DNA of 64,000 bases, taken from assembly GCA_009885795.1 (NCBI GenBank), contig VFKA01000012.1, positions 1-64,000 on the forward strand, written 5' to 3'. Made by a program: the position numbers and the translations under genes. The first letter of the stretch is position 1, and every line of letters begins with the position of its first letter. This DNA comes from Rhodospirillales bacterium. GTDB taxonomy: Bacteria; Pseudomonadota; Alphaproteobacteria; Dongiales; Dongiaceae. Below the pieces are notes generated by a model, which did not search any database, was not told where the DNA came from, and saw only the letters and a list, made by a program, of their open reading frames with translations. Positions 1-64,000 of this stretch are shown piece after piece.

Positions 1-1382
1 CGGAATTCGCGGGCGCGCTGCCCGAACCACGCACGCCTTCGTGCCGCGAGCCCTATGGCATCCTCGTTACCGGCGTCGGCGGCACCGGCGTCGTCACCAT
101 CGGCGCGCTTATCGGCATGGCCGCCCATCTCGAAGGCAAGGGGTGTTCGGTCCTCGACATGACCGGCCTGGCGCAGAAGGGCGGCGCGGTCTTCACCCAC
201 ATCCGCGTCGCCGAAATCCCCGAGGACATCCACGCCGTGCGCGTCGCCGCCGGCGGGGCGAGGCTGTTGCTCGGCTGCGATATCGTGGTCGCGGGCGCGT
301 TCGATTCGCTGGCCAAGATCGAGGCGGGCGCGACGCGCGCGGTCGTCAATTCGCACGTCGCCATGACCGGCGAGTTCACGCGCCAGCCGGACCTCGAATT
401 CCCCGCCGCCCGATTGGCCGAGGCGATCGAGGCGGCGACCGGCAAGGGCGCCAGCGACTTCATCGACGCCACGCGCATCGCCACGGCGCTCATCGGCGAT
501 TCGATCGCGACCAATCTGTTCATGCTGGGCTATGCGTTTCAGAAGGGGTTGGTGCCGGTCGGTGGCGAGGCGATCGAGCGCGCCATCGAATTGAACGAGG
601 CCTCGGTCGAAGCGAATAAGCGCGCTTTCCTATGGGGCCGGCGCATGGCGGCGGACCGGGATGCGGTGGAGCGCCTGGTCGACGAGGCCGCGCCCGAGCC
701 CGCGAGCCATCGCGCCACAACCAAGCTCGAGGACATCGTGGCGACGCGGATGGACTTCCTCACCGACTATCAGGACGCGGCTTACGCCGAGCGCTACCGG
801 GCGCTGGTCGAACGGGTGCGCGCCGCCGAGGCGAAAGCCACGCCGGGGCGCGAGGGGTTGGCGGCGGCGGTGGCGCGCTATTACTTCAAGCTGCTCGCCT
901 ACAAGGACGAGTATGAAGTGGCACGGCTCTATAGCAACGGCGATTTCATCAAGCGGGTCGAGGCGCAGTTCGAGGGCGATTACCGCCTGGAGTTCCACCT
1001 GGCGCCGCCGCTGGTCGCCGAGCGCGATCCCGATACCGGGCATCTCAAGAAGCGCCGCTTCGGACAAGGGATGCTGCGGGCCTTCGGCGTGCTGGCCCGG
1101 CTCAAGCGCCTGCGCGGAGGACCCTTCGACGTTTTCGGTTACAGCGCCGAGCGCCGGCTCGAGCGGCAGCTGATCCGCGACTATGAAGGTATGGTCGAGG
1201 AGATCGACGGCCGCCTCGATCACGACAACCATGGGCTGGCGGTCGAGATCGCCTCGCTGCCGGAGCACATCCGCGGCTTCGGGCACGTGAAGGATACGCA
1301 CCTTGCGGCGGCGAGGAAGCGCGAGGGCGAGCTGCTCGCCGCGTTCAGGGCGCCGGCGGCGCGGCCGACCGCGGCGGAGTAA
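1..1382 (+). CDS. Indolepyruvate ferredoxin oxidoreductase family protein, 3' part (5' end outside window)
   Basis: The open frame runs in from the left edge (first full codon at base 3), so the N-terminal thiamine-diphosphate and ferredoxin parts are missing. The visible part starts with a glycine-rich GVGGTGVVTIG turn and an AQKGGAVFTHIR segment, typical of the gamma domain of 2-oxoacid:ferredoxin oxidoreductases. It then continues into the long C-terminal region (YYFKLLAYKDEYEVARLY, KRRFGQGMLRAFGVLARLK) found only in the large fused indolepyruvate ferredoxin oxidoreductases. Enzymes of this family oxidatively decarboxylate aryl-pyruvates or branched 2-oxoacids to acyl-CoA and pass electrons to ferredoxin in the cytoplasm. 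The stop is TAA. No partner gene is visible downstream. Confidence 0.9.
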   Translation, partial: EFAGALPEPRTPSCREPYGILVTGVGGTGVVTIGALIGMAAHLEGKGCSVLDMTGLAQKGGAVFTHIRVAEIPEDIHAVRVAAGGARLLLGCDIVVAGAFDSLAKIEAGATRAVVNSHVAMTGEFTRQPDLEFPAARLAEAIEAATGKGASDFIDATRIATALIGDSIATNLFMLGYAFQKGLVPVGGEAIERAIELNEASVEANKRAFLWGRRMAADRDAVERLVDEAAPEPASHRATTKLEDIVATRMDFLTDYQDAAYAERYRALVERVRAAEAKATPGREGLAAAVARYYFKLLAYKDEYEVARLYSNGDFIKRVEAQFEGDYRLEFHLAPPLVAERDPDTGHLKKRRFGQGMLRAFGVLARLKRLRGGPFDVFGYSAERRLERQLIRDYEGMVEEIDGRLDHDNHGLAVEIASLPEHIRGFGHVKDTHLAAARKREGELLAAFRAPAARPTAAE

Positions 1383-1950
1383 GAGGGCACCGTCCCCGCG
1401 GCCTCTTGATGCCCCGCCGGATTTACGCATTTCGGTCGAAATTTATGGCTAAACCATTGATCGAAATGGGATTGTTGGCCCAATTCGCCCGAACGCGATT
1501 CTGTTTTTCGGAGGAACAACCCCATGAAGACTTTTTTCGTCGGAAACCGCTGCGGAAAACGGCCATTTCCTGGGCGCCCGCGTTTCTCCGTTCGGTGGCC
1601 GTTCGGCCGCGAGGGCGCCATCTCCCAAATGCCTATTCACGATGTCAAAGAACTGTGCAGGTCTTGATTACGTACGTAGGGTAAACAGTTACGCATTTTG
1701 TCCATGGATGTCAAGGAATTTCGATGGCGGTGGCGATCCCGCGCATTCGCCGTTGCCACTCTTGAAGTCGATGACATAGTCCACATTTTAGTGTCCAACG
1801 GGTCATCGATGACAACGCAGCCGAGCATGGACCATGTCGGAACTATCATCCGATTACCGTATCTGTACAGGCATACTGGTCATCGAGCGCTTGGCGATCA
1901 TTAGGCACGATCGTGAATGCCCTTTTTCAAATCACTGATAGGCAGCGATT
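1383..1950. other. Gene-poor intergenic stretch
   Basis: This 570-base stretch is visibly poorer in G+C than its left neighbour and holds no gene I recognise. A short open frame with a good ribosome binding site lies at 1524-1667 and is listed separately. Other open frames (about 1637-1849 minus and 1698-1904 plus) overlap each other and have neither convincing starts nor family motifs. Confidence 0.5.
1524..1667 (+). CDS. Possible 47-residue small ORF, unknown function
   Basis: An ATG preceded by GGAGGAAC at good spacing opens a 47-codon frame ending in TGA. The product is basic and begins MKTFFVGNRCGKRP, with no membrane segment or recognisable motif. The main support is the ribosome binding site. 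It could equally be chance in a region of decayed sequence. Confidence 0.2.
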   Translation: MKTFFVGNRCGKRPFPGRPRFSVRWPFGREGAISQMPIHDVKELCRS

Positions 1951-2439
1951 TCATCTTGGCAGGGCATCCCGCCAGCGTATCACGAATGGGATGAGATTTT
2001 CGAAACGCGCTGGATGCGGGGCAAGGATTTCATACAACGTGTTCGCTAACGGATGTAAGCCGTTGGTGTCAACACCGAGACTTGAGATCACGTTGAGAGT
2101 TGAATCGGATCGAGACGTCCAGCCATCGAGACACCACTCAGGACTATGCTTCCAGCAATTTGCGGCAGCGTTTATCAGTTCGGCCATAGATCGGCCTGTC
2201 CGATGCTTTGGACCGAGCCCTAGATAGTCTTTCTTCACTAGCCTCTTCCGACTTGCTATTGCCACTAGATACGTCTGGCACGCGACGAAACCAAAGCCAA
2301 CAACATACTCAACGTGATCGAATATCCCAAACCCATCTGGATCCGGGCTTGCGCTAGCATTTCTTTCCTGGCGCTCGATATTCGCATCGACCAATGCCGC
2401 CGCTTCCCGAAGAAACTCTAGATCGAAGTCTACAATCAT
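1951..2439 (-). CDS. Hypothetical protein, 162 residues
   Basis: The frame starts with ATG at 2439 behind GGAGATAGATC, a well-placed ribosome binding site, which favours a real gene. The product is soluble and mixed in composition (starts MIVDFDLEFLREAAALVD, contains several tryptophans and cysteines, and has no signal peptide or membrane span). I do not recognise the family. Its codon use is clearly less G+C-biased than the surrounding core genes, and it sits alone between an oxidoreductase and a RAYT transposase, so it looks like accessory, possibly acquired, DNA. Confidence 0.55.
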   Translation of the reverse strand: MIVDFDLEFLREAAALVDANIERQERNASASPDPDGFGIFDHVEYVVGFGFVACQTYLVAIASRKRLVKKDYLGLGPKHRTGRSMAELINAAANCWKHSPEWCLDGWTSRSDSTLNVISSLGVDTNGLHPLANTLYEILAPHPARFENLIPFVIRWRDALPR

Positions 2440-3085
2440 GATCTATCTCCATGCTGCGATCCCCACCGTCTAACGTTCGAGTTCAACGGACGTTGAACGC
2501 AGCCCGATGTGACTAACAGTGAGTGACCTGCCCCCACTATGGAGACCAGAGGATAGTTTGATCCGTTCTCATGATGTTGCCGTAACAAGCGGTTCCGGCG
2601 CAAGCGTACGCGGCGCGTAGCCATCGGGCGAGCGCAGCGCCGCCCGGTGCCGAAGCCGGAATGGATCGGGCTCGCCCAGCGACTGCCTCGCCGCGGCGTA
2701 GGGCGCGGCGGTTTCATCGACCATGACGAACCACCGTCGCCAGATGTGTTTCGACGAGCACGACCGAAACGAAGAAGTCGCGCCACGGCCAGCGTTTGCA
2801 GTCGCGATCATTGAAACGTGAGCCGGGCCTCATTCCTCGACAGGCTCGGGAGGAGCCCTTTTGTGGAGTGTGTCGAAACATGAAGGACCGAGCCTCGTAT
2901 CACGCATCCATTATCGTTGCGCGTATCATTCGACGCGCAATTATGTATGCTTCAGTTTCAAGCTCTTACGCAAAATTGTTGCGCATAGGTCGTTATCCTG
3001 CGCATAGCCTGTCGGGCAAAAAAAGATCACATTCAGGTTCAAGCGGCTTGGGCCGGCGGCCCCGCGCGATGGCTCGCCGCGCCGG
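2440..3085. other. Intergenic stretch with decayed coding remnant and degenerate repeat
   Basis: No intact gene is evident in these 645 bases. On the minus strand near 2570-2811, peptide-like segments appear in two frames (a WPWRDFFVSVVLVETHLATV-like segment in one and FVMVDETAAPYAAARQSLG in another). This suggests a frameshifted gene remnant that I cannot assign. At 2828-2885 there is a degenerate copy of the CTTCGACAGGCTCAG / TGTCGAAGCATGA intergenic repeat that recurs near 30.6 and 59.7 kb. The rest, up to the RAYT stop, is unremarkable. Confidence 0.4.
2828..2885. repeat. Degenerate copy of the TTCGACAGGCTC intergenic inverted repeat
   Basis: The arms CTCGACAGGCTCGGGAGGA and TGTGTCGAAACATGA correspond, with mismatches, to the arms of the better preserved copies at 30610-30654 and 59659-59727. 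The complementarity is partly lost, so this looks like an old copy. Confidence 0.5.
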
Positions 3086-3748
3086 CTAGCTCTCCTCGCG
3101 CGGGCGGCCGGGCGGGCGGGGGCGAACGTCGCGGCCGAGCTTGGACTTGAGGCGGGCGAAGAAGGCGCCGCCGCCGAGCGGATGGCCGGTGCGCTCATGG
3201 GCGCGGATGGCATCGTGGTCCGCGTCGTCGAGACCGCCGGCTAGAAACCCGCGCCAGTCGGGCACCCGATCCAGGAGCGGCGCCACGCGGACCAGCCCGT
3301 CATCCTTGGCCGAAAGATGGGCGGCGGCGCTCGACCAGGCCCAAGCGCGCGGGTTCGCGGCCAGCTTCGCGCGTACAGGGTTCAGCTCGATATAGCGGGC
3401 GCAGGCGAGGAGATAATTCTCATCCATCGGGAAGGAGGAGAAGCGGCCCTGCCACAGATGTCCGCTCCACTCCCGCCGGAGGTTGATGCGGCGCGCGTAG
3501 CGCCGGTGCGCCTCGCCCAATCCCGCGCGCAGGCCGTCCCCGTCGGCCGGAACGAGGATGAGGTGAACGTGGTTGGGCATCAGGCAGTAGGCCCAAACTT
3601 CCGTGCCGGCCTTGGCGCACCACTCCGCGACCAGTGCCATATAGGCGCGATAATCGCCCGCGCCGAAGAATACTTTCAGGCGCCGGTTGGCGCGCTGGGT
3701 GACGTGATGGGGCAGTCCGGGAATGACAAGGCGGGCCGTGCGTGCCAT
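3086..3748 (-). CDS. REP-associated tyrosine transposase (RAYT), Y1/IS200-like
   Basis: The 220-residue product carries the Y1 transposase hallmarks: an N-terminal PGLPHHVTQRANRR block, the HUH-type metal motif PNHVHLI near residue 65, the WQGRFSSFPMDENYLLACARYIE segment with the expected tyrosine, and ELNPVRAKL. Length and architecture match domesticated RAYTs that act on REP hairpins rather than full IS200 elements. The ATG at 3748 (MARTARLVIPG) fits the family start better than the in-frame ATG four codons upstream. Right next to its 5' end are GTCACCAATTA repeats, plausible substrates. No IS ends flank it, so it is probably a single-copy resident gene. Confidence 0.9.
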   Translation of the reverse strand: MARTARLVIPGLPHHVTQRANRRLKVFFGAGDYRAYMALVAEWCAKAGTEVWAYCLMPNHVHLILVPADGDGLRAGLGEAHRRYARRINLRREWSGHLWQGRFSSFPMDENYLLACARYIELNPVRAKLAANPRAWAWSSAAAHLSAKDDGLVRVAPLLDRVPDWRGFLAGGLDDADHDAIRAHERTGHPLGGGAFFARLKSKLGRDVRPRPPGRPREES

Positions 3749-3783
3749 GCCCCAGAGCATACACGGCCGCCCGCCCCGGCCGC

Positions 3784-3809
3784 AATTAATTATATACCGT
3801 CACCAATTA
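3784..3809. repeat. 26-bp direct repeat, left copy
   Basis: The sequence AATTAATTATATACCGTCACCAATTA is identical to 5114-5139. It lies between the RAYT promoter side and the 3' end of the DUF1127 gene. A further partial unit, GTCACCAATTATA, follows directly and contains the DUF1127 stop codon. Confidence 0.85.
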
Positions 3810-3811
3810 TG

Positions 3812-4102
3812 TCACCAATTATAGGCGTCCACGACCGCTTCGATGCCGGCGCGGTCGATGCCGATGTCGGCGAGCATGCGGTCGTCGAGCGCGGAGAGTA
3901 CCGCGATGCCTTCGCGCCGGCGGCGCCTCAACCGGTGGCCGCGCGCGACCGCGCGGGCGAGATCGGCGGCGATGCGCGCGGTCGCATGGACCGCCCTTAC
4001 CGCCGCGTGGCCGAACCGCTCCAGCGCCTCGGCGCGGGCTTCGGTGGCCCGGACGACATAGGCATGGTAATCCGGGTTCTGGAGCAAAGTGGTGTGGGTC
4101 AT
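3812..4102 (-). CDS. DUF1127-family small protein
   Basis: This 96-residue product ends in the DUF1127 signature LSALDDRMLADIGIDRAGIE, preceded by an Arg-rich stretch (RGHRLRRRRREG). The ATG at 4102 has GGAGAACGATC in front. DUF1127 proteins are small arginine-rich proteins of alpha- and gammaproteobacteria; some bind RNA or tune phosphate and carbon metabolism, but the role of this longer form is unknown. It is divergent from the LysR gene across about 100 bases, which suggests that the LysR controls it. The stop codon lies within the flanking GTCACCAATTA repeat, so the last residues (YNW) are encoded by repeat sequence. Confidence 0.8.
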   Translation of the reverse strand: MTHTTLLQNPDYHAYVVRATEARAEALERFGHAAVRAVHATARIAADLARAVARGHRLRRRRREGIAVLSALDDRMLADIGIDRAGIEAVVDAYNW

Positions 4103-4204
4103 GATCGTTCTCCTGTTGCTGATGACCAGGAACATGGCTTCTCCAGGCCGGCCGGACAAACGAGTTCTGTTGCGGTTTCGAGTTATATATAGTAATCTGA
4201 CACC

Positions 4205-5119
4205 ATGGCCCGCCGGCTCCCGTCTCTCTCCGCTCTCCGCGCCTTCGAGGCCGCGGCGCGGCATTTGAGTTTCGCCAAGGCGGCGGACGAGTTGCACGTG
4301 ACGCCGGCCGCCATCAGCCACCGGATCAAGGCGCTGGAGGCGGAACTGGGCGTGCGCCTGTTCCGGCGCCTCAATCGCGCGGTGCTGTTGACCGAGGCCG
4401 CCCAGCGCTGCCTTCCCGGCATACGCGACGGGTTCGAGCGCCTCGCCCAGGCAATGGAGAGCGTGCGCGCCGGCCAACGGCGCGGCATGGTCACCGTCAG
4501 CGTCGCGCCGTCGCTCGCCGCCAAGTGGCTGGTGCCGCGGCTCGACCGGTTCCGCGCGCGCCATCCCGACATCGAGGTGCGCATTGACGCCTCGTCCCAG
4601 ATCGTCGACCTCGAGGCTGAGGGCATCGACGTCGGGATACGCTACGGCACCGGGCGCTATCCGGGACTCAAGGTGGACCGGCTGTTCGCGGAGGAAGTGA
4701 CGCCGGTGTGCGCGCCGGCGCTGTTGAAGGGACCGCGGGGCCTGCGCAAGCCGGAGGACTTGCGCTGGCATACGCTGCTGCACGCCGGCTGGTCGACGCC
4801 ATCGGAGGTCATTCCGGACTGGCGCATGTGGCTGCTGGCCGCCCATGTCGAGGGCGTCGACTGGACCAAGGGCCCGAGCTATGGCGATTACTACCTGGCC
4901 TTTCAAGCGGCGATCGAAGGGCAAGGGGTGGCGCTGGCCAGCCCCATCGTCGTCGCCACCGACCTCGCCGCCGGGCGCCTGGCACAGCCGTTCGAGCTCG
5001 CCGTCAGCGGCGGCTTCGCCTATTACGTGGTGACGCCCAGGGCGAGCGCCGACGCCCCGAAAGTCGCCGCCTTTCGCGACTGGCTGATGGCCGAGAGCAA
5101 GCCTGTTCCGGAAAATTAA
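4205..5119 (+). CDS. LysR-family transcriptional regulator, GcvA-like
   Basis: The 304-residue product has an N-terminal winged helix-turn-helix (SLSALRAFEAAARHLSFAKAA, AISHRIKALEAELG, residues 7-60) and a periplasmic-binding-fold effector domain (VTVSVAPSLAAKWLVPRLDRF onward, about 95-295), the pattern of GcvA-type LysR proteins. It acts in the cytoplasm as a DNA-binding activator or repressor. Two targets are plausible: the divergent DUF1127 gene and the oppABCDF operon that begins 97 bases downstream on the same strand. Its TAA stop lies inside the right copy of the 26-bp repeat. Confidence 0.9.
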   Translation: MARRLPSLSALRAFEAAARHLSFAKAADELHVTPAAISHRIKALEAELGVRLFRRLNRAVLLTEAAQRCLPGIRDGFERLAQAMESVRAGQRRGMVTVSVAPSLAAKWLVPRLDRFRARHPDIEVRIDASSQIVDLEAEGIDVGIRYGTGRYPGLKVDRLFAEEVTPVCAPALLKGPRGLRKPEDLRWHTLLHAGWSTPSEVIPDWRMWLLAAHVEGVDWTKGPSYGDYYLAFQAAIEGQGVALASPIVVATDLAAGRLAQPFELAVSGGFAYYVVTPRASADAPKVAAFRDWLMAESKPVPEN

Positions 5120-5139
5120 TTATATACCGTCACCAATTA
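5114..5139. repeat. 26-bp direct repeat, right copy
   Basis: This is a perfect copy of 3784-3809, in the same orientation, 1330 bases away. It overlaps the last codons and the stop of the LysR gene. Together the two copies frame the DUF1127/LysR pair. Confidence 0.85.
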
Positions 5140-5216
5140 AAATCGAAAGGCTTGCTCAACCTCGATGGATTGCGGACAATCGGGGTGAAACAAAACGACC
5201 GAGGGAGAAGAGGGTC

Positions 5217-6809
5217 ATGAGACAGGCATTCAAGCGACTGGGCGCGGCCATGCTGGCCGGCGCCCTGATTCTGGGCACGGCCGTGGCGGCCAATGCCGAA
5301 ACGGTTCTGCACCGCGGCAATGGCGCCGAACCGGAGACGCTCGATCTGCATAAATCGACGGGCGTCCCCGAAGCCAACATCATCTATGACCTGCACGAAG
5401 GGCTGGTGGTCTTCTCCGCCGATGGGCTGCCCGTTCCCGGCGTGGCGGAAAGCTGGGACGTCAGCGATGACGGAATGACCTACACCTTCCACTTGCGCGC
5501 CGACGCCAAATGGTCGAATGGCGCTCCCGTGACGGCGGGGGATTTCGTCTTCTCGCTGCGCCGCGCCGTCGATCCGGCCACGGGGTCCGAATACGCGCCG
5601 ACCCTGGCGCCGATCATGAACGCCGAGGACATCATCGCCGGCACGACGCCGCCCGATCAGTTGGGCGCCGCGGTGGTCGATTCCCGGACGCTCAAGCTCA
5701 CCTTGAAGGCGCCGACACCCTATTTCATCGGGCTCATGGCGCATCACATTTCCTGGCCCGTGCACAAGGCGACGGTCCAGAAATTCGGCGACGAATGGAC
5801 GCGCCCCGGCAATTCGGTGACCAACGGCGCCTATGTCATCAGCGAATGGGTGCCGCAATCCAAGATCGTGGCCAAGAAGAATCCGAACTTCCACGACGCG
5901 GCCAATGTGACGATCGACACCATCGTCTATTACCCGACCGAGGACATCGACGAGGAGTTCAAGCGCTTCCGCGCCGGGGAACTCGACATGACCTACACGG
6001 TTCCCACCGACAAGGTGAAGTGGGCGGCCAAGAACATGCCGAAGGAATACCGCAACTCCTCCTACTTCGGCACCTACTACTACGTCGTCAACCTGACCCG
6101 CGAACCGCTCGGCACCGACGTGAAGTTGCGCCGGGCGCTGGCGCTGGCCATCGACCGCGACAAGCTGGTGGACAAGATCACGCAAGGGGGCGAGCAGCCG
6201 GCCTACGCGTGGGTTCCCCCCGGCGTCGCCGGCTATGATTATCAGCAGGCCGATTTCGCCGCCATGACGCAGGCCGAGCGCGATGCCGAGGCGAAGAAAA
6301 TCCTCGCCGAGGCCGGCTATGGGCCTGAGAATCCTCTTAAGGTCGAGGTCCTTCACAATACCAGCGAGCGGCACCGGAGGATCGCCATCGCCATCGCCAG
6401 CATGTGGAAGAAGACGCTGGGCGTCGACATGACCCTGACCAACCAGGAATGGAAGGTCTATATGGAGACGCGCGACGCGAAGCAGTTCCAGGTGGTCCGC
6501 GCCGCCTGGATCGGCGACTACATGGATGCCGTCAACTTCCTCGACCTCTTCATCTCCACGGCCGGGGTACGCAACGATCCCGGTTACACCAATCCGAAGT
6601 TCGACGAGCTGATGGCGGCGGCGGGGGTCAATCCCGACCCGGCGGCGCGCGCCGATCAACTGGAAGAGGCGGAGCGCATCTTCCTCGCCGACCTGCCGAT
6701 CATTCCGATCTATCATTATCGGAACACGACGATGGTCAGCACCAAGATCCAGGGCGTGATCGAGAACGTGCTCGGGTTCCACCTGTCACGGTACATCTCG
6801 AAGTCGTAG
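5217..6809 (+). CDS. oppA: Peptide ABC transporter, periplasmic substrate-binding protein
   Basis: The 530-residue product opens with a signal peptide (basic MRQAFKRLG, hydrophobic core, cleavage near ANA-ET). It continues as an OppA-type family 5 solute-binding protein (GAEPETLDLHKSTG, LVVFSADGLPVPGVAESWDVS, TYTFHLRADAKWSNGAPVTA, NPNFHD). OppA captures oligopeptides in the periplasm for the OppBC channel. It is the first gene of a five-gene operon, with GAGGGAGAAGAGGGTC just ahead of the ATG. Length is typical. Specificity within the family (murein peptide, dipeptide, opine) cannot be read from sequence alone. Confidence 0.93.
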   Translation: MRQAFKRLGAAMLAGALILGTAVAANAETVLHRGNGAEPETLDLHKSTGVPEANIIYDLHEGLVVFSADGLPVPGVAESWDVSDDGMTYTFHLRADAKWSNGAPVTAGDFVFSLRRAVDPATGSEYAPTLAPIMNAEDIIAGTTPPDQLGAAVVDSRTLKLTLKAPTPYFIGLMAHHISWPVHKATVQKFGDEWTRPGNSVTNGAYVISEWVPQSKIVAKKNPNFHDAANVTIDTIVYYPTEDIDEEFKRFRAGELDMTYTVPTDKVKWAAKNMPKEYRNSSYFGTYYYVVNLTREPLGTDVKLRRALALAIDRDKLVDKITQGGEQPAYAWVPPGVAGYDYQQADFAAMTQAERDAEAKKILAEAGYGPENPLKVEVLHNTSERHRRIAIAIASMWKKTLGVDMTLTNQEWKVYMETRDAKQFQVVRAAWIGDYMDAVNFLDLFISTAGVRNDPGYTNPKFDELMAAAGVNPDPAARADQLEEAERIFLADLPIIPIYHYRNTTMVSTKIQGVIENVLGFHLSRYISKS

Positions 6810-6881
6810 CAGGACCGGCGGCCGGTTTGCGCTTGGAGGTTCCAGGCGCGGGCCGGCCGCCGCCACCCGGACCCGACGGCC

Positions 6882-7802
6882 ATGCTGAGCTACGCGATAC
6901 GGCGCCTGTTCGGAGCGGTTCCGACCCTTCTCCTGCTCGTCGCCGTCGCCTTTTTCATGATGCGGCTGGCGCCCGGCGGCCCCTTCGACAAGGAGCGCAA
7001 GGTGCCGGCCGAGGTTCTGGCGAACCTCGAGAAGGCGTACCATTTGGACGAGCCGCTGATCGCGCAGTTCGTGCGTTACCTCGGCAACGTGCTGCGGGGC
7101 GATTTCGGCCCCTCGTTCAAGTACAAGGATTTCTCGGTCACGGAACTTATCTGGGGCGGATTTCCGACCTCGCTGACGCTGGGCGGTACCGCCATCCTGC
7201 TGGCCGGTGTCATCGGGATCACGCTGGGGATTTTCGCGGCGCTCCGGCAGAACACGATGGTCGACTATGTGCTGATGGCGAGCGCGATGACGGGCATCGC
7301 GCTGCCGAATTTCGTCGTCGCCCCGCTGCTCACGCTCGTCTTCGGGCTATGGCTGTCGTGGCTGCCCGTCGGCGGCTGGGGCGATAGCTGGACGCAAGGC
7401 ATCCTGCCGATCGTGGCCTTGACGCTCCCCGAGATCGCCGCGATCGCCAGGCTGACGCGCGCCAGCATGATCGAGACGCTGCGCTCGAACTACGTCCGCA
7501 CCGCGCGCGCCAAGGGCCTGCCCGAGCGCGTCGCCATCCTGCGCCACGCCTTGAAAGGGGCGCTGCTGCCGGTCATTTCCTATCTCGGGCCGGCGGTCGC
7601 GGGCATCATCACCGGCTCGATCATCATCGAGCAGATCTTCAGCATTCCCGGAATCGGGCGCTACTTCGTCCAGGCCAGCCTCAATCGCGACTACACGCTG
7701 GTCATGGGGGTCACGATCTTCTACGGCGTCATCATCATCCTCTTCAATCTCGCGGTCGATCTGATCTACGGCTTCCTCGACCCGAAAGTGAGGTACGACT
7801 GA
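6882..7802 (+). CDS. oppB: Oligopeptide ABC transporter permease
   Basis: The 306-residue membrane protein has an N-terminal span (YAIRRLFGAVPTLLLLVAVAFFMM) and five further helices. It has the permease EAA-type loop (ARAKGLPERVAILRHALKGALLPVIS) that docks on the ATPase, and the family ending IYGFLDPKVRYD. It forms the inner-membrane channel with the next gene product. It follows oppA by 72 bases, and its stop overlaps the start region of oppC, consistent with one transcript. Confidence 0.93.
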   Translation: MLSYAIRRLFGAVPTLLLLVAVAFFMMRLAPGGPFDKERKVPAEVLANLEKAYHLDEPLIAQFVRYLGNVLRGDFGPSFKYKDFSVTELIWGGFPTSLTLGGTAILLAGVIGITLGIFAALRQNTMVDYVLMASAMTGIALPNFVVAPLLTLVFGLWLSWLPVGGWGDSWTQGILPIVALTLPEIAAIARLTRASMIETLRSNYVRTARAKGLPERVAILRHALKGALLPVISYLGPAVAGIITGSIIIEQIFSIPGIGRYFVQASLNRDYTLVMGVTIFYGVIIILFNLAVDLIYGFLDPKVRYD

Positions 7803-7816
7803 CCGCCACCACCGAC

Positions 7817-8692
7817 TTGCCCCTGGAGCCAACCGACGAGATCGCCGGGCGCAGCCTGTGGGCGGACGCGTGGGCGCGGCTGTTCCGTAATCGCGCCGCC
7901 GTGGCCAGCCTCGTCGCGCTCGGAATCATCGTGGCGCTGGCGATCCTCGCCCCGTACCTCGGTGCATACCCTTACGACGAGGTGGACTGGGATAACATTC
8001 AAACGGCGCCGAGCTTCGAGAACCGCCACTACTTCGGAACCGACGAGAACGGGCGGGACCTCTTCGTGCGCACGCTGTTCGGCGGCCGGATTTCGCTGAC
8101 CGTGGGCGTCGCCGCGACCCTGGTCAGCGTCGTCATCGGCGTCGCCTGGGGCGCCACCGCCGGCTTCCTCGGCGGGCGCGCCGACGCCCTGATGATGCGG
8201 TTCGTCGACATTCTCTACTCGCTGCCCTTCATCTTCTTCGTCATCCTCTTGAGCGTCGTCTTCGGCCGCTCCATCCTGCTCATCTACATCGCCATCGGCG
8301 CCGTTTCCTGGCTCGACATGGCGCGCATCGTGCGCGGGCAGACCTTGAGCCTCAAGCGCCGCGAATTCGTGGAAGCCGCGCACGCCAGCGGCGTTTCGCC
8401 CTTCAACATCATTCGCCGGCATATCGTTCCCAATACGCTCGGGCCCGTCGCGGTCTATGTGACGCTGACCGTGCCCAGGGTCATCCTGGTCGAATCCTTC
8501 ATCAGCTTTCTCGGCATGGGCGTGCAGGAGCCGGAGACGAGCTGGGGCGCGCTCATCAGCGAGGGCGTGCGCGGCATGGAGTTCGCGCCCTGGATGCTGG
8601 TGTCCCCATGCGTGTTCCTGGCGGTAACGCTGTTCTGCTTCAACTTCCTCGGCGACGGTTTGCGCGATGCCCTCGACCCCAAGGACCGCTGA
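7817..8692 (+). CDS. oppC: Oligopeptide ABC transporter permease
   Basis: The product of about 291 residues has the OppC pattern: an N-terminal domain with RNRAAVASLVALGIIVALAILAPYLG, the HYFGTDENGRDLFVRTLFG box before the transmembrane region, and an EAA loop (EAAHASGVSPFNIIRRHIVPN). The start is uncertain. No ATG fits; TTG at 7817 is the first ordinary candidate, while CTG at 7799, overlapping the oppB stop and preceded by a GTGAGG, would give an N-terminus beginning with TATTDLPLEP. It pairs with OppB in the inner membrane. Confidence 0.9.
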   Translation: MPLEPTDEIAGRSLWADAWARLFRNRAAVASLVALGIIVALAILAPYLGAYPYDEVDWDNIQTAPSFENRHYFGTDENGRDLFVRTLFGGRISLTVGVAATLVSVVIGVAWGATAGFLGGRADALMMRFVDILYSLPFIFFVILLSVVFGRSILLIYIAIGAVSWLDMARIVRGQTLSLKRREFVEAAHASGVSPFNIIRRHIVPNTLGPVAVYVTLTVPRVILVESFISFLGMGVQEPETSWGALISEGVRGMEFAPWMLVSPCVFLAVTLFCFNFLGDGLRDALDPKDR

Positions 8693-9674
8693 GCGGGCGG
8701 GCGCCGAGGCGCCCCCGCTGCTCGAGGTCTCGAACCTCGAGACCAATTTCTCGACGCCGGACGGCGAGGTTCCGGCCGTGGGCGGCGTCAGTTTCACGCT
8801 GGGGAGGGACGAAACATTGGGGGTCGTCGGCGAATCGGGATCGGGCAAGAGCCAGATCTTCATGTCGATCATGGGGCTGCTCAGCACCAATGGCCGCGCC
8901 CGGGGCAGCGTGAAATTTGATGGCGAGGAAATCTTGAATCTGCCGCGCGCGGGCCTCAATCGAATCCGCGGCGATCGCATGTCGATGATCTTCCAGGATC
9001 CGATGACGTCGCTCAATCCCTACCTCACGGTCGGCCGGCAACTGACCGAGGTCTTGGTCACCCACAAGGGCATGAACGAGAGCGAGGCGCGCGAGGCCGC
9101 GGTCGCCATGCTGGACCGGGTGCAGATTCCCGAGGCCGGCCGGCGCATCGACATGTATCCGCACGAGTATTCCGGGGGCATGCGCCAACGCGCGATGATC
9201 GCGATGGCGCTGCTGTGCCGGCCGGAACTGCTCATCGCCGACGAACCGACGACCGCGCTCGACGTGACGATCCAGGCGCAGATACTCGAACTCATCGGCG
9301 AGATTCGGGCGCAGGGCAGCACCGCCATCATCCTCATCACCCACGACCTTGGCGTGGTCGCGGGCCTGTGCGACCGCGTCATGGTCATGTATGCGGGCCG
9401 TATCGTCGAAAGCGGCAGCGTCGCCGACATCTTCTATCGGCCGCAACATCCCTACACCGAGGGCCTGTTGCACTCGATGCCGCGGCTCGACGAGAAAGAC
9501 GCGAAGCGCCTGGCGACCATTCCGGGCCAGCCGCCCAATCTGCAGCGCCTGCCGCCCGGCTGCGCCTTCGAGCCGCGCTGTCAACATCGGATCGAGGTCT
9601 GCAAGACGACGATTCCACCCTTGCGGGACAGCGGCGCCGGACGGCGCAAGGCCTGTCATCTGGAGCGGTCGTGA
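8667..9674 (+). CDS. oppD: Oligopeptide ABC transporter ATP-binding protein
   Basis: The 335-residue ATPase shows Walker A GESGSGKS, the signature SGGMRQR, Walker B LLIADEPTTALDV, and the H-loop ITHDLGVV. A C-terminal oligopeptide/dipeptide extension carries cysteines (GCAFEPRCQHRIEVCKT), as in OppD/DppD proteins that bind an iron-sulfur cluster or zinc. It energises import with OppF. It overlaps oppC by 26 bases. Confidence 0.93.
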   Translation: MPSTPRTAERAGAEAPPLLEVSNLETNFSTPDGEVPAVGGVSFTLGRDETLGVVGESGSGKSQIFMSIMGLLSTNGRARGSVKFDGEEILNLPRAGLNRIRGDRMSMIFQDPMTSLNPYLTVGRQLTEVLVTHKGMNESEAREAAVAMLDRVQIPEAGRRIDMYPHEYSGGMRQRAMIAMALLCRPELLIADEPTTALDVTIQAQILELIGEIRAQGSTAIILITHDLGVVAGLCDRVMVMYAGRIVESGSVADIFYRPQHPYTEGLLHSMPRLDEKDAKRLATIPGQPPNLQRLPPGCAFEPRCQHRIEVCKTTIPPLRDSGAGRRKACHLERS

Positions 9675-10654
9675 GCGCGCCTTCTTTATCGGTGCAGGAC
9701 CTCAAGGTCCATTTCCACCTCGGCGGCGGCCTCTTTGGGCGTCGCCATGCGGCGGTGGTGAAGGCGGTCGACGGCGTCTCCTTCGATCTTCATCCCGGCG
9801 AGACGCTCGGCCTCGTCGGCGAGTCCGGCTGCGGAAAGTCCACGCTGGGGCGCGCCATCCTGCGCCTGCTGCCCAGTGCCGGCGGCCGCGTGATGTGGCG
9901 GGGCCGCGACCTCGGCAAGCTGGAACCCGAGGCCATGCGCCAGATTCGGCGCGAGATGCAGATCGTCTTCCAGGACCCGCTGGCGGCGCTCAATCCGCGC
10001 ATGACGGCGGGCGAGATCATCGCCGAACCCTTGCGCACGTTCCAGCCCGATCTCGGTGCCAACGAGCAGCGCCGGCGGGTTCAGGAAATGATGGCCAAGG
10101 TCGGGCTGCTGCCGCGGCAGATCAACCGCTATCCGCATGAATTCTCCGGCGGCCAGTGCCAGCGCATCGGCATCGCCCGGGCGATGATCAACGACCCGAA
10201 GCTCATCGTCTGCGACGAGCCGGTCTCGGCGCTCGACGTGTCGATCCAGGCCCAGATCGTCAACCTGCTTATGGACCTGCAAGCCGACACCGGGATGTCG
10301 CTGATCTTCATCTCGCACAATCTGAGCGTCGTGCGCCATATCAGCCACCGCATCTTGGTGCTCTATCTCGGCCGGGTCATGGAATTCGCCGACGCCGAGC
10401 GGATCTATCGTAGCCCTCGCCATCCTTACACCCAGGCGCTGATCTCGGCGGTGCCGATACCGGACCCGGACCTCGAACGCCAGCGCCGGCGCATCACCCT
10501 GCAAGGCGATTTGCCGTCGTCGCTGAACCCGCCCAGCGGCTGCGTTTTTCGCACGCGCTGCCCGAAGGCCGACGACCTTTGCACGCGCGAGGTTCCGCCC
10601 CTGATGCCCGCCGCCGACGGCCACGCCGTCGCCTGCCATCACTGGGATCGTTAG
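9671..10654 (+). CDS. oppF: Oligopeptide ABC transporter ATP-binding protein
   Basis: The 327-residue ATPase has Walker A GESGCGKST, the signature SGGQCQRIGIARAM, Walker B LIVCDEPVSALDV, and the C-terminal Cys motif CVFRTRCPKADDLC. I start it at GTG 9671 because that codon overlaps the oppD stop (GTGA). The frame stays open much further upstream, but only as overlap with oppD. It forms the second nucleotide-binding subunit and closes the operon. Confidence 0.92.
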   Translation: MSAPSLSVQDLKVHFHLGGGLFGRRHAAVVKAVDGVSFDLHPGETLGLVGESGCGKSTLGRAILRLLPSAGGRVMWRGRDLGKLEPEAMRQIRREMQIVFQDPLAALNPRMTAGEIIAEPLRTFQPDLGANEQRRRVQEMMAKVGLLPRQINRYPHEFSGGQCQRIGIARAMINDPKLIVCDEPVSALDVSIQAQIVNLLMDLQADTGMSLIFISHNLSVVRHISHRILVLYLGRVMEFADAERIYRSPRHPYTQALISAVPIPDPDLERQRRRITLQGDLPSSLNPPSGCVFRTRCPKADDLCTREVPPLMPAADGHAVACHHWDR

Positions 10655-10657
10655 AAT

Positions 10658-11539
10658 CTAGCGGCGCTGGGCGATGACGATTCCGGCCACGATCATCGTC
10701 GCGGCCAGCGCCAGCGGAAGCGTCATGCGTTCGCCGAGCAGCAGAGCCGCGAGCACCAGCCCCGACACCGGCTGCAGGAACTGCGCCGTGGCCATGCGCG
10801 CGATGCCGCCCGCGGCTAGCGCCCAGTACCATCCGATATAGCCCAAGATGCTGGACGGAATCGCCAGCCAGACGACGCCCGCCCAGGCCGGCCAGCCGGC
10901 TTCCGGCAGGCCGCTCCCGGCAATCGACAGGCCGAGGAAAGGGGCGAGCGCGACAGCGGCCACTATGATGCCCCAGAACGTCGCGCCCAAGCTGGCGTAG
11001 CCGGCCTGGCCGAGCCGCGCGCCGACGACATAGCCGAGCGCCGCCAGCATCGCCGATGCGAGGACGAGCATGTCGCCGGCGAGCGTCGCGCCGGCCGAAC
11101 CGCCGCGCGAGAGGATCAGCACGGACTCGCCGGCTATCGCCAACACGCAGCCGAGCCACCAGCGCCGGCCCGGCATGCGCCGTTCGAACGCCGCGGCATA
11201 GAGGCCGGTGAACACCGGCAGCATGGCGAGGATGAGGCCGCCATGCATCGCCGACGTCCGCTGCTGGCCCAGGGTGAAGAGTATGGGAAATCCGATGAAG
11301 CCGCAGAAAGCGGAAAGCAGCAGCAGGCCGCGCAGCCTGGTGCCGGCGGGCGGCGGCGTGCGGAGCACGATCACGAGGGCCAAGGCCGCCACGCCGCCCA
11401 AGATGGTCCGCAACAACCCGACGAGAACCGGATCGATCTCGCCGGCCGCGAACTTGGTCGCGACCGGGGTCGCCCCCCACACCACGACGACGGCCAGCGC
11501 GACGGCCGGCGGCAAGAGAGAGTGCCGCGATGCCGGCAT
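10658..11539 (-). CDS. EamA/DMT-family transporter (RhaT/PecM-like)
   Basis: The 293-residue product has about ten hydrophobic segments in two EamA repeats (first VVVVWGATPVATKFAAGEID, second around YVVGARLGQAGYASLGATFW) and ends in a cytoplasmic IAQRR. Proteins of this drug/metabolite superfamily export amino acids or other metabolites across the inner membrane; the substrate is not predictable. I chose the ATG at 11539 because it overlaps the stop of the upstream GapR gene by one base (TGATG), a coupling arrangement. It converges on oppF with 3 bases between stops. Confidence 0.88.
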   Translation of the reverse strand: MPASRHSLLPPAVALAVVVVWGATPVATKFAAGEIDPVLVGLLRTILGGVAALALVIVLRTPPPAGTRLRGLLLLSAFCGFIGFPILFTLGQQRTSAMHGGLILAMLPVFTGLYAAAFERRMPGRRWWLGCVLAIAGESVLILSRGGSAGATLAGDMLVLASAMLAALGYVVGARLGQAGYASLGATFWGIIVAAVALAPFLGLSIAGSGLPEAGWPAWAGVVWLAIPSSILGYIGWYWALAAGGIARMATAQFLQPVSGLVLAALLLGERMTLPLALAATMIVAGIVIAQRR

Positions 11540-11781
11540 CACAGGCCGATGGCGCGCCTGTAAAGATCGAGAAGGGCTTCCTCTTCCTGGCGCCGGCTCG
11601 CGTCCATACGCCGCAGGCGGACGATCTGGCGCATGATTTTGACGTCGAACCCGGATGCCTTGGCTTCGGCATAGATCTCCCGGATATCGGCGGCGAGACC
11701 GGCTTTCTCTTCTTCCAATTTCTCGACACGCTCGATGAACGCGCGCAGGCGCTCGCCCGCGATACCCCCGGATTTCGCCAT
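11539..11781 (-). CDS. gapR: GapR-like nucleoid-associated protein (DUF2312)
   Basis: The 80-residue product matches the DUF2312/GapR pattern: a coiled-coil N-terminal half (RLRAFIERVEKLEEEKAGL) followed by EIYAEAKASGFDVKIMRQIVRLR. In Caulobacter GapR clamps overtwisted DNA ahead of replication and transcription and is essential for normal growth. The start at 11781 (MAKSGGIAGE) has GGGGAACAATTCGA in front; the frame extends further upstream without family similarity. It shares a transcript with the EamA gene through a one-base overlap, an unusual pairing. Confidence 0.85.
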   Translation of the reverse strand: MAKSGGIAGERLRAFIERVEKLEEEKAGLAADIREIYAEAKASGFDVKIMRQIVRLRRMDASRRQEEEALLDLYRRAIGL

Positions 11782-12002
11782 TCGAATTGTTCCCCGATGC
11801 AAGCCCCTCGATACCGGCCCCGACCATAGAAGACCGCGTGGCGCCATCGCAAGCGGCATTCCGTTGAAATAAAATTTGCGCGAATTGAAGGGGTTATGAA
11901 CGAGACGTTAACGAGCGGCGGCTATGCTTACGATCGTTTTCGCGGTCCGAGTACATGGGCCGGACCGGCGTTCCCCCAAACGACGAAAAGGATCACGCGA
12001 TC

Positions 12003-12515
12003 ATGTGCACGGTTCTTGAGATCGACAGACAGCGGCTTCTCTCGGCTGTAACGACGAAGTTCATGCTCTTCGGCAAGGCCGGCGTCGTGGCCGTCGCGCT
12101 CGCCTTCCTGCCGCTCGGAATTGGAGACGGAGCGCTGCCAGGGCAGCTTGCCGGCATGAGCGCTGCTTGGGCGGAGAGTGACGATGTCGTAACCGAAACC
12201 GAAATCGCCGACGTCGAATCGGAGGTCGAAGAAGAGGTTGAGGAAAGCGAAGAGGCGACCGAGACCGAGACTGAAACCGAGACCGAAACCGAGACCGCGA
12301 GCGAGACCGAGACCGAGACCGACGTCGATAGCGAAAGCGAAGCCGAAGCCGAAGGTGACGGCGAAGGTGAAGGTGAAGGTGAAGGCGAGGGTGAAGGCGA
12401 AGGCGAGGGTGAAGGCGGTGAAGGCGAAGGTGAAGGCGAAGGCGGCGAGGGTGGCGAAGGTGAAGGCGGTGAGGGTGGCGAGGGTGAAGGTGGAGAAGGC
12501 GGAGGCGACGCCTAA
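12003..12515 (+). CDS. Secreted acidic low-complexity protein A
   Basis: The 170-residue product starts MCTVLEIDRQRLL. It has a leader with a hydrophobic core (KAGVVAVALAFLPLGI) and a likely cleavage near AWAES. The mature part is almost wholly acidic: Glu-Thr repeats (about residues 80-115), then Glu-Gly repeats to the end. It should be disordered, very negatively charged and exported, perhaps binding cations at the surface. The leader resembles that of protein B downstream, so the two are probably paralogues with different repeat bodies. ATG 12003 is preceded by AAAAGGA; an in-frame ATG at 11955 is less convincing. A terminator follows. I know no named family. Confidence 0.65.
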   Translation: MCTVLEIDRQRLLSAVTTKFMLFGKAGVVAVALAFLPLGIGDGALPGQLAGMSAAWAESDDVVTETEIADVESEVEEEVEESEEATETETETETETETASETETETDVDSESEAEAEGDGEGEGEGEGEGEGEGEGEGGEGEGEGEGGEGGEGEGGEGGEGEGGEGGGDA

Positions 12516-12556
12516 GCGATCAATCGAAAGCAACATCCTCCAGGAAGTGAGGCGAG

Positions 12557-12586
12557 CGCCCCGAGAAATCGGGGCGTTCTCTTTTT
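12557..12586 (+). terminator. Rho-independent terminator after acidic protein A
   Basis: An 8-bp perfect stem CGCCCCGA / TCGGGGCG with a GAAA loop is followed by TTCTCTTTTT. It closes the transcript of the first acidic protein. Confidence 0.85.
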
Positions 12587-12723
12587 GGCCATCGATCGCC
12601 CTCTTGGCGGATCACCGGGAAATTCCTTGCCGCGATGGAATAACAGGCGCATTCAGCCGTTATGACGGGGACAGCGTTGCGGCCATATCGGCCGGAGCCA
12701 GCCATCAAGAAGGAGACAGGCGG

Positions 12724-13347
12724 ATGTCCACTATCCATCAATCGATTGATTCTACGATGAAAATCATCGACGAGCGCGGCGATTCTCCCCAAATTGCCGG
12801 CAAGCTCGCATTCCTTGGCCGGGTGAGCGTCATCGCTCTGGCGGCGTCGTTCATGCCCATGGCGGCGGGCATTTCCGGCAAGGTCGTCGGCATCGCGCCG
12901 GCCATGGCGCAGACCGTCGATACGGATAGCGACGGCCTCTCCGATGACGTCGATCCCGACGATGATAACGACGGTATCCTCGACGGCGACGACCCGACGC
13001 CAACGGGCGGCGACGAAGACTCCGTGGAAGACGCCGATGAGTCCGACGATGACGCCGCCGAAGACGCCGATGAGGCCGATGATGACGCGGCGGAAGACGC
13101 CGATGAGTCTTCGGATACAGACGAGTCCGACACCGACACGGATAGCGACGAATCCGACGGCACCGATTCCGACAGCTCCGAAAGCAGCGATTCCGATAGC
13201 TCCGGCGAGAGCAGCGATTCGGATAGCACCGGCGAGGGCGGCGATTCGGATAGCGACTCCGATAGCGGCTCGGAAGGCGGCGATTCGGATAGCGGCGGCG
13301 AGGGCGGAGACTCGGATAGCGGCGGCGATTCAGGCGGCGACGAATAG
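12724..13347 (+). CDS. Secreted acidic low-complexity protein B with TSP3-like calcium motif
   Basis: The 207-residue product has a 40-residue N-region, a hydrophobic leader (GRVSVIALAASFMPMAAGI) and a probable cleavage after APAMAQ. The mature part opens with DTDSDGLSDDVDPDDDNDG, which fits the aspartate spacing of thrombospondin type 3 calcium-binding repeats. It then runs into Glu-Asp-Ala repeats and a long Ser-Asp-Gly tail. Export and calcium binding are inferred. ATG 12724 has AAGGAG at good distance. The leader resembles that of protein A. A strong terminator follows, so A and B are separate transcription units or A is partly attenuated before B. Confidence 0.75.
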   Translation: MSTIHQSIDSTMKIIDERGDSPQIAGKLAFLGRVSVIALAASFMPMAAGISGKVVGIAPAMAQTVDTDSDGLSDDVDPDDDNDGILDGDDPTPTGGDEDSVEDADESDDDAAEDADEADDDAAEDADESSDTDESDTDTDSDESDGTDSDSSESSDSDSSGESSDSDSTGEGGDSDSDSDSGSEGGDSDSGGEGGDSDSGGDSGGDE

Positions 13348-13374
13348 CAGTCTTCGCGCGCTACGATATGCGTC

Positions 13375-13404
13375 AAGGCGCCCCTAGGACGGGGCGCCTT
13401 TTTT
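13375..13404 (+). terminator. Rho-independent terminator after acidic protein B
   Basis: A 10-bp perfect stem AAGGCGCCCC / GGGGCGCCTT with a 6-base loop runs into a T tract. It lies 27 bases after the stop of protein B and just before the convergent DUF1244 gene. Confidence 0.88.
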
Positions 13405-13409
13405 CCAAC

Positions 13410-13709
13410 CTATCCGTGGTCGTGCGGCGCCTTGGCGAAGGCTTTCTGTTGGTCCGCGGTCGCTTCTTTTTGATGTTTCGCCTTCCACTCCTCATAGGGC
13501 ATGCCGTAAACGATCTGGCGCGCCTCGCCGTCGGACAAGGCGAGGCCGCGTTCGCCGGCGGCGGCGCGGTACCATTTCGACAGGCAGTTGCGGCAGAACC
13601 CCGCCAGGTTCATGAGATCGATGTTCTGAACCTCGGTCCGCTCGCGTAAGTGCGCCACCAACCGGCGAAACGCCGCGGCTTCCAGTTCGATCCGTGTCTT
13701 GTCATCCAT
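13410..13709 (-). CDS. DUF1244 family protein
   Basis: The 99-residue product has the DUF1244 pattern: RLVAHLRERTEVQNIDLMN, the conserved FCRNCLSKWYRAAA with paired cysteines, and YGMPYEEWKAKHQ. The family is small, cytoplasmic and of unknown function. The CxxC pair could bind metal. It lies 15 bases downstream of the ybdK gene on the same strand, so it is probably the last gene of that operon. Confidence 0.88.
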   Translation of the reverse strand: MDDKTRIELEAAAFRRLVAHLRERTEVQNIDLMNLAGFCRNCLSKWYRAAAGERGLALSDGEARQIVYGMPYEEWKAKHQKEATADQQKAFAKAPHDHG

Positions 13710-13724
13710 TTTCGCTCTCCTTGG

Positions 13725-14864
13725 CTACCGGTGGATAGGCCCCGGAACCGTTTCGTCCACGAGCATGTCGACCACGGCCGACAGCGCCTCCCGGACCGGC
13801 CGGCCGGCCGCGACGGCGGACTTGAAAACCGCGACCTGCCGATGGGCGCTTGTTCCGCGCGCCACGATATCGCGCGCGTGCTCGACCTCGCGAACGCAAC
13901 CGAAGAACTCGGCATCCGGGCGCAAATACGCCAGCATCTCCTCCAACAGCTCGGGGTAGGGAACGATCTCGCCCTTGCCAAGATCGACCAGCCCGGCATC
14001 GATGCCATGGCGTTGCGCGCGCCAGCGATTCTCGTTGACGAGCATGGCGGCATAGCGGCGCCATCTTTGATTGTCGCGCCTCAAACGGTACAGCATGCGC
14101 AGCAGGCAGCGATAGATGGCGGCAATGCAGATGGCGTCGTCGACGCGCGTGCAGACGTCGGTAATTCGCATCTCCAGGGTCGGATAGCGCACACTGGGCC
14201 GCAAATCCCACCAGATCTTGGTGCCGTCCTCGATGAGTCCGGCCCGCACCAGCACCGCCAGATGGCGCTCGAACTCGCCATGGCTATCGAAGTATTCCGG
14301 CAAGCCGGTGCGGGGAATCTCGTCGAAGACCGCCAGGCGGTACGATTTCAGCCCGGTGTCCTCGCCCTCCCAGAACGGCGACGAGGTGCTGAGCGCCAAC
14401 AGGTGCGGCAGGAAATAGGCCGCCTGGCCCATGAGATCGATGCGCAAATCCGGATCGGCGATGCCGACGTGAACGTGCATCCCGCAGATCACCAGGCGGC
14501 GGCCAAGAGCCTGCAGGTCGCGCTCGAGCGCGTTGTACCGTTCCTTGTCCGTGTGAAGCTGCTGGTGCCATGAGGCAAAGGGATGCGTGGAGGCGGCGAT
14601 CGGAGCCAAGCCATAGCGTGACGCCACGGCTGCCACGGTTTGGCGCAAACGAACCAAATCGGCGGTTGCGTCCGCTATCGTGCCGCACGTGCCGGTATTC
14701 ACTTCGATCTGCGAGCGCAGGAATTCCGGCTTCACCTGGCCGGCCAGCAACGCCTCGCAGTCCCGCATCATGTCGGGCGGTATCTCGCGCACGAGATCGC
14801 GGCTGGCGCGATCGACCAGCAGGTACTCCTCCTCGATTCCGAGCGTGAATTCGGGTTCCTGCAT
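13725..14864 (-). CDS. YbdK-type carboxylate-amine ligase (GCS2 family)
   Basis: The 379-residue product starts MQEPEFTLGIEEEYLLVD and shows the glutamate-cysteine ligase type 2 fold motifs: GIEEEY, QIEVNTGTC, GMHVHVG and EMRITDVCTRVDDA. YbdK enzymes are ATP-dependent carboxylate-amine ligases; E. coli YbdK has weak gamma-glutamylcysteine synthetase activity, and the true substrate is often unknown. The frame extends about 95 codons upstream into the preceding gene, but ATG 14864 matches the family start. It sits 8 bases after an N-formylglutamate amidohydrolase gene, a recurring partnership that hints at an amide-forming and amide-cleaving pair. Confidence 0.9.
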   Translation of the reverse strand: MQEPEFTLGIEEEYLLVDRASRDLVREIPPDMMRDCEALLAGQVKPEFLRSQIEVNTGTCGTIADATADLVRLRQTVAAVASRYGLAPIAASTHPFASWHQQLHTDKERYNALERDLQALGRRLVICGMHVHVGIADPDLRIDLMGQAAYFLPHLLALSTSSPFWEGEDTGLKSYRLAVFDEIPRTGLPEYFDSHGEFERHLAVLVRAGLIEDGTKIWWDLRPSVRYPTLEMRITDVCTRVDDAICIAAIYRCLLRMLYRLRRDNQRWRRYAAMLVNENRWRAQRHGIDAGLVDLGKGEIVPYPELLEEMLAYLRPDAEFFGCVREVEHARDIVARGTSAHRQVAVFKSAVAAGRPVREALSAVVDMLVDETVPGPIHR

Positions 14865-14872
14865 TGGCCTGC

Positions 14873-15676
14873 CTAGACCTTCGTTTCCTCGCCGATACCG
14901 GCTTCTTCCATGGATGCGGCGATGAGTCCGGCCAATCGGGCGGCCCAACCTTCCGCGCCGTGGCGGGTGTCGATCAGATCCTGCCGGATCTCGATCAACA
15001 CATGCGCCAGGCCGATATCCTGGCCATGCACATAGATCGAGTAGCCGTGTTCGTCGCGGCCGGAATAGGGTTCGTTGTCGCCGACGCAAAGACCCGTCGC
15101 CGCCAGCCGGCGAAGCAACGGAACCGGCAGGCGGCCGTCGCGGTTCCACAGGATCCCGATCTGCCAGGGGCGCTCGAAGCCATTCATGACGGGGGTGAAG
15201 CTGTGCATCGAGATGAGCGCGGGATCGAGGCGCGCGCGCCGGCGGCTTTCGATCAGGCGCGCCACCGCCGCGTGATAGGGCTCGAAGATCTCGCGGGCAC
15301 GGGCCTGGCGAGCGCGCGGATCGAGGCCGCGATTTCCGGGAATGGCGACCCCGTCGCTACCTTGCGCGATCGAGGTCGGATCGCCGAGCCGCCGGTTCGG
15401 ATCGATGACGAGACGCGAATAGGGCGCCAGCACCGCCGGCGCGTCGAGATGTCTCGCCAGCGACCGGGTCACGTCGCCGATCCCGATATCCCAGGCGATG
15501 TGGCGGGCGAGATCGGTCGCATCGAGACCCAGCGAGCCGAGCGAGCGCGGTATCGCCCTTCCTGCATGGTCGGCGATCAGGATCGCTCGGCCCGCGCCGT
15601 CCGGATTGACGATTTCGAATGCCAGCGGGTCCCCCTCCCCCAGCAGCGGCGCGCCGCCTCTATTTTCCGACCTCAT
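14873..15676 (-). CDS. N-formylglutamate amidohydrolase family protein (copy 1)
   Basis: The 267-residue product has the family landmarks: ILIADHAGRAIP near the N-terminus, DIGIGDVTRSLA, SRLVIDPNR, ISMHSFTPVMNG, and VLIEIRQDLI. These carry the histidine, aspartate and glutamate residues that hold the metal in this amidohydrolase fold. The enzyme would release formate or another acyl group from an N-acylated amino acid. ATG 15676 (MRSENRGG) is taken; the frame runs 36 codons further without similarity. It differs from copy 2 at 36.8 kb and is operonic with ybdK, so a substrate other than histidine-pathway formylglutamate is likely. Confidence 0.85.
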   Translation of the reverse strand: MRSENRGGAPLLGEGDPLAFEIVNPDGAGRAILIADHAGRAIPRSLGSLGLDATDLARHIAWDIGIGDVTRSLARHLDAPAVLAPYSRLVIDPNRRLGDPTSIAQGSDGVAIPGNRGLDPRARQARAREIFEPYHAAVARLIESRRRARLDPALISMHSFTPVMNGFERPWQIGILWNRDGRLPVPLLRRLAATGLCVGDNEPYSGRDEHGYSIYVHGQDIGLAHVLIEIRQDLIDTRHGAEGWAARLAGLIAASMEEAGIGEETKV

Positions 15677-15974
15677 GGCCGGACTAGAACAAATCCAACG
15701 GAGCGCGGCAAGGCGGGATACGCGTCGGCACTGTCTCAGTTTGCGCAATGTCCGCCTAGTGCCACAAGCAGACCAACGCCGCACGCCCGATGCTCAACGG
15801 GATCGACACACATTCCGACACCTCCGGCTTGCGCAATTATGGAGGTGGTGCTGCCTCCCCATTGTTCGAGAATGCCTATTGATTCACCCGCCTCAGCGGC
15901 GCAAACTTCCACAATTGCCACGATGTCTGCTGCACCAAGTGGATCGCTGATTTCAGCTGCCTGGAGTGTTGGAC

Positions 15975-17438
15975 ATGATTGTGCCCGTCTTTCGAAGCGG
16001 CTTGCGTCGACTTTTTTGGGCGCCCGTACTTCTGACCTTGTCCCTTGGCCTCCTCGGTGCGCTGCGCCCGGCCAATGCCGAGGGCGAGCTGCACATTTAC
16101 AACTGGCGCTACTACATCAGTCCCGAGGTGATCGAGAAGTTCGCGCAGACCTATGACGTCAACGTCACGCTTGACGAATATGAGACGAACCGCGAGCTGC
16201 TGGCCACAGTGCGCGCCGGCAATACTGACTACGACATTGTCGTGCCGGGCTACTGGGCGGTGCAATTGCTGATCGAGGATGGGTTGCTCGCCGAAACCCG
16301 GCCCAACCAAATGGAGAATTTCAAGAACGTCGATCCGCGCTGGGTCGATGTGTTCTGGGATCCGGGCCGCAGCTACAGCGTACCCTATCATTGGGGCACG
16401 ATTGGCGTCATCCTCGACAGCGCGGCGTACGCCAACGAGATGAACCCGCTCAAGCTGATCTTCGAGCCGCCGCCGGAACTGCAGGGCCGGATCAGCGTCG
16501 TCCCGGAAGGCGCCGACGTGATCGACGCGGCGCTACGCTATCTCGGCAAACCGTCCTGCACCGACGACCCCGGAGACCTCAAGGCTCTTGCCAACTTGCT
16601 TCAGAACGCCAAACGCCATTGGCTGTCGAGTACATACTACATCTCGGATGTGATGGTCTCAGGCGACGCGAAGCTCTCCTATGGGTGGAGCTCAATTGCC
16701 GCGTTCGTCCGCGAGCAGAAGTCCACCGTGACGTACGTTTATCCGCGTGAAGGCCTTTCCGGCTGGATGGACAATGTGGTTGTGCTGAAGGACGCCCCAA
16801 ACCTGGAGAACGCCAAGCTGTTCCAGAACTTCGTGATGGACCCGGAGATCGCGGCCATGAACTCCATCGCCAACTTGGCGGCCAATGCCATCCTCGGCAG
16901 CGAAAAATTCCTGCCGCCGGACTTTGGCGAGACCCCGGAGATCAAGCTACTGCCGGGCGTCGAGCCGGAATTCTTGCAGACATGCCCGAAGAAGGTGGTG
17001 AACAACTACGACGCCATCTGGACGGAAGTGGTTGGCCCGGCTCGTGGGCGAGAAGCGATCAACCAAACCCTCGCCGGTGTGGCGATCCGGGGTTACGACC
17101 CGGTCGCCTATTTCACCGACGGCCACGCCGTCAAGGGATCGGATGAGTTCGCCTACGAGTGGCTCGGGGCCGTTTGGTACTTCGCAAGCGCCGAGCGCCG
17201 CGAGGTCTTTGCGGCAGATCCAGTCAAATACGCGCCTCAGTATGGCGGCTACTGTGCCAGTGCGATGGTCGATGGGCAGGCAGCTACTGCCGATCCGGAG
17301 GCTTGGCGCATCGTCGACAGCAAACTTTACTTGATTTTCTCGCAAGGTGGGCTGTTGAGTTGGTCGAACAATGCTCCCGAAAAGATCGAAAAGGCTGATG
17401 CTAGATGGGAGCAGCTTAGGGCCGATTTGACCGAGTAA
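15975..17438 (+). CDS. Polyamine-type solute-binding protein fused to a C-terminal YHS domain
   Basis: The product of about 487 residues has a signal peptide (FWAPVLLTLSLGLLGAL, cleavage near ANA-EG) and a PotD-like family 1 binding domain (LHIYNWRYYISPEVIEKFAQ, YDIVVPGYWAVQLLIEDGLL, KLSYGWSSIAAFV, GWMDNVVVLKDAPN). From about residue 370 it carries a YHS domain (GVAIRGYDPVAYFTDGHAVKGS, WYFASAERREVFAADPVKYAPQYGGYC). YHS domains are small metal-associated modules usually encoded alone. Both parts lie in one uninterrupted frame. ATG 15975 sits 8 bases behind GGAG; GTG 15966 and TTG 15969 are alternatives. No permease or ATPase gene is adjacent, so this is an orphan binding protein, perhaps a sensor or metal scavenger. 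Confidence 0.85.
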   Translation: MIVPVFRSGLRRLFWAPVLLTLSLGLLGALRPANAEGELHIYNWRYYISPEVIEKFAQTYDVNVTLDEYETNRELLATVRAGNTDYDIVVPGYWAVQLLIEDGLLAETRPNQMENFKNVDPRWVDVFWDPGRSYSVPYHWGTIGVILDSAAYANEMNPLKLIFEPPPELQGRISVVPEGADVIDAALRYLGKPSCTDDPGDLKALANLLQNAKRHWLSSTYYISDVMVSGDAKLSYGWSSIAAFVREQKSTVTYVYPREGLSGWMDNVVVLKDAPNLENAKLFQNFVMDPEIAAMNSIANLAANAILGSEKFLPPDFGETPEIKLLPGVEPEFLQTCPKKVVNNYDAIWTEVVGPARGREAINQTLAGVAIRGYDPVAYFTDGHAVKGSDEFAYEWLGAVWYFASAERREVFAADPVKYAPQYGGYCASAMVDGQAATADPEAWRIVDSKLYLIFSQGGLLSWSNNAPEKIEKADARWEQLRADLTE

Positions 17439-17555
17439 CTGACGGCCGACCAAGACTCATTACTGAGGCCCAAGAGGTCGCTTTCAGCCGGCTCAGCATG
17501 TGCGAGAGGCGAATCTTTGGCGAATGCACACGAACGATCCGACAATCGCCCGGAC

Positions 17556-19754
17556 CTACGGTTTCACCGAAAACCTGTAACTAGCGTAGGGGCTCACATA
17601 AATGTACTCGTTTTGCGCTGCGGGCGTTCCAACAGGATTTCGGTAGACATAGCCGCAATGCTTGCGGCCCATGAGGACGGCTTCGTATTGCTGACACAGC
17701 TTGTTGCCTTCCGGGGAGAGTCGCCCCGTAAGGAGAGTCCGCGAGTCGCGGTAGGCAAATGTCCCGTTTTTGCTGATCTCCTGTACGAACGGACCACCGA
17801 TGTCGCCCGTGCCCATCCAGGTTCGGCCGAAGGTCAGCGCCACAATTTCCTGGCCACCGAGACGGCGCTCCGGCCGCCCTTGATATCCGAAGGGCCACTC
17901 CGGCATTCCGGCCTGGCGCAACGCCTCAAGCAAATGATCCAGGTCCTCTTTGCGCTTGTAGTGGGAGTACCGTACCCGCAGGAACTCCAGATTGATTATG
18001 CCTCCCATCTTGAGCATCTCGCGCACTGTGGCACGTGCTTCGGGAAGTCGGTCCAGATTGACGTAGACTACGGCGAGTTCCTCGAGGTAAGGCACGCCGC
18101 CCTCGCGAGCTTTCTCCAGCTCTTCCCGCGCCCTCTCGTATTGGTGGTTGTGAAATAGCACCCAGCCAAAATCGGCGCGGAACTGCGGCGAGGGTTTCGG
18201 ATCCATCCGCTGCGCGGTTTCCATGGCCGCCAGCGCCTCGGCGTGGCGCCCAGCATAGGTCAGCGCGCCGGCCAGATAGGTATAGGCCTCGGGGTTGTTG
18301 GGTTGCAGGGATATAGCTTTGCGTGCCGTCTCGATGGCTTGGTCATGCCAGCCGTCGGCCGTTTGCAGCGCGCTCAAGATGGAATAGGGCTTCGGGCTGC
18401 TTGGGTCTAACGCCAGTGCCCGGCTCGCTGCCTCATAGGCCTCCTTGCGAGCCACGGGGATGGGTCTCACGTCATCGTTTTGGTAGAGCCAGGCATCGGT
18501 CACGATCCGGGCATAGCCGGCGAAGGCGTCGGCGAATCTGGGATCGAGCGCGATCGCCTTCTGGTAGAGCGCGAGAGCCTCGCCTTGCGTCTCGCTCCAG
18601 CCGCGGCCCAGCGTTTCGGCCCGGAGGTAGTAGTCATAGGCCTCAAGGTTGTCGGTGGGCGGCTTGCGCTGGAGTTTCTTTCTCTCCTCTTCGGGCAGGT
18701 CGCCTTCGTATCCGAGGAGCTTTGTTGCGATGCTTGCGGTCAGATCGTCCTGGATGTGAAAGATGTCTTCTGGGCTTCGGTCGATGGGTTCTGATAGGAC
18801 GAGATTCCTGTTGGTGGCCTCGATCAACTGCGGCGTGACGCGAATCTTGTCTCCCAGGTCTCGTATGCTGCCCTTGAGAACGTATTTCACGCCCAAATCG
18901 CAACCAACCTGCCGAACATCGACATCGCTACCCTCGTAAACCCGAGTGGAATTTCCGGCGATGACGAACAGGTCACCTGAGCGCGACAGGTTCGTGATGA
19001 CATCCTCGGTGAGGCCGTTGGCCAGACGCACCCATTTCGGGTCGTCGCCGATATAGTCGAACGGCAGCACCGCGATCGAAGGCCTGTCGGGCAGCTGCAG
19101 TGCGCATGCCGGTTCGCGCAGATAGTTGTTCCAGACCAGAGCGACGACGGTGATCGGCAGCACGAACGCGAGTACCGCGATGACAGCTCGCTGTCGGCGC
19201 AAAGTCGCCAGCCATAAGAGCGTCCGCGGCCGCCGCGCCGCGCCATCGATCAGCACGCGATAGACCGAGACCGGCTCGGTGATATTCTTGACGCGATGCT
19301 TGCCGAGCGGCTCGAATGCGACGCCGACCTTGGTCTTGACCTGGCTGTAGACGTTGCTCGACACGCAGATGCCGCCGGGCTCGGCCAGCGCCTCCACGCG
19401 GGCGGACACGTTGACGCCATCGCCGAACAGGTTGCCGCCCTCGACCATCACGTCGCCGATGTTGAGGCCGATGCGGAACTCGAGCCGCTTGTCCGGCGGC
19501 ACCGGCTCGTTGCGCCACGCCATCTCCCGCTGGATTTCGACCGCGGCGTGGACCGCCTCGACCGCGCTGCCGAACTCGGCGACGACGCTGTCGCCGGCGC
19601 TGCCGAAGACGCGCCCGCGATGGGCGACGATCAGGCCGTCCATGACCTCGCGCCGGGCGCGGAGTGCGTTGAGGGTTCCTTCCTCGTCCGCCCCCATCAG
19701 CCGGCTGTAGCCGGCGACATCGGCGGCGAGGATGGCGGCAAGTTTGCGTTCCAC
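17556..19754 (-). CDS. Class III adenylate/guanylate cyclase with TolB-like and TPR domains
   Basis: The 732-residue product begins with a cyclase homology domain (residues 1-170) that keeps both metal aspartates (D12 in LAADVAGYS, D55 in GSAGDSVVAEF) and the Asn-Arg pair in GVNVSARVEALAEPG. A transmembrane helix follows (AVIAVLAFVLPITVVALVW, about 190-210). A TolB/FlgO-like segment comes next (SIAVLPFDYIGDD, VKYVLKGSIRDLGDKIRVTPQLIEA), then tetratricopeptide repeats (about 400-620). The cyclase domain faces the cytoplasm. About 90 C-terminal residues (GGPFVQEISKNGTFAYRDS, YVYRNPVGTPAAQNEY) form an extra module I do not recognise. It would make cAMP or cGMP in response to an unknown cue. Confidence 0.9.
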   Translation of the reverse strand: MERKLAAILAADVAGYSRLMGADEEGTLNALRARREVMDGLIVAHRGRVFGSAGDSVVAEFGSAVEAVHAAVEIQREMAWRNEPVPPDKRLEFRIGLNIGDVMVEGGNLFGDGVNVSARVEALAEPGGICVSSNVYSQVKTKVGVAFEPLGKHRVKNITEPVSVYRVLIDGAARRPRTLLWLATLRRQRAVIAVLAFVLPITVVALVWNNYLREPACALQLPDRPSIAVLPFDYIGDDPKWVRLANGLTEDVITNLSRSGDLFVIAGNSTRVYEGSDVDVRQVGCDLGVKYVLKGSIRDLGDKIRVTPQLIEATNRNLVLSEPIDRSPEDIFHIQDDLTASIATKLLGYEGDLPEEERKKLQRKPPTDNLEAYDYYLRAETLGRGWSETQGEALALYQKAIALDPRFADAFAGYARIVTDAWLYQNDDVRPIPVARKEAYEAASRALALDPSSPKPYSILSALQTADGWHDQAIETARKAISLQPNNPEAYTYLAGALTYAGRHAEALAAMETAQRMDPKPSPQFRADFGWVLFHNHQYERAREELEKAREGGVPYLEELAVVYVNLDRLPEARATVREMLKMGGIINLEFLRVRYSHYKRKEDLDHLLEALRQAGMPEWPFGYQGRPERRLGGQEIVALTFGRTWMGTGDIGGPFVQEISKNGTFAYRDSRTLLTGRLSPEGNKLCQQYEAVLMGRKHCGYVYRNPVGTPAAQNEYIYVSPYASYRFSVKP

Positions 19755-19981
19755 AGTGGAATGTCCCGGGAATTAGGACGCCAAGATTGACAAATCCTAG
19801 GCCCCTAACAACGCTATGGCCAGTCCGTTCAGGGTCAAAAACAGCGGTGTCGGCAAGCCCACGGTATGTCAGCAGTATCTTCGGCAACGGAAATCCCCGA
19901 CGCCCTCCAGCACTTACGCTTCGAGCCAGCGGTCAGCTCCACTGCCTAGTTGGGCGAGACGATGTTCGAGGCACCCCCCTC

Positions 19982-20797
19982 TCACGTCTTCGGATAGTCG
20001 CCAGCATGCCGGACGATGAGCTCGCGAGGAGATTCCGAACCGCGCTGTATCAGGAAACGCACCTCGTCCCCAACTGTGCGCTTGCGGAGCGCATCCTGAA
20101 CCTCTTGGCGACCGCGCACCTGTTGACCATCAACCGCGAGGACCAGTTCTCCGCCTTGCACCCCGGCCCGCGCCAGCTCGCTTTCCCGCTTGGGAGGGAG
20201 GAAAACGAAACCGGGCGGCTTGGATTCGGTAGGGGCCGCGTCTCGCCACGCGTCGATCAGTGATTCGGTGCCAATTGACACGCAGCCGCAGGCACCGAGG
20301 CCGCACATGGGGCAGGTACATGCGCAGTGAAGCCCGTCCTGGGCGAGCTGCCAAGCCACAACCCCTGGCAGCAGCCGCGCCGTGGATAGTGCGGCGCCGG
20401 CATGCGCCTTCAGATGCTCCGGCGCGATTTCTCTGAGACGCGGCTCATAGAGCCGTAGCGCCACCTCGTACAGCATACCATAGCTGAGTGCTAAATGGTG
20501 GAAAGCCAAGCACAGGTCCCGCATGACCTCGGAGAGTGCGGTGGCCTCCCTCGATGCGTCCTGAGGGCTCGTCGTCTCCCCGCTCGGCTCGGCCCCACCG
20601 GAGTCCTTGAGGTAGGAGGCAAGCTGATCGCGGTGCGTCTGCACCATCGGCTGGAGGCGCTGAATGGCTGCGAGGGCATCAGGGTATCCGGAGGACAGTT
20701 GCTGCGCTCGCTCAAGCCTTCCTGCTACTTCACCCTCGAACGCGACGACCTCCGCTACGGAACGGCGGATTACCATGAGCCTCAGATCGATCGTCAA
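19982..20797 (-). CDS. Cys-rich helical protein with C-terminal PDZ domain
   Basis: The 271-residue product is helical in its first 150 residues (EGEVAGRLERAQQLSS, RDLCLAFHHLALSYGMLYEVALRLYEPRL). A compact cysteine cluster follows (HCACTCPMCGLGACGC, six cysteines), then a PDZ domain (PPGFVFLPPKRESELARAGVQ, GGELVLAVDGQQVRGRQEVQDALR). No signal peptide is evident. The start is TTG 20797 behind GGAGG; ATG 20776 is the alternative. The cysteine cluster suggests metal or iron-sulfur binding. I know no named family. It faces the cyclase gene in the same direction, with 230 bases between. Confidence 0.7.
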   Translation of the reverse strand: MTIDLRLMVIRRSVAEVVAFEGEVAGRLERAQQLSSGYPDALAAIQRLQPMVQTHRDQLASYLKDSGGAEPSGETTSPQDASREATALSEVMRDLCLAFHHLALSYGMLYEVALRLYEPRLREIAPEHLKAHAGAALSTARLLPGVVAWQLAQDGLHCACTCPMCGLGACGCVSIGTESLIDAWRDAAPTESKPPGFVFLPPKRESELARAGVQGGELVLAVDGQQVRGRQEVQDALRKRTVGDEVRFLIQRGSESPRELIVRHAGDYPKT

Positions 20798-21065
20798 TCC
20801 CTGATCCTCCCTGTGCCAACCGAATGTTTCTGAGCCAAGGCTAGTCGAATAGCCTCGCTACGACAAAGACTCCCTTGCGGATTGTCCGCCAATGGGATGG
20901 TCCGGCCGTGTTCCTGCCATGCCAGCGATTGAAGCTGGTCAGGGGGCGACAAGGACAAGGAATACGCTATGGTCGACAAGTGATCTGAGGTCCGCTTCGG
21001 GTCAAATTGAGACACGACCCACACCGGCGTCCGCATTGACCGGCCGTCTCGCCCTATTCTAGAAG

Positions 21066-22070
21066 ATGCCCATGGCCCATACGTTCTTCTGTGTCGACGC
21101 GCACACTTGCGGCAACCCGGTGCGCGTGGTCGCCGGGGGCGCGCCGATGCTGCATGGCGACACCGCCAGCGCCCGGCGCAAGTATTTCATGGACCACTAC
21201 GACTGGATCCGGACCGGCCTCATGTTCGAGCCGCGCGGCCATGACATGATGTCGGGCAGCATCCTGCTCCCGCCGACGCGGCCCGATTGCGATTTGGGGA
21301 TCGTCTTCATCGAGACGAGCGGATGCCTGCCGATGTGCGGCCACGGAACCATCGGCACCGTGACCGTCGCGATCGAGCGCGGTTTGGTGCAACCGAAGGA
21401 CGAGAACCGCCTGCGTCTCGATACCCCCGCCGGCGTGGTCGAGGCGCAACTGACGCGCAATGGCCCTTACGTCGAGTCGGTTCGCATCCGCAACGTCGCC
21501 TCCTATCTTCACGCGACCGATGTCGAGGTCGAGTGTCCGGGTCTGGGCCTTCTCACCGTTGACGTCGCCTATGGCGGAAATTTCTACGCCATCGTCGAAC
21601 CGCAGAAGAACTACGCCGACATGAGCGATCTTTCCCCCGCCGACATCCTTCGCCTCAGCCCGCTCATTCGCAAGCGCTTGAACGAAACCGGCGAGTACGT
21701 TCACCCCGAGGATCCGACGATCCGGGGCCTCAGCCACGTCCTATGGACCGGACGCCCGCGCGACCCCAAGGCCCATGCCCGCAACGCCGTCTTCTATGGC
21801 GACAAGGCGATCGACCGAAGCCCGTGCGGCACGGGAACCTCGGCGCGCATGGCGCAGCTGGTGGCCAAGGGGCGCCTCGCCGTTGGCGGCGAGTTCGTCC
21901 ACGAAAGCATCATCGGCAGTTTGTTTCATGGCCGCGTCGAAGCGGCGGCCAAGGTCGGCAACCATGCGGCGATCCTGCCTTCCGTCGAGGGCTGGGCCCG
22001 CATCACCGGATTCAACACGATCTTCATCGACGACCGCGATCCCTACCGGCACGGATTCCAGGTCGTTTAG
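21066..22070 (+). CDS. Proline racemase family enzyme, probably 4-hydroxyproline 2-epimerase
   Basis: The 334-residue product starts FFCVDAHTCGNPVRVV and keeps both catalytic cysteines: C91 in PMCGHGTIG and C254 in SPCGTGTSA. With both cysteines it should be an epimerase/racemase rather than a trans-3-hydroxyproline dehydratase, which has Thr or Ser at one site. 4-hydroxyproline 2-epimerase converts trans-4-hydroxy-L-proline to the cis-D isomer, the first step of collagen hydroxyproline breakdown. The other hydroxyproline catabolic genes (dehydrogenase, deaminase) are not next to it, so the substrate is inferred only. Confidence 0.87.
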   Translation: MPMAHTFFCVDAHTCGNPVRVVAGGAPMLHGDTASARRKYFMDHYDWIRTGLMFEPRGHDMMSGSILLPPTRPDCDLGIVFIETSGCLPMCGHGTIGTVTVAIERGLVQPKDENRLRLDTPAGVVEAQLTRNGPYVESVRIRNVASYLHATDVEVECPGLGLLTVDVAYGGNFYAIVEPQKNYADMSDLSPADILRLSPLIRKRLNETGEYVHPEDPTIRGLSHVLWTGRPRDPKAHARNAVFYGDKAIDRSPCGTGTSARMAQLVAKGRLAVGGEFVHESIIGSLFHGRVEAAAKVGNHAAILPSVEGWARITGFNTIFIDDRDPYRHGFQVV

Positions 22071-22078
22071 GTCGTGAG

Positions 22079-22251
22079 CATTGTCCGAATCGCTGGAATC
22101 TTGTTCTCAATGTCCCTGTCGTCCCGGCGCAAGCCGGGACCCATCGCGACGAGGGCTCGATGGATTCCGGCTTTCGCCGGAATGACAAACTTGGAGCATG
22201 TAGGCCGGTGCGACAGGAATGTTGAGAGCATGATTCCAATATTTCGGATTC
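22079..22251. repeat. Composite inverted-repeat element with two internal hairpins
   Basis: The outer arms (22079-22121 and 22211-22251) are about 40-nt imperfect inverted repeats: TGGAATCTTGTTCTCAATG on the left pairs with CATGATTCCA and neighbouring bases on the right. Inside are two short hairpins, GTCCCGGCGCAAGCCGGGAC and ATTCCGGCTTTCGCCGGAAT, of the kind repeated in many alphaproteobacterial genomes. It fills the gap between the epimerase stop and the glycerate kinase start. It carries no coding capacity. Confidence 0.75.
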
Positions 22252-22258
22252 TGCCCTA

Positions 22259-23533
22259 GTGCAACCAAGCCCCCGCCAATTCCTGCGCGAATTGTTCGAT
22301 GCGGCGTTGGCGGCGGCCGATCCGCTGGCCCGCGTGCCGGCGCACCTGCCGCGCCCGCCAAAGGGGCGTACCGTCGTCGTGGGCGCCGGCAAGGCCGCCG
22401 CCGCGATGGCGAAGGCCGTCGAGGATCATTGGCCGGGCCCCCTCGCCGGCCTCGTGGTGACGCGCTACGGGCATGGGCTTGCCTGCTCCCGCATCAAGGT
22501 CGTGGAAGCCGGCCACCCCGTGCCGGACGCCGTGGGCGAGGCGACCGCGGGCGACATCCTGCGGCTGGTGCGGGGCTTAAGCCCGGACGACCTCGTGTTA
22601 TGCCTGGTCTCGGGCGGTGGGTCGGCGCTGCTGTCCCTGCCCGCTCCCGGCCTCGCGTTGGCGGACAAGCAGTCCATCTCCCGCGCCTTGCTAAAATGCG
22701 GCGCCGCGATCGGCGAAATGAACACGGTGCGCAAGCATTTGTCCGCTATCAAGGGCGGAAGACTGGCGGCGGCGGCGGCGCCGGCAAAGGTCGTCACGCT
22801 TGTCATCTCCGACGTGCCGGGAGACGACCCGTCGGTGATCGGGTCGGGCCCGACCACCGCCGATCCGACGACGGCCGCCGACGCCTTGGGCGTCCTCGCC
22901 AAGTACGCCATCGACGCCTCGCCAGCCGTCATTGCCCATCTCAAATCCGGCGCCAACGAGACGCCGAAGCCGGGCGATCCCAGGCTGGCGCGGGCCAAGA
23001 CCATCATCGTTGCCCGGCCGCAGGATGCCCTGGAGGCGGCCGCCGCCCGCGCGCGCGAACTCGGGATAACGCCGGTCATCCTCGGCGACAGCATCGAGGG
23101 CGAGGCCCGCGAGGTCGCCAAGGTTCACGCCGCCATCGCCAGCCAGATCGCCCGCTTCGGGCAGCCGGCCGAGGCTCCGGCCGTGCTGCTGTCGGGGGGC
23201 GAGACGACCGTGACAGTGCGCGGACACGGGCGCGGCGGGCGCAACGCCGAGTTCCTGCTGGCGCTGGCGCTCGAGCTCAAGGGAGCCGCCGGCATTCACG
23301 CCCTTGCCGCCGACACCGACGGCATCGATGGAACCGAGGACAACGCCGGCGCCGTGGCGGCACCCGACAGCCTGGCGCGCGCCGCGCAGGCGGGCCTCGA
23401 CGCGAGGGCGCTTTTCGCCGACAATGATTCATATCGGTTCTTCTCGGCCCTGGGGGATCTCGTGACGACCGGACCCACGCGTACCAACGTCAACGACTTC
23501 CGGGCCATCTTCATCGCGCCGCCCGTCGCCTAG
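22259..23533 (+). CDS. Glycerate 2-kinase, MOFRL family
   Basis: The 424-residue product has the glycerate kinase pattern: VVVGAGKAAAAMAKAVEDHW, VVTRYGHG, VVEAGHPVPDAVGEATAGDIL, LCLVSGGGSALLSLP, LLKCGAAIGEMNTVRKHLSAIKGGRL, and the MOFRL C-terminal domain (GGETTVTVRGHGRGGRNAEFLLALA). It phosphorylates D-glycerate to 2-phosphoglycerate in the cytoplasm. GTG 22259 is used; there is no clear Shine-Dalgarno, and a repeat element ends 8 bases upstream. The pyruvate kinase gene begins 4 bases after its stop, so the pair channels glycerate to pyruvate through enolase. Confidence 0.93.
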   Translation: MQPSPRQFLRELFDAALAAADPLARVPAHLPRPPKGRTVVVGAGKAAAAMAKAVEDHWPGPLAGLVVTRYGHGLACSRIKVVEAGHPVPDAVGEATAGDILRLVRGLSPDDLVLCLVSGGGSALLSLPAPGLALADKQSISRALLKCGAAIGEMNTVRKHLSAIKGGRLAAAAAPAKVVTLVISDVPGDDPSVIGSGPTTADPTTAADALGVLAKYAIDASPAVIAHLKSGANETPKPGDPRLARAKTIIVARPQDALEAAAARARELGITPVILGDSIEGEAREVAKVHAAIASQIARFGQPAEAPAVLLSGGETTVTVRGHGRGGRNAEFLLALALELKGAAGIHALAADTDGIDGTEDNAGAVAAPDSLARAAQAGLDARALFADNDSYRFFSALGDLVTTGPTRTNVNDFRAIFIAPPVA

Positions 23534-23536
23534 AGC

Positions 23537-24955
23537 ATGACACGAGCACGCAAGACCAAGATCGTCGCGACACTGGGGCCCATGAGCGACACCGTGGAGC
23601 GCGTGCGCGCCCTCCATGAGGCGGGCGCCGATGTCTTTCGCCTCAACGCGAGCCACGGCACGCATGCCACGCTTCGGCGGAGCTACGACGTGGTGCGCCG
23701 GGTCGAGGCCGAATGCGGCCGGCCCTTGGGCATCGTCTTCGACCTGCAAGGCCCCAAGATTCGCATCGGGGCATTCGCGACGGATTCCGTCGAACTGGCG
23801 GCGGGATCGAAGTTCCGGCTCGATCTCTCGGACGCGCCGGGCGACGTGCATCGCGTCCAGTTGCCGCATGCCAAGGTCATGGCGGCCCTGGCGCCGGATC
23901 AGGAGGTCCTGCTCGACGATGGGCGGCTGCGGTTGCGCATCGATCGCCGCGGCCCCGATTTCGTCGAGACCACCGTCGTGACCGGCGGACGGCTCAGCAA
24001 CCGCAAGGGGGTCAATCTGCCGGGCATTACCCTGCCCTTGTCGCCGTTGACGGCCAAGGACCACGTCGACCTGCAATTCGGACTCGATCTCGGCGTCGAT
24101 TGGATCGCGCTCTCGTTCGTGCAGCGACCGGACGACATCGCCGAAGCGCGCCGGCTCATCGCCGGGCGCGCCGCCGTGCTGGCGAAGATCGAAAAGCCGT
24201 CGGCGATCGACCGGCTCGACGAGTTGATCGAGCTCGCCGATGCCTGCATGGTGGCGCGCGGCGACCTCGGCGTGGAGCTGCCGCCGGAGGACGTGCCGGG
24301 CCTGCAGAAGCGCATCATCGCGGCGAGCCGGCGTGCCGGCAAACCCGTCATCGTCGCGACCCAAATGCTCGAATCGATGGTGCACGCGCCGGCGCCCACC
24401 CGCGCCGAGGCCTCCGACGTCGCCACGGCCGTTTATGACGGCGCCGACGCGCTCATGCTATCGGCCGAATCCGCCACCGGCGCTTACCCGGTCGAGGCGG
24501 TGGCGATGATGGATCGAATCATCGCCCGGACCGAGAAGGATCCCATCCATCGCCAGATCATGGACGCGCAGCGCCCCGAGCTCGAGGCGACCGCGGCCGA
24601 CGCCATCAGCGCGGCGGCGGCGCAAGCGGCGCTGACGCTGTCGGCGGCGGCGATCGTCACTTACACGATGTCGGGGTCGACCGCGCTCCGCGCCGCGCGC
24701 GAGCGCCCGCACGTTCCCGTTCTTTGTCTCACCGCCCGGCTCGAGACGGCCCGGCGGATGGCCCTGGCCTGGGGCACGCACTGCGTCTATACCGACGATG
24801 TCCACACTTTTTCCGAGATGGTCGACAAGGCCTGCCGCATCGCGCTCGAACAAGGCATGGCGAAACGGGGCGACCGCATCATCGTGACCGCCGGCGTGCC
24901 GTTCGGTACGCCCGGCTCCACGAACATCCTGCGCATCGCCTGGATCGGCGGTTGA
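23537..24955 (+). CDS. pyk: Pyruvate kinase
   Basis: The 472-residue product has RKTKIVATLGPMSD, FRLNASHGTH, FDLQGPKIRIG, the catalytic LAKIEKPSAIDRLDEL with the conserved lysine, MVARGDLGVELP and KPVIVATQMLESM, in normal order and length. It makes ATP and pyruvate from phosphoenolpyruvate. It is translationally close to the glycerate kinase. Pairing with that gene suggests an isozyme serving glycerate, glyoxylate or hydroxypyruvate catabolism. Confidence 0.95.
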   Translation: MTRARKTKIVATLGPMSDTVERVRALHEAGADVFRLNASHGTHATLRRSYDVVRRVEAECGRPLGIVFDLQGPKIRIGAFATDSVELAAGSKFRLDLSDAPGDVHRVQLPHAKVMAALAPDQEVLLDDGRLRLRIDRRGPDFVETTVVTGGRLSNRKGVNLPGITLPLSPLTAKDHVDLQFGLDLGVDWIALSFVQRPDDIAEARRLIAGRAAVLAKIEKPSAIDRLDELIELADACMVARGDLGVELPPEDVPGLQKRIIAASRRAGKPVIVATQMLESMVHAPAPTRAEASDVATAVYDGADALMLSAESATGAYPVEAVAMMDRIIARTEKDPIHRQIMDAQRPELEATAADAISAAAAQAALTLSAAAIVTYTMSGSTALRAARERPHVPVLCLTARLETARRMALAWGTHCVYTDDVHTFSEMVDKACRIALEQGMAKRGDRIIVTAGVPFGTPGSTNILRIAWIGG

Positions 24956-24962
24956 GCGGCGC

Positions 24963-25520
24963 CTAGATCGCGTTCTTTTCCTGCTCTTTGCGCAGGTAGT
25001 CGATGTTGGCGCGCGGGCCGGTCATGCTCGGGTGAATGACCAGCGCGCGTCGGAAAGCATCGATCGCATTCGATGTATTGTCGAGTTGAAGCTCGACCAG
25101 GCCCAGCCCCGACAAGGCCAGGAAGTGCCGCGGCTCGAGCAGCAGCGTGCGATCGATATCGGCGATCGAGGCTCGAAAATCGCCCATGAGGAAATGCACG
25201 GTCGCGCGCTTGTTCCAGCCTTCCGCGAAGTCCGGCGCCATCTCGACCATGCGGTCGAACGTCTCCAGGGCGGATTTGAGATCGCCGCCGTTCATCGCTC
25301 CGATGCCATCGCTCATCAAGCGATCGACGTCGTCGCTGTCGCTGTCGAGCCAGATCAGAACGATCTGCTGCTCGACGGCGAAGCCTTGGAACGGGTCGCT
25401 TGCGGATTTGAGCGCGCCGAAGAGGCCGTCGAGGCGCGAATCGTTTTGATCCGCGAACGCCTTGCCGCCGCCTGCCAAGGACAGGACGAGCGCCGCCGCC
25501 ATGATCGCAACCCGTGGCAT
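24963..25520 (-). CDS. Periplasmic tetratricopeptide-repeat protein
   Basis: The 185-residue product begins with a signal peptide (RVAIMAAALVLSLAGGGKAFA, cleavage before DQND) followed by about three TPR units (GIGAMNGGDLKSALETFDRMV, EGWNKRATVHFLMGDFRASI, HFLALSGLGLVELQLDNTSNA). It is likely a small exported scaffold protein. Function is unknown. I start at ATG 25520 because it gives the signal peptide; the frame continues upstream without similarity. It converges on pyk and is divergent from the DUF2817 gene. Confidence 0.8.
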   Translation of the reverse strand: MPRVAIMAAALVLSLAGGGKAFADQNDSRLDGLFGALKSASDPFQGFAVEQQIVLIWLDSDSDDVDRLMSDGIGAMNGGDLKSALETFDRMVEMAPDFAEGWNKRATVHFLMGDFRASIADIDRTLLLEPRHFLALSGLGLVELQLDNTSNAIDAFRRALVIHPSMTGPRANIDYLRKEQEKNAI

Positions 25521-25631
25521 GACAGGGATTATGCACCCGCGCGCGATCCCCGGAAACCGAAAAAACACCTCCTTGCGGGATGGCGCCCCTTGCTGTTGAG
25601 TATGCTTGCCGCGGTCGGGGGCCGCGACGCC

Positions 25632-26729
25632 ATGCTCGAACGAGATTATTTCTCGGATAGTTACAGCGCGGCGCGGATGCGTTTCCGGCAGGCCGTGCAG
25701 GCAAGCGGCGGGCGTCTCACGTCCCATCGCAATCCCGCGACCTGCCGTTCGGAAAGTCTTGGCCCTGACGGGCTCACGACCGACGTCGGCATGATCGGCC
25801 CCGCCGAGGCCAAGCGCATCCTGGTGGCGCAGTCGGCGACCCATGGGGTCGAGGGTTTCGCCGGTTCGGGCATCGAGGTCGGATGGTTGGCGATGGGCAT
25901 GGCCGGCGAGTTGCCGAAGGACACCGCGCTGCTGTTGATCCATGCGCTCAATCCCCATGGGTTTGCCATGCTGTCCCGCGTCAACGAAAACAATGTCGAT
26001 CTCAATCGCAACTTTGTCGATCATGGCCGCCCGTATCCGGCGAACCCCGGCTATGTGGAATTGCGCAACGCGATCTGCCCGAGAACATGGACGCCCGAGG
26101 CGCTGAAGGCGGCCGACGCGCGGATGGATGCCTATGCCAAGGTCCACGGCGCCGCCGCCCTGCGAGCCGCAACCAGTTCCGGCCAGTATGTCGATCCGGA
26201 AGGCGTCTTCCATGGCGGACGTAAGCCCACGTGGTCCAATCACACCTTGGACCAGATCCTGCGCCACCATGCCGGCCCTGCGTCGGCGGTGGCGATCATC
26301 GACCTTCACACCGGTCTCGGTCCCTCCGGTTATGGCGAGATCATGAACGGCCATCAGGCCGGCACGGACGGATACGCTCGTGTGAAAGATTGGTTCGGCG
26401 GCGAGGCCACCTCGAACGAGGAGGGTTCGTCATCCTCGGCGCCAATCACAGGGGATACGCTGGTCGGCGGATTGCGCGCGCTGCCGCGGGCCAAGGTCAC
26501 CGGCATTACGTTGGAATACGGCACGTTTCCGCTGTCGGAGATCTTGCGCACCATCCGCGCGGACAACTGGCTGCGCATCCATGGCGAACTGGATTCGGAG
26601 CTCGGCCGCTCGATCAAGGCCGAAATCCGGCGCGCCTTCTATCCCGATACCGATCAGTGGAAACGAAGCGTGATCGCAAGATCCGTCGAGGTCTATCGCC
26701 GCATGCTGGCGGGGCTTTGCCGCGACTAG
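25632..26729 (+). CDS. DUF2817 (M14-like carboxypeptidase fold) protein
   Basis: The product of about 365 residues starts DYFSDSYSAARMRFRQAV and has metallocarboxypeptidase-like landmarks: SATHGVEGFAGS (histidine and glutamate metal ligands), ALNPHGFAMLSRVNENNVDLNRNF, IIDLHTGLGP (second histidine) and TLEYGTF (possible catalytic glutamate). DUF2817 members are predicted zinc hydrolases of unknown substrate, possibly amino-acylated small molecules or murein peptides. No signal peptide is seen. ATG 25632 fits the family; ATG 25602 is an upstream alternative. Its 3' end overlaps the convergent EAL-like gene by 4 bases. Confidence 0.85.
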   Translation: MLERDYFSDSYSAARMRFRQAVQASGGRLTSHRNPATCRSESLGPDGLTTDVGMIGPAEAKRILVAQSATHGVEGFAGSGIEVGWLAMGMAGELPKDTALLLIHALNPHGFAMLSRVNENNVDLNRNFVDHGRPYPANPGYVELRNAICPRTWTPEALKAADARMDAYAKVHGAAALRAATSSGQYVDPEGVFHGGRKPTWSNHTLDQILRHHAGPASAVAIIDLHTGLGPSGYGEIMNGHQAGTDGYARVKDWFGGEATSNEEGSSSSAPITGDTLVGGLRALPRAKVTGITLEYGTFPLSEILRTIRADNWLRIHGELDSELGRSIKAEIRRAFYPDTDQWKRSVIARSVEVYRRMLAGLCRD

Positions 26730-28048
26730 GCGCTCGCGACCGTTATCTCGGGTTGCGCCGCCATCGCATCCGCGTGCCAGCCCTGGAACAGGGTAATTCC
26801 GAGAGACCGCCCGTACGCGATCGCCTGGGGCGAATCGCAGCGGCAGAGAATGACCCGATCCTCGCCCGACCGCTTCACGACGGCCCTCATGCGTTCGAGT
26901 CTGGAAAATTCCGTTCCGTGATCCATCTCCGGCGACCAGGCCAGCTTGACGAAGTCGCAGCCGAGATCCTCGCGCGACACGAGCGGAAGGCTGAGATACG
27001 TCGTCCCGTCAAGCGCGGTGCGATAGCCGCGTTCGCGCAAATGATCGCGAGCATAGAGGTAGGCGCCGACATCGCTGAAGACGTCGATCTTCTGCAACTC
27101 GACGATCGCGCTCTTGCGCGCCGATTCGGGCAACGCGCCGTCGAGGGCGTCGAACTCCGGCGACAACACGCTCGATATATTCAGGTTGATGCTGAAGCGG
27201 CCGTCCCGCATCAGCCGCGCCAACGGATCCGGGGCTAGCGAGGGCGGCGACGCCACCAGTCTGGCGAGCAATGCGAGGACACGTTGATCCAACAACTTGG
27301 TCACGTGCTGAAACAGCCACCGCTCGCTGCTGAAACGAATCTCCGGAATCGTCGCGCGCTGCAGATCGAGTATGGATACGTAAATCTCGTCGAAGATGGC
27401 AAGCGGCGGCGCGTCATTCGTCATCATGTAGATCGTCTGGTGACGAATCGCCGGGGCGATGTCGAAGGCTTCGATCGCGGTCCAGATCCTCGTCAGATTG
27501 GCGGCACTGAGCTCCAACACCGCCTTCGACGGTTCGCCCGGGCTCGCGCCGATGGGCGATACCCCGCGCGCCGCCGCGAGAAGCATGCCGGCCAGTGCCT
27601 GGACGCCGTCGAAATGCGTGTCGAGGTCGAAAAAGACGCTCAACTGAGGTTGCCGGCCGTCGGCGGCGAAGAACAACGGGTCGTCGCCGAACAGCAAGAT
27701 GATCCTGCCGATGTCCTTGCGGATTTGGTTGATGCGCGAATCGTTGAAGAGGCACACCACGTCCTGGTTCTTCATCGCGTAGAACGCGCCGTTATGGGCG
27801 ACCATGACATCGCGCAAGCGATCGAAGGCGAACATCATGTTCTGACCGCGCGAATCGGCGGAAAGACGCGAGAAACGCAGATGGGCAGCCCAGCCGCGCG
27901 AAGTCTGGCCGGCGATGCGTTGAAGGTGCGCGATCAGCGATTCCTCGTCGATCGTCTTTTTCAGTATCGAGACTGGCGTCGACACGCTTTCGTTCCCCGC
28001 TGATAGGGCCGGAATTGCGGCCTGCGTCCATGACCTGCCGCCGACCAC
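26726..28048 (-). CDS. EAL-like domain protein, probably catalytically inactive
   Basis: The 440-residue soluble product has an N-terminal region of unknown fold. Its C-terminal half resembles EAL phosphodiesterases in layout (INLNISSVLSPEF, IVELQKIDVFSDVGAYLYARDHL, DLGCDFVKLAWSP, RCDSPQAIAYGRSLGITLFQGW). It lacks the ExL motif and several metal-binding glutamates. It may be a c-di-GMP sensor or protein-interaction domain. A weak PAS/GAF-like region could occupy residues 50-200. No sensor partner is adjacent. Confidence 0.65.
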   Translation of the reverse strand: MVGGRSWTQAAIPALSAGNESVSTPVSILKKTIDEESLIAHLQRIAGQTSRGWAAHLRFSRLSADSRGQNMMFAFDRLRDVMVAHNGAFYAMKNQDVVCLFNDSRINQIRKDIGRIILLFGDDPLFFAADGRQPQLSVFFDLDTHFDGVQALAGMLLAAARGVSPIGASPGEPSKAVLELSAANLTRIWTAIEAFDIAPAIRHQTIYMMTNDAPPLAIFDEIYVSILDLQRATIPEIRFSSERWLFQHVTKLLDQRVLALLARLVASPPSLAPDPLARLMRDGRFSINLNISSVLSPEFDALDGALPESARKSAIVELQKIDVFSDVGAYLYARDHLRERGYRTALDGTTYLSLPLVSREDLGCDFVKLAWSPEMDHGTEFSRLERMRAVVKRSGEDRVILCRCDSPQAIAYGRSLGITLFQGWHADAMAAQPEITVASA

Positions 28049-28067
28049 ATCGAGTAGTCGAATTCCG

Positions 28068-29372
28068 TTAATTTTGCGCTAACCGCCCCCGGGCACGTTC
28101 GGGCGCCGGGCCGCCGGTGGCCCAATCGAGAAGCTCGGCCGTATGAAGCACCGGCGGGCCGCCGGGATCGGCGATCTGCTGCATGCAGCCGATATTGCCG
28201 GTGGCGACGATGCCGGCCTCGACGCTCGCGATAGCGGCGATCTTGCGGGCGCGCAAGGCGGCGGCGATCTCCGGCTGCAAGATATTGTAGGTGCCGGCCG
28301 ACCCGCAGCAGAGATGGCTTTCGGGGATCTCCCGGACGTCAAACCCGGCGAGCGCGAGCAAGGCTTGCGGCGCCGCCGTCACCTTCTGCCCATGCTGGAG
28401 CGAGCAGGCCGACTGATAGGCGACCGCGATACCGGACCGGCGCTCGACCGTCTTCAGGCCAAGCTCGGCGAGGAATTCGCTCACGTCGCGCGCAAGGCCG
28501 GCGACGCGCGCCGCCGGCGCCGCCCAGCGCGGATCGTCCCGGAGCAGAAACCCGTAATCCTTCACCATCGTCCCGCAGCCGGACGCGTTGATGACGATGG
28601 CGTCGAGTCCGCCTTCCGCGATCGCGAGGTCCCAGGCGGCAACATTGTCGCGCACGGCGCCTAGAGCCGCTTCGCCCCGGCCGAGGTGATGCGCGATCGC
28701 GCCGCAGCAGCCCGAGCCCGAGGCGATGACGACCTCGACTCCGTGACGCGTCAGCAATCGGATTGTCGCCTCGTTGATCTCGGGCCTCAGGACTTGCTGC
28801 GCGCAGCCGGCGAGGAGCGCCACGCGCTTGCGCCGCGGCGGCTCGGCCGCGAATACTTGCGGGCGGTCGACCGGCGAAGGCGGCGCCAGGGTCCGGGGCA
28901 CCAGCCGCCCCAAGCCGCCGAGCCTTCCCGGCAGGCGGCGCATGACCGGCCGCGCGAGCCATCCGGCAACGAGCGCGAGACGAAACAGCGCCGGGCGCGG
29001 CAGGATCAGGGCCAGCATGGCGCGCAACATCCGGTCGTGAAAGGGGCGGCGGTAGGTGGCTTCGATGTGTTGGCGCGCATGGTCCACCAGGTGCATGTAA
29101 TTGACGCCCGATGGGCATGTTGTCATGCAAGACAGACACGACAGGCAGCGGTCGACGTGCTTGACGACCCGCTCGGTCGCCGGCCCGCCGCCCTCGAGCA
29201 TGTTCTTGATCAGATAGATGCGCCCCCGCGGGCTGTCGAGTTCGTCGCCCAGAAGCACATAGGTCGGGCAGGTCGCCGTGCACAGGCCGCAATGCACGCA
29301 AGTTCGGAGAATCTTCTCCGAGTTCGCCACATTGGGATCGGCGAGCTGGGCCAAGGTGAATGAGGTCTGCAT
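28068..29372 (-). CDS. glcF: Glycolate oxidase iron-sulfur subunit
   Basis: The 434-residue product carries two 4Fe-4S motifs (CVHCGLCTATCPTY near residue 25 and CLSCLSCMTTCPSG near 76). It then carries two cysteine-rich CCG-type domains (SGCCGAIAHHLG, SHLCCGSAGTYNILQP) that hold further clusters or heme links. With GlcD and GlcE it forms the membrane-associated glycolate oxidase that turns glycolate into glyoxylate and passes electrons to the respiratory chain. It follows glcE by 10 bases. The C-terminal extension (PERARGRLAQN) is normal in length. Confidence 0.95.
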   Translation of the reverse strand: MQTSFTLAQLADPNVANSEKILRTCVHCGLCTATCPTYVLLGDELDSPRGRIYLIKNMLEGGGPATERVVKHVDRCLSCLSCMTTCPSGVNYMHLVDHARQHIEATYRRPFHDRMLRAMLALILPRPALFRLALVAGWLARPVMRRLPGRLGGLGRLVPRTLAPPSPVDRPQVFAAEPPRRKRVALLAGCAQQVLRPEINEATIRLLTRHGVEVVIASGSGCCGAIAHHLGRGEAALGAVRDNVAAWDLAIAEGGLDAIVINASGCGTMVKDYGFLLRDDPRWAAPAARVAGLARDVSEFLAELGLKTVERRSGIAVAYQSACSLQHGQKVTAAPQALLALAGFDVREIPESHLCCGSAGTYNILQPEIAAALRARKIAAIASVEAGIVATGNIGCMQQIADPGGPPVLHTAELLDWATGGPAPERARGRLAQN

Positions 29373-29382
29373 GGTCTAGGCC

Positions 29383-30561
29383 CTACTGCCCCGCCCACAT
29401 GCGGCCGGGGTTGAAGATGCCGAGGGGATCGAAGCTCGCCTTGAGGCGGCGACCGAGCGCGGCGAGGACCGCGTCCTCTTCGCCGAAGACCGGGACGCGC
29501 CGGCGCAGCTCATCGGGCGCGCGCAACAGAACCGCATGGCCGCCGCCGGCCGCCGCCGCCGCGCGCACGATCCCGGCGCCGCCGTCCTCGCCGGCCGGCA
29601 GCGTCAGCCAGATGAGGCCGCCGCCCCAATCGTAGTACCATTGGGCGGCGACTTGCCGGGCGATGGCGCCGACCACGGTAGCACCTGTCGCGGGTGGGAC
29701 GGAAAGCCGCCAGACGATGCCGTCGGGCGCGCCGGGCAGAATGCGGGCATCCCTGATGTCGCGCCACAGGGCTTGGGAGGCGGCGCGATCGAGAACGTCG
29801 ATCGTGCGTGCCTGGTCACGCAGGAGATCGCGCAGCGAATCGACGCGCGCCGCCACGGAAGGCCGTGGCCCTTCCAATCGGAGCAACGTCGCCACGCGCG
29901 GCAGATGCGCGGCGCCGGTGACCTCGTTGGGACTGCCCAATGCCAGGGTCATGGCGCGAATCCCCGCCTCGTCGTCGAGGCCGCGCAAGGCCAGGGTGCG
30001 GGTATCCTCCGGCGCCGGCAGCACCTTCATCGTGGCTTCGAGCATGACCGCGAGCGTGCCATGCGATCCGGCGAGCAGCTTGCAGAGATCGTAGCCGGTC
30101 ACGTTCTTGACCACCTTCCCGCCGGCCTTGAACGGTTCGCCCCGTCCGTTGATGGCCGACACGCCGAGAAAATGATCGCGCGCCGCGCCGGCCTGGATGC
30201 GCCGGGGCCCGGACAGGTTGCAGGCGAGAATGCCGCCAAGCGTTCCCCGGCCGGCGGTGGCGCCGAATAGCGGTCCAAGATCGGCCGGTTCGAAGGCAAG
30301 GTGCTGCTGGCGTTGGGCCACCAGTCGTTCCAGTTCAGCGATCGGCGTACCCGCGGACGCGGTCAGGATCAATTCCTCGGGCTCGTAGCCGACGACGCCC
30401 GAGAGCGCCGAGAGATCGAGAAGGCAAGGCGCCTCGACCGGCCGGCCGAAGCCGCGCTTGCTGGCGGCGCCGACGATCTCCATCGCCATGCGCTCGCCGG
30501 CCGCCCAAGCAACGGCTTCCGCCGCTTCCCTAGCCGTTGTCGGTCGAACGGTTCGCGGCAT
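29383..30561 (-). CDS. glcE: Glycolate oxidase FAD-binding subunit
   Basis: The 392-residue product has a short FAD-binding type 4 domain: MAMEIVGAASKRGFGRPV, LDLSALSGVVGYEPEELILTA, GGILACNLSGPRRIQAGAARD and VVKNVTGYDLCKLLAGSHG. It pairs with GlcD in the oxidase. ATG 30561 (MPRTVRPTT) is chosen; the frame continues 32 codons upstream, but that part is translated repeat sequence (see 30610-30654). It lies between glcD and glcF on one strand. Confidence 0.93.
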   Translation of the reverse strand: MPRTVRPTTAREAAEAVAWAAGERMAMEIVGAASKRGFGRPVEAPCLLDLSALSGVVGYEPEELILTASAGTPIAELERLVAQRQQHLAFEPADLGPLFGATAGRGTLGGILACNLSGPRRIQAGAARDHFLGVSAINGRGEPFKAGGKVVKNVTGYDLCKLLAGSHGTLAVMLEATMKVLPAPEDTRTLALRGLDDEAGIRAMTLALGSPNEVTGAAHLPRVATLLRLEGPRPSVAARVDSLRDLLRDQARTIDVLDRAASQALWRDIRDARILPGAPDGIVWRLSVPPATGATVVGAIARQVAAQWYYDWGGGLIWLTLPAGEDGGAGIVRAAAAAGGGHAVLLRAPDELRRRVPVFGEEDAVLAALGRRLKASFDPLGIFNPGRMWAGQ

Positions 30562-30604
30562 GACGAGCCTGGCGCCTAGAATCACGGATGACAGACACGG
30601 ACCT

Positions 30605-30660
30605 CTATCCTTCGACAGGCTCAGGATGAGGTCCTCATGCTGAGCCTGTCGAAGCATGAG
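30605..30660. repeat. TTCGACAGGCTCAGGATGAGG-type inverted repeat
   Basis: Perfect 15-bp arms CTTCGACAGGCTCAG (30610-30624) and CTGAGCCTGTCGAAG (30640-30654) enclose a 15-base spacer that is itself partly self-complementary. The element sits between glcD and glcE, where it could fold in the mRNA and set their ratio. Related copies lie at 59659-59727 and, degenerate, at 2828-2885. Confidence 0.85.
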
Positions 30661-30698
30661 GGGCGCGACCGCGAATCAGTCTTTAGTGCAACCGAGTA

Positions 30699-32186
30699 CT
30701 AGAAACGCGGCAGGTCCGGGAAGCGCTGCTGGCCGCGATGAATGTGCATCTTGCCCAGCTCGGCGCAGCGGTGAAGCTCCGGGAAGACCTTGCCCGGATT
30801 GAGCAAGGAGTCGGGATCGAACGCGCATTTGACGCGCTGTTGCTGGCTAAGATCGACGGGGGTGAACATCGCCGGCATCAGATCCCGCTTTTCGACGCCG
30901 ACACCGTGTTCGCCGGTGAGGACGCCGCCAACCTCGACGCAGAGCTTCAGGATATCGGCGCCGAAGGCCTCGGCCGCATCGAGTTCGCCCGGCTTGTTGG
31001 CGTCGTAGAGGATCAGGGGATGCAGATTGCCGTCGCCGGCGTGAAAGACATTGGCCACCGCCAATCCATGAAGCTTCGACATTTCGCGCATGCGCGCCAG
31101 CACCAGCGGCAGCTTGCGCCGGGGAATCGTGCCGTCCATGCAGTAGTAGTCGGGCGAGATCCGGCCCACGGCCGGGAACGCGGATTTGCGTCCGGCCCAA
31201 AACCGCAGGCGCTCGGCCTCGTCGGCGCTGGTTCGTACCGATACGGCGCCGCGCTCCTTGGCGATCTCGACAACGCCGCCGATCAGATGTTCCACCTCGG
31301 CCGCGGGGCCATCGAGTTCGACGATCAGCAGCGCCTCGACATCGAGCGGATAACCGGCGCCGGCGAAGGCCTCGGCGGCATGAATAGCGGCGCGGTCCAT
31401 CATCTCCATGCCGCCGGGAATGATTCCGGCCGCGATGATCGAGGCGACACACTCGCCGGCCGCCTCGACCTCGGCGAAACCGAGCAGCACCGCGCGCGCC
31501 ATCTCGGGCCGCCGCAAGATGCGCACCGTCACCTCGGTCACCACGCCGAGCAACCCTTCCGACCCGGTCAAGAGCCCGAGCAGATCATAGCCCGCGCAAT
31601 CCAGTTGCTTGCCGCCGACGCGGATGATCCCGCCGTCGATGAGTACGGCTTCGAGGCCCAGAAGATTGTTGGCGGTGACACCGTACTTCAGGCAATGCAC
31701 GCCGCCGGAGTTCTCGGCGACATTGCCGCCGATGGTGCAGGCAATCTGGCTCGATGGGTCGGGCGCATAGTAGAAGCCCGCATCCTCGACCGCTTCGGTG
31801 ATCGCGAGGTTGGTAACGCCTGGCTGCGCCACGACGCAGCGATTGTCGAGATCGACGTCCAGAATCCGGTTGAACTTGGCCATCCCGAGAATGATGCCGT
31901 CGGCAAGCGGCAAGGCGCCGCCCGAGAGCGACGTCCCCGCTCCGCGCGGCACGACCTTGACCGAATTCCGGTGGCAATAGGCCAGCACCGCCGCCACTTG
32001 CTCGACCGTGCTCGGCAACACCACGGCCAGCGGCATCGCGCGATAGGCGGTGAGACCGTCGCTTTCGTAGACTCGCCTCGCCTCGGAATCGGCAATCACC
32101 GCTTCGCCGGATACGAGGCGGCGCAAATCGGCCACGATTCGCGGCGCGGCCTCCATCGTTTGGCGGACCGGATCCGGCATGCGCAT
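30699..32186 (-). CDS. glcD: Glycolate oxidase FAD-linked subunit
   Basis: The 495-residue product is a full FAD type 4 oxidase: PLAVVLPSTVEQVAAVLAYC, VVPRGAGTSLSGGALPLADG, CTIGGNVAENSGGVHCLKYG, DLLGLLTGSEGLLGVVTEVTVRI, and the C-terminal VANVFHAGDGNLHPLILYD and GGVLTGEHGVGVEKRD. It is the catalytic subunit for glycolate (or D-lactate). ATG 32186 has AGGAGG about 10 bases upstream. It is first in glcDEF; a 137-base gap holding a hairpin repeat separates it from glcE. Confidence 0.95.
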   Translation of the reverse strand: MRMPDPVRQTMEAAPRIVADLRRLVSGEAVIADSEARRVYESDGLTAYRAMPLAVVLPSTVEQVAAVLAYCHRNSVKVVPRGAGTSLSGGALPLADGIILGMAKFNRILDVDLDNRCVVAQPGVTNLAITEAVEDAGFYYAPDPSSQIACTIGGNVAENSGGVHCLKYGVTANNLLGLEAVLIDGGIIRVGGKQLDCAGYDLLGLLTGSEGLLGVVTEVTVRILRRPEMARAVLLGFAEVEAAGECVASIIAAGIIPGGMEMMDRAAIHAAEAFAGAGYPLDVEALLIVELDGPAAEVEHLIGGVVEIAKERGAVSVRTSADEAERLRFWAGRKSAFPAVGRISPDYYCMDGTIPRRKLPLVLARMREMSKLHGLAVANVFHAGDGNLHPLILYDANKPGELDAAEAFGADILKLCVEVGGVLTGEHGVGVEKRDLMPAMFTPVDLSQQQRVKCAFDPDSLLNPGKVFPELHRCAELGKMHIHRGQQRFPDLPRF

Positions 32187-32290
32187 GAGCCATGCCCCTC
32201 CTGACGGGCGCGGCGCCATATCCGGCCACGGTGTTCGTGGCCGTGGGGCCGGTCAACGATCGAAACAACCGGCCCAGCCCGCCAAGCCCT

Positions 32291-32416
32291 TTAGCCTTGG
32301 CGGACCTTGAATCGCGGATTGGTCTTGTTGATGACGTAAACGCGCCCCTTCCGCCGGACGATTCGGCAGTTTTTATGGCGCCGCTTCAGCGTCTTCAGTG
32401 AATTGACGATTTTCAC
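32291..32416 (-). CDS. rpmJ: 50S ribosomal protein L36, zinc-ligand-free (YkgO/type B) form
   Basis: A 41-codon frame starts with GTG at 32416 behind GGAGACAGATC and ends TAA. The product begins [17 protein letters not shown] and ends NPRFKVRQG, the classic long form of L36. It has only one cysteine, so it lacks the CxxC...C...H zinc ribbon of the type A protein. It binds 23S rRNA in the large subunit. Many alphaproteobacteria carry only this form, so it need not be a zinc-starvation paralogue. A good sigma70-type promoter lies just upstream. Confidence 0.95.
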
Positions 32417-32459
32417 GATCTGTCTCCGCCGGGCCGGACCGGCCGGCGCAAAGGGGGCG

Positions 32460-32489
32460 ACATTAGTCAGGGACCGCCCCGGCTGTCAA
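32460..32489 (-). promoter_or_regulatory. Sigma70-type promoter for the L36 gene
   Basis: Read on the minus strand, TTGACA (32489-32484) and TAATGT (32465-32460) are separated by 18 bases. They lie 44-73 bases ahead of the L36 start codon. No zinc-uptake regulator-like palindrome is evident. Confidence 0.6.
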
Positions 32490-32499
32490 TCAGGGAACG

Positions 32500-33486
32500 C
32501 TACCAGTTTGACATGGCGGTGCCGCGTCCCTTGAACGCATGGACGCGGCAAACGCGCAACTCCCCGCTGTCGATGGCGGCGATGCGCTTGGCCCAAAGCT
32601 CCATCTCATCGGTCAGGCAGGTGGCCTCTTCCGGAGAGATGGCGCGGTCGACGTGCTTGGCATAGGCCGACCACGCGCCGAACACCATGGCTCGATACTG
32701 GTCGGTGATGTCCTCCTTGATGCGGCATTCCAGCTTGGCGCCGCCCAGCACCACGGCAATATCCTCGACCGTCCACAAGGCCGCCTTGGATTTTTCGACT
32801 TTCATCCACTCGACGATCGCCGGATGAAGAGCGGATTTTTTGTCGCGGGCCGCGTAATCGGTGAAGACCATCTGTCCGCCGTGTTTCAAGCCGCCGGCAA
32901 TTTGCGCGAAGAGACGCTTCTTGTCGATGATCCGGAAAAACACCTCGCGCGCCATCAAGCAATCGCAGCTTCCCGGTTTGAACTCGAAATTCTGGGGTTC
33001 GTAACGGCTGATCGGAGCCTTCTTGCCCATGCCGGCCAGATTCGATATTTCCATGCCGGCGGCGGCAAGCTGCTCGTCCTCATCGAGGCCCGCGACCCAG
33101 ACATCGAACTTTTCCACCACCGCGCGGGTTCCTCCACCCAAACCGGCGGAGAGGTCGATGACCGTCATGGCGGCATTGAGCGCAAGCGGCTTGGCGATAT
33201 AGAGCGCGAACTCGGGACCGCCGGGATGCGAGAACCCGCTGCCCCACAGCGCCTGATGCAACAATGTCTTGGGTGTCTCCCACGGCCGCGCCGGATCGCG
33301 GAACCCCTTGCCCTCGCGAGGCGGTTTGGGCGCCGCGGCGGGCTTGTCTTGGACCCGAACGACAACGTCGTTCCCCTCCCACCAGGCCTTGAGGCGCAGC
33401 TTCATGGGCACCCGAACACCGCCGGCGCCGGCGCCGAGTGTCGCGACGCCTGCCCTGGAAAGGACGGCCTGTAGCACTCCAGCCAT
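32500..33486 (-). CDS. Class I SAM-dependent methyltransferase
   Basis: The 328-residue product has a methyltransferase core with motif I VIDLSAGLGGGTRAV (about residue 110), an acidic strand end in VAGLDEDEQ and a later CDCLMAREVFFRI. The first 70 residues are a separate, partly disordered segment (DKPAAAPKPPREGKG). The substrate is unknown. The ending RVHAFKGRGTAM, conserved-looking and basic, might contact nucleic acid or a protein partner. It is monocistronic, with the L36 gene 84 bases downstream. Confidence 0.78.
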   Translation of the reverse strand: MAGVLQAVLSRAGVATLGAGAGGVRVPMKLRLKAWWEGNDVVVRVQDKPAAAPKPPREGKGFRDPARPWETPKTLLHQALWGSGFSHPGGPEFALYIAKPLALNAAMTVIDLSAGLGGGTRAVVEKFDVWVAGLDEDEQLAAAGMEISNLAGMGKKAPISRYEPQNFEFKPGSCDCLMAREVFFRIIDKKRLFAQIAGGLKHGGQMVFTDYAARDKKSALHPAIVEWMKVEKSKAALWTVEDIAVVLGGAKLECRIKEDITDQYRAMVFGAWSAYAKHVDRAISPEEATCLTDEMELWAKRIAAIDSGELRVCRVHAFKGRGTAMSNW

Positions 33487-33598
33487 TCTCGGAACCCTTT
33501 TCGAACTATCCTTTGAGTATCAGGACAGAGCTAAGGCATGGTTAACGGATCGGGATAACCTTGTCCGGCCGGCACAATGACGTAGCGTGCGCGACCCC

Positions 33599-34966
33599 AT
33601 GACCGAGCCTATCGACCATCGGCGCCCCGGGAACACGTTCCGGTTCGACATCGAGCGCACGCTGGCGCTCGCCTTCCCGGTGATGGTGTCTCGCGCCGGC
33701 CTCCTCATCATGGTCGCGGTCGATACGGCGATGTGCGGCCGCGCCAGCGCCACGGCCCTTGCCGATTACGGAATCAGCCTGGCGCCGCAAAACACCCTCA
33801 TGGTGATCGCCTTCGGCGTGTTGTCGGGAATGGTTGTCCTGGTGGCGCAAGCCGATGGCGCCGGCCGTCCCGAGGCCTGCGGGCGGTTGTGGCGGCTCGG
33901 GCTTCTCGTATCGGCGATATTGGGGCTCGTCTATGGGGCGGTCATGCTTGCCGGCGAGCGCCTTCTCGCGGCTTTGGGGCAGCCGCCGGATATCGCGGCG
34001 GGCGGAGGCGCCGCGCTCCTTGGTTTCGTTCCCGGAATGCCCGCGATCCTTCTCTTCGCCGCGACCGTGTTCTTTCTCGAGGGAATCGGCCGCCCGCGCG
34101 CCGGCATGATCATCGCGCTCGCGGCCAATGTTCTCAACGCCGGGCTCAACTGGGTGCTGATTTACGGCCATTGGGGATTCCCGGCCATGGAAGCGCAAGG
34201 GGCGGCGCTCGCCACGTCGATCACCCGTTGGGCGATGTTCGCGGCGGCGCTGATCTACGTTCTTCGGATGCCCGATCGCGACCGCTACGGGGTGCTGGCG
34301 CCGATGAAAGGCCATTTTCGGCAGGTCTGGCCCATGTTGCGACTTGGCGCGCCGCTGGCGCTTGGCGCCGGATTCGAGACCACGGCCTTCGCGGCCGTCG
34401 CTCTCCTGGCGGGCTGGCTCGGCAGTCTGACCTTGGCCGCCTATCAGATCGTCATCAACGTCAACGGGCTGATCTTCATGTTGGCGCTGGGTCTGGCGAC
34501 CGCGGCCACGGTTCGGGTCGGCAACGCAAGCGGCCGGGGCGACCGGCCGGCGATGGCGCGCGCCGGCTGGGGCGCCGCGCTGATCGCGATCGCGGCCATG
34601 ATCGTTTTCGGCGGCCTCGCGGTCATGGCCCGCGGCCCCATTGCCGGTTTCTACACCGGCGATGGCGCCCTCCTTGCGCTCGCCGCGGCGGCCATCGTCG
34701 TCATGGGCGGTCTCATCGTCACCGACGGACTGCAAGCCGTGCTGATGGGAGCCGTGCGCGGCGCGGGCGATGGCGTCGTTCCGACCATCATCCAGGCGGT
34801 CGCGTTCTGGGCGATCGCGGTTCCGTCCGCCTATTGGCTCGGTATCGAACGCGGCCATGGCATCTTCGGCTTGATCGGCGGCTTGTTCATCGGCGTGACG
34901 GTCTCGAGCCTCTTGCTGGGTTGGCGGTTTCGCGGCCTTGCGGCAACACCCGGGACACGGCGTTGA
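33599..34966 (+). CDS. MATE-family efflux transporter (NorM/DinF-like)
   Basis: The 455-residue product has twelve hydrophobic segments in two six-helix halves, with family landmarks ALAFPVMVSRAGLLIMVAVD, FGVLSGMVVLVAQADGAG, VFFLEGIGRPRAGM, TAATVRVGNASGRGD and VLMGAVRGAGDGVVPTI. It would export cationic drugs or metabolites using a sodium or proton gradient. The first ATG of the frame's conserved part is 33599 (MTEPIDHRRPG); GTG 33587 is also possible. Confidence 0.93.
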   Translation: MTEPIDHRRPGNTFRFDIERTLALAFPVMVSRAGLLIMVAVDTAMCGRASATALADYGISLAPQNTLMVIAFGVLSGMVVLVAQADGAGRPEACGRLWRLGLLVSAILGLVYGAVMLAGERLLAALGQPPDIAAGGGAALLGFVPGMPAILLFAATVFFLEGIGRPRAGMIIALAANVLNAGLNWVLIYGHWGFPAMEAQGAALATSITRWAMFAAALIYVLRMPDRDRYGVLAPMKGHFRQVWPMLRLGAPLALGAGFETTAFAAVALLAGWLGSLTLAAYQIVINVNGLIFMLALGLATAATVRVGNASGRGDRPAMARAGWGAALIAIAAMIVFGGLAVMARGPIAGFYTGDGALLALAAAAIVVMGGLIVTDGLQAVLMGAVRGAGDGVVPTIIQAVAFWAIAVPSAYWLGIERGHGIFGLIGGLFIGVTVSSLLLGWRFRGLAATPGTRR

Positions 34967-35003
34967 CAGGCCGAGAACGCCGGCCTACCACCGGCATCGC
35001 AAG

Positions 35004-35119
35004 TGTCCTGCCCCGGAAATTCGTATGCGAATTTCCGGGATAGGCAGGCCACTAGATTCAAACACTTCGTGGCCCGTTCACCCCGAAATTCAAGCTAGAG
35101 AATTTCCGGGACGGGACAC
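35004..35119. repeat. REP/MITE-like inverted-repeat element
   Basis: The outer arms GTGTCCTGCCCCGGAAATTC (35004-35023) and GAATTTCCGGGACGGGACAC (35099-35118) are near-perfect inverted repeats. Inside is a second perfect palindrome, CCGGAAATTCGTATGCGAATTTCCGG. The element is about 116 bp and non-coding, and it ends a few bases before the ribosome binding site of the aminotransferase gene. Confidence 0.8.
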
Positions 35120-35135
35120 GAGCAGGAGTCCGCCC

Positions 35136-36065
35136 TTGACGACACTGACAAACGAACGTGTCTGCTATTTCAACGGCCGGATCGTACCGGAAAGCCAGGC
35201 GCAGATTTCCTTTCGCGACCGCGGATTCATCGCCGGCGACGGTTGTTTCGATACGGCGCGCACGTTCGGTCACAAGATTTTCCGCCTCAAGGATCATATC
35301 GACCGCTGGTATGCCTCGCAGCGCTATCTCGGCATCGATTGCGGCCTGCCCGCGGAAAGGGTCATGGCGATCACCGAGGACGTGGTGCGGCGAAACTTGC
35401 ACCTGATCGATTCCGACGACGATTATTGGGTGAGCCAGCGCGTTTCCCGCGGCGTCAACCCCGACGATCCGGTTGCCCCGAGCGGCCTGAAGCCGACCGT
35501 GATCGTCGAATGCCAGCCCCTGCCGCTGAAAGCCCGCGCGCCGCTCTATCGCGACGGCATGGATATCGTCGTGCCCGCCGTGCGCCGCATCGGGCCGGAC
35601 ATGCTGAGCCCGCGGGCCAAGACGCACAACTATTTGAACCTGGTGATGGGCGACCTGCAGGCCAAGGCGGCCGATCCCGGCGCTTGGGCGATCCTGCTCG
35701 ACGTCAACGGCAATTTGGCGGAGGGCACCGGCAGCAACATCTTCGTCGTGCGCGACGGCCGCGTGCGTACGCCCGAAGCCCGCTACGTGCTTCCCGGCGT
35801 CAGCCGCGCGATCGTGATCGAACTGGCGGCCCGTTGCGGAATTCCGGTCGAGGAAACGTCCATCGACCTCTATGACGCCTATACCGCGGACGAATGCTTC
35901 ATCACCTCGACGAGTCTCTGCATCTGCCCGGCGCGCGGCATCAACGGCCGGGTGTTCGGCGACGGCCGAGTGCCCGGCCCCATCACCAAGCGCCTGACCG
36001 CGGCCTATGTCGAACTCGCGGGTTTCGACTTCGTCGGGCAGTACCTTCGACGCCTCGCCGCCTGA
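35136..36065 (+). CDS. Class IV aminotransferase (D-amino acid / branched-chain type)
   Basis: The 309-residue product has the fold-type IV PLP aminotransferase pattern: YFNGRIVPESQAQISFRDRG, GDGCFDTARTFG, the PLP lysine in SPRAKTHNYLN (about residue 165), EGTGSNIFVVRDGRV, and TADECFITSTSLCICP. Members are branched-chain or D-amino acid aminotransferases or aminodeoxychorismate lyases; the THNYLN context leaves this open. TTG 35136 follows CAGGAG at good distance. The frame continues upstream through a repeat element and is not coding there. Confidence 0.88.
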   Translation: MTTLTNERVCYFNGRIVPESQAQISFRDRGFIAGDGCFDTARTFGHKIFRLKDHIDRWYASQRYLGIDCGLPAERVMAITEDVVRRNLHLIDSDDDYWVSQRVSRGVNPDDPVAPSGLKPTVIVECQPLPLKARAPLYRDGMDIVVPAVRRIGPDMLSPRAKTHNYLNLVMGDLQAKAADPGAWAILLDVNGNLAEGTGSNIFVVRDGRVRTPEARYVLPGVSRAIVIELAARCGIPVEETSIDLYDAYTADECFITSTSLCICPARGINGRVFGDGRVPGPITKRLTAAYVELAGFDFVGQYLRRLAA

Positions 36066-36086
36066 GAGGCCGCGCGGCCTTTGGAA

Positions 36087-36161
<75 letters not shown>

Positions 36162-36199
36162 GAATGAATGGCGGGGCTTAGCACCGCGACCAAGGCATT

Positions 36200-36598
36200 T
36201 CAAGCGCTGCGCGGCCCCGGCGCGGCGGGACCCGCTCCGCGCTTGCCCACCAATTGATCGATCTGCTGGACGAGATCCTTGAGGTGGAACGGCTTCGAGA
36301 GGACCTTGGGCGTTCCGGGCAGGCCATCGCGCGCGCGCAAGGCGACGGCGGCAAAGCCGGTGATGAACATGACCTCGAGCCGCTGATTGCCCTTTGTCGC
36401 CCGCCGCGCCAATTCGATGCCGTCGAGCCCGGGCATCACCACGTCGGCGAGCAGCAAGTCGAAGGACTTGCGCTCCAACACCGCGATGGCCTCGACCCCG
36501 TCGGCCGCCGCCTCGACGTCATGACCGGCCCGGCGCAACGCCCCGGCCAGGAAGCGGCGCATCGCCTCGTCATCTTCCGCGACCAGGATTCGTGCCAT
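36200..36598 (-). CDS. cpdR: CpdR-like single-domain response regulator
   Basis: The 132-residue receiver starts MARILVAEDDEAMRRFL, carries the phospho-acceptor aspartate in LLLADVVMPGLDG and the lysine in KVLSKPFHLKDLV, and has the FITGFAAVALRARD segment typical of CpdR. In Caulobacter and rhizobia unphosphorylated CpdR recruits ClpXP to degrade cell-cycle factors. The neighbour on the other side of the promoter region is an N-formylglutamate amidohydrolase, the usual CpdR neighbour, which supports the assignment. ATG 36598 is chosen; the frame extends 13 codons upstream without similarity. A Pro-rich tail (GAGPAAPGPRSA) is unusual. Confidence 0.87.
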   Translation of the reverse strand: MARILVAEDDEAMRRFLAGALRRAGHDVEAAADGVEAIAVLERKSFDLLLADVVMPGLDGIELARRATKGNQRLEVMFITGFAAVALRARDGLPGTPKVLSKPFHLKDLVQQIDQLVGKRGAGPAAPGPRSA

Positions 36599-36777
36599 GG
36601 AGTCCTTAAGGCGACCGTCGTCCCGAGCTGCCGCCACGTGCCGGCGAGCCCGTGGGTACCAATCGGCCCGTGCCGAGGTTGATTGTCAAGATTGAAGATT
36701 CTCTTAGCGCGGCCCGATTTCGCGGATTTTCACGACGACGATGACAGCGGCGGGCGATTGCCGTAAATGATATCGCC

Positions 36778-37659
36778 ATGACGCCCATGCCGATCGAGGA
36801 CGCTTCGAGCCAGCTGGACATTCGCATGCCGGTCACGCAGACGATGGGTGTCGTCTTCGCTTCGGCGCACTCCGGCACGGAGTACCCGGACGAGTTTCTC
36901 GCCGCCTCGCGTCTCAATCTCATGACGCTGCGGCGCGCGGAAGACAGCTTCGTCGATGAACTGTTCGCCGATGCGCCGGGCATGGGTGCGCCGCTTCTCT
37001 GCGCCCGGTTCCCCAGGGCCTATGTCGATCCCAATCGCGAGCCCTACGAACTCGACCCCACCATGTTCGAGGAGCCGTTGCCTGCTTACGTCAACAGCGC
37101 CTCGCCCCGCGTCGCGGCCGGATTGGGCACGATCGCGCGGTTGGTCGCGAATGGCGAGGAGATCTACGCCGGCAAGTTGAGTTTCGCCGAAGCCCGCGGC
37201 CGGTTGGAACGCTGCTACCGTCCGTACCACGAGGCCTTGAGCGATCTGGTCGAGCGGACGCGGCGTCGATTCGGATTCTGTTTGCTCATCGATTGCCATT
37301 CGATGCCGTCGGTGGGCGGTCCGATGGAGCAGGATGCCGGCCAGGAACGAGTGGATTTCGTCCTTGGCGACCGATTCGCGAGCTCGTGCGGGCGCCGGGT
37401 CGTCGATCGCGTCGAGCACGTGTTGCGCGGCTTCGGTTTCGCGGTGGCGAGGAATACGCCGTACTCGGGCGGCTTCGTAACCCAGCATTACGGCAAACCG
37501 GCGGATGGGACGCACGTGTTGCAGATCGAGATCAATCGCAGCCTGTACATGGACGAAATTGCCATCGAGCGCGGCCCGGGATTTGCCGAACTGCGCCGGC
37601 GAGTGGCGGCGCTCATTCACGATCTTTCAGCCATCGGCCGCGAGGTTCTAGCGGCATGA
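36778..37659 (+). CDS. N-formylglutamate amidohydrolase (copy 2, HutG/FGase-like)
   Basis: The 293-residue product has GVVFASAHSGTEYPDEF, RAEDSFVDELFADAP, FPRAYVDPNREPYELDP, LLIDCHSMPS and LQIEINRSLYMDE, the complete set of family motifs with metal-binding His, Asp and Glu. It would hydrolyse N-formyl-L-glutamate to formate and glutamate, the last step of one histidine degradation route. The rest of hut is not in the window. It overlaps the next gene by 4 bases (ATGA) and is divergent from cpdR. Confidence 0.92.
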   Translation: MTPMPIEDASSQLDIRMPVTQTMGVVFASAHSGTEYPDEFLAASRLNLMTLRRAEDSFVDELFADAPGMGAPLLCARFPRAYVDPNREPYELDPTMFEEPLPAYVNSASPRVAAGLGTIARLVANGEEIYAGKLSFAEARGRLERCYRPYHEALSDLVERTRRRFGFCLLIDCHSMPSVGGPMEQDAGQERVDFVLGDRFASSCGRRVVDRVEHVLRGFGFAVARNTPYSGGFVTQHYGKPADGTHVLQIEINRSLYMDEIAIERGPGFAELRRRVAALIHDLSAIGREVLAA

Positions 37660-38198
37660 TCGCGGCCGCGCCGACCGGCGCCAGGGTGCGCCCGGCGACG
37701 CCATCGGACATGGCGGCCATTCAGCGCATTTATGCGCACCATGTGCTGACCAGCCTGGCCACGTTCGAGGAAGTGCCGCCCGACGAGACCGAGATGAACC
37801 GCCGGCGCGAGGATGTCCTCGGGCGCGGCATGCCGTACCTTGTTGTCGAGCGCGAGGGCGGGGCGGTCGGTTTTGCCTATGCCGGGCCCTTTCGGACAAG
37901 AAGTGCCTATCGTTATACCGTCGAGGACTCGATCTACGTGGCCCCGGAGGTCGTCGGGCAAGGCTACGGCCGCACCCTGTTGGCCGAGCTTGTGTTGCAG
38001 TGCACCGGACTAGGGTTACGACAGATGGTCGCCATCATCGGCGACTCGCAAAACAGCGCTTCCATGAGGCTGCACGAACGACTCGGGTTCCGCCGCGCCG
38101 GTGTCCTGGCCGGCGTGGGCTTCAAGTTCGGCCGCTGGGTCGACGGCTTGATCATGCAGCTTGCGCTGGGGGATGGCGACGGTTCGAATCCATCCTAA
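37656..38198 (+). CDS. GNAT acetyltransferase, phosphinothricin acetyltransferase-like
   Basis: The 180-residue product has the Pat/YncA-type GNAT pattern: RPATPSDMAAIQRIYAHHV, SLATFEEVPPDETEM, the acetyl-CoA loop VVGQGYGRTLLAEL, IGDSQNSASMRLHERLGF, and GRWVDGLIMQLAL. It would N-acetylate a toxic amino acid analogue or a methionine derivative (sulfoximine, sulfone). ATG 37656 overlaps the upstream stop, so the two genes are coupled. Confidence 0.92.
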   Translation: MIAAAPTGARVRPATPSDMAAIQRIYAHHVLTSLATFEEVPPDETEMNRRREDVLGRGMPYLVVEREGGAVGFAYAGPFRTRSAYRYTVEDSIYVAPEVVGQGYGRTLLAELVLQCTGLGLRQMVAIIGDSQNSASMRLHERLGFRRAGVLAGVGFKFGRWVDGLIMQLALGDGDGSNPS

Positions 38199-38233
38199 CA
38201 ATCGGAAATAAAACAGTTAATTAGACGGCCTCC

Positions 38234-38340
38234 GACAAAAAATGGGCCGCGCATCGCACGGCCCAAGTTCAGGGAGGAAACGCCCAATGGGCGTCAGCGG
38301 CAGGCGGGAACAGTCGCATCGCGACCGCGCCATACCGCAC
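38234..38340 (-). ncRNA. mmgR: MmgR/suhB-like (alpha-r8) trans-acting small RNA
   Basis: Read on the minus strand, a conserved-looking CGTTTCCTCCCTGAACTTGGG is followed by a terminator hairpin GGGCCG(TGCGATGCG)CGGCCC and a run of six T. The unpaired TTTCCTCCCT is an anti-Shine-Dalgarno stretch that marks the MmgR/suhB sRNA family of alphaproteobacteria, which limits polyhydroxybutyrate granule proteins in Sinorhizobium. The family match is from memory of the motif plus the terminator, not from a search. The 5' end near 38340 is a guess; AT-rich sequence upstream (TATATTGTG) could hold the promoter. No protein gene lies here. Confidence 0.7.
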
Positions 38341-38532
38341 TGCACAATATAGATCGATTCGACCCAAGAAGCAATCTTTTTTTAGCTATTTTCCTTTAGA
38401 AGTCGGGAGCTTGCCAGTCGTGCCTCTGTCATCGCGTACATTTTTGCCGCGCCGCAACATGCTCGACCAGCCGTTCCAACGCCGGCAAATGGCACGCGAA
38501 TTGCTTCCCGTCAGGGAAAGAGTGGAGCCGTC

Positions 38533-39252
38533 GTGCATCTTGCGTGGACCGCCTTTCGATTGTCGCGAAAGCTCGCTTGGGCCGTGGCCATGCTGGCTCT
38601 GGCACTCGTGGCCGGGCGCGTCGGCGCCACCGGCCTCAGTGGCATCGGCCCGAAGATCGACGCTTCCGCGCTTTGCGCGAACGAAATATCCAGGGCCGAG
38701 CGCGAGCTTCGCATCCCGCGCCAGCTCCTCTATGTCATCGCCCAGGTCGAATCGGGACGGTGGAGCGAATCGGCGCAAACGGTCGTAGCCTGGCCATGGA
38801 CGGTGATGGCCGAGGGGCGTGGAAAGTATCTGCCGACCAAGGCCGCCGCCATACGCGAAGTGAAGCGCTTGCGCGGGCGGGGCGTGCGCAACATCGATGT
38901 CGGCTGCCTGCAGATCAATCTCAAGCATCACCCCGACGCCTTCGGCAGCCTGGACGAGGCCTTCGACCCGGCCGCCAACGTCGCCTATGGCGCCAGGTTC
39001 CTGCGCTCGCTGCAGATCAAGTACGATTCATGGGTGAAAGCGGTGGGCAGTTACCATTCCAAGTCGCCCGCCCGTCACCGCTCGTACCGGACCAAGGTTC
39101 TCTCCCGCTGGCTCAAGGATCGGCACGATCGCGGCGCGATAGTGGAAACGGCCGCCGCCAAAACCGAGGTCCGCGTGGCAAGGCCGGCAACCCCGCTGTC
39201 GGAGCTCCGATTCGGCCAGGCCGGGCCGGTGTCTCCGGCCGAGAAGTCCTAA
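38533..39252 (+). CDS. Lytic murein transglycosylase-like protein (SLT domain)
   Basis: The 239-residue product has an N-terminal signal peptide or anchor (KLAWAVAMLALALVAGRVGA) and an SLT domain. It includes RELRIPRQLLYVIAQVESGRW (catalytic glutamate in QVESG), DVGCLQINLKHHPDAFGSLDEAFDPAANVAYGARFL, and a closing KAVGSYHSKSP. It acts on peptidoglycan glycan strands in the periplasm. The start is GTG 38533 behind TGGAG. It lies 27 bases ahead of a sensor kinase in the same direction. The tail from about residue 200 is low-complexity. Confidence 0.88.
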   Translation: MHLAWTAFRLSRKLAWAVAMLALALVAGRVGATGLSGIGPKIDASALCANEISRAERELRIPRQLLYVIAQVESGRWSESAQTVVAWPWTVMAEGRGKYLPTKAAAIREVKRLRGRGVRNIDVGCLQINLKHHPDAFGSLDEAFDPAANVAYGARFLRSLQIKYDSWVKAVGSYHSKSPARHRSYRTKVLSRWLKDRHDRGAIVETAAAKTEVRVARPATPLSELRFGQAGPVSPAEKS

Positions 39253-39279
39253 GCATCGACCGCGGGACGGAAAGTCGGC

Positions 39280-41364
39280 ATGATCGACCTACCTATGACA
39301 GCCGGTCGATTTTCATCTTCCGAAGAGGCCGCCTCGCCGGCATCGACAAGGCGGTTCGGCCGTCGTGCCGGCGACAACACCGGCACGTGGAACATCACCG
39401 CGCTCTTGGGCGCGGTGTTCCTGGTCGGCGCGATCATCGTCGGCGCCATTATCGCAAGCGCGGCAAGCAATCAAAACCGCGAGGCCTCGGCCCGATCGAC
39501 CGAGCTCGTTCGAGCGCTGCTGGAATCCTATGAACGCCGCCTCGGCCCCTCGGTCGCGGACTATGCCTGGTGGGACGACGCGGTGCAGAACCTGGCCTTG
39601 ACGCCGGACGCGGAATGGGCGGACGCCAACGTCGGCAATTCATTCCACGAGTCTTACGGCGCCGATATGGTCTTCGTGTTCGATTCCGCGAACGGGATGA
39701 CCATGAAGTTCGCCGACGGGCTCCCGGCCTCGACTACCGCCATCGATGGCTGGACCGGCGGCATCGATAGGATTATCGCGGCGGCCCGGGCAACGCCGGC
39801 CGAGAATCCGGAGCCCGCTTCAGGCTGGGTCTCGATCGACGGCCGCATTCATTTCATTGCGCTGGCCGCGCTGACGCCCTTCAGCGACCCTCTCCTGTGG
39901 CCCGGAGACCGACCCCGCTACTTGTTCGGCGCCGCTTGGGCTCTCGACCGGGAACTGTTGGCCGGGATGTCGGAAGGCTTCGGCCTCCACGATTTCAATA
40001 TTGAAAGCGATGCCGCGGCGAATTCCAGCGCGCTGATTCTAACCGGCCCCGATGGCACGACGCTTGGTTACTTGAGTTGGCGCCAGCATCGGCCGGGCGA
40101 CGACCTTATCAAGAGCGTGTTGCCGCCGGTCGGATTCGCGCTCGTGCTCATGGGCGTCTTGATATTGCTTGCCATGAGGCGGGTCGAGGCGCTGGCGGCA
40201 TCCCGTCGCGCCGATCTGGTGGTCATCGCCGAGCGGAACGACCGCCTGCGAGTCCTCACCTCGTTGCGCGAGGCAACCTTCGGCGCCATGAATGAAGGCA
40301 TCAGCGTCGTGGACAAGGACCAGCTTCTGGTCGACTGGAACGCGGCCTATCTTCGCATGTTCGGATTGCCCGACGATCTGGTTCGATCCGGCGTCCCCAT
40401 GGAAACGCTCGTGCGCTTTGCCGCGAAAGGCGGCCGCTATGGCGTGGGCGATGTCGAAGAGATCGTAACGGAGCGTCTGCGGCGCGCGCGCGCCGGCGAA
40501 CCTCAGGCGGAAGAATTGACCAGCCGAAACGGCGATGTCCTGGAGCTGCGGCGCTCGCCGATGCCCGGGGGAGGGACCGTTTATTCCTACCGCGACATCA
40601 CCGCGCGCAAACACGGCGAGATCGAACTGCACGCGGCGCGGCTCGAAGCCGAGCGCGCCAACCGGGCCAAGAGCGAATTCATCGCCAAGATGAGCCATGA
40701 ATTGCGCACGCCCTTGAACGCGGTCATCGGCTTCTCCGAGATCATGCAGAACGAAATGGCCGGGCCTATCGGCAAGGATATCTACCGCGAGTACTCCGGC
40801 GACATCAATGCCAGCGGCCGGATGCTGCTTTCCCTGGTGAACGATATCCTCGATCTCGCCAAGATCGAAGCCGGGCGGTTCGAACTTTCCGAGGACAGGG
40901 TAAACCCGGTCGAACTTGTCGACTCGGTCGTGACCATGCTGGAGAGCCGGGCGCGAACGTCCGGGGTCGACATCGTCCTCGACATGGCGTCCGACCTGCC
41001 CGAAATTCTGGCGGATTCCCGATCGCTTCGTCAGATCCTTCTCAACCTGGTCTCGAACGCGGTCAAATTCACGGCCGGCGGCGGTCGCGTTTCCATAGCT
41101 GCGCGGCGTGCCGCCCATGGCGGCGTCCAATTCAGGATCGCCGACACCGGCGTGGGCATTGCCGCCGCGGACCTACCGCGTGCCCTCGAACCGTTCGGCC
41201 AGGTCGGCGGACGTTCCACGACCGCGCGCGAAGGCACCGGCCTCGGCCTGCCGATCAGCCGGGCGCTCGTGGAACTGCATGGCGGCAGCTTGGTCCTCGA
41301 AAGCGAGGTCGGTATCGGCACGACGGTGACCGTCGAACTGCCGGCCCATCGCTCGCTCGCCTGA
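39280..41364 (+). CDS. Membrane sensor histidine kinase with CHASE4-like and PAS domains
   Basis: The 694-residue protein has transmembrane helix 1 (ITALLGAVFLVGAIIVGAIIA, about 35-58). A periplasmic CHASE4-like region follows (YAWWDDAVQNLAL, GADMVFVFDSANG, about 70-265), then helix 2 (GFALVLMGVLILLAMRRV, about 283). A PAS domain (MNEGISVVDKDQLLVDWNAAYL) leads to HisKA with the phospho-histidine in KMSHELRTPLNAVIGFSE and an HATPase domain (LVSNAVKFTAGGGRVSI, GTGLGLPISRALVELHGG). No receiver domain or cognate regulator gene is adjacent, so its partner must be elsewhere. Confidence 0.92.
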   Translation: MIDLPMTAGRFSSSEEAASPASTRRFGRRAGDNTGTWNITALLGAVFLVGAIIVGAIIASAASNQNREASARSTELVRALLESYERRLGPSVADYAWWDDAVQNLALTPDAEWADANVGNSFHESYGADMVFVFDSANGMTMKFADGLPASTTAIDGWTGGIDRIIAAARATPAENPEPASGWVSIDGRIHFIALAALTPFSDPLLWPGDRPRYLFGAAWALDRELLAGMSEGFGLHDFNIESDAAANSSALILTGPDGTTLGYLSWRQHRPGDDLIKSVLPPVGFALVLMGVLILLAMRRVEALAASRRADLVVIAERNDRLRVLTSLREATFGAMNEGISVVDKDQLLVDWNAAYLRMFGLPDDLVRSGVPMETLVRFAAKGGRYGVGDVEEIVTERLRRARAGEPQAEELTSRNGDVLELRRSPMPGGGTVYSYRDITARKHGEIELHAARLEAERANRAKSEFIAKMSHELRTPLNAVIGFSEIMQNEMAGPIGKDIYREYSGDINASGRMLLSLVNDILDLAKIEAGRFELSEDRVNPVELVDSVVTMLESRARTSGVDIVLDMASDLPEILADSRSLRQILLNLVSNAVKFTAGGGRVSIAARRAAHGGVQFRIADTGVGIAAADLPRALEPFGQVGGRSTTAREGTGLGLPISRALVELHGGSLVLESEVGIGTTVTVELPAHRSLA

Positions 41365-42342
41365 CTATCCCCAGAGCGCCGCGGACGGCGGCGCGATCGA
41401 GCTTCCCGAGTAATCGAGACCCGGCTCCCGATCCTTGGCCAACAGCAAGGGTCCATCGAGATCGACCCAGCGGGCCGCCTGCGCCACCAGATGCGCCGGG
41501 GCCATCGACAGCGACGTCGCCACCATGCAGCCAACCATGATGCCGAGGCCCATCGCCTTGGCGGTCTCGACAACGCGCAGGGCCTCGGTCAGCCCGCCGG
41601 TCTTGTCGAGCTTCACGTTGACGGCGTCGTACTTGCCCGCGAGACCGCCGAGCGTGACGCTGTCGTGGCAGGATTCGTCGGCGCAGACCGGCACCGGCCT
41701 GCGAAGCGACCGCAGCGCCTCGTCATCGCCGGCGGGCAGCGGTTGTTCGATGAGCTCGACGCCGAGCCCCGACAACGCCGGCGCCAGCTCGGCATAGAGC
41801 GCGGCGGTCCAGGCCTCGTTCGCATCGACGATGAGACGGGCACGGGGCGCGCCGGCGTGGACGGCACGAACGCGATCGAGATCGCCGCCGCCGCCCAGTT
41901 TCATCTTCAGGATCGGACGGTGGCCGTGGACCTTCGCCTCGGCCGCCATGGCCTCGGGGCTGTCGAGGCTGAGCGTGTAGGCCGTCGTGACCGGGCCGGG
42001 CGCCGGCAGCCCGGCGAGCTCCCAGACACGCCGGCCGGCGCGCTTGGCCTCGAGATCCCAGAGCGCGCAGTCGAGCGCGTTGCGGGCCGCTCCCGGCGGC
42101 ACGGATTGAAGGGCGTCGCGGGTCATCCCTCTTTCGAGATCGGGACGTAGGCTTTCGATCCGTTCCAAAGTGCCTTCGATCGTCTCGCCATAGCGGGCAT
42201 AGGGCACGCACTCGCCGCGGCCCACGAAATCGCCTTCGGAAATCTCGACCAGCACGATTTGGGCCTGCGTCTTCGCGCCGCGAGATATGACGAACCGGCC
42301 TGCGATCGGCCAACTTTCCGCGCGAACCTGCAGCCGGCACAC
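41365..42342 (-). CDS. dgcA: Enolase-superfamily epimerase, DgcA/dipeptide-epimerase type
   Basis: The 325-residue product has the muconate-lactonising subgroup residues: a lysine pair site in LKMKLGGGGD, metal ligands in LIVDANEAW, LIEQPLP and PVCADESC, and a second lysine in YDAVNVKLDKTGGL, followed by DLDGPLLL. The family covers L-Ala-D/L-Glu epimerase and N-acetyl-D-glutamate racemase (DgcA). The dgcN-like gene 9 bases upstream favours DgcA, in which N-acetylated D-glutamate is epimerised to the L form. Without that neighbour, a murein dipeptide epimerase would be equally good. Confidence 0.85.
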   Translation of the reverse strand: MCRLQVRAESWPIAGRFVISRGAKTQAQIVLVEISEGDFVGRGECVPYARYGETIEGTLERIESLRPDLERGMTRDALQSVPPGAARNALDCALWDLEAKRAGRRVWELAGLPAPGPVTTAYTLSLDSPEAMAAEAKVHGHRPILKMKLGGGGDLDRVRAVHAGAPRARLIVDANEAWTAALYAELAPALSGLGVELIEQPLPAGDDEALRSLRRPVPVCADESCHDSVTLGGLAGKYDAVNVKLDKTGGLTEALRVVETAKAMGLGIMVGCMVATSLSMAPAHLVAQAARWVDLDGPLLLAKDREPGLDYSGSSIAPPSAALWG

Positions 42343-42351
42343 TGATGCTAC

Positions 42352-43350
42352 CTAAGGAAGCGCGTCGACGAGCGGCCCGACGCCATCGCGCACCGGATCG
42401 ACGGCCGGCAGGCCGAGCCGGTCGGATGTTTCCTTCAGCACACGGCTGGCCGCGATCGTATCGAGAGCCGAGGTGTTGATGGCGATCCCGATGCAGCGCG
42501 CCGCCGGATTGGTGAGGCGCGCCAGGGATTCGTTCAGCGCGATGCAGGCCTTGAGATCGGGCAGCGGCGCGTGCGGCAGACCGCGCATGTGCCGCCTCGT
42601 GGGTTCGTGGCACATGACGAGGGCGTCGGCTTGCGCGCCGTGAAGCAGCCCGAGGCTGACGCCGGCGTAGGACGCGTGAAAGAGCGACCCCTGGCCCTCG
42701 ATCAGGTCCCAGTGATCCGGGTCGTTGTCGGGCGACAGAAATTCGACGGCGCCGGAGATGAAGTCGGCCACGACCGCGTCGATGGAGACGCCCTCGCCGG
42801 CGATGAAGATGCCGGTCTGGCCGGTGGCGCGAAAATCGGCCTTGAGGCCGCGCCGGCGCATCTCGCGTTCGAGCGCCAGCGCCGTGTACATCTTGCCGAT
42901 GGAACAATCGGTGCCGACGGTGAGGAGGCGCTTGCCCGCGCGCCTGGCGCCGGTCCCGACCTCGAAATCGCGCGTCGGATGGCGCACATCGTGGAGCGCG
43001 CGGCCGAGCTTTGCCGCCGTTGCGGCTACTTCCGGAATGTCCGTGAGACGGCGATGCAGGCCGCTGGCGAGATCGAGCCCGAGTTCGAGCGCCTGCAGCA
43101 GCAGCGGAACCCAAGCAGCATCGATCACCCCGCCGCGATTGGCGACCCCGACGATCATGGTCTTGACCCCGGCCGCCGCCGCCTGCTCCAGGGTCATGTC
43201 GGGAAGCTTAAGATCGGCCTTGCAGCCCGGCAGGCGGAGTTGCCCCACGCACCATTCGGGGCGCCAGTAGGCAATGCCCTGGGCGGTCTTGGCGGCGAGC
43301 TCGTCGCGCGCGTCGCCGAGGAACAGGAGATAGGGTCGTCGAAGGTTCAT
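42352..43350 (-). CDS. dgcN: DUF1611-family protein, DgcN-like D-glutamate N-acetyltransferase
   Basis: The 332-residue product matches DUF1611: RRPYLLFLGDARDELAAKTAQG, GVANRGGVIDAAW, DVRHPTRDFEVGTG, a P-loop-like TVGTDCSIGKMYTALALERE, RATGQTGIFIAGEGVSIDAVVADF and LIEGQGSLFHASYAGVSLGLL. DgcN proteins of marine and soil bacteria acetylate D-glutamate as the first step of its catabolism together with DgcA. The two genes are 9 bases apart in an operon. A deacetylase to finish the route is not next to them. Confidence 0.87.
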   Translation of the reverse strand: MNLRRPYLLFLGDARDELAAKTAQGIAYWRPEWCVGQLRLPGCKADLKLPDMTLEQAAAAGVKTMIVGVANRGGVIDAAWVPLLLQALELGLDLASGLHRRLTDIPEVAATAAKLGRALHDVRHPTRDFEVGTGARRAGKRLLTVGTDCSIGKMYTALALEREMRRRGLKADFRATGQTGIFIAGEGVSIDAVVADFISGAVEFLSPDNDPDHWDLIEGQGSLFHASYAGVSLGLLHGAQADALVMCHEPTRRHMRGLPHAPLPDLKACIALNESLARLTNPAARCIGIAINTSALDTIAASRVLKETSDRLGLPAVDPVRDGVGPLVDALP

Positions 43351-43465
43351 GGGCCGGGCCTGGTTACGCGGCCATCTCTATCCTATCGCCGCGCGGGATT
43401 GTCGAGTCCGGGTCTTGCCCTGACGTTATAACATCTGTATAGCCTGGTCTTCAGGAAGGTGGCCC

Positions 43466-43696
43466 ATGAAGCGTACCCTCAAAGTCCGAAAGATCGGCAA
43501 TTCGTATGGTCTTATCCTGAACAAGGAGGTGCTGGACGCGCTTGGCGTCGGCGAAGGCGAAGCCTTGTTTGTCGTGCGCACGCCCGACGGGGTGCGGCTT
43601 ACGCCCTACGATCCCGACTTTGCCGCCGTGATGGAATCCAACCGTGACTACATGCGCCGGCATCGCAACGCACTGCGCGAGCTGGCCAAGCGGTGA
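43466..43696 (+). CDS. AbrB/MazE-type antitoxin
   Basis: The 76-residue product opens with a swapped-hairpin AbrB DNA-binding domain (KVRKIGNSYGLILNKEVLDALGVGEGE) and ends in a helical, charged tail (YMRRHRNALRELAKR) that should neutralise the toxin. The ATG follows AGGAAGGTGG. Its end overlaps the next gene by 4 bases (GTGA), the usual antitoxin-first order; it probably represses its own promoter. Confidence 0.9.
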   Translation: MKRTLKVRKIGNSYGLILNKEVLDALGVGEGEALFVVRTPDGVRLTPYDPDFAAVMESNRDYMRRHRNALRELAKR

Positions 43697-44091
43697 GACG
43701 CCCGCGCTGGCTGACGCGTGACATGGTGCTGGCGATCCACGACGAGGCGCTGGCCGCCTTCGGCGGCCTGGACGGCATGCGCGACGCGGGGCTTCTGGAC
43801 AGCGCTCTGGCGCGGCCGATGAACTTGCACGCCTACGAGGTCAAGCGGTCGGTGTTCGAATTGGCGGCCGCGCTGTGTTGGGGTCTCGCGCGCGATCACC
43901 CGTTCCTCGATGCCAATAAGCGCACGGCGCTGCTGTCGGCGCGGGCATTCCTCTTTCTCAACGGCTACGCGTTCGAGCCGACCGAGGGGGACGAGGTCGA
44001 AATGCTGATGGGGGTCGCCGGCGGACGGATCGACGAAGCCAGGCTTGCAGCCTGGTTCGCTGAGTTTTCTGAGAAGATCGGAGGGCAGTGA
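43693..44091 (+). CDS. doc: Doc-family toxin (death-on-curing, Fic fold)
   Basis: The 132-residue product has the Doc/Fic core HPFLDANKRTALLSA (about residue 72), preceded by LTRDMVLAIHDEALAAFGG and DAGLLDSALARPMNLHAY. Doc phosphorylates elongation factor Tu and so stops translation. The lysine in ANKR, in place of the ANGR glycine of AMP-adding Fic proteins, marks Doc-type activity. The start is GTG 43693 inside the antitoxin stop. The module is complete and likely functional. Confidence 0.92.
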   Translation: MRRPRWLTRDMVLAIHDEALAAFGGLDGMRDAGLLDSALARPMNLHAYEVKRSVFELAAALCWGLARDHPFLDANKRTALLSARAFLFLNGYAFEPTEGDEVEMLMGVAGGRIDEARLAAWFAEFSEKIGGQ

Positions 44092-44143
44092 ACACCAGCT
44101 TCCGGTCGGGCCATGCGGTACGGCGCGCGGTAACACGCAATCG

Positions 44144-44722
44144 TCACCGCTGACGGTCTATCCGTTTTTCCTGGCCGTCGCTGGCCCCCAACAACAACTT
44201 GACTGCGGTCGTGACCACGTCGTTTTCGTAGGGGCTGTCCTTTGTTTCGGCAAGGCGGTTTTTTATCCAGGACGGGCCGTAGAGAGAGGCGTCGAGTGCG
44301 CACAGCCGTTCGGCGAGTTGTTTTTCGTTGCATTGATACAGTTGTGCCGCCGCGAGCCAGATTTCGATCATGGGTTTTTGCTTGGGTATGAGTCCAAGAC
44401 GCGTAAGGTCACGCCTCAAGGCTTGAAAGACGACCGGTCGGAGGCGCTTTTCAACGAACAACTTGTATCGCTTATTATTCCTATTATGCTCAGCGAAGCT
44501 GTCAAGTTTAACTCCGCCCTTATGCATGTATGCTTTGCACTCGACGACGCGTATTAGGTTCTTGCCCGGTCTATAGGCCACAATATCGAGTTCCCATCGC
44601 CTCATCGTGGGCCTTTCGATTTTCAACGCTTCCTTGGCCGTCAGCGGCACCCAATAGGGGCTGCGCGTCCACCATCCTTCCCTCTGCAACAGGTTGGCGA
44701 CTATCGTCTCGAATACCTGCAT
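44144..44722 (-). CDS. PD-(D/E)XK nuclease-like protein of unknown role
   Basis: The 192-residue product has a restriction-endonuclease-like core: an N-terminal helix with E5, D46 in WELDIVAY, and E61-x-K63 in VVECKAY, followed by MHKGGVKLDSF. The spacing fits a PD-(D/E)XK active site, as in Mrr or Holliday-junction-resolvase-like enzymes. The remainder is helical (IEIWLAAAQLYQCNEKQLAERL). No methyltransferase or helicase partner is next to it. It lies 52 bases from doc, convergent with it. G+C content is lower than that of neighbouring genes, which suggests acquisition. Confidence 0.7.
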   Translation of the reverse strand: MQVFETIVANLLQREGWWTRSPYWVPLTAKEALKIERPTMRRWELDIVAYRPGKNLIRVVECKAYMHKGGVKLDSFAEHNRNNKRYKLFVEKRLRPVVFQALRRDLTRLGLIPKQKPMIEIWLAAAQLYQCNEKQLAERLCALDASLYGPSWIKNRLAETKDSPYENDVVTTAVKLLLGASDGQEKRIDRQR

Positions 44723-44788
44723 GCTTATTCTCCTCGAATACCGGTCCGGGTCGGCGCCCGCGATCGTGTGACGCAGACTCCGTCTATT

Positions 44789-47700
44789 CTACCTGAAATC
44801 CCGCGAGGGAAAGGCGGGGTCGCGCGCCCCGTCGCGTCCCCCGGCGCCCGTGGCGGCGCGATCGGGCCGCGCGAGGCGGCGCAAGTGGAACGAGAGATCG
44901 ACGAGACGCTCGGCGATGACGTGGATGACGATGCCTTCCTTCTGCAGCTTGCCGGTGACGCCCATGAGGGTGGCGCCGAGCACGACGCGCCGGAAGCGCT
45001 CGAAGGTCCTGGACCAGACGATGACGTTGGCGACACCGGTCTCGTCCTCGAGCGTGGCGAAGATGACTCCCGACGCGGTTCCCGGCCGCTGGCGCACCAG
45101 CACCAGCCCCGCGACGGAGACCCGCGCGCCGTCGGGCGTGTCGGCCAGGCGCGCCGCCGGCACGTAGTTCCCGGGATCGAGGTCCCCGCGCAGAAGCGCC
45201 AACGGGTGGCGTTTCAGCGACAACCGCAGGTGCCGGTAATCCTCGGCCACGTGTTCGCCCATGGTCATGGGCGGAAGCGCCACGGCCGCCTCCGCGCCCT
45301 GGTCGTTCTCCTCGCCCATGGCGGCGAAGAGCGGCAGCGGCGCAAGCGGCAGGCCCTTCACCGTCCACAACGCCTCGCGCCGGTCGAGACCCATGGAGCG
45401 GAAGGCATCGGCGCGCGCCAGGGTCTCGAGAGCGGCGGCTTTAAGTCCGCTCCGGCGCCACAACGCCAGCGGATCGCCGAAGCCGTTGGCACGCGCGGCC
45501 ACGAGGCGGGCGGCGTCCACCTCGGAGAAGCCCTTGATCTGGCGGAAGCCAAGGCGCAACGCATCCGGCTCCAGCGTGCAATCCCACTCGCTCATGTTGA
45601 CATCGGGGGCGCGGACCTCGACGCCGTGGGCGATGGCATCGCGCACGATCTGCGCCGGGGCATAAAAACCCATGGGCTGGCTGTTCAAAAGCGCACAGGC
45701 GAAGACGGCCGGGTAATGCCTTTTCATCCAGGCCGAGACATAGACCAGGAGCGCGAAGCTGGCGGCGTGGCTTTCCGGGAACCCGTATTCGCCGAAGCCC
45801 TCGATCTGCTTGAAGCAGCGCTCGGCGAACTCGCGCCCGTAGCCGCGCGCGACCATGCCTTCGACCAGCTTCGCCTGGAAGGTGTGGATGGTCCCCATCT
45901 TCCGGAAGGTGGCCATGGCGCGGCGCAATTGATCCGCCTCCCCCGGTGTGAAGCCGGCGGCGACGATGGCGATGCGCATGGCCTGCTCTTGAAAGAGCGG
46001 CACGCCCAGCGTCTTGCCCAGGACCGCCTCCAGCTCGGGCGAGGGATATTCGACCGGCTCCTCGCCGCTTCGCCGGCGCAGATAGGGATGCACCATGTCG
46101 CCCTGGATCGGCCCCGGCCGCACGATCGCCACCTCGATCACGAGATCGTAGAAGCAGCGCGGGAGCAGGCGCGGCAGCATGCTCATCTGGGCCCGGCTTT
46201 CCACCTGGAAGACGCCGATGGAATCGGCCGCGCACAGCATGTCGTAGACGGCCGGATCCTCGGGCGGGACCGAGGCGAGGTCGAGGGTGCTGCCGTAATG
46301 GCGGCCGAGCAGGGCAAAGCCCTTGGCCAGGCAGGTGAGCATGCCGAGCCCCAGCACGTCGACCTTGAGGATGCCGAGCGCGTCGAGATCGTCCTTGTCC
46401 CATTCGATGACCGTCCGGTTCGCCATGGCCGCGTTTTCGATCGGCACCAGTTCGCACAAGGGTCCGCGCGATATCACAAAGCCGCCGACGTGCTGGGAGA
46501 GATGGCGCGGGGTGCCGCAAAGCTGGTTCGCCAGATCGAGGGCAAGCGCGAGGCGGCCGCTCGAGGGATCGAGGCCGAGCGCCCTCGCCTCGGCCGGCGG
46601 CACGCCCTCGCGGCTCCAGCCCCAGATCTGGCCGGCGAGCAAGCCCACGGTATCCTCGGAGAGGCCCATGGCCTTGCCGGCCTCGCGGATGGAAAGGCGC
46701 GCGCGGTATCGGATCACCATGGCGGCGAGCCCGGCGCGCTCGCGGCCGTATTTTTCATAGATGTACTGGATCACCTCCTCGCGCCGCTCATGCTCGAAAT
46801 CCACGTCGATGTCGGGCGGCTCGTTGCGCGCGGCGCTGACGAAGCGCTCGAACAAAAGGTCGTGGCGGGCGGGATCGACGGCGGTGATGCCGAGGCAGAA
46901 GCACACCGCCGAATTGGCCGCCGAGCCGCGGCCCTGGGCGAGGATGCCGCGGCTCCTAGCGAAGCGCACGATGTCATGGACGGTGAGGAAATAGGGCGCG
47001 TAGCGAAGCTGGCCGATGAGCGCGAGCTCATGGCGGATCGTTGCCTCGACCGCCGGCGGCACGCCGCCGGGATAGCGGACGCGGGCACCCACCCGCGTCA
47101 GCCGCTCGAGCGCCTCTTGCGCGCTTTCGCCTTCGGCCGCCACCTCGTCCGGGTACTCGTAAGCCAGTTCGTCGAGATTGAAGGTGCAAACCCGCGCGAT
47201 TTCGACCGTGCGCGCGAGCGCCTCGGGGTAACGGGCGAAGAGCCGCGCCATCTCGGCCGGCGATTTCAGGCGCCGCTCGGCGTTGGGAGAGAGGCGGTAG
47301 CCGGCCTCGTCGATGGTGCAATGGGAACGAATGCAGGCAAGCGTGTCGGCCAGCGGCCGGCGGCCGGCCTCGTGCATGCGCGCGTCGTTGACGGCGACGA
47401 GCGGGGTTCCACGCCGCCGGCCAAGATCGTCGAGCGCGGCCAGGCGCCGATCGTCGTCGCCGCGCAGGTGGTGATGGCCGGCAAGATAGGCGCGGCCCGG
47501 AAACGCCTCGGCGAGGCGGGTGAGGGCGATGGCGATGGTCTCGCAAGGGCCAATCTCCGGCGGGAGCGCGATGGCGACCTGGCCCTCGGCATGGTCGAGG
47601 ACATCGTCGAGCGTCAGATGGCACTCACCCTTGGGCGCGCGCCGCTTGCCGAGGGTGAGGAGGCGCGCGAGGCGCCCATAGGCGGCGCGGCCGGTGGGAT

Positions 47701-47938
47701 AGAGGAGCAGGCTTGGCGCATCGGCGAGATCGAGCCTTGCGCCGACGATGAATTTGACGCCGGCGGCCTTGGCCGCCTGGTGCGCGCGCACGATGCCGGC
47801 GAGGCTGTTGCGGTCGGTGAGCGCCACGGCCTCGAGGCCGAGCGCCGCCGCGGTCTCGATCAACTCATGCGGATGCGAGGCGCCGGCGAGAAAGCTGAAA
47901 TTGCTCGCGACCTGCAGCTCGGCGTAGGCGGGGGGCAT
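44789..47938 (-). CDS. dnaE2: Error-prone DNA polymerase III alpha subunit 2
   Basis: The 1049-residue product has an N-terminal PHP domain ([41 protein letters not shown]) and a C-family polymerase core with the catalytic aspartates in [25 protein letters not shown]. It also has a helix-hairpin-helix region (GFREIKGF-like [18 protein letters not shown]) and an OB fold ([36 protein letters not shown]). It carries out translesion synthesis after DNA damage with ImuA and ImuB. It is last in the imuA-imuB-dnaE2 series, 183 bases after imuB, with a repeat element in the gap. Confidence 0.96.
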
Positions 47939-47967
47939 GGGCAGGGCTATCGCATATGCAACTTCCC

Positions 47968-48080
47968 CATCCTTCGAGACGGCCGCTTCGCGGCCTCCTC
48001 AGGATGAGGAATTTCGCGATGGTTATTGGACGGCCTCACCTTGAGGAGCGCCCGTTAGGGCGCGTCTCGAAGGGCGAGGC
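47968..48080. repeat. CTTCGAGACG inverted-repeat element between imuB and dnaE2
   Basis: The arms CATCCTTCGAGACG (47968-47981) and CGCGTCTCGAAGGG (48061-48074) are inverted. The inner segments CCTCAGGATGAGG and CCTCACCTTGAGG, plus two small GC hairpins, lie between them. It is non-coding and splits the SOS operon. A fragment similar to its TTGAGGAGCGCCC part recurs at 55770-55785. Confidence 0.8.
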
Positions 48081-48121
48081 CGTCACATGCGGTAGCCCTG
48101 GGATCTTGGGCGTCAACCCCG

Positions 48122-49678
48122 TCAACCGAACAGCCCGTGCAGGTACCAGCGCGAGGGGGAGGGCGCATCGACTTCGCGGTAGAGCCAGTAGCGGCGCCCC
48201 TCCTCGTCCTCGAAGCGGACGTAATCGCGCGCGCGCGCCGCATCGCGCCACCATTCGCCGGCGATGCGCTCCGGCCCTTCCAGGCGCCGGGCGCGCCGGG
48301 TAAGCCCGCGCCAGGCGAACGATAGCGGGGCGTCCGATGTCTCCTCCACCGTCACCGGCTCGGGCCGGGCGAGGAGCCGCAGGGGGCGCGGCGGCAAGGC
48401 CGGCCAGGACGCGACCGCGCGGGAGGTAGGCAAATCTTCCGCCGCCGGCACGGTCATGACGGCGCGTTCGGGCCAGTGGCTCGCGCGCGGCGCCGGGCGG
48501 ACGAGGGCGGCGAAGCCGAGGCGGTTGCCGAGCCGGTCGATGAGCGCGGAAAGATCGCCGGCCGCGCCGGGGGCGTTTCTTTCCATGGGTCCGGTTGCTA
48601 GGACTTCTTGCCGGGCGGGCGCGGGCTCGACGCGCGGGGCCGTCAGCACCATGATCTCGACGCCGAAGCCGGGATCGAGGCGCTCGAGGCGCTGGGCGAA
48701 GAGGCGTGAGATCGCCGCCACGTCGCGGCTAGGCCGGCTCGTGCCGACGGAAGCGCGCTCCACGGCGCCATCGACCCGGTAGAGCGCGAGCTCGACCCGC
48801 CTCGCGCCCTGCCCCGCCGCCTCGAGATCCTGGCACAGTTCACGGAGCAGCCGGCCGAGACCGGCGGCGATGCCATCGGCATGCGCGATCGGCTCGGGGC
48901 AGAGCAGCCGCGCCTGATGCGCGGCCGGGGCCAGGCGCGGCGCGATCGGCTCGGCCGCGCGGCCCAGCGCCCGGTCGAGTTGCAGGCCCGGTTGCGGACC
49001 GAAGCGGCGCCTGAGCGCGGCGCGGGCGAGCTGATCGAGATCGCCCACCAGGCGCAGGCCGAGGCGGTCGAGCTCGCGCACCATGGCCGGCGCCAGACGC
49101 AACGCCGCCGCCGGCAGCTTCATCAAGGCCCGGCCCTCTCCTCCCGGCGCCACGACGGCGCCATCGCCGCCGGCAAAGCGCGCCACCGCCCAGGCGGCGC
49201 CGGCGGTGTCGGCGATCCCGGCGCGCGCGCCATAGCCGAAGGCGCCGAGACGGCGCACCAGATCGCCGATGAGCGCTTCCTCGCCGCCGAAGAGATGCGC
49301 GCAGCCGGCGATGTCGAGCCACAGGCCGGCGCCGTTGCCGGCATCGTCGGTTTCGATCGCGACCCAGGGCGTATAGCGCTGGCACCAATCGGCGAGCCGG
49401 GCGAGCGCCTCGGCGTCGCCGCGCGCGTCGGCGGGGCGCACGTCGAGACCGGGGACGAGGGCGCGGGCATTGGCGAGCGAGTGGCCGGGCGCGATGCCGG
49501 CCGCCGCGGCCAGCGCATCGGCGGCGACGACCGACCGGACAAGCTCGGCGCGCGCGGCGGTGACGAGCGGGCGCGGCCGGGAGGGAAGCGGCGCAGGCCC
49601 CCCGTCCCCGCCCGCCTCACGCCGCCGACGCTGCCGGTCCGTCGCGAAGCACGGCAACCACAGCGAGACTGCCCGCAT
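48122..49678 (-). CDS. imuB: ImuB, catalytically inactive Y-family polymerase homologue
   Basis: The 518-residue product starts MRAVSLWLPCFATDRQ and follows the Y-family layout (LANARALVPGLDVRPAD, WVAIETDDAGNGAGLWLDIAGCAHLFGGEEAL). Acidic catalytic residues of the palm are missing in the usual positions, as in other ImuB proteins. ImuB bridges ImuA, the beta clamp and DnaE2 in the mutasome. The start ATG 49678 lies inside imuA (62-base overlap). The C-terminal DRARDYVRFEDEEGRRYWLYRE-like region and HGLFG end are conserved features of ImuB. Confidence 0.94.
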   Translation of the reverse strand: MRAVSLWLPCFATDRQRRRREAGGDGGPAPLPSRPRPLVTAARAELVRSVVAADALAAAAGIAPGHSLANARALVPGLDVRPADARGDAEALARLADWCQRYTPWVAIETDDAGNGAGLWLDIAGCAHLFGGEEALIGDLVRRLGAFGYGARAGIADTAGAAWAVARFAGGDGAVVAPGGEGRALMKLPAAALRLAPAMVRELDRLGLRLVGDLDQLARAALRRRFGPQPGLQLDRALGRAAEPIAPRLAPAAHQARLLCPEPIAHADGIAAGLGRLLRELCQDLEAAGQGARRVELALYRVDGAVERASVGTSRPSRDVAAISRLFAQRLERLDPGFGVEIMVLTAPRVEPAPARQEVLATGPMERNAPGAAGDLSALIDRLGNRLGFAALVRPAPRASHWPERAVMTVPAAEDLPTSRAVASWPALPPRPLRLLARPEPVTVEETSDAPLSFAWRGLTRRARRLEGPERIAGEWWRDAARARDYVRFEDEEGRRYWLYREVDAPSPSRWYLHGLFG

Positions 49679-50327
49679 CCGACCACTCCATGAGCCAGCC
49701 GCCCGGCCGGCCGCCGCGGCATGCGCGCAACTGCACGCGCCAGCGCGACGGTCCGGGTAGAACGTCGAGGGAACCCGCACCGCTCGGCGCCGAAGACACC
49801 TGCCAGCGCGTGACCGCCGTGGTGGAAGTGCCATGGCGGCGCAGCAGCAGGCCCACCGTGCCCCCGGCCTCGGCCGCGAGCTGCAGCCGGCGGCTTGCCG
49901 TCGCATCGAGGCTGTCCACCTCGCCCAGCACGGCGGCAAGGTCGCGGCAGCGCAAGGCCTCCTCCATCGCCCATAACCGGTCGGCCGGGCGGGGGATCGT
50001 CGCCAGGATTATTCGCTCCGGATCGAGACCGAAGGCCCGCAGGCCGTGAGCATAGGGCGGCGCGCCATCCTCCGGCCGGCACCACAACACCGGCTTGCCG
50101 GCCGGCAGGCAGGAGAGCAGGGCGGCGCAGAAGCCGTCGGCAGCGCCGTCATCCGCTTCGCCTGCGACCTCGTGCAGGCAGCCGAGCGCCAGCCCTCCGC
50201 CCAAGGCCGCATCGACCGCGGAGAGGCCGAGGGGAAGGCGCCTGATTCCGGCTTCCATGCCGCGGAGACGGCGGCGGAGCTCCATCAGGCGGCCTTCCGC
50301 CTCGGGGGGGATTGTCGAGCCATCCAT
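49617..50327 (-). CDS. imuA: ImuA, SOS mutagenesis accessory protein (RecA/SulA-like)
   Basis: The product of about 236 residues has a RecA-like layout: LPLGLSAVDAALGGGLALGCLHEVAGEADDG in place of a Walker A, then PVLWCRPEDG and DLAAVLGEVDSLDATASRRLQLAAEAGG. ImuA links ImuB to RecA in translesion synthesis. I prefer ATG 50327 (MDGSTIPPE), which follows AGGGAG, over ATG 50345, which abuts the LexA box and has no ribosome binding site. It is the first gene of the SOS operon. Confidence 0.93.
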   Translation of the reverse strand: MDGSTIPPEAEGRLMELRRRLRGMEAGIRRLPLGLSAVDAALGGGLALGCLHEVAGEADDGAADGFCAALLSCLPAGKPVLWCRPEDGAPPYAHGLRAFGLDPERIILATIPRPADRLWAMEEALRCRDLAAVLGEVDSLDATASRRLQLAAEAGGTVGLLLRRHGTSTTAVTRWQVSSAPSGAGSLDVLPGPSRWRVQLRACRGGRPGGWLMEWSDAGSLAVVAVLRDGPAASAA

Positions 50328-50345
50328 GGTTTCATTCTCCCTCAT

Positions 50346-50360
50346 GTTCGTGTTTTGTTC
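50346..50360. promoter_or_regulatory. LexA (SOS) box, alphaproteobacterial type
   Basis: GTTC-GTGTTTT-GTTC is an exact match to the GTTC-N7-GTTC direct repeat bound by LexA in alphaproteobacteria. It lies 18 bases upstream of the preferred imuA start, where a bound repressor would block the promoter. This explains the regulation of imuA-imuB-dnaE2. Confidence 0.9.
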
Positions 50361-50782
50361 TATACAAAACCGAACCCTAAGTCAAGCCCCCCAGCGAAAA
50401 AACCGAATCCAGTCAATCCACCCCATGTCCAGCGGGGAATGCCGCTTGGCGGGGGTGGCAGGCGAAACGGGATGATCGAACCATATCGGATCGCGGCCCG
50501 GAAAATTCCAGGGCAATTCCTTCCGGCAAGACGGATCGCGTTTGCCCAACCTTCCGCCAATCGTTAACCTTGGCTTCAAGCCGGTCGAAAGGGGCCTTGA
50601 TGACCAAGCGGGCGCGGGCGGCGGCGGCAAGACGCCTACAAGTGTAGAATTGACAGTGCACGAAATTGAATCCTTGCGTCGGATGCCGCTGCGCGCAAGA
50701 AGCTGCGGTGTCCATGGGGGACGAGGTGGAGCGGCGAATGGTTCAACATGCCGTCACGGTAGATATGTCGTGATTCCTATTT
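50361..50782. other. Intergenic stretch upstream of imuA
   Basis: This region holds no gene I can support. Open frames on both strands (about 50413-50715 minus and 50542-50784 plus) overlap, are compositionally odd and have no ribosome binding site or family motif. The AT-rich TCTATACAAAAC near 50360-50370 probably contains the imuA promoter -35/-10 region. Confidence 0.5.
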
Positions 50783-50838
50783 AATGCACTGTCACCGAAA
50801 TTCCCGAAATTCCTGTCACCGAAATTCACCGAAATTTC
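50783..50838. repeat. Left arm of a 1.04-kb terminal-inverted-repeat unit
   Basis: The arm starts with AATGCACTGTCACCG, which is the exact reverse complement of 51808-51822. It continues as short repeats of CGAAATTC with an internal second GTCACCG. The right arm has the same order of words in inverted orientation, with CGTAATCC in place of CGAAATTC. Confidence 0.85.
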
Positions 50839-50896
50839 AAGTGCACTCCACTCCGACCAACCGATTCATTCGACTCACAAAGTCCCCGGACGGACA

Positions 50897-51631
50897 CTAA
50901 TGCGTTGGCACTTCTCCAAAATCGCTTCTGATCGGGAAGAAACGATCATTATTGATGATTATTTTCCCCTTACTCGTGAAGTGAATTCCTTCATAAATAT
51001 TGCCGCCGAACAGTAGATAGCCTGGCGTAGTCCCACCCAACTTCAACAGAAGACATGGATTTGTATTCTGATTACCATAGTTCCACTCGGCATTGAATCG
51101 AGCATTATCACCAATCCGCCGGTGAATTTCATACGACTGAAACACCACTTCATCAATTCCCTCGGACAAGAGATGCATCGTGCGAACGCTAAAATCCGGA
51201 TAGCGAATGACCAAGACAATGTCTGTGATCGCACCGCGGGCCTGTCGGTGTGCTCTATGCTTTGCGACCTCTTCTTTGGTTAGTCGCTTCTCTGACGCAG
51301 GGAACGAGTACTTTTCGTTGATGATTGTATAGCAGCCTTTTTCATGATCGTGATCAAAGCCATTCGTATGGCAACCAGAGTATTGAGGCCTCACCTCTCC
51401 GGTCAAATAGTAATAAACGCAAGGATTTGATCGAGGCCCGCCACCAGTATTCCAGATTTGCCAGAAGCTATCAAACACCCCCAACCGAGCTTCTATTTCA
51501 TCGTGTGAAAAAACGATCTCCCGGATGGGGCGTTGCACGTTGTGGGGAAGAAATTTTGTATGACCATCTGCATACTTCACGCAAAAGCCGACGTAGAGTA
51601 CTTCCCCGCGTGGTTCGTTCACGAGCGTCAC
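50897..51631 (-). CDS. Internally duplicated protein of unknown function, cargo of the inverted-repeat unit
   Basis: The 244-residue soluble product consists of two homologous halves, about residues 12-111 and 136-233. Each shows a beta-rich opening (VGFCVKYADGHT / IVLVIRYPDFSV), an EI-x2-R-x-G turn (45-51 / 168-174), W-N, N-P-C (69-71 / 191-193), I-I-N (103-105 / 225-227) and F-P (110-111 / 232-233). I do not recognise the family. GTG 51631 follows GGAGGGAGGATGTAG, a strong ribosome binding site. Base composition is much less G+C-rich than its surroundings, and it lies alone between perfect 15-bp inverted repeats, both signs of transfer. No transposase is encoded. Confidence 0.7.
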   Translation of the reverse strand: MTLVNEPRGEVLYVGFCVKYADGHTKFLPHNVQRPIREIVFSHDEIEARLGVFDSFWQIWNTGGGPRSNPCVYYYLTGEVRPQYSGCHTNGFDHDHEKGCYTIINEKYSFPASEKRLTKEEVAKHRAHRQARGAITDIVLVIRYPDFSVRTMHLLSEGIDEVVFQSYEIHRRIGDNARFNAEWNYGNQNTNPCLLLKLGGTTPGYLLFGGNIYEGIHFTSKGKIIINNDRFFPIRSDFGEVPTH

Positions 51632-51713
51632 CTACATCCTCCCTCCGACTACTGGTGGAACGCTATCGCAATAGTGGGTAAAGTGCAATATGCCTCGCAA
51701 AAGAGGTAACGTC

Positions 51714-51822
51714 AGGTGGATTACGGGATTACGCGGGATTACGGTGCGGGATTACGGTGGGGATTACGGTGGGATTACGGTGACAGGATTACGGGATTAC
51801 GGGATTACGGTGACAGTGCATT
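51714..51822. repeat. Right arm of the terminal-inverted-repeat unit, with tandem GGATTACGG repeats
   Basis: About eight imperfect copies of a GGGATTACGG(T) unit are strung together and twice interrupted by GGTGACAG. The arm ends in CGGTGACAGTGCATT (51808-51822), the exact inverted copy of the left end. The copies vary in spacing (8-15 bases) and have no unique spacers. Confidence 0.85.
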
Positions 51823-51993
51823 CAATTGGCGCCCCGCGCCTAGCATCGAACATGGCCCGCTTCACCCTGCTCGTCATTTCCCCGTGCCGCGCCATTCAAG
51901 GGTCGAGCAAAATGCAAGACCTGACCCCAATCGTTTTGTGAATCTGGTATGCCCTTTCCATCCAGGCCGAGGCGCGCCAAAGAGGGGGTTCCC

Positions 51994-52779
51994 ATGCACA
52001 CAGACGTGAACGGCGTCCGGCTGTTCTACCGGATCGACGGGTCCGGGGACCTTCCCTGGCTCGTGCTCGGCAACTCGCTCATGACGACCCATCGCCTGTG
52101 GGATCGGCAGATGGCCACACTCACGCGCCGGTATCGCGTGCTGCGCCATGACACCCGCGGGCATGGCGACAGCGCGAGCCCGCCACCGCCCTACCGCATG
52201 GACGATCTGGTCGCCGACCTGGCGGGCATCATGGACAAGGCCGGCATCGGCCGGGCGACGGTCATGGGCCTCTCCCTGGGCGGGATGACCGCGATGGGCA
52301 TGACGCTGGCGCATCCGGAGAGGGTCGAGCGCCTGGTCGTCTGCGACGCCCGCGCGGACACACCGCCCGATGGACGCGCCGTTTGGGACGAGCGGATCGC
52401 CGCCGTGCGCAAGAACGGCACCGCCCCGCTGATCGAGCCGACGCTCGCCCGCTGGTTCCGCCCGCATGTCCTGGCCGCGGGCGGCGAGCGCCTCGATACG
52501 CTCCGCGCGCTCATGGCGACGACCACCGCGGCGGGGTTCGAGGGCTGCGCCGAGGCCATCAAGTTCCTGGACTATTTACCCAGGCTCGGCCGGATCGAGG
52601 CGCCGACCCGATTCGTCGTGGGCGAGCATGACCAAGGCGCGCCGGTCGCCGTGATGAAGACCATGCACGAAGCCGTCCCCGGCTCCACCTTCGCCATCGT
52701 GCCCGAGGCCGGGCATATCGCCAATGTCGAGAACCCCGACGGGTTCATGGCCGCCATCGCCGCTTTCCTGAGGGTGTGA
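51994..52779 (+). CDS. Alpha/beta hydrolase, 3-oxoadipate enol-lactonase-like
   Basis: The 261-residue product has GSGDLPWLVLGNSLMTTHRLWD, YRVLRHDTRGHGDS, the nucleophile elbow GLSLGGM (about residue 95), a later acid residue in VVGEHDQGAP and the catalytic histidine in EAGHIANVENPDGF. This pattern is that of PcaD and its relatives. The true substrate may differ because no other protocatechuate genes are near. ATG 51994 follows AGAGGGGG; ATG 51949 is a weaker alternative. Confidence 0.88.
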   Translation: MHTDVNGVRLFYRIDGSGDLPWLVLGNSLMTTHRLWDRQMATLTRRYRVLRHDTRGHGDSASPPPPYRMDDLVADLAGIMDKAGIGRATVMGLSLGGMTAMGMTLAHPERVERLVVCDARADTPPDGRAVWDERIAAVRKNGTAPLIEPTLARWFRPHVLAAGGERLDTLRALMATTTAAGFEGCAEAIKFLDYLPRLGRIEAPTRFVVGEHDQGAPVAVMKTMHEAVPGSTFAIVPEAGHIANVENPDGFMAAIAAFLRV

Positions 52780-52798
52780 GCGCCGCCCGCCGGAATTC

Positions 52799-53575
52799 CT
52801 ACCGGCTCTCGAAGCCGGGCTTCTTCTTCGCCAGGAACGCCTCGATGCCGCGGCGGTAATCGCCCGAGTCGGCCAAGGCGAAGCTCTCGTCCATCTCGGC
52901 CTCGCTCCACGGCTTCGGGTCGAGGGCGCGGCGTATCAGCCGCTTGTGCGCACGCGCCGCCAATGGTGCGCCGTCGGCGATGCACCGCGCGGTGGCGGCG
53001 ATTTCGCCCTCAAGGGCCTCGTCCGCCACCACGCGGCTCACCAATCCCTTTTGCATGGCCTCGCCGGCATCGAACACCCGGCCCTCGAGCAGTATCTCCA
53101 GCGCCACCGCGTGCCCGGCCAGCTCGACGAGATAGGCGATCTCGGGGTAGGGCATGGCGAAGCCCAGGCGTTGTATCGGCGCGCCGAAGGTACTCGACGA
53201 AGCCGCGATCCTGATGTCGCAGAGGATCGCGATCTGCAACCCGGCGCCGACGCAAGCGCCCCGAATGGCGGCGACAATCGGCATCGGGCAGTCGCGAATC
53301 GCGCCGAGCGCGAGGTTCACGACCGCGCCATAGGCCTTGGCCTCCGCGGCCGTGCGCCGGTGGATCGCGAACTCGGCGATGTCCGCGCCGGCGGCAAACG
53401 CGCCTCCGGCGCCGGTCAGGACGACGCAGCGGACGGCGCCGTCGGCCGAGACCGACAGCATGGCCGCCGCCAGCGCCCGCCACATGTCGAGGTCGAGGGC
53501 GTTGCGCTTGTCGGGCCGGTTCAGCGTCAGCGTCGCGACGTCGCCGGCAAGGTCGATGAGGATGGAATCGCCCAT
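52799..53575 (-). CDS. Enoyl-CoA hydratase/isomerase family protein
   Basis: The 258-residue crotonase-fold product has VATLTLNRPDKRNALDLDMW, the oxyanion-hole AAGADIAEF, IRGACVGAGLQIAILCDIRIA, and a FGAPIQRLGFAMPYPE block. The usual first catalytic glutamate region is altered (IQRLG), so it may be an isomerase or dehalogenase-type member rather than a true hydratase. It is convergent with the alpha/beta hydrolase and divergent from the dioxygenase. Confidence 0.87.
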   Translation of the reverse strand: MGDSILIDLAGDVATLTLNRPDKRNALDLDMWRALAAAMLSVSADGAVRCVVLTGAGGAFAAGADIAEFAIHRRTAAEAKAYGAVVNLALGAIRDCPMPIVAAIRGACVGAGLQIAILCDIRIAASSSTFGAPIQRLGFAMPYPEIAYLVELAGHAVALEILLEGRVFDAGEAMQKGLVSRVVADEALEGEIAATARCIADGAPLAARAHKRLIRRALDPKPWSEAEMDESFALADSGDYRRGIEAFLAKKKPGFESR

Positions 53576-53722
53576 GGTCAGGCGAGCCTATCAGCCGCGA
53601 GGCGATGGGCGGAAGGCCCCGCCGTTGTTCGACCACGGGATGATTGAAATCGCCGCCGGATTGGCGTTATCATTCTCGGGCACCAAGGGATGGCGCGTCC
53701 GAAATCCGGGGGGACGGGGCGC

Positions 53723-54592
53723 ATGTTGAACGAAGAGCAACTGGATCGGTTCTGGACCGACGGCTATCTGGTCGTCGAAAACGGCGTCCTCGAAAACCAG
53801 CTCGCCGCCCTCAACCGGCAGCTCGAAGCATGGATCGAGGAAAGCCGCCGGCAGATTTCGAATTTCGGCGAGACCATCGACGGCAAGGCCCGCTTCGATC
53901 TCGAGCCCGGCCACACGCCAGAGCGGCCGCGGCTCAGGCGCGTCGCCAATCCCGCCGATATTTCCGAGACTTACCGGGACGCGTTGTGGACGGCCCCGCT
54001 CGTGGATATGGTGGTCGACCTCATCGGGGCCAACGTCAAATTCCATCACTGCAAGCTGAACATGAAGCTGCCGGGCATGGAAACGTCGGTGGGCTACCAT
54101 CAGGACCACCCTTACGACCCCCATACCAACGACGACGTCATCGTCGCCCTGGCCATGTTGACGGACATGACGCGCGAGAACGGCTGCCTGATGGTGGTGC
54201 CGGGCTCGCACCGCGAGCGCTACAGCCTGTTCCAGAACGACAAGTATGTCGGCGAGATTTCCCCCGCCGAGGTCGGACGGCTGGAGCGGCGCGCCGTTCC
54301 GCTGACGGGCAAGGCGGGGTCGGTGATCCTGCAACACACCTGGATGGTACACGGATCGGGGACGAACCAGACCGACCGACCGCGCAACCTTCTCATCTGC
54401 GACTACACCGCCGCCGACGCGTTCCCCCTGACCCCGCCGGCGGTGCCGAGTTCCCTCACCGGCTCGATGGTGCACGGCCAGCCGACGCGCTTTGCCCGCC
54501 TCAAGGCCGGCATCCTCGAACTGCCGGCGCCTTACCGGCAGGATTCGTTCTTCGACCTGCAGGGCGCCAAGAAGCAGGCCGCGGCGGAATAG
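53723..54592 (+). CDS. Phytanoyl-CoA dioxygenase (PhyH) family protein
   Basis: The product of about 289 residues has a non-heme Fe(II)/2-oxoglutarate dioxygenase pattern: FWTDGYLVVENGVLE, the metal motif HxD in VGYHQDHPYDPHTNDDV, GCLMVVPGSHRERYSLF, and the distal histidine plus arginine in QHTWMVHGSGTNQTDRPRN. It would hydroxylate a small molecule. It lies 88 bases ahead of a polyamine/opine-type importer, so the imported compound may be its substrate. ATG 53723 has GGACGGGGCGC in front; ATG 53690 is the upstream alternative. Confidence 0.87.
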   Translation: MLNEEQLDRFWTDGYLVVENGVLENQLAALNRQLEAWIEESRRQISNFGETIDGKARFDLEPGHTPERPRLRRVANPADISETYRDALWTAPLVDMVVDLIGANVKFHHCKLNMKLPGMETSVGYHQDHPYDPHTNDDVIVALAMLTDMTRENGCLMVVPGSHRERYSLFQNDKYVGEISPAEVGRLERRAVPLTGKAGSVILQHTWMVHGSGTNQTDRPRNLLICDYTAADAFPLTPPAVPSSLTGSMVHGQPTRFARLKAGILELPAPYRQDSFFDLQGAKKQAAAE

Positions 54593-54680
54593 GGGACGCC
54601 ACAATCATTTGACTCCCTAGCCCTCGCTCCATAGCCTGTCCGCGAAGAAGAACAAGGTTGCCTGAGCGCCACGGGAGACG

Positions 54681-55775
<1,095 letters not shown>

Positions 55776-55878
55776 GGAGCGCCCGGCGCGGCGTCGTTCG
55801 CCTATCGAGGAACGAAGCCTAGGGACCATGCGTGCAACCGCCGGCAACGCCGGCACAGACGAAGGGAGAACGACACCG

Positions 55879-56940
55879 ATGAAAGCAATACCGGCCCTTA
55901 CCGGCCTTCTCATGGCGGGCACTGCCGCCATGGCTTTGACCGTCGCCATGCCGGCGACGGCACAGGAAGCATTGACCATCGTCTCGTGGGGCGGCGCCTA
56001 TCAGGACAGCCAACGCGAAGCCTATTACAAGCCGTTCGCCAAGGAAACGGGCGTCGTCATCACCGAGGAAGAGTACGACGGCGAGCTGGCCAAGGTGAAG
56101 GCCATGGTCGACACCAACTCGGTCACCTGGGACGTGATCGACGTCGACACCAACCACGCCATGAGCGGCTGCGACGAGGGCATCCTCGAGCCCATCGACT
56201 ACGCCAAGGTCGGCCAGCCGAGGGAGAAGTTCGTGCAAGGCGCGGCGCTCGATTGCGCCGTCGGCACCATCGTGTACTCCACCATCTACGCCTACGACGC
56301 CGACAAGCTGAAGGACGGCCCGACGACTATCGCCGATCTGTTCGACACGGCGAAATTCCCGGGCAAGCGCGGCCTCTTGAAGAAGCCGTTCGGCAATCTG
56401 GAGTGGGCTCTCATCGCCGACGGCGTGGCGGACGCCGAGGTCTACAATTTGCTGCGCACGCCCGAAGGCGTGGACCGCGCCTTCGCCAAGCTGGATACCA
56501 TCAAGAAGGACGTGGTGTGGTGGGAGGCCGGCGCCCAGCCGCCGCAGCTTCTCGCCGACGGCGAGGTGGTAATGACCTCGGCGTGGAACGGGCGCATCTT
56601 CAAGGCGATCAAGGAAGAGGGCAAGAACTTCAAGATCGTCTGGGACCGCCAGCAGCCCGACTTCGATTTTTGGGTCATCCCCAAGGGCGCGCCGAAGATG
56701 GACCTGAGCTACAAGTTCATCGCCTATGCCAGCGACCCCAAGGTCATGGCCAACCAGTCGAAGTACATCTCCTACGGCCCGACGGTTGTGGACGCGATTC
56801 CGCACATCGAGCCGGCGACACTGGAGCATCTACCGACCAACCCGGAGAATCTGAAGACCGCGTTGCCGATCGATGCTCAGTACTGGGCCGACAACAACGA
56901 CGAGTTGCTGAAGCGGTTCAACGCCTGGCTGGCGCAGTAA
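55879..56940 (+). CDS. potD: Polyamine/opine-type ABC transporter substrate-binding protein
   Basis: The 353-residue product has a signal peptide (MKAIPALTGLLMAGTAAMAL, cleavage near ATAQE) and a PotD-like fold: LTIVSWGGAYQDSQREAYYKPF, WDVIDVDTNHAMSGCDEGILEPID, FPGKRGLLKKPFGNLEWALIADG, and VVMTSAWNGRI. It binds a cationic or carboxylate ligand in the periplasm. ATG 55879 follows GAAGGGAG. The frame runs upstream into potA's end without similarity. A strong GC hairpin follows its stop. Confidence 0.92.
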   Translation: MKAIPALTGLLMAGTAAMALTVAMPATAQEALTIVSWGGAYQDSQREAYYKPFAKETGVVITEEEYDGELAKVKAMVDTNSVTWDVIDVDTNHAMSGCDEGILEPIDYAKVGQPREKFVQGAALDCAVGTIVYSTIYAYDADKLKDGPTTIADLFDTAKFPGKRGLLKKPFGNLEWALIADGVADAEVYNLLRTPEGVDRAFAKLDTIKKDVVWWEAGAQPPQLLADGEVVMTSAWNGRIFKAIKEEGKNFKIVWDRQQPDFDFWVIPKGAPKMDLSYKFIAYASDPKVMANQSKYISYGPTVVDAIPHIEPATLEHLPTNPENLKTALPIDAQYWADNNDELLKRFNAWLAQ

Positions 56941-56953
56941 GCTCGTAGATGCC

Positions 56954-56989
56954 GCGGGCGGGAGGGGTCGAGCGCCCCTCCCGTCCCGC
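56954..56989 (+). other. GC-rich intra-operon hairpin after the binding-protein gene
   Basis: GCGGGCGGGAGGGG and CCCCTCCCGTCCCGC form a near-perfect stem of about 13 bp with a short loop and no T tract. It lies between potD and potB. In many importer operons such a stem stabilises the binding-protein mRNA and lowers permease output. Confidence 0.7.
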
Positions 56990-56999
56990 AACCCAGGCC

Positions 57000-58250
57000 A
57001 TGGTCAGCCTCGCCACCGATATCGTCCGCACCGCCGACGGCGTGCCGCTCAAGGTGACGCTTCGGCGCGTCGATCGGGCGCGCAAGCTGAAGGCGGTGGC
57101 GTTGGTGGTGCCGTTGTTCCTGTTCATTTTGTTGAGCTTCGCCATCCCCATCGGCGTCATGCTGTTCCGAGCGGTGGACAACCCGGAGATCGCAGGCGCC
57201 CTGCCGAACACCGTGGCCGAGCTCGCCCGCTGGAACGGCGACGAGCTGCCGGACGAGGCGACCTACGCGGCGCTGGCGGGCGAGCTCCAGGCGGCGCACA
57301 AGAGCAAGACCCTGGGTCTCATCGGCAAGCGGCTCAATTACGAACTGCCGGGCGTTCGCAGCAAGATCATGGCGATCGGACGCGCCGTCACCAAGATCGA
57401 GGCCGGTCCCTACAAGGACGCCGTCATCGGCATCGACCCGATGCTGGGCGAGCGGAGGCTGTGGACGGTCATCAAGAGCGCCGGCGAGCCGTACACCATC
57501 TTCTATCTGCTCTCGGCTCTCGATTTCGAGCGCACCCAGGACGGCGACATCGTCAATGTCTCGGCGGACCGGGCGATTTTCCGCGACGTGTTCTTGCGCA
57601 CGATGGGCATCAGTATGACGGTGACGCTCGCCACCCTCGTGCTGGGATTCCCGGTTGCCTACCTGCTGGCCTCGCTGCCGGCGCGCACCAGCAATCTGTT
57701 GATGATCCTGGTGCTGTTGCCGTTCTGGACCTCGCTCCTGGTACGCACCACCGCATGGGTGGTGCTGCTGCAAACCGAAGGCGTGGTCAACGACGCGCTC
57801 ATGTTGCTCGGCTTCGTCGATGAGCGGCTGCAACTCATCTTCAGCCGTTTCGGCACCATCGTGGCGATGACGCATATCCAATTGCCGTTCACGCTGTTGC
57901 CGATCTACAGCGTCATGAAAACGATCTCGCCCACCCACGTGCGCGCCGCCCGCTCGCTGGGCGCCGGGCCGTTCGTCGCCTTCTGGCGCATCTATTTCCC
58001 GCAGACCGTGCCCGGCATCGCCGCGGGGTGCCTCCTCACCTTCATCCTCTCGCTCGGCTACTACATCACGCCGGCCCTGGTCGGCGGGCCGACCGACCAG
58101 ATGGTGAGTTCGTTCGTGGCGATCTACACCAACATGGAGTTGAACTGGGGCATGGCCTCGGCGCTCGGCGCCATCCTGCTGGCCGCCACGCTGGTGCTGT
58201 ACCTGCTCTACAATCGTCTCATCGGCATCGACAAGTTGAAACTCGGCTGA
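57000..58250 (+). CDS. potB: Polyamine-type ABC transporter permease with large periplasmic insertion
   Basis: The 416-residue protein begins with one hydrophobic span (KAVALVVPLFLFILLSFAIPIGVMLF, about 33-58). It then has an extra region of about 140 residues (AELARWNGDELPDEATYAAL ... RTQDGDIVNVSADRAIF) before the usual five-helix permease core (FLRTMGISMTVTLATLVLGF onward) with the EAA loop (RAARSLGAGPFVAFWRIYFPQTV). The insertion should face the periplasm and may contact the binding protein. ATG 57000 is chosen; the frame runs 17 codons upstream through the hairpin. Confidence 0.9.
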   Translation: MVSLATDIVRTADGVPLKVTLRRVDRARKLKAVALVVPLFLFILLSFAIPIGVMLFRAVDNPEIAGALPNTVAELARWNGDELPDEATYAALAGELQAAHKSKTLGLIGKRLNYELPGVRSKIMAIGRAVTKIEAGPYKDAVIGIDPMLGERRLWTVIKSAGEPYTIFYLLSALDFERTQDGDIVNVSADRAIFRDVFLRTMGISMTVTLATLVLGFPVAYLLASLPARTSNLLMILVLLPFWTSLLVRTTAWVVLLQTEGVVNDALMLLGFVDERLQLIFSRFGTIVAMTHIQLPFTLLPIYSVMKTISPTHVRAARSLGAGPFVAFWRIYFPQTVPGIAAGCLLTFILSLGYYITPALVGGPTDQMVSSFVAIYTNMELNWGMASALGAILLAATLVLYLLYNRLIGIDKLKLG

Positions 58251-58258
58251 CCAACGCC

Positions 58259-59086
58259 ATGGCCGTCGCCCCTTACGCCTCGCCCGTCGAACGCGCCTGG
58301 TACTACGTCTTTCGGGCGATTTGCGCGCTGGTGCTGCTGTTCCTGATCGCGCCCATTCTGGTGATCATGCCGCTGTCGTTCAACGCCGAGCCCTGGTTCA
58401 CCTATCCGATGCCGGGATGGTCCTGGCGCTGGTACGAGGACTTCTTCAGCAGCGACCGCTGGCAGATCGCGTTGCAGAACTCGATCGTTATCGCGGTATC
58501 GACCACGATCTTGGCCAGCTTCCTCGGCGTCCTCGCGGCGCTCGGCCTGTCGCGATCGCACTTCCCCTGGCGCGCGCTGGTCATGGGGCTGCTGATCTCG
58601 CCCATGATCGTGCCGGTGGTGATCACCGCGGTGGGCATGTATTTCTTCTATGCGACGATCGGGCTGACTGGCAGCTATCTCGGCTTAATCCTCGCGCACA
58701 CGGCGCTGGCCACGCCCTTCGTGGTGATCACCGTGACCGCGACCTTGACCGGATTCGACTACAACCTGGCGCGGGCCGGGGCGGGCCTGGGGGCGGCTCC
58801 GGCGCGGGTGTTCTTCAGGGTGATTCTGCCGCTCATCCTGCCGGGGGTAATTTCCGGCGCCCTCTTCGCCTTCGCCACCTCCTGGGACGATGTGGTCACC
58901 GTGCTGTTCATTGGCAGCGCCGAGCAGCGCACGCTTCCCCGTCAGATGTTCAGCGGCATCCGCGAGCAGATCAGCCCCACCATCACCGCCGCCGCGACGT
59001 TGCTGATTCTGTTCGCGGTCTTCCTGCTGGCCACGGTCGAGCTGCTGCGCCGGCGCTCGGAGCGCCTGCGCGGCGTGCGGGTCTGA
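58259..59086 (+). CDS. potC: Polyamine-type ABC transporter permease
   Basis: The 275-residue protein has six hydrophobic spans. They include AICALVLLFLIAPILVIMPLSF with the PotC-like FNAEPWFTYPMPGWSWRWYEDFF, and the EAA loop (LARAGAGLGAAPARVFFRVILPLI). It completes the channel with PotB. ATG 58259 lies 8 bases after the potB stop. It is followed by the PadR-like gene 9 bases later. Confidence 0.92.
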   Translation: MAVAPYASPVERAWYYVFRAICALVLLFLIAPILVIMPLSFNAEPWFTYPMPGWSWRWYEDFFSSDRWQIALQNSIVIAVSTTILASFLGVLAALGLSRSHFPWRALVMGLLISPMIVPVVITAVGMYFFYATIGLTGSYLGLILAHTALATPFVVITVTATLTGFDYNLARAGAGLGAAPARVFFRVILPLILPGVISGALFAFATSWDDVVTVLFIGSAEQRTLPRQMFSGIREQISPTITAAATLLILFAVFLLATVELLRRRSERLRGVRV

Positions 59087-59095
59087 GAGGCACCT

Positions 59096-59629
59096 TTGTA
59101 CCGGGACAAGAGCCTCATCCCCAGCGAGGCCGTGCGGCTGACCGTTCTCGGCATCCTCGCCCAGGAGGGACCGCGCCCCTATGGCGAGCTTGCCGGCGCG
59201 GCGCGCCATTTCGGCCAGCGCGTCGTCGGCCCATCGCTCGATCTTCTCGGCCCCTCGATCGAGCTCTTACGGGTCGAGGGTCTCATCGAGGCCGTGCCCG
59301 GCGCGGACGAAGACCGGGTCCGCATCGCCGAGGCGGGCGCCGCCGAGCTACGCCGCCTGCTGACAGCACCTCTCGGCGGCCCCATGGGCGGCATCAACCG
59401 GCTCATCGTCGCCCTCAAAATGCGCTTCCTGCATTTGCTCTCGCCGGACGAGCGGCGCCAGCAGGTCGAACTGTTGACGGATTTATGCCGGGAGGAGCTG
59501 GTGCGCGTGGCCGATCTGCGCCGCCACCACGACGGCGAGACCGGCTATCTGACCGAATGGCTGGATCACGACCTCGCCGAAATCGACACCCGCCTCGCCT
59601 GGCTGAAGGACTTCGCGGCGCGACTGTAG
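59096..59629 (+). CDS. PadR-like winged-helix transcriptional regulator
   Basis: The 177-residue product has an N-terminal winged helix (EAVRLTVLGILAQEGPRPYGELA, SIELLRVEGLIEAVPG) and a helical C-terminal half (RRQQVELLTDLCREELVRVADLRRHH), as in PadR-family repressors. The start is TTG 59096; a better ribosome binding site is lacking. Its position at the end of the transporter operon suggests it responds to the imported substrate. Assignment to PadR is by layout and is not certain. Confidence 0.65.
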   Translation: MYRDKSLIPSEAVRLTVLGILAQEGPRPYGELAGAARHFGQRVVGPSLDLLGPSIELLRVEGLIEAVPGADEDRVRIAEAGAAELRRLLTAPLGGPMGGINRLIVALKMRFLHLLSPDERRQQVELLTDLCREELVRVADLRRHHDGETGYLTEWLDHDLAEIDTRLAWLKDFAARL

Positions 59630-59658
59630 CCCTCACTTTTGAGGACGCCGGCTGGGGC

Positions 59659-59727
59659 CTCGTCCTTCGACAAGCTCAGGACGAGGGATACCTAAGAATC
59701 CTCATGCTGAGCCTGTCGAAGCATGAG
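59659..59727. repeat. TTCGACAGGCTCAGGATGAGG-type inverted repeat
   Basis: The left arm CGTCCTTCGACAAGCTCAGG and right arm CTGAGCCTGTCGAAGCATGAG form a long imperfect stem. It is the third copy of the family seen at 30610-30654 and, degenerate, at 2828-2885. It lies just past the convergent SDR gene end. Confidence 0.85.
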
Positions 59728-59743
59728 CCTGTCGATAAGACCG

Positions 59744-60484
59744 TCAATACAGGTGCTGGCCGCCGGTAACGAAGATCTCGGTGCCGGTGACGTAGCCGAA
59801 ATCGGCGCCGCATAGCTGAAAGACAGCGGCCGCGACCTCCTCGGGCCGGCCCAAGCGGTGCATGGGGATGCGCGGGATGAGCGCGTCGTATTCCGGGCCG
59901 ATCATCGCCGTCTCGATCTCGCCGGGCGCCACCGCGTTCACGCGCACGCCCAGAGCGGCGAATTCGACCGCCAATTCGCGCGTCAACGCCGACAGCGCCG
60001 CTTTCGACGTCGAGTAGGCCGAGCTCGCGAAGGGGTGAATCGCGTGCCCGGCGATCGACGTGATGTTGACGATCGAACCTTGGCCGCGGTGCAAGACTTG
60101 CGCGAAGCCCCGCGCGAGTGCCAGCGGCGCGAACACGTTGAGCTCGAAGACCTCGCGCCACCCTTCGACGTCGCCATTGAGGCACCCGAGGCGCTCCTTG
60201 AAGGCGGTCTTGGGGGAGTGCGCGGCGTTGTTCACCAAGGCATGGAGCGGGCCCGCGCCCAAAATCGCCAAGGACTCGGCGATGAAGCGGTCGAGCTCGG
60301 CGGCAACGGAGAGATCCGCCGTCAGGTGATGCGACCAATTGGGGTCGCGCTTGCATTCCTCGGGCACGGCCTCGCGGCTGCAAGTCACGATCCGCCACCC
60401 CGCCTCGCTGAACCGCTTGACCGTGGCGTGACCGATGCCCCGCGAGGCGCCGGTCAGGATGACGGTCTTGCGCTCGCCGTCCAC
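59744..60484 (-). CDS. Short-chain dehydrogenase/reductase
   Basis: The 246-residue product has the SDR Rossmann motif ILTGASRGIGHA, NNAAHSP, catalytic serine in ITSIAGHAI, the YxxxK in SSAYSTSKAALSALTRELAVE, and a closing PGEIETAM and VTGTEIFVTGG. It would use NAD(P)H on an unknown carbonyl or alcohol. The start is GTG 60484 directly after the previous gene's stop; the two are likely in one operon. Confidence 0.92.
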   Translation of the reverse strand: MDGERKTVILTGASRGIGHATVKRFSEAGWRIVTCSREAVPEECKRDPNWSHHLTADLSVAAELDRFIAESLAILGAGPLHALVNNAAHSPKTAFKERLGCLNGDVEGWREVFELNVFAPLALARGFAQVLHRGQGSIVNITSIAGHAIHPFASSAYSTSKAALSALTRELAVEFAALGVRVNAVAPGEIETAMIGPEYDALIPRIPMHRLGRPEEVAAAVFQLCGADFGYVTGTEIFVTGGQHLY

Positions 60485-60847
60485 CTATGTCACCGACATC
60501 ACCTTGAAGGTGCGCGTCCGGCCGTCATGCTCGGTGATCGACACGTATTCGCCGGGCTTGAATGCATGCGACTCGAATCGATAACCCGGTTCGTCTTCTC
60601 CCGCCCCGGCGATGTCGTAGTGAAACGCCCAACCGCCCGACTTGGTGCGAACGACATGACCGAACTCGTCATCCTCCGCGCCCCAGAACCGGCGGACGGA
60701 GCAGAACTGTCGGTGCTTTTTCCATTCGGCGGCGTCGATATGGCCGGCCGCGTCGAGGGGGGCCTTCAACTCGTAACCGTGGCGGGCGCTGCCTTCCGGA
60801 AACTCCTTGTCGCGCGCGAGTTCGAGGCGGATCGAGGCCAAGGTCAT
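60485..60847 (-). CDS. Hypothetical protein, 120 residues
   Basis: The soluble product has a mixed alpha/beta composition (SIRLELARDKEFPEGSARHGY, EWKKHRQFCSVRRFWGAEDDE, GGWAFHYDIAGAGEDEPGYRF, FKPGEYVSITEHDGRTRTFKV). The segments look like a small beta barrel. It recurs in alphaproteobacteria as a conserved hypothetical, to my recollection, but I cannot name a family. It has a good ribosome binding site (GGGAGAACGAT) and directly precedes the SDR gene. Confidence 0.75.
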   Translation of the reverse strand: MTLASIRLELARDKEFPEGSARHGYELKAPLDAAGHIDAAEWKKHRQFCSVRRFWGAEDDEFGHVVRTKSGGWAFHYDIAGAGEDEPGYRFESHAFKPGEYVSITEHDGRTRTFKVMSVT

Positions 60848-60859
60848 ATCGTTCTCCCT

Positions 60860-61690
60860 TCAATGCGCCATCAAGACCGGTATCCGACAATGGGCGAGAA
60901 CCTCGCGCGTGGCGCCGCCCAGGATCATCTCGCGCAGGCGGCTGTGCCCATAGGCGCCCATGACCAGAAGGTCGGCCCGCCGCTGGGTCAACTGCTCCAG
61001 CAGCGCCTTGCCGACATGTCCATGAGAGACGGCGAAGGCCTCGTGCCGGGCTTGAATGCCGTGGCGGGCCAGGGACGGCAGCAGCTGCGCCGCCGGCACC
61101 TTCACGTCCGCGCCGTCACCGGTGAGAATCGTGACCTCTTTGGCGCGCGCCAGCAGCGGCAAGGCGGCGCCGACGACCCGGCTGCTCTGGGCGCTGCCGT
61201 TCCAGGCGACGACGATGCGCTCGCCGAGCGATTCCGGCGCCTTGGCCGGCACGACAAGCACGGGCCGCCCGGTGTCGAAAAGCGCGGCGTCGAGGGTCGC
61301 CGCCATCGGTCCCTCGTTCTCGCCATTGGGCCGGTTCATCACGATGAGATCGGCGACCCGGCCCCGGCTCGTCAGGACATCGGGTTCCCGCCCGGTGACT
61401 TCGTGCCAGGCGGTGGAGAGGCCGCTCGCGGCCACGACCTTGTCGAAAACCTCGCGCGCCTTGGCGGCGCGCGCCGCCACCGAGCGGGTCATGGCCTCCA
61501 TCATCTGCTCGACCATGGCGCCGGTCATGGCCTCGCCGACGACCGGGACCATGGTCTCGGGATCGGCGCGAACGTGCAGCACGTCGATGTGACCCGAGAA
61601 ACCGCGCGCAACCATCATGGCCGCCCGCAGCGCGGCGTCGCTGCCCGCGCCGCCGTCATCCAGCACGAGAATCGTCTTGGCTGACATCAT
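60860..61690 (-). CDS. Universal stress protein, tandem UspA domains
   Basis: The 276-residue product has two Usp domains. The first (TILVLDDGGAGSDAALRAAMMVARG) is degenerate. The second carries an ATP-binding-type GAYGHSRLREMILGGATREVL. Such proteins aid survival under stress and may bind ATP. It lies 12 bases upstream of the hypothetical and SDR genes on the same strand. Its promoter is in the gap before the cation transporter gene. Confidence 0.9.
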   Translation of the reverse strand: MMSAKTILVLDDGGAGSDAALRAAMMVARGFSGHIDVLHVRADPETMVPVVGEAMTGAMVEQMMEAMTRSVAARAAKAREVFDKVVAASGLSTAWHEVTGREPDVLTSRGRVADLIVMNRPNGENEGPMAATLDAALFDTGRPVLVVPAKAPESLGERIVVAWNGSAQSSRVVGAALPLLARAKEVTILTGDGADVKVPAAQLLPSLARHGIQARHEAFAVSHGHVGKALLEQLTQRRADLLVMGAYGHSRLREMILGGATREVLAHCRIPVLMAH

Positions 61691-61791
61691 CGATCGAACT
61701 CCTTCCTTGCCCTCGCGTCGATACTAACCCGACAATCGCTCGCATGTACGTTGATTTGAATCAAGCGCCTTGGCAACGGCCGGCCCCTTGT

Positions 61792-62739
61792 TCACGCGAT
61801 CACCGAGCGCTTCTCGGCCACGCCCGCCGGGTCTTGATGGATGATGATCTCGGCCCCCGGATAGGCCGCCTCCAACGCCGCTTCGACCCCGTCGGAAACG
61901 CGGTGGGCCTCGGTCAGGGACATGGCGCCGTCCATCTCGATGTGTAGCTGAATGAAGGTATGGCGGCCCGCCTCCCGCGTCTTGAGGTCGTGCAGCGCCC
62001 GCACCTCGGAGTTGGACAGGACAATGGTCCTGATTTGCCGGCGCTGATCCTCCGACAATTCCCGGTCCATCAGCATATCATAAGAGCCGCGCGCGATCCG
62101 CCAGGCCGTGAAGAGGATGTAGAGGGCGATGGCGCCGCCGATGGCCGGGTCGGCGTAGCGCCAGCCGAATTCGCCCGCGAGCACGAGGGCGGCCAGCACA
62201 CCCCCATTGGTCAGCACGTCGCCCACGTAGTGCATGGAATCGGCGCGGATCGCGACCGAGCGGGTGCGGCGGATGACGTAGCGCTGAAAGCCCACCAGCA
62301 CGACCGTGAGTACGATCGAAGCCACGACGACGGCAATGCCAAATGTGCTGTTGGCCACGTCTTGAGGATTGAATAGGCGGTGGCCGATCTCGAACGTCAG
62401 GAAGACGGCCGAGCCCGTGATGAATGCCGCTTGCGCCAGTCCGGCCAGCGGTTCGGCCTTGCCGTGCCCGAAACGGTGCTCGCGGTCGGCCGGCATCAAC
62501 GCATGGCGCACGGCCAGGAGATTGACCAGCGACGCCGCCACGTCGAGAAGCGAATCGAGCAGGGTCGACAGGATGCTGACCGAATCGGTCAGTACATAGG
62601 CGCCGAGCTTGCCGCAGACGAGCACCGTGGCAACGCCGACGGAGGCATAGGAGACCGCCCGCATCAGCCATTCCGCCGAAGCCGCTTGCCCGCCCGGAGC
62701 GTCGGAGGGCCTCGCCGTTTCGATTGTGCTCTTCGCCAT
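61792..62739 (-). CDS. Cation diffusion facilitator (zinc/iron/manganese exporter)
   Basis: The product of about 315 residues has six predicted helices and both CDF metal motifs: DSLLD in TM2 (STLLDSLLDVAASLV) and HYVGD in TM5 (SMHYVGDVLTNGG). A C-terminal ferredoxin-like domain follows (RAGRHTFIQLHIEMDGAMSLTEAH, PGAEIIIHQDPAG). It exports divalent metals across the inner membrane in exchange for protons. ATG 62739 with GTGAGG in front is preferred over GTG 62751, which overlaps the pdxH stop. Confidence 0.92.
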   Translation of the reverse strand: MAKSTIETARPSDAPGGQAASAEWLMRAVSYASVGVATVLVCGKLGAYVLTDSVSILSTLLDSLLDVAASLVNLLAVRHALMPADREHRFGHGKAEPLAGLAQAAFITGSAVFLTFEIGHRLFNPQDVANSTFGIAVVVASIVLTVVLVGFQRYVIRRTRSVAIRADSMHYVGDVLTNGGVLAALVLAGEFGWRYADPAIGGAIALYILFTAWRIARGSYDMLMDRELSEDQRRQIRTIVLSNSEVRALHDLKTREAGRHTFIQLHIEMDGAMSLTEAHRVSDGVEAALEAAYPGAEIIIHQDPAGVAEKRSVIA

Positions 62740-62747
62740 CGCCGGCC

Positions 62748-63338
62748 TCACGGAAACAGGCGCTCGGTGACCCAGGCGCCATTACGGCGATGATAGACCA
62801 AGCGGTCATGCAGGCGAAACGGTCTATCTTCCCAAAACTCGATGGCGGCCGGCGCGATGCGGAACCCGGACCAGTAGGGGGGCCGCTTGACCGCGCCAAG
62901 GCCGAACTCGATCGTGTACTCGCCGATCCTCTTTTCGAGCTCGAAACGGCTGGATAGCGGGCGCGATTGCGCCGAGGCCCAGGCCCCGATCTGGCTCGAA
63001 CGCGGCCGCGAGGCGAAATAGGCGTCCGCCTCCTCGGCCGAGACCGGTTCGGCATCCCCTTCGATCCGCACCTGGCGCCGGATCGATTTCCAATGGATGC
63101 AGAGCGCCACATGGGAGCTGGCCAGGATCTCCCGGCCCTTCCGGCTCTCGTAATTGGTGTAGAACGTGAATCCGTCGGCGTCGAACCCCCGCAGCAGCAC
63201 CATGCGCGCCGAAGGCCGGCCGTCCGGCCCGACGGTCGCCAGGGTCATGGCTTCGGGGTCCGACGGCTCCTTGGCGCGGGCCTCGTCATACCAGGACCGA
63301 AATAATGCAATGGGATCGGCAGGATCTTCGCGGGACAT
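62748..63338 (-). CDS. pdxH: Pyridoxamine 5'-phosphate oxidase
   Basis: The 196-residue product has the PdxH pattern: [84 protein letters not shown], and the ending [21 protein letters not shown] and WVTERLFP. It oxidises pyridoxine or pyridoxamine phosphate to PLP, using FMN and oxygen. ATG 63338 (MSREDPAD) is taken; TTG 63347 is also in frame. It overlaps or abuts the cation transporter gene downstream. Confidence 0.95.
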
Positions 63339-63445
63339 GGTTACCAATGGGCCAGCCTTCGTGATAGCGGGAGTATTAACATGGGATGTCGCGGAGCGTA
63401 TCGCCCCTGTTACCCTTGGCGGCCGAATTGGGCTATCGTCTCCTC

Positions 63446-63937
63446 ATGGGTACGGCATTGGCGGCACGTAGAAGCATCTTGTCGATCGCGGCCTGGGCCA
63501 TGATCCTCGCCACCGGCGCCTGCGCGACGGCGGACGGCCCCAAGCAGCAGGTGGCGGCCATCATCGGCGGGGTCGGCGGGGCGGTTATCGGCTCGCAAAT
63601 CGGCAGCGGGACCGGCCAGTTGGTGGCGATCGCGGCGGGCGCCCTTATCGGCGCCTATGTCGGCAGCGAGATCGGCGCCTCGCTCGACCGCACCGACCGC
63701 GACATGGCCGAGCGGTCGGCCCAGGACGCGCTCGAGTATAACCCGGACGGCCGCGCGTCGGGCTGGGACAATCCCAATACCGGGCACGCCGGCTCGACGA
63801 CGCCGACGACCACCTACGAGGACGCCGGCGCCTATTGCCGTGAATACGAGACGGCCGTGGTGATCGACGGCCGAAGCGAGACGGCGGTCGGCACGGCCTG
63901 CCGGCAATCCGATGGCACATGGCGAATCGCCGGTTAG
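63446..63937 (+). CDS. Glycine-zipper surface protein, RT0821/17-kDa antigen-like
   Basis: The 163-residue product has an N-terminal export signal (SILSIAAWAMILATGAC) ending in a weak lipobox with cysteine, and a glycine-zipper 2TM domain (IIGGVGGAVIGSQIGSGTGQ, GALIGAYVGSEIGASLDRTDRD). The C-terminal domain (AYCREYETAVVIDGRSETAVGTACRQSDGTWRI) is typical of the rickettsial 17-kDa surface antigen family. It is probably an outer-membrane lipoprotein. ATG 63446 is chosen; the frame extends upstream without a signal. It is divergent from pdxH. Confidence 0.88.
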   Translation: MGTALAARRSILSIAAWAMILATGACATADGPKQQVAAIIGGVGGAVIGSQIGSGTGQLVAIAAGALIGAYVGSEIGASLDRTDRDMAERSAQDALEYNPDGRASGWDNPNTGHAGSTTPTTTYEDAGAYCREYETAVVIDGRSETAVGTACRQSDGTWRIAG

Positions 63938-64000
63938 TACAACGATTCCATGAAACCGCTCACATGCCCCCAAGCAAGGACTTACCACAGAGGCGCAGAG

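Follow-up and report, generated by a model that had tools for sequence, protein, structure and literature searches.

Two 15-bp sequences in perfect inverted repeat bracket a single gene in the DNA analysed here, a 64,000-nucleotide stretch of a Rhodospirillales bacterium contig (the window; Table 1). The sequence AATGCACTGTCACCG occupies 50783-50797 and its exact reverse complement 51808-51822 (15/15 bp), as the original prediction had stated and as re-reading of the sequence confirmed. With mismatches allowed, the similarity of the two arms extends to 29 nt at 86% complementarity (50776-50804 and 51801-51829). The words said to follow inward from both arms were also correct, with CGAAATTC units on the left and nine GTAATCC units on the right. 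An Rfam search at the locus returned no match. Directly left of the locus, at 44789-50345, a DnaE2-like, ImuB-like, ImuA-like gene order was noted by eye.

Table 1 Features of the inverted-repeat locus and of the RAYT region in the window.
Feature	Position	Strand	Evidence or remark
RAYT (Y1_Tnp), probably of a different repeat family	3086..3760	-	PF01797 E 1.8e-11; REP_Tyr_transpos E 6.8e-18
Repeat adjacent to the window RAYT, ATACCGTCACCAATTA	3794..3809	+	second copy 5124-5139; 0.02 expected
Degenerate left TIR of the proposed left element, TGACAGTGCACGAAATTGAAT	50651..50671	-	pairing with right TIR; likeness to C80 TIR
Right TIR of the proposed left element, ATTTAATGCACTGTCACCG; contains the left arm, 50783-50797	50779..50797	+	
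Left satellite array: four GAAAT units, mostly with TC tail, then AAGTGCACT fragment	50798..50848	+	
Orphan gene of 244 aa with two diverged halves in tandem, each ~105 aa	50897..51631	-	47% G+C
Shine-Dalgarno-like GGAGGGAGGA upstream of GTG start	51637..51646	-	sequence
Right satellite array: nine GTAAT units, private tail CC in all	51716..51807	-	
Left TIR of the right element (the right arm)	51808..51822	-	
RAYT transposon relic: leader GGCGCCCCGCGCCTAG and decayed RAYT start (ATG at 51852)	51823..51890	+	
End-type repeat of another TIR class, GGGGTCAGGTCTTGCATTTTG	51908..51928	-	exact match, 0 expected

The two halves of the protein encoded between the arms are 30% identical over 108 aa (E 7e-9). 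Its gene (735 bp) has a G+C content of 47.2% compared with 65.3% for the window, and equally low values are found in just 0.3% of the window's 735-bp stretches. By codon position, its G+C content is 53/38/50%, against 69-76/52-60/82-89% for three other window genes. The composition of the gene is foreign, and the description of it as low in G+C, foreign-looking and unaccompanied by a transposase stands. No relatives of the protein were found in Pfam, NCBIfam, PHROGs, PADLOC, PDB sequences, plasmids or viral contigs, nor in 84,980 species genomes (a search that reaches close relatives only), 385 class genomes or 398 phylum genomes, and a search of its own genome yielded no further copy of the gene. 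Matches to T5-like phages were rejected as chance (E 0.04 or worse, 25% identity); they partly cover the end of a clpP gene and extend beyond it. A single-sequence AlphaFold2 model of the protein had a pLDDT of 33 and was unusable. Homologues of the flanking genes in genomes of the same taxonomic family are 30-60% identical, too distant for an empty site to be read.

The arm core, GCACTGTCACCG, is present in 36 copies in the 3.46-Mb genome, against none for the reversed control, and TGTCACCGNAWT in 56 copies, against one. The 15-bp match of the arms is not due to chance, since both belong to this genome-wide TIR family. The triplet preceding the core reads AGT-GCAC in 32 of the 36 copies, AAT-GCAC in three and CAT-GCAC in one; the AAT form is that of both arms and of a single copy on contig C48. 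The genome carries the TIRs singly, as dimers and in clusters, and dimers elsewhere in the genome form near-perfect hairpins (-30.8 kcal/mol, z -12.8). A GT[AG]G foot was absent from the hairpin (consensus AATTAAGTGCACTGTCACCGNAAT). The TIR core GGTGACAG has one mismatch to the motif GGGGWSAS, which is reported in some TIRs only (PMC3733652) and is therefore not family-defining. Sixteen genomes from the same taxonomic family had 0-4 copies each, close to the number expected by chance. At least 80 loci of named genomes contain the longer pattern AAGTGCACTGTCACCGNAAT, and among the matches listed most are from Alphaproteobacteria (including Bradyrhizobium, Mesorhizobium, Caulobacteraceae and Sphingomonadales). 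Among the papers listed by a text search of the literature with the core sequence, none was on bacterial repeats.

Five RAYT-like hits were found in the genome. The protein encoded on contig C58 (243 aa, intact frame, motifs NHVH and YVSLNP) is flanked on both sides by the TIR in inverted orientation, at 4097(-) and 4888(+). It matches PF01797 (E 1.9e-7) and, at 69 bits and thus below the curated cutoff of 80, the NCBIfam model REP_Tyr_transpos (REP-associated tyrosine transposase; E 3.2e-19). When the C-terminal HTH-like domain of subclass 2.1 was looked for, Y1_Tnp was the only Pfam domain found. The C58-type motifs NHVH, WQ and Y..LNP, and the protein length, fit subclass 2.1 (PMC6006769). 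The TIR is linked to a RAYT, and the C58 protein is the likely enzyme of the arm TIR family. The RAYT at 3.1-3.7 kb of the window, 55% identical to the C58 RAYT, had been put forward as a possible mover of the 1.04-kb unit; this is unlikely, as its repeat is ATACCGTCACCAATTA, whereas the arm TIR flanks the C58 RAYT on both sides. The window RAYT probably goes with this other repeat because ATACCGTCACCAATTA sits 34 bp upstream of its start. ATACCGTCACCAATTA appears to be the repeat that goes with the RAYT of the window, and related copies were seen on contigs C5 and C101. The core GCACTGTCACCG is the terminal inverted repeat of RAYT-type (TIRYT, Y1/HUH) transposons, a family common among Alphaproteobacteria. 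The proposal that both arms derive from one hairpin-type repeat, as diverged copies with a link to RAYTs, was supported.

The orientation of the repeats was read by mapping the TIR core in 97 sequences: the window, 16 loci of its own genome and 80 named loci among the matches listed. Outward-facing pairs (minus then plus) lay 15-116 bp apart in 40 cases, 707-837 bp apart in 11 and 2324 bp apart in one, and in the 707-837 bp class a RAYT with 55% or more identity to the C58 protein lies inside 10 of the 11 pairs (both counts among the matches listed). Inward-facing pairs, the arrangement in the window, numbered 19 among the matches listed and spanned 10-5203 bp with no preferred distance. Since RAYTs lie within outward-facing pairs and inward-facing pairs keep no set distance, the interior of the element is on the AATTAAGTGCAC side of the TIR and the window gene lies outside. 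The GNAAT satellites lie outside the element as well, opposite the AATTAAGTGCAC side of each TIR. This is the orientation of TIRs in the family, and with this geometry the 1.04-kb stretch does not qualify as a transposable unit. The original prediction had suggested that it could be a non-autonomous mobile cassette; its TIRs point the opposite way from those of the autonomous element, the gene falls outside both elements, and the suggested search for further repeat pairs in the genome gave no second convergent pair of the exact 15-mer. Of that interpretation, the diverged repeat copies, the RAYT link, the foreign-looking gene and the lack of a transposase were upheld, and the mobile cassette and the window RAYT as its partner were not.

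Other arrangements of the TIR were also observed. In three loci (L085 1459-1494, L098 6507-6542 and L111 6267-6300) two TIR ends lie outer side to outer side, 10-12 bp apart, which may represent either two elements joined head-on or a hairpin of unusual form. L107 (5342-6240) has a short repeated gene start (ATGCGCGCGACTCAAGCCT..ATCGAGCAG) to either side of a TIR dimer, a gene of 153 aa and additional TIR-like ends. On contig C80 of the same genome as the window (L039, 440-3650), a TIR pair in element orientation, 2.3 kb apart, encloses reading frames that by eye resemble HigBA and BrnTA toxin-antitoxin pairs; a 177-aa gene with no Pfam hit follows, between degenerate inward-facing TIRs.

Each arm of the locus was found to have its own context. 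The right arm belongs to a RAYT relic: with the TIR excluded, 51823-51890 aligned locally to the C58 element over its leader and opening codons with a score of 57, against a best score of 32 in 2000 dinucleotide shuffles. The relic ends after 51890 and is followed by an exact copy of the GGGGTCAG-type end, which fits the published GGGGWSAS motif (consensus from PMC3733652). On the left, 50651-50666 pairs with 50779-50794 (16 nt, 88% complementary, 112 nt apart). The TIR at 50651 is 95% identical over 21 nt to another own-genome TIR on contig C80, and that at 50779 matches many own-genome TIRs over 22-28 nt.

The satellite arrays beside the TIRs were compared across loci. In arrays with three or more units (n = 44), the 7 nt made up of GNAWT and two private bases agree in 58% of comparisons within arrays versus 5.9% between arrays. 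Among 172 satellite units, the TIR-derived part ahead of the pentamer varies from 1 to 20 nt, and the 7-nt tail is the same as that of the preceding copy in 104. These shared tails and variable TIR-derived lengths indicate copies that are common at the outer end and cut at differing inner points. The private tail is TC in the left arm and CC in the right, so the two arrays probably arose at two separate ends. Tandem 5'-truncated copies of the TIR end with a locus-private 3' tail were seen in the window (50798-50848 and 51716-51807) and in arrays in L031-L132; no description of such copies was found in the literature. The arrays may stem from copying that set out repeatedly from the outer junction and was aborted, possibly beginning at a nick introduced by the RAYT; replication slippage is a plain alternative.

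Loci with a comparable arrangement were sought in named genomes. The mean G+C content of inward-facing intervals of 300-2100 bp was 5.8 points below that of the locus (n = 10, among the matches listed) and that of isolated outer TIR flanks 1.7 points below (n = 102, among the matches listed). The intervals were lower than the isolated flanks (Mann-Whitney p 0.013), which were in turn lower than random stretches (p 0.0009). The contents of the inward-facing intervals varied among the matches listed: DUF6572, SNase, P450, Maf together with an unknown, and genes that hit no Pfam family. In L059 a RAYT (cut by the locus edge), a right TIR, a DUF6572 gene, a left TIR and a RAYT 5' piece follow one another in direct order. 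In Mesorhizobium mediterraneum (L066) the order is right-type TIR, a 286-aa orphan gene of 45% G+C, left TIR and RAYT 5' relic, a layout close to that of the window.

The L066 gene was present in one of 146 genus genomes, in which the match is full length and 100% identical and is therefore probably from the same species; it was not found on plasmids. Mesorhizobium relatives of L066 were reached by a family-level search. Across Mesorhizobium/Rhizobiaceae (loci L205-L219) the L066 site is intergenic, between a sensor kinase and a response regulator, and holds differing foreign inserts across species, including a CRISPR-like repeat array in L211. The site is empty in four relatives, with gaps of 34, 13, 6 and 6 bp (G644, G544, G881 and G791, respectively). 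In G455 it carries a small gene and no core TIR, in G501 another gene accompanied by one TIR, in G815 a pair of small reading frames lacking TIRs, and in G925 a long array of regularly spaced direct repeats with a CRISPR-like look. Such varied fillings suggest that these sites accept foreign DNA with and without these TIRs.

The arms are most probably the facing ends of two separate RAYT/TIRYT elements, with the orphan gene acquired independently rather than carried as cargo. The left arm would be the end of a short non-autonomous TIR dimer (degenerate, 50651-50797) and the right arm the start of the 5' relic of a RAYT-bearing element. The TIRs would be recognised by a C58-type single-strand (HUH/Y1) transposase that dispersed them among intergenic sites, the satellites would be local tandem copies of the TIR end that keep its private tail, and the low-G+C orphan gene, with its own start signals, would have entered a permissive intergenic site independently. 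The data show the repeat family, its linkage to a RAYT, the TIR orientation, the relic on the right and the foreign composition of the gene; mobility by the C58 enzyme, the order of events and any function of the orphan gene are inferred. Two separate elements are favoured by the orientation of the TIRs, the relic on the right, the partner 112 nt away on the left and the differing private tails, as well as by the 36 core copies against none in the control, the TIR-flanked C58 RAYT and the hairpin folding of the dimers. Independent entry of the gene is suggested by the L066 site, which is empty or foreign-filled without a TIR pair in relatives. Three observations count against this explanation: genes between inward-facing TIRs are lower in G+C than ordinary TIR flanks, the layout of the window is repeated in L066, and the left partner at 50651 is degenerate.

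That the orphan gene is instead the cargo of one element, with the two 15-bp arms as its ends and a RAYT moving it in trans, is highly improbable. The perfect inverted repeat, the single foreign gene and the intact RAYT frame in the genome would agree with such a cassette, but its TIRs face the wrong way compared with the sampled RAYT-bearing elements and dimers, which largely refutes it; moreover, the right arm is part of a RAYT relic, the left arm has its own partner, the private tails of the arms differ and the gene is single-copy in the genome. A composite, in which two complete transposons of the family in direct orientation surround the gene and are mobile from outer left to outer right TIR, with the locus as its decayed remainder, is also unlikely, though less so. 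The direct order in L059, the succession of gene, left TIR and RAYT 5' relic shared by L066 and the window, and the low G+C of inter-TIR intervals are in its favour. Against it, the TIR right of the relic is of a different type and no outer right TIR of the family is found there, other intervals carry ordinary genes (P450, Maf, SNase), and neither the window nor the L066 orphan was found at a second place. The low-G+C intervals and the likeness of L066 suggest that there may be some link between these elements and orphan genes. A wider form of this idea, that transposons of the family bracket single low-G+C orphan genes and help to move or capture them (element-gene-element), their ends growing by enzyme-driven tandem 5'-truncated copies with the same outer junction, is likewise unlikely. 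For the two separate elements preferred here, the lesson is that perfect inverted repeats on either side of a gene can be misleading, and that orientation relative to the autonomous element tells cargo from neighbour.

The results tie an abundant alphaproteobacterial repeat to a likely transposase by linkage in many genomes, and the nested private-tail arrays would, should the enzyme make them, visibly record how little-studied single-strand transposases copy DNA. RAYT-like genes flanked by TIRs that are repeated as singles, dimers and clusters have been described as TIRYTs/TIRtrons (Di Nocera et al. 2013, PMC3733652), and TnpA_Y1 subclass 2.1 probably corresponds to these TIRYTs (Quentin et al. 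2018, PMC6006769). The repeats described here are a new, well-linked alphaproteobacterial member of this kind. They share with it a RAYT-like Y1 transposase (NHVH, Y..LNP), long TIRs without GTAG, and the occurrence of TIRs as singles, dimers and clusters; they differ in a core one base off the published GGGGWSAS, in long satellite arrays with private tails, and in an inter-element gene that is in no element. Like GTAG REPIN/REP sequences (PMC3116915, PMC3733652), they form hairpins as inverted-repeat dimers whose spread is attributed to a RAYT acting in trans, but they have no GTAG foot and are TIRs of ~20 bp with an AATT inner end. As in a MITE or a non-autonomous transposon with a passenger gene, inverted repeats surround a gene without a transposase; here, however, no second copy was found and it is the outer sides of the repeats that face the gene.
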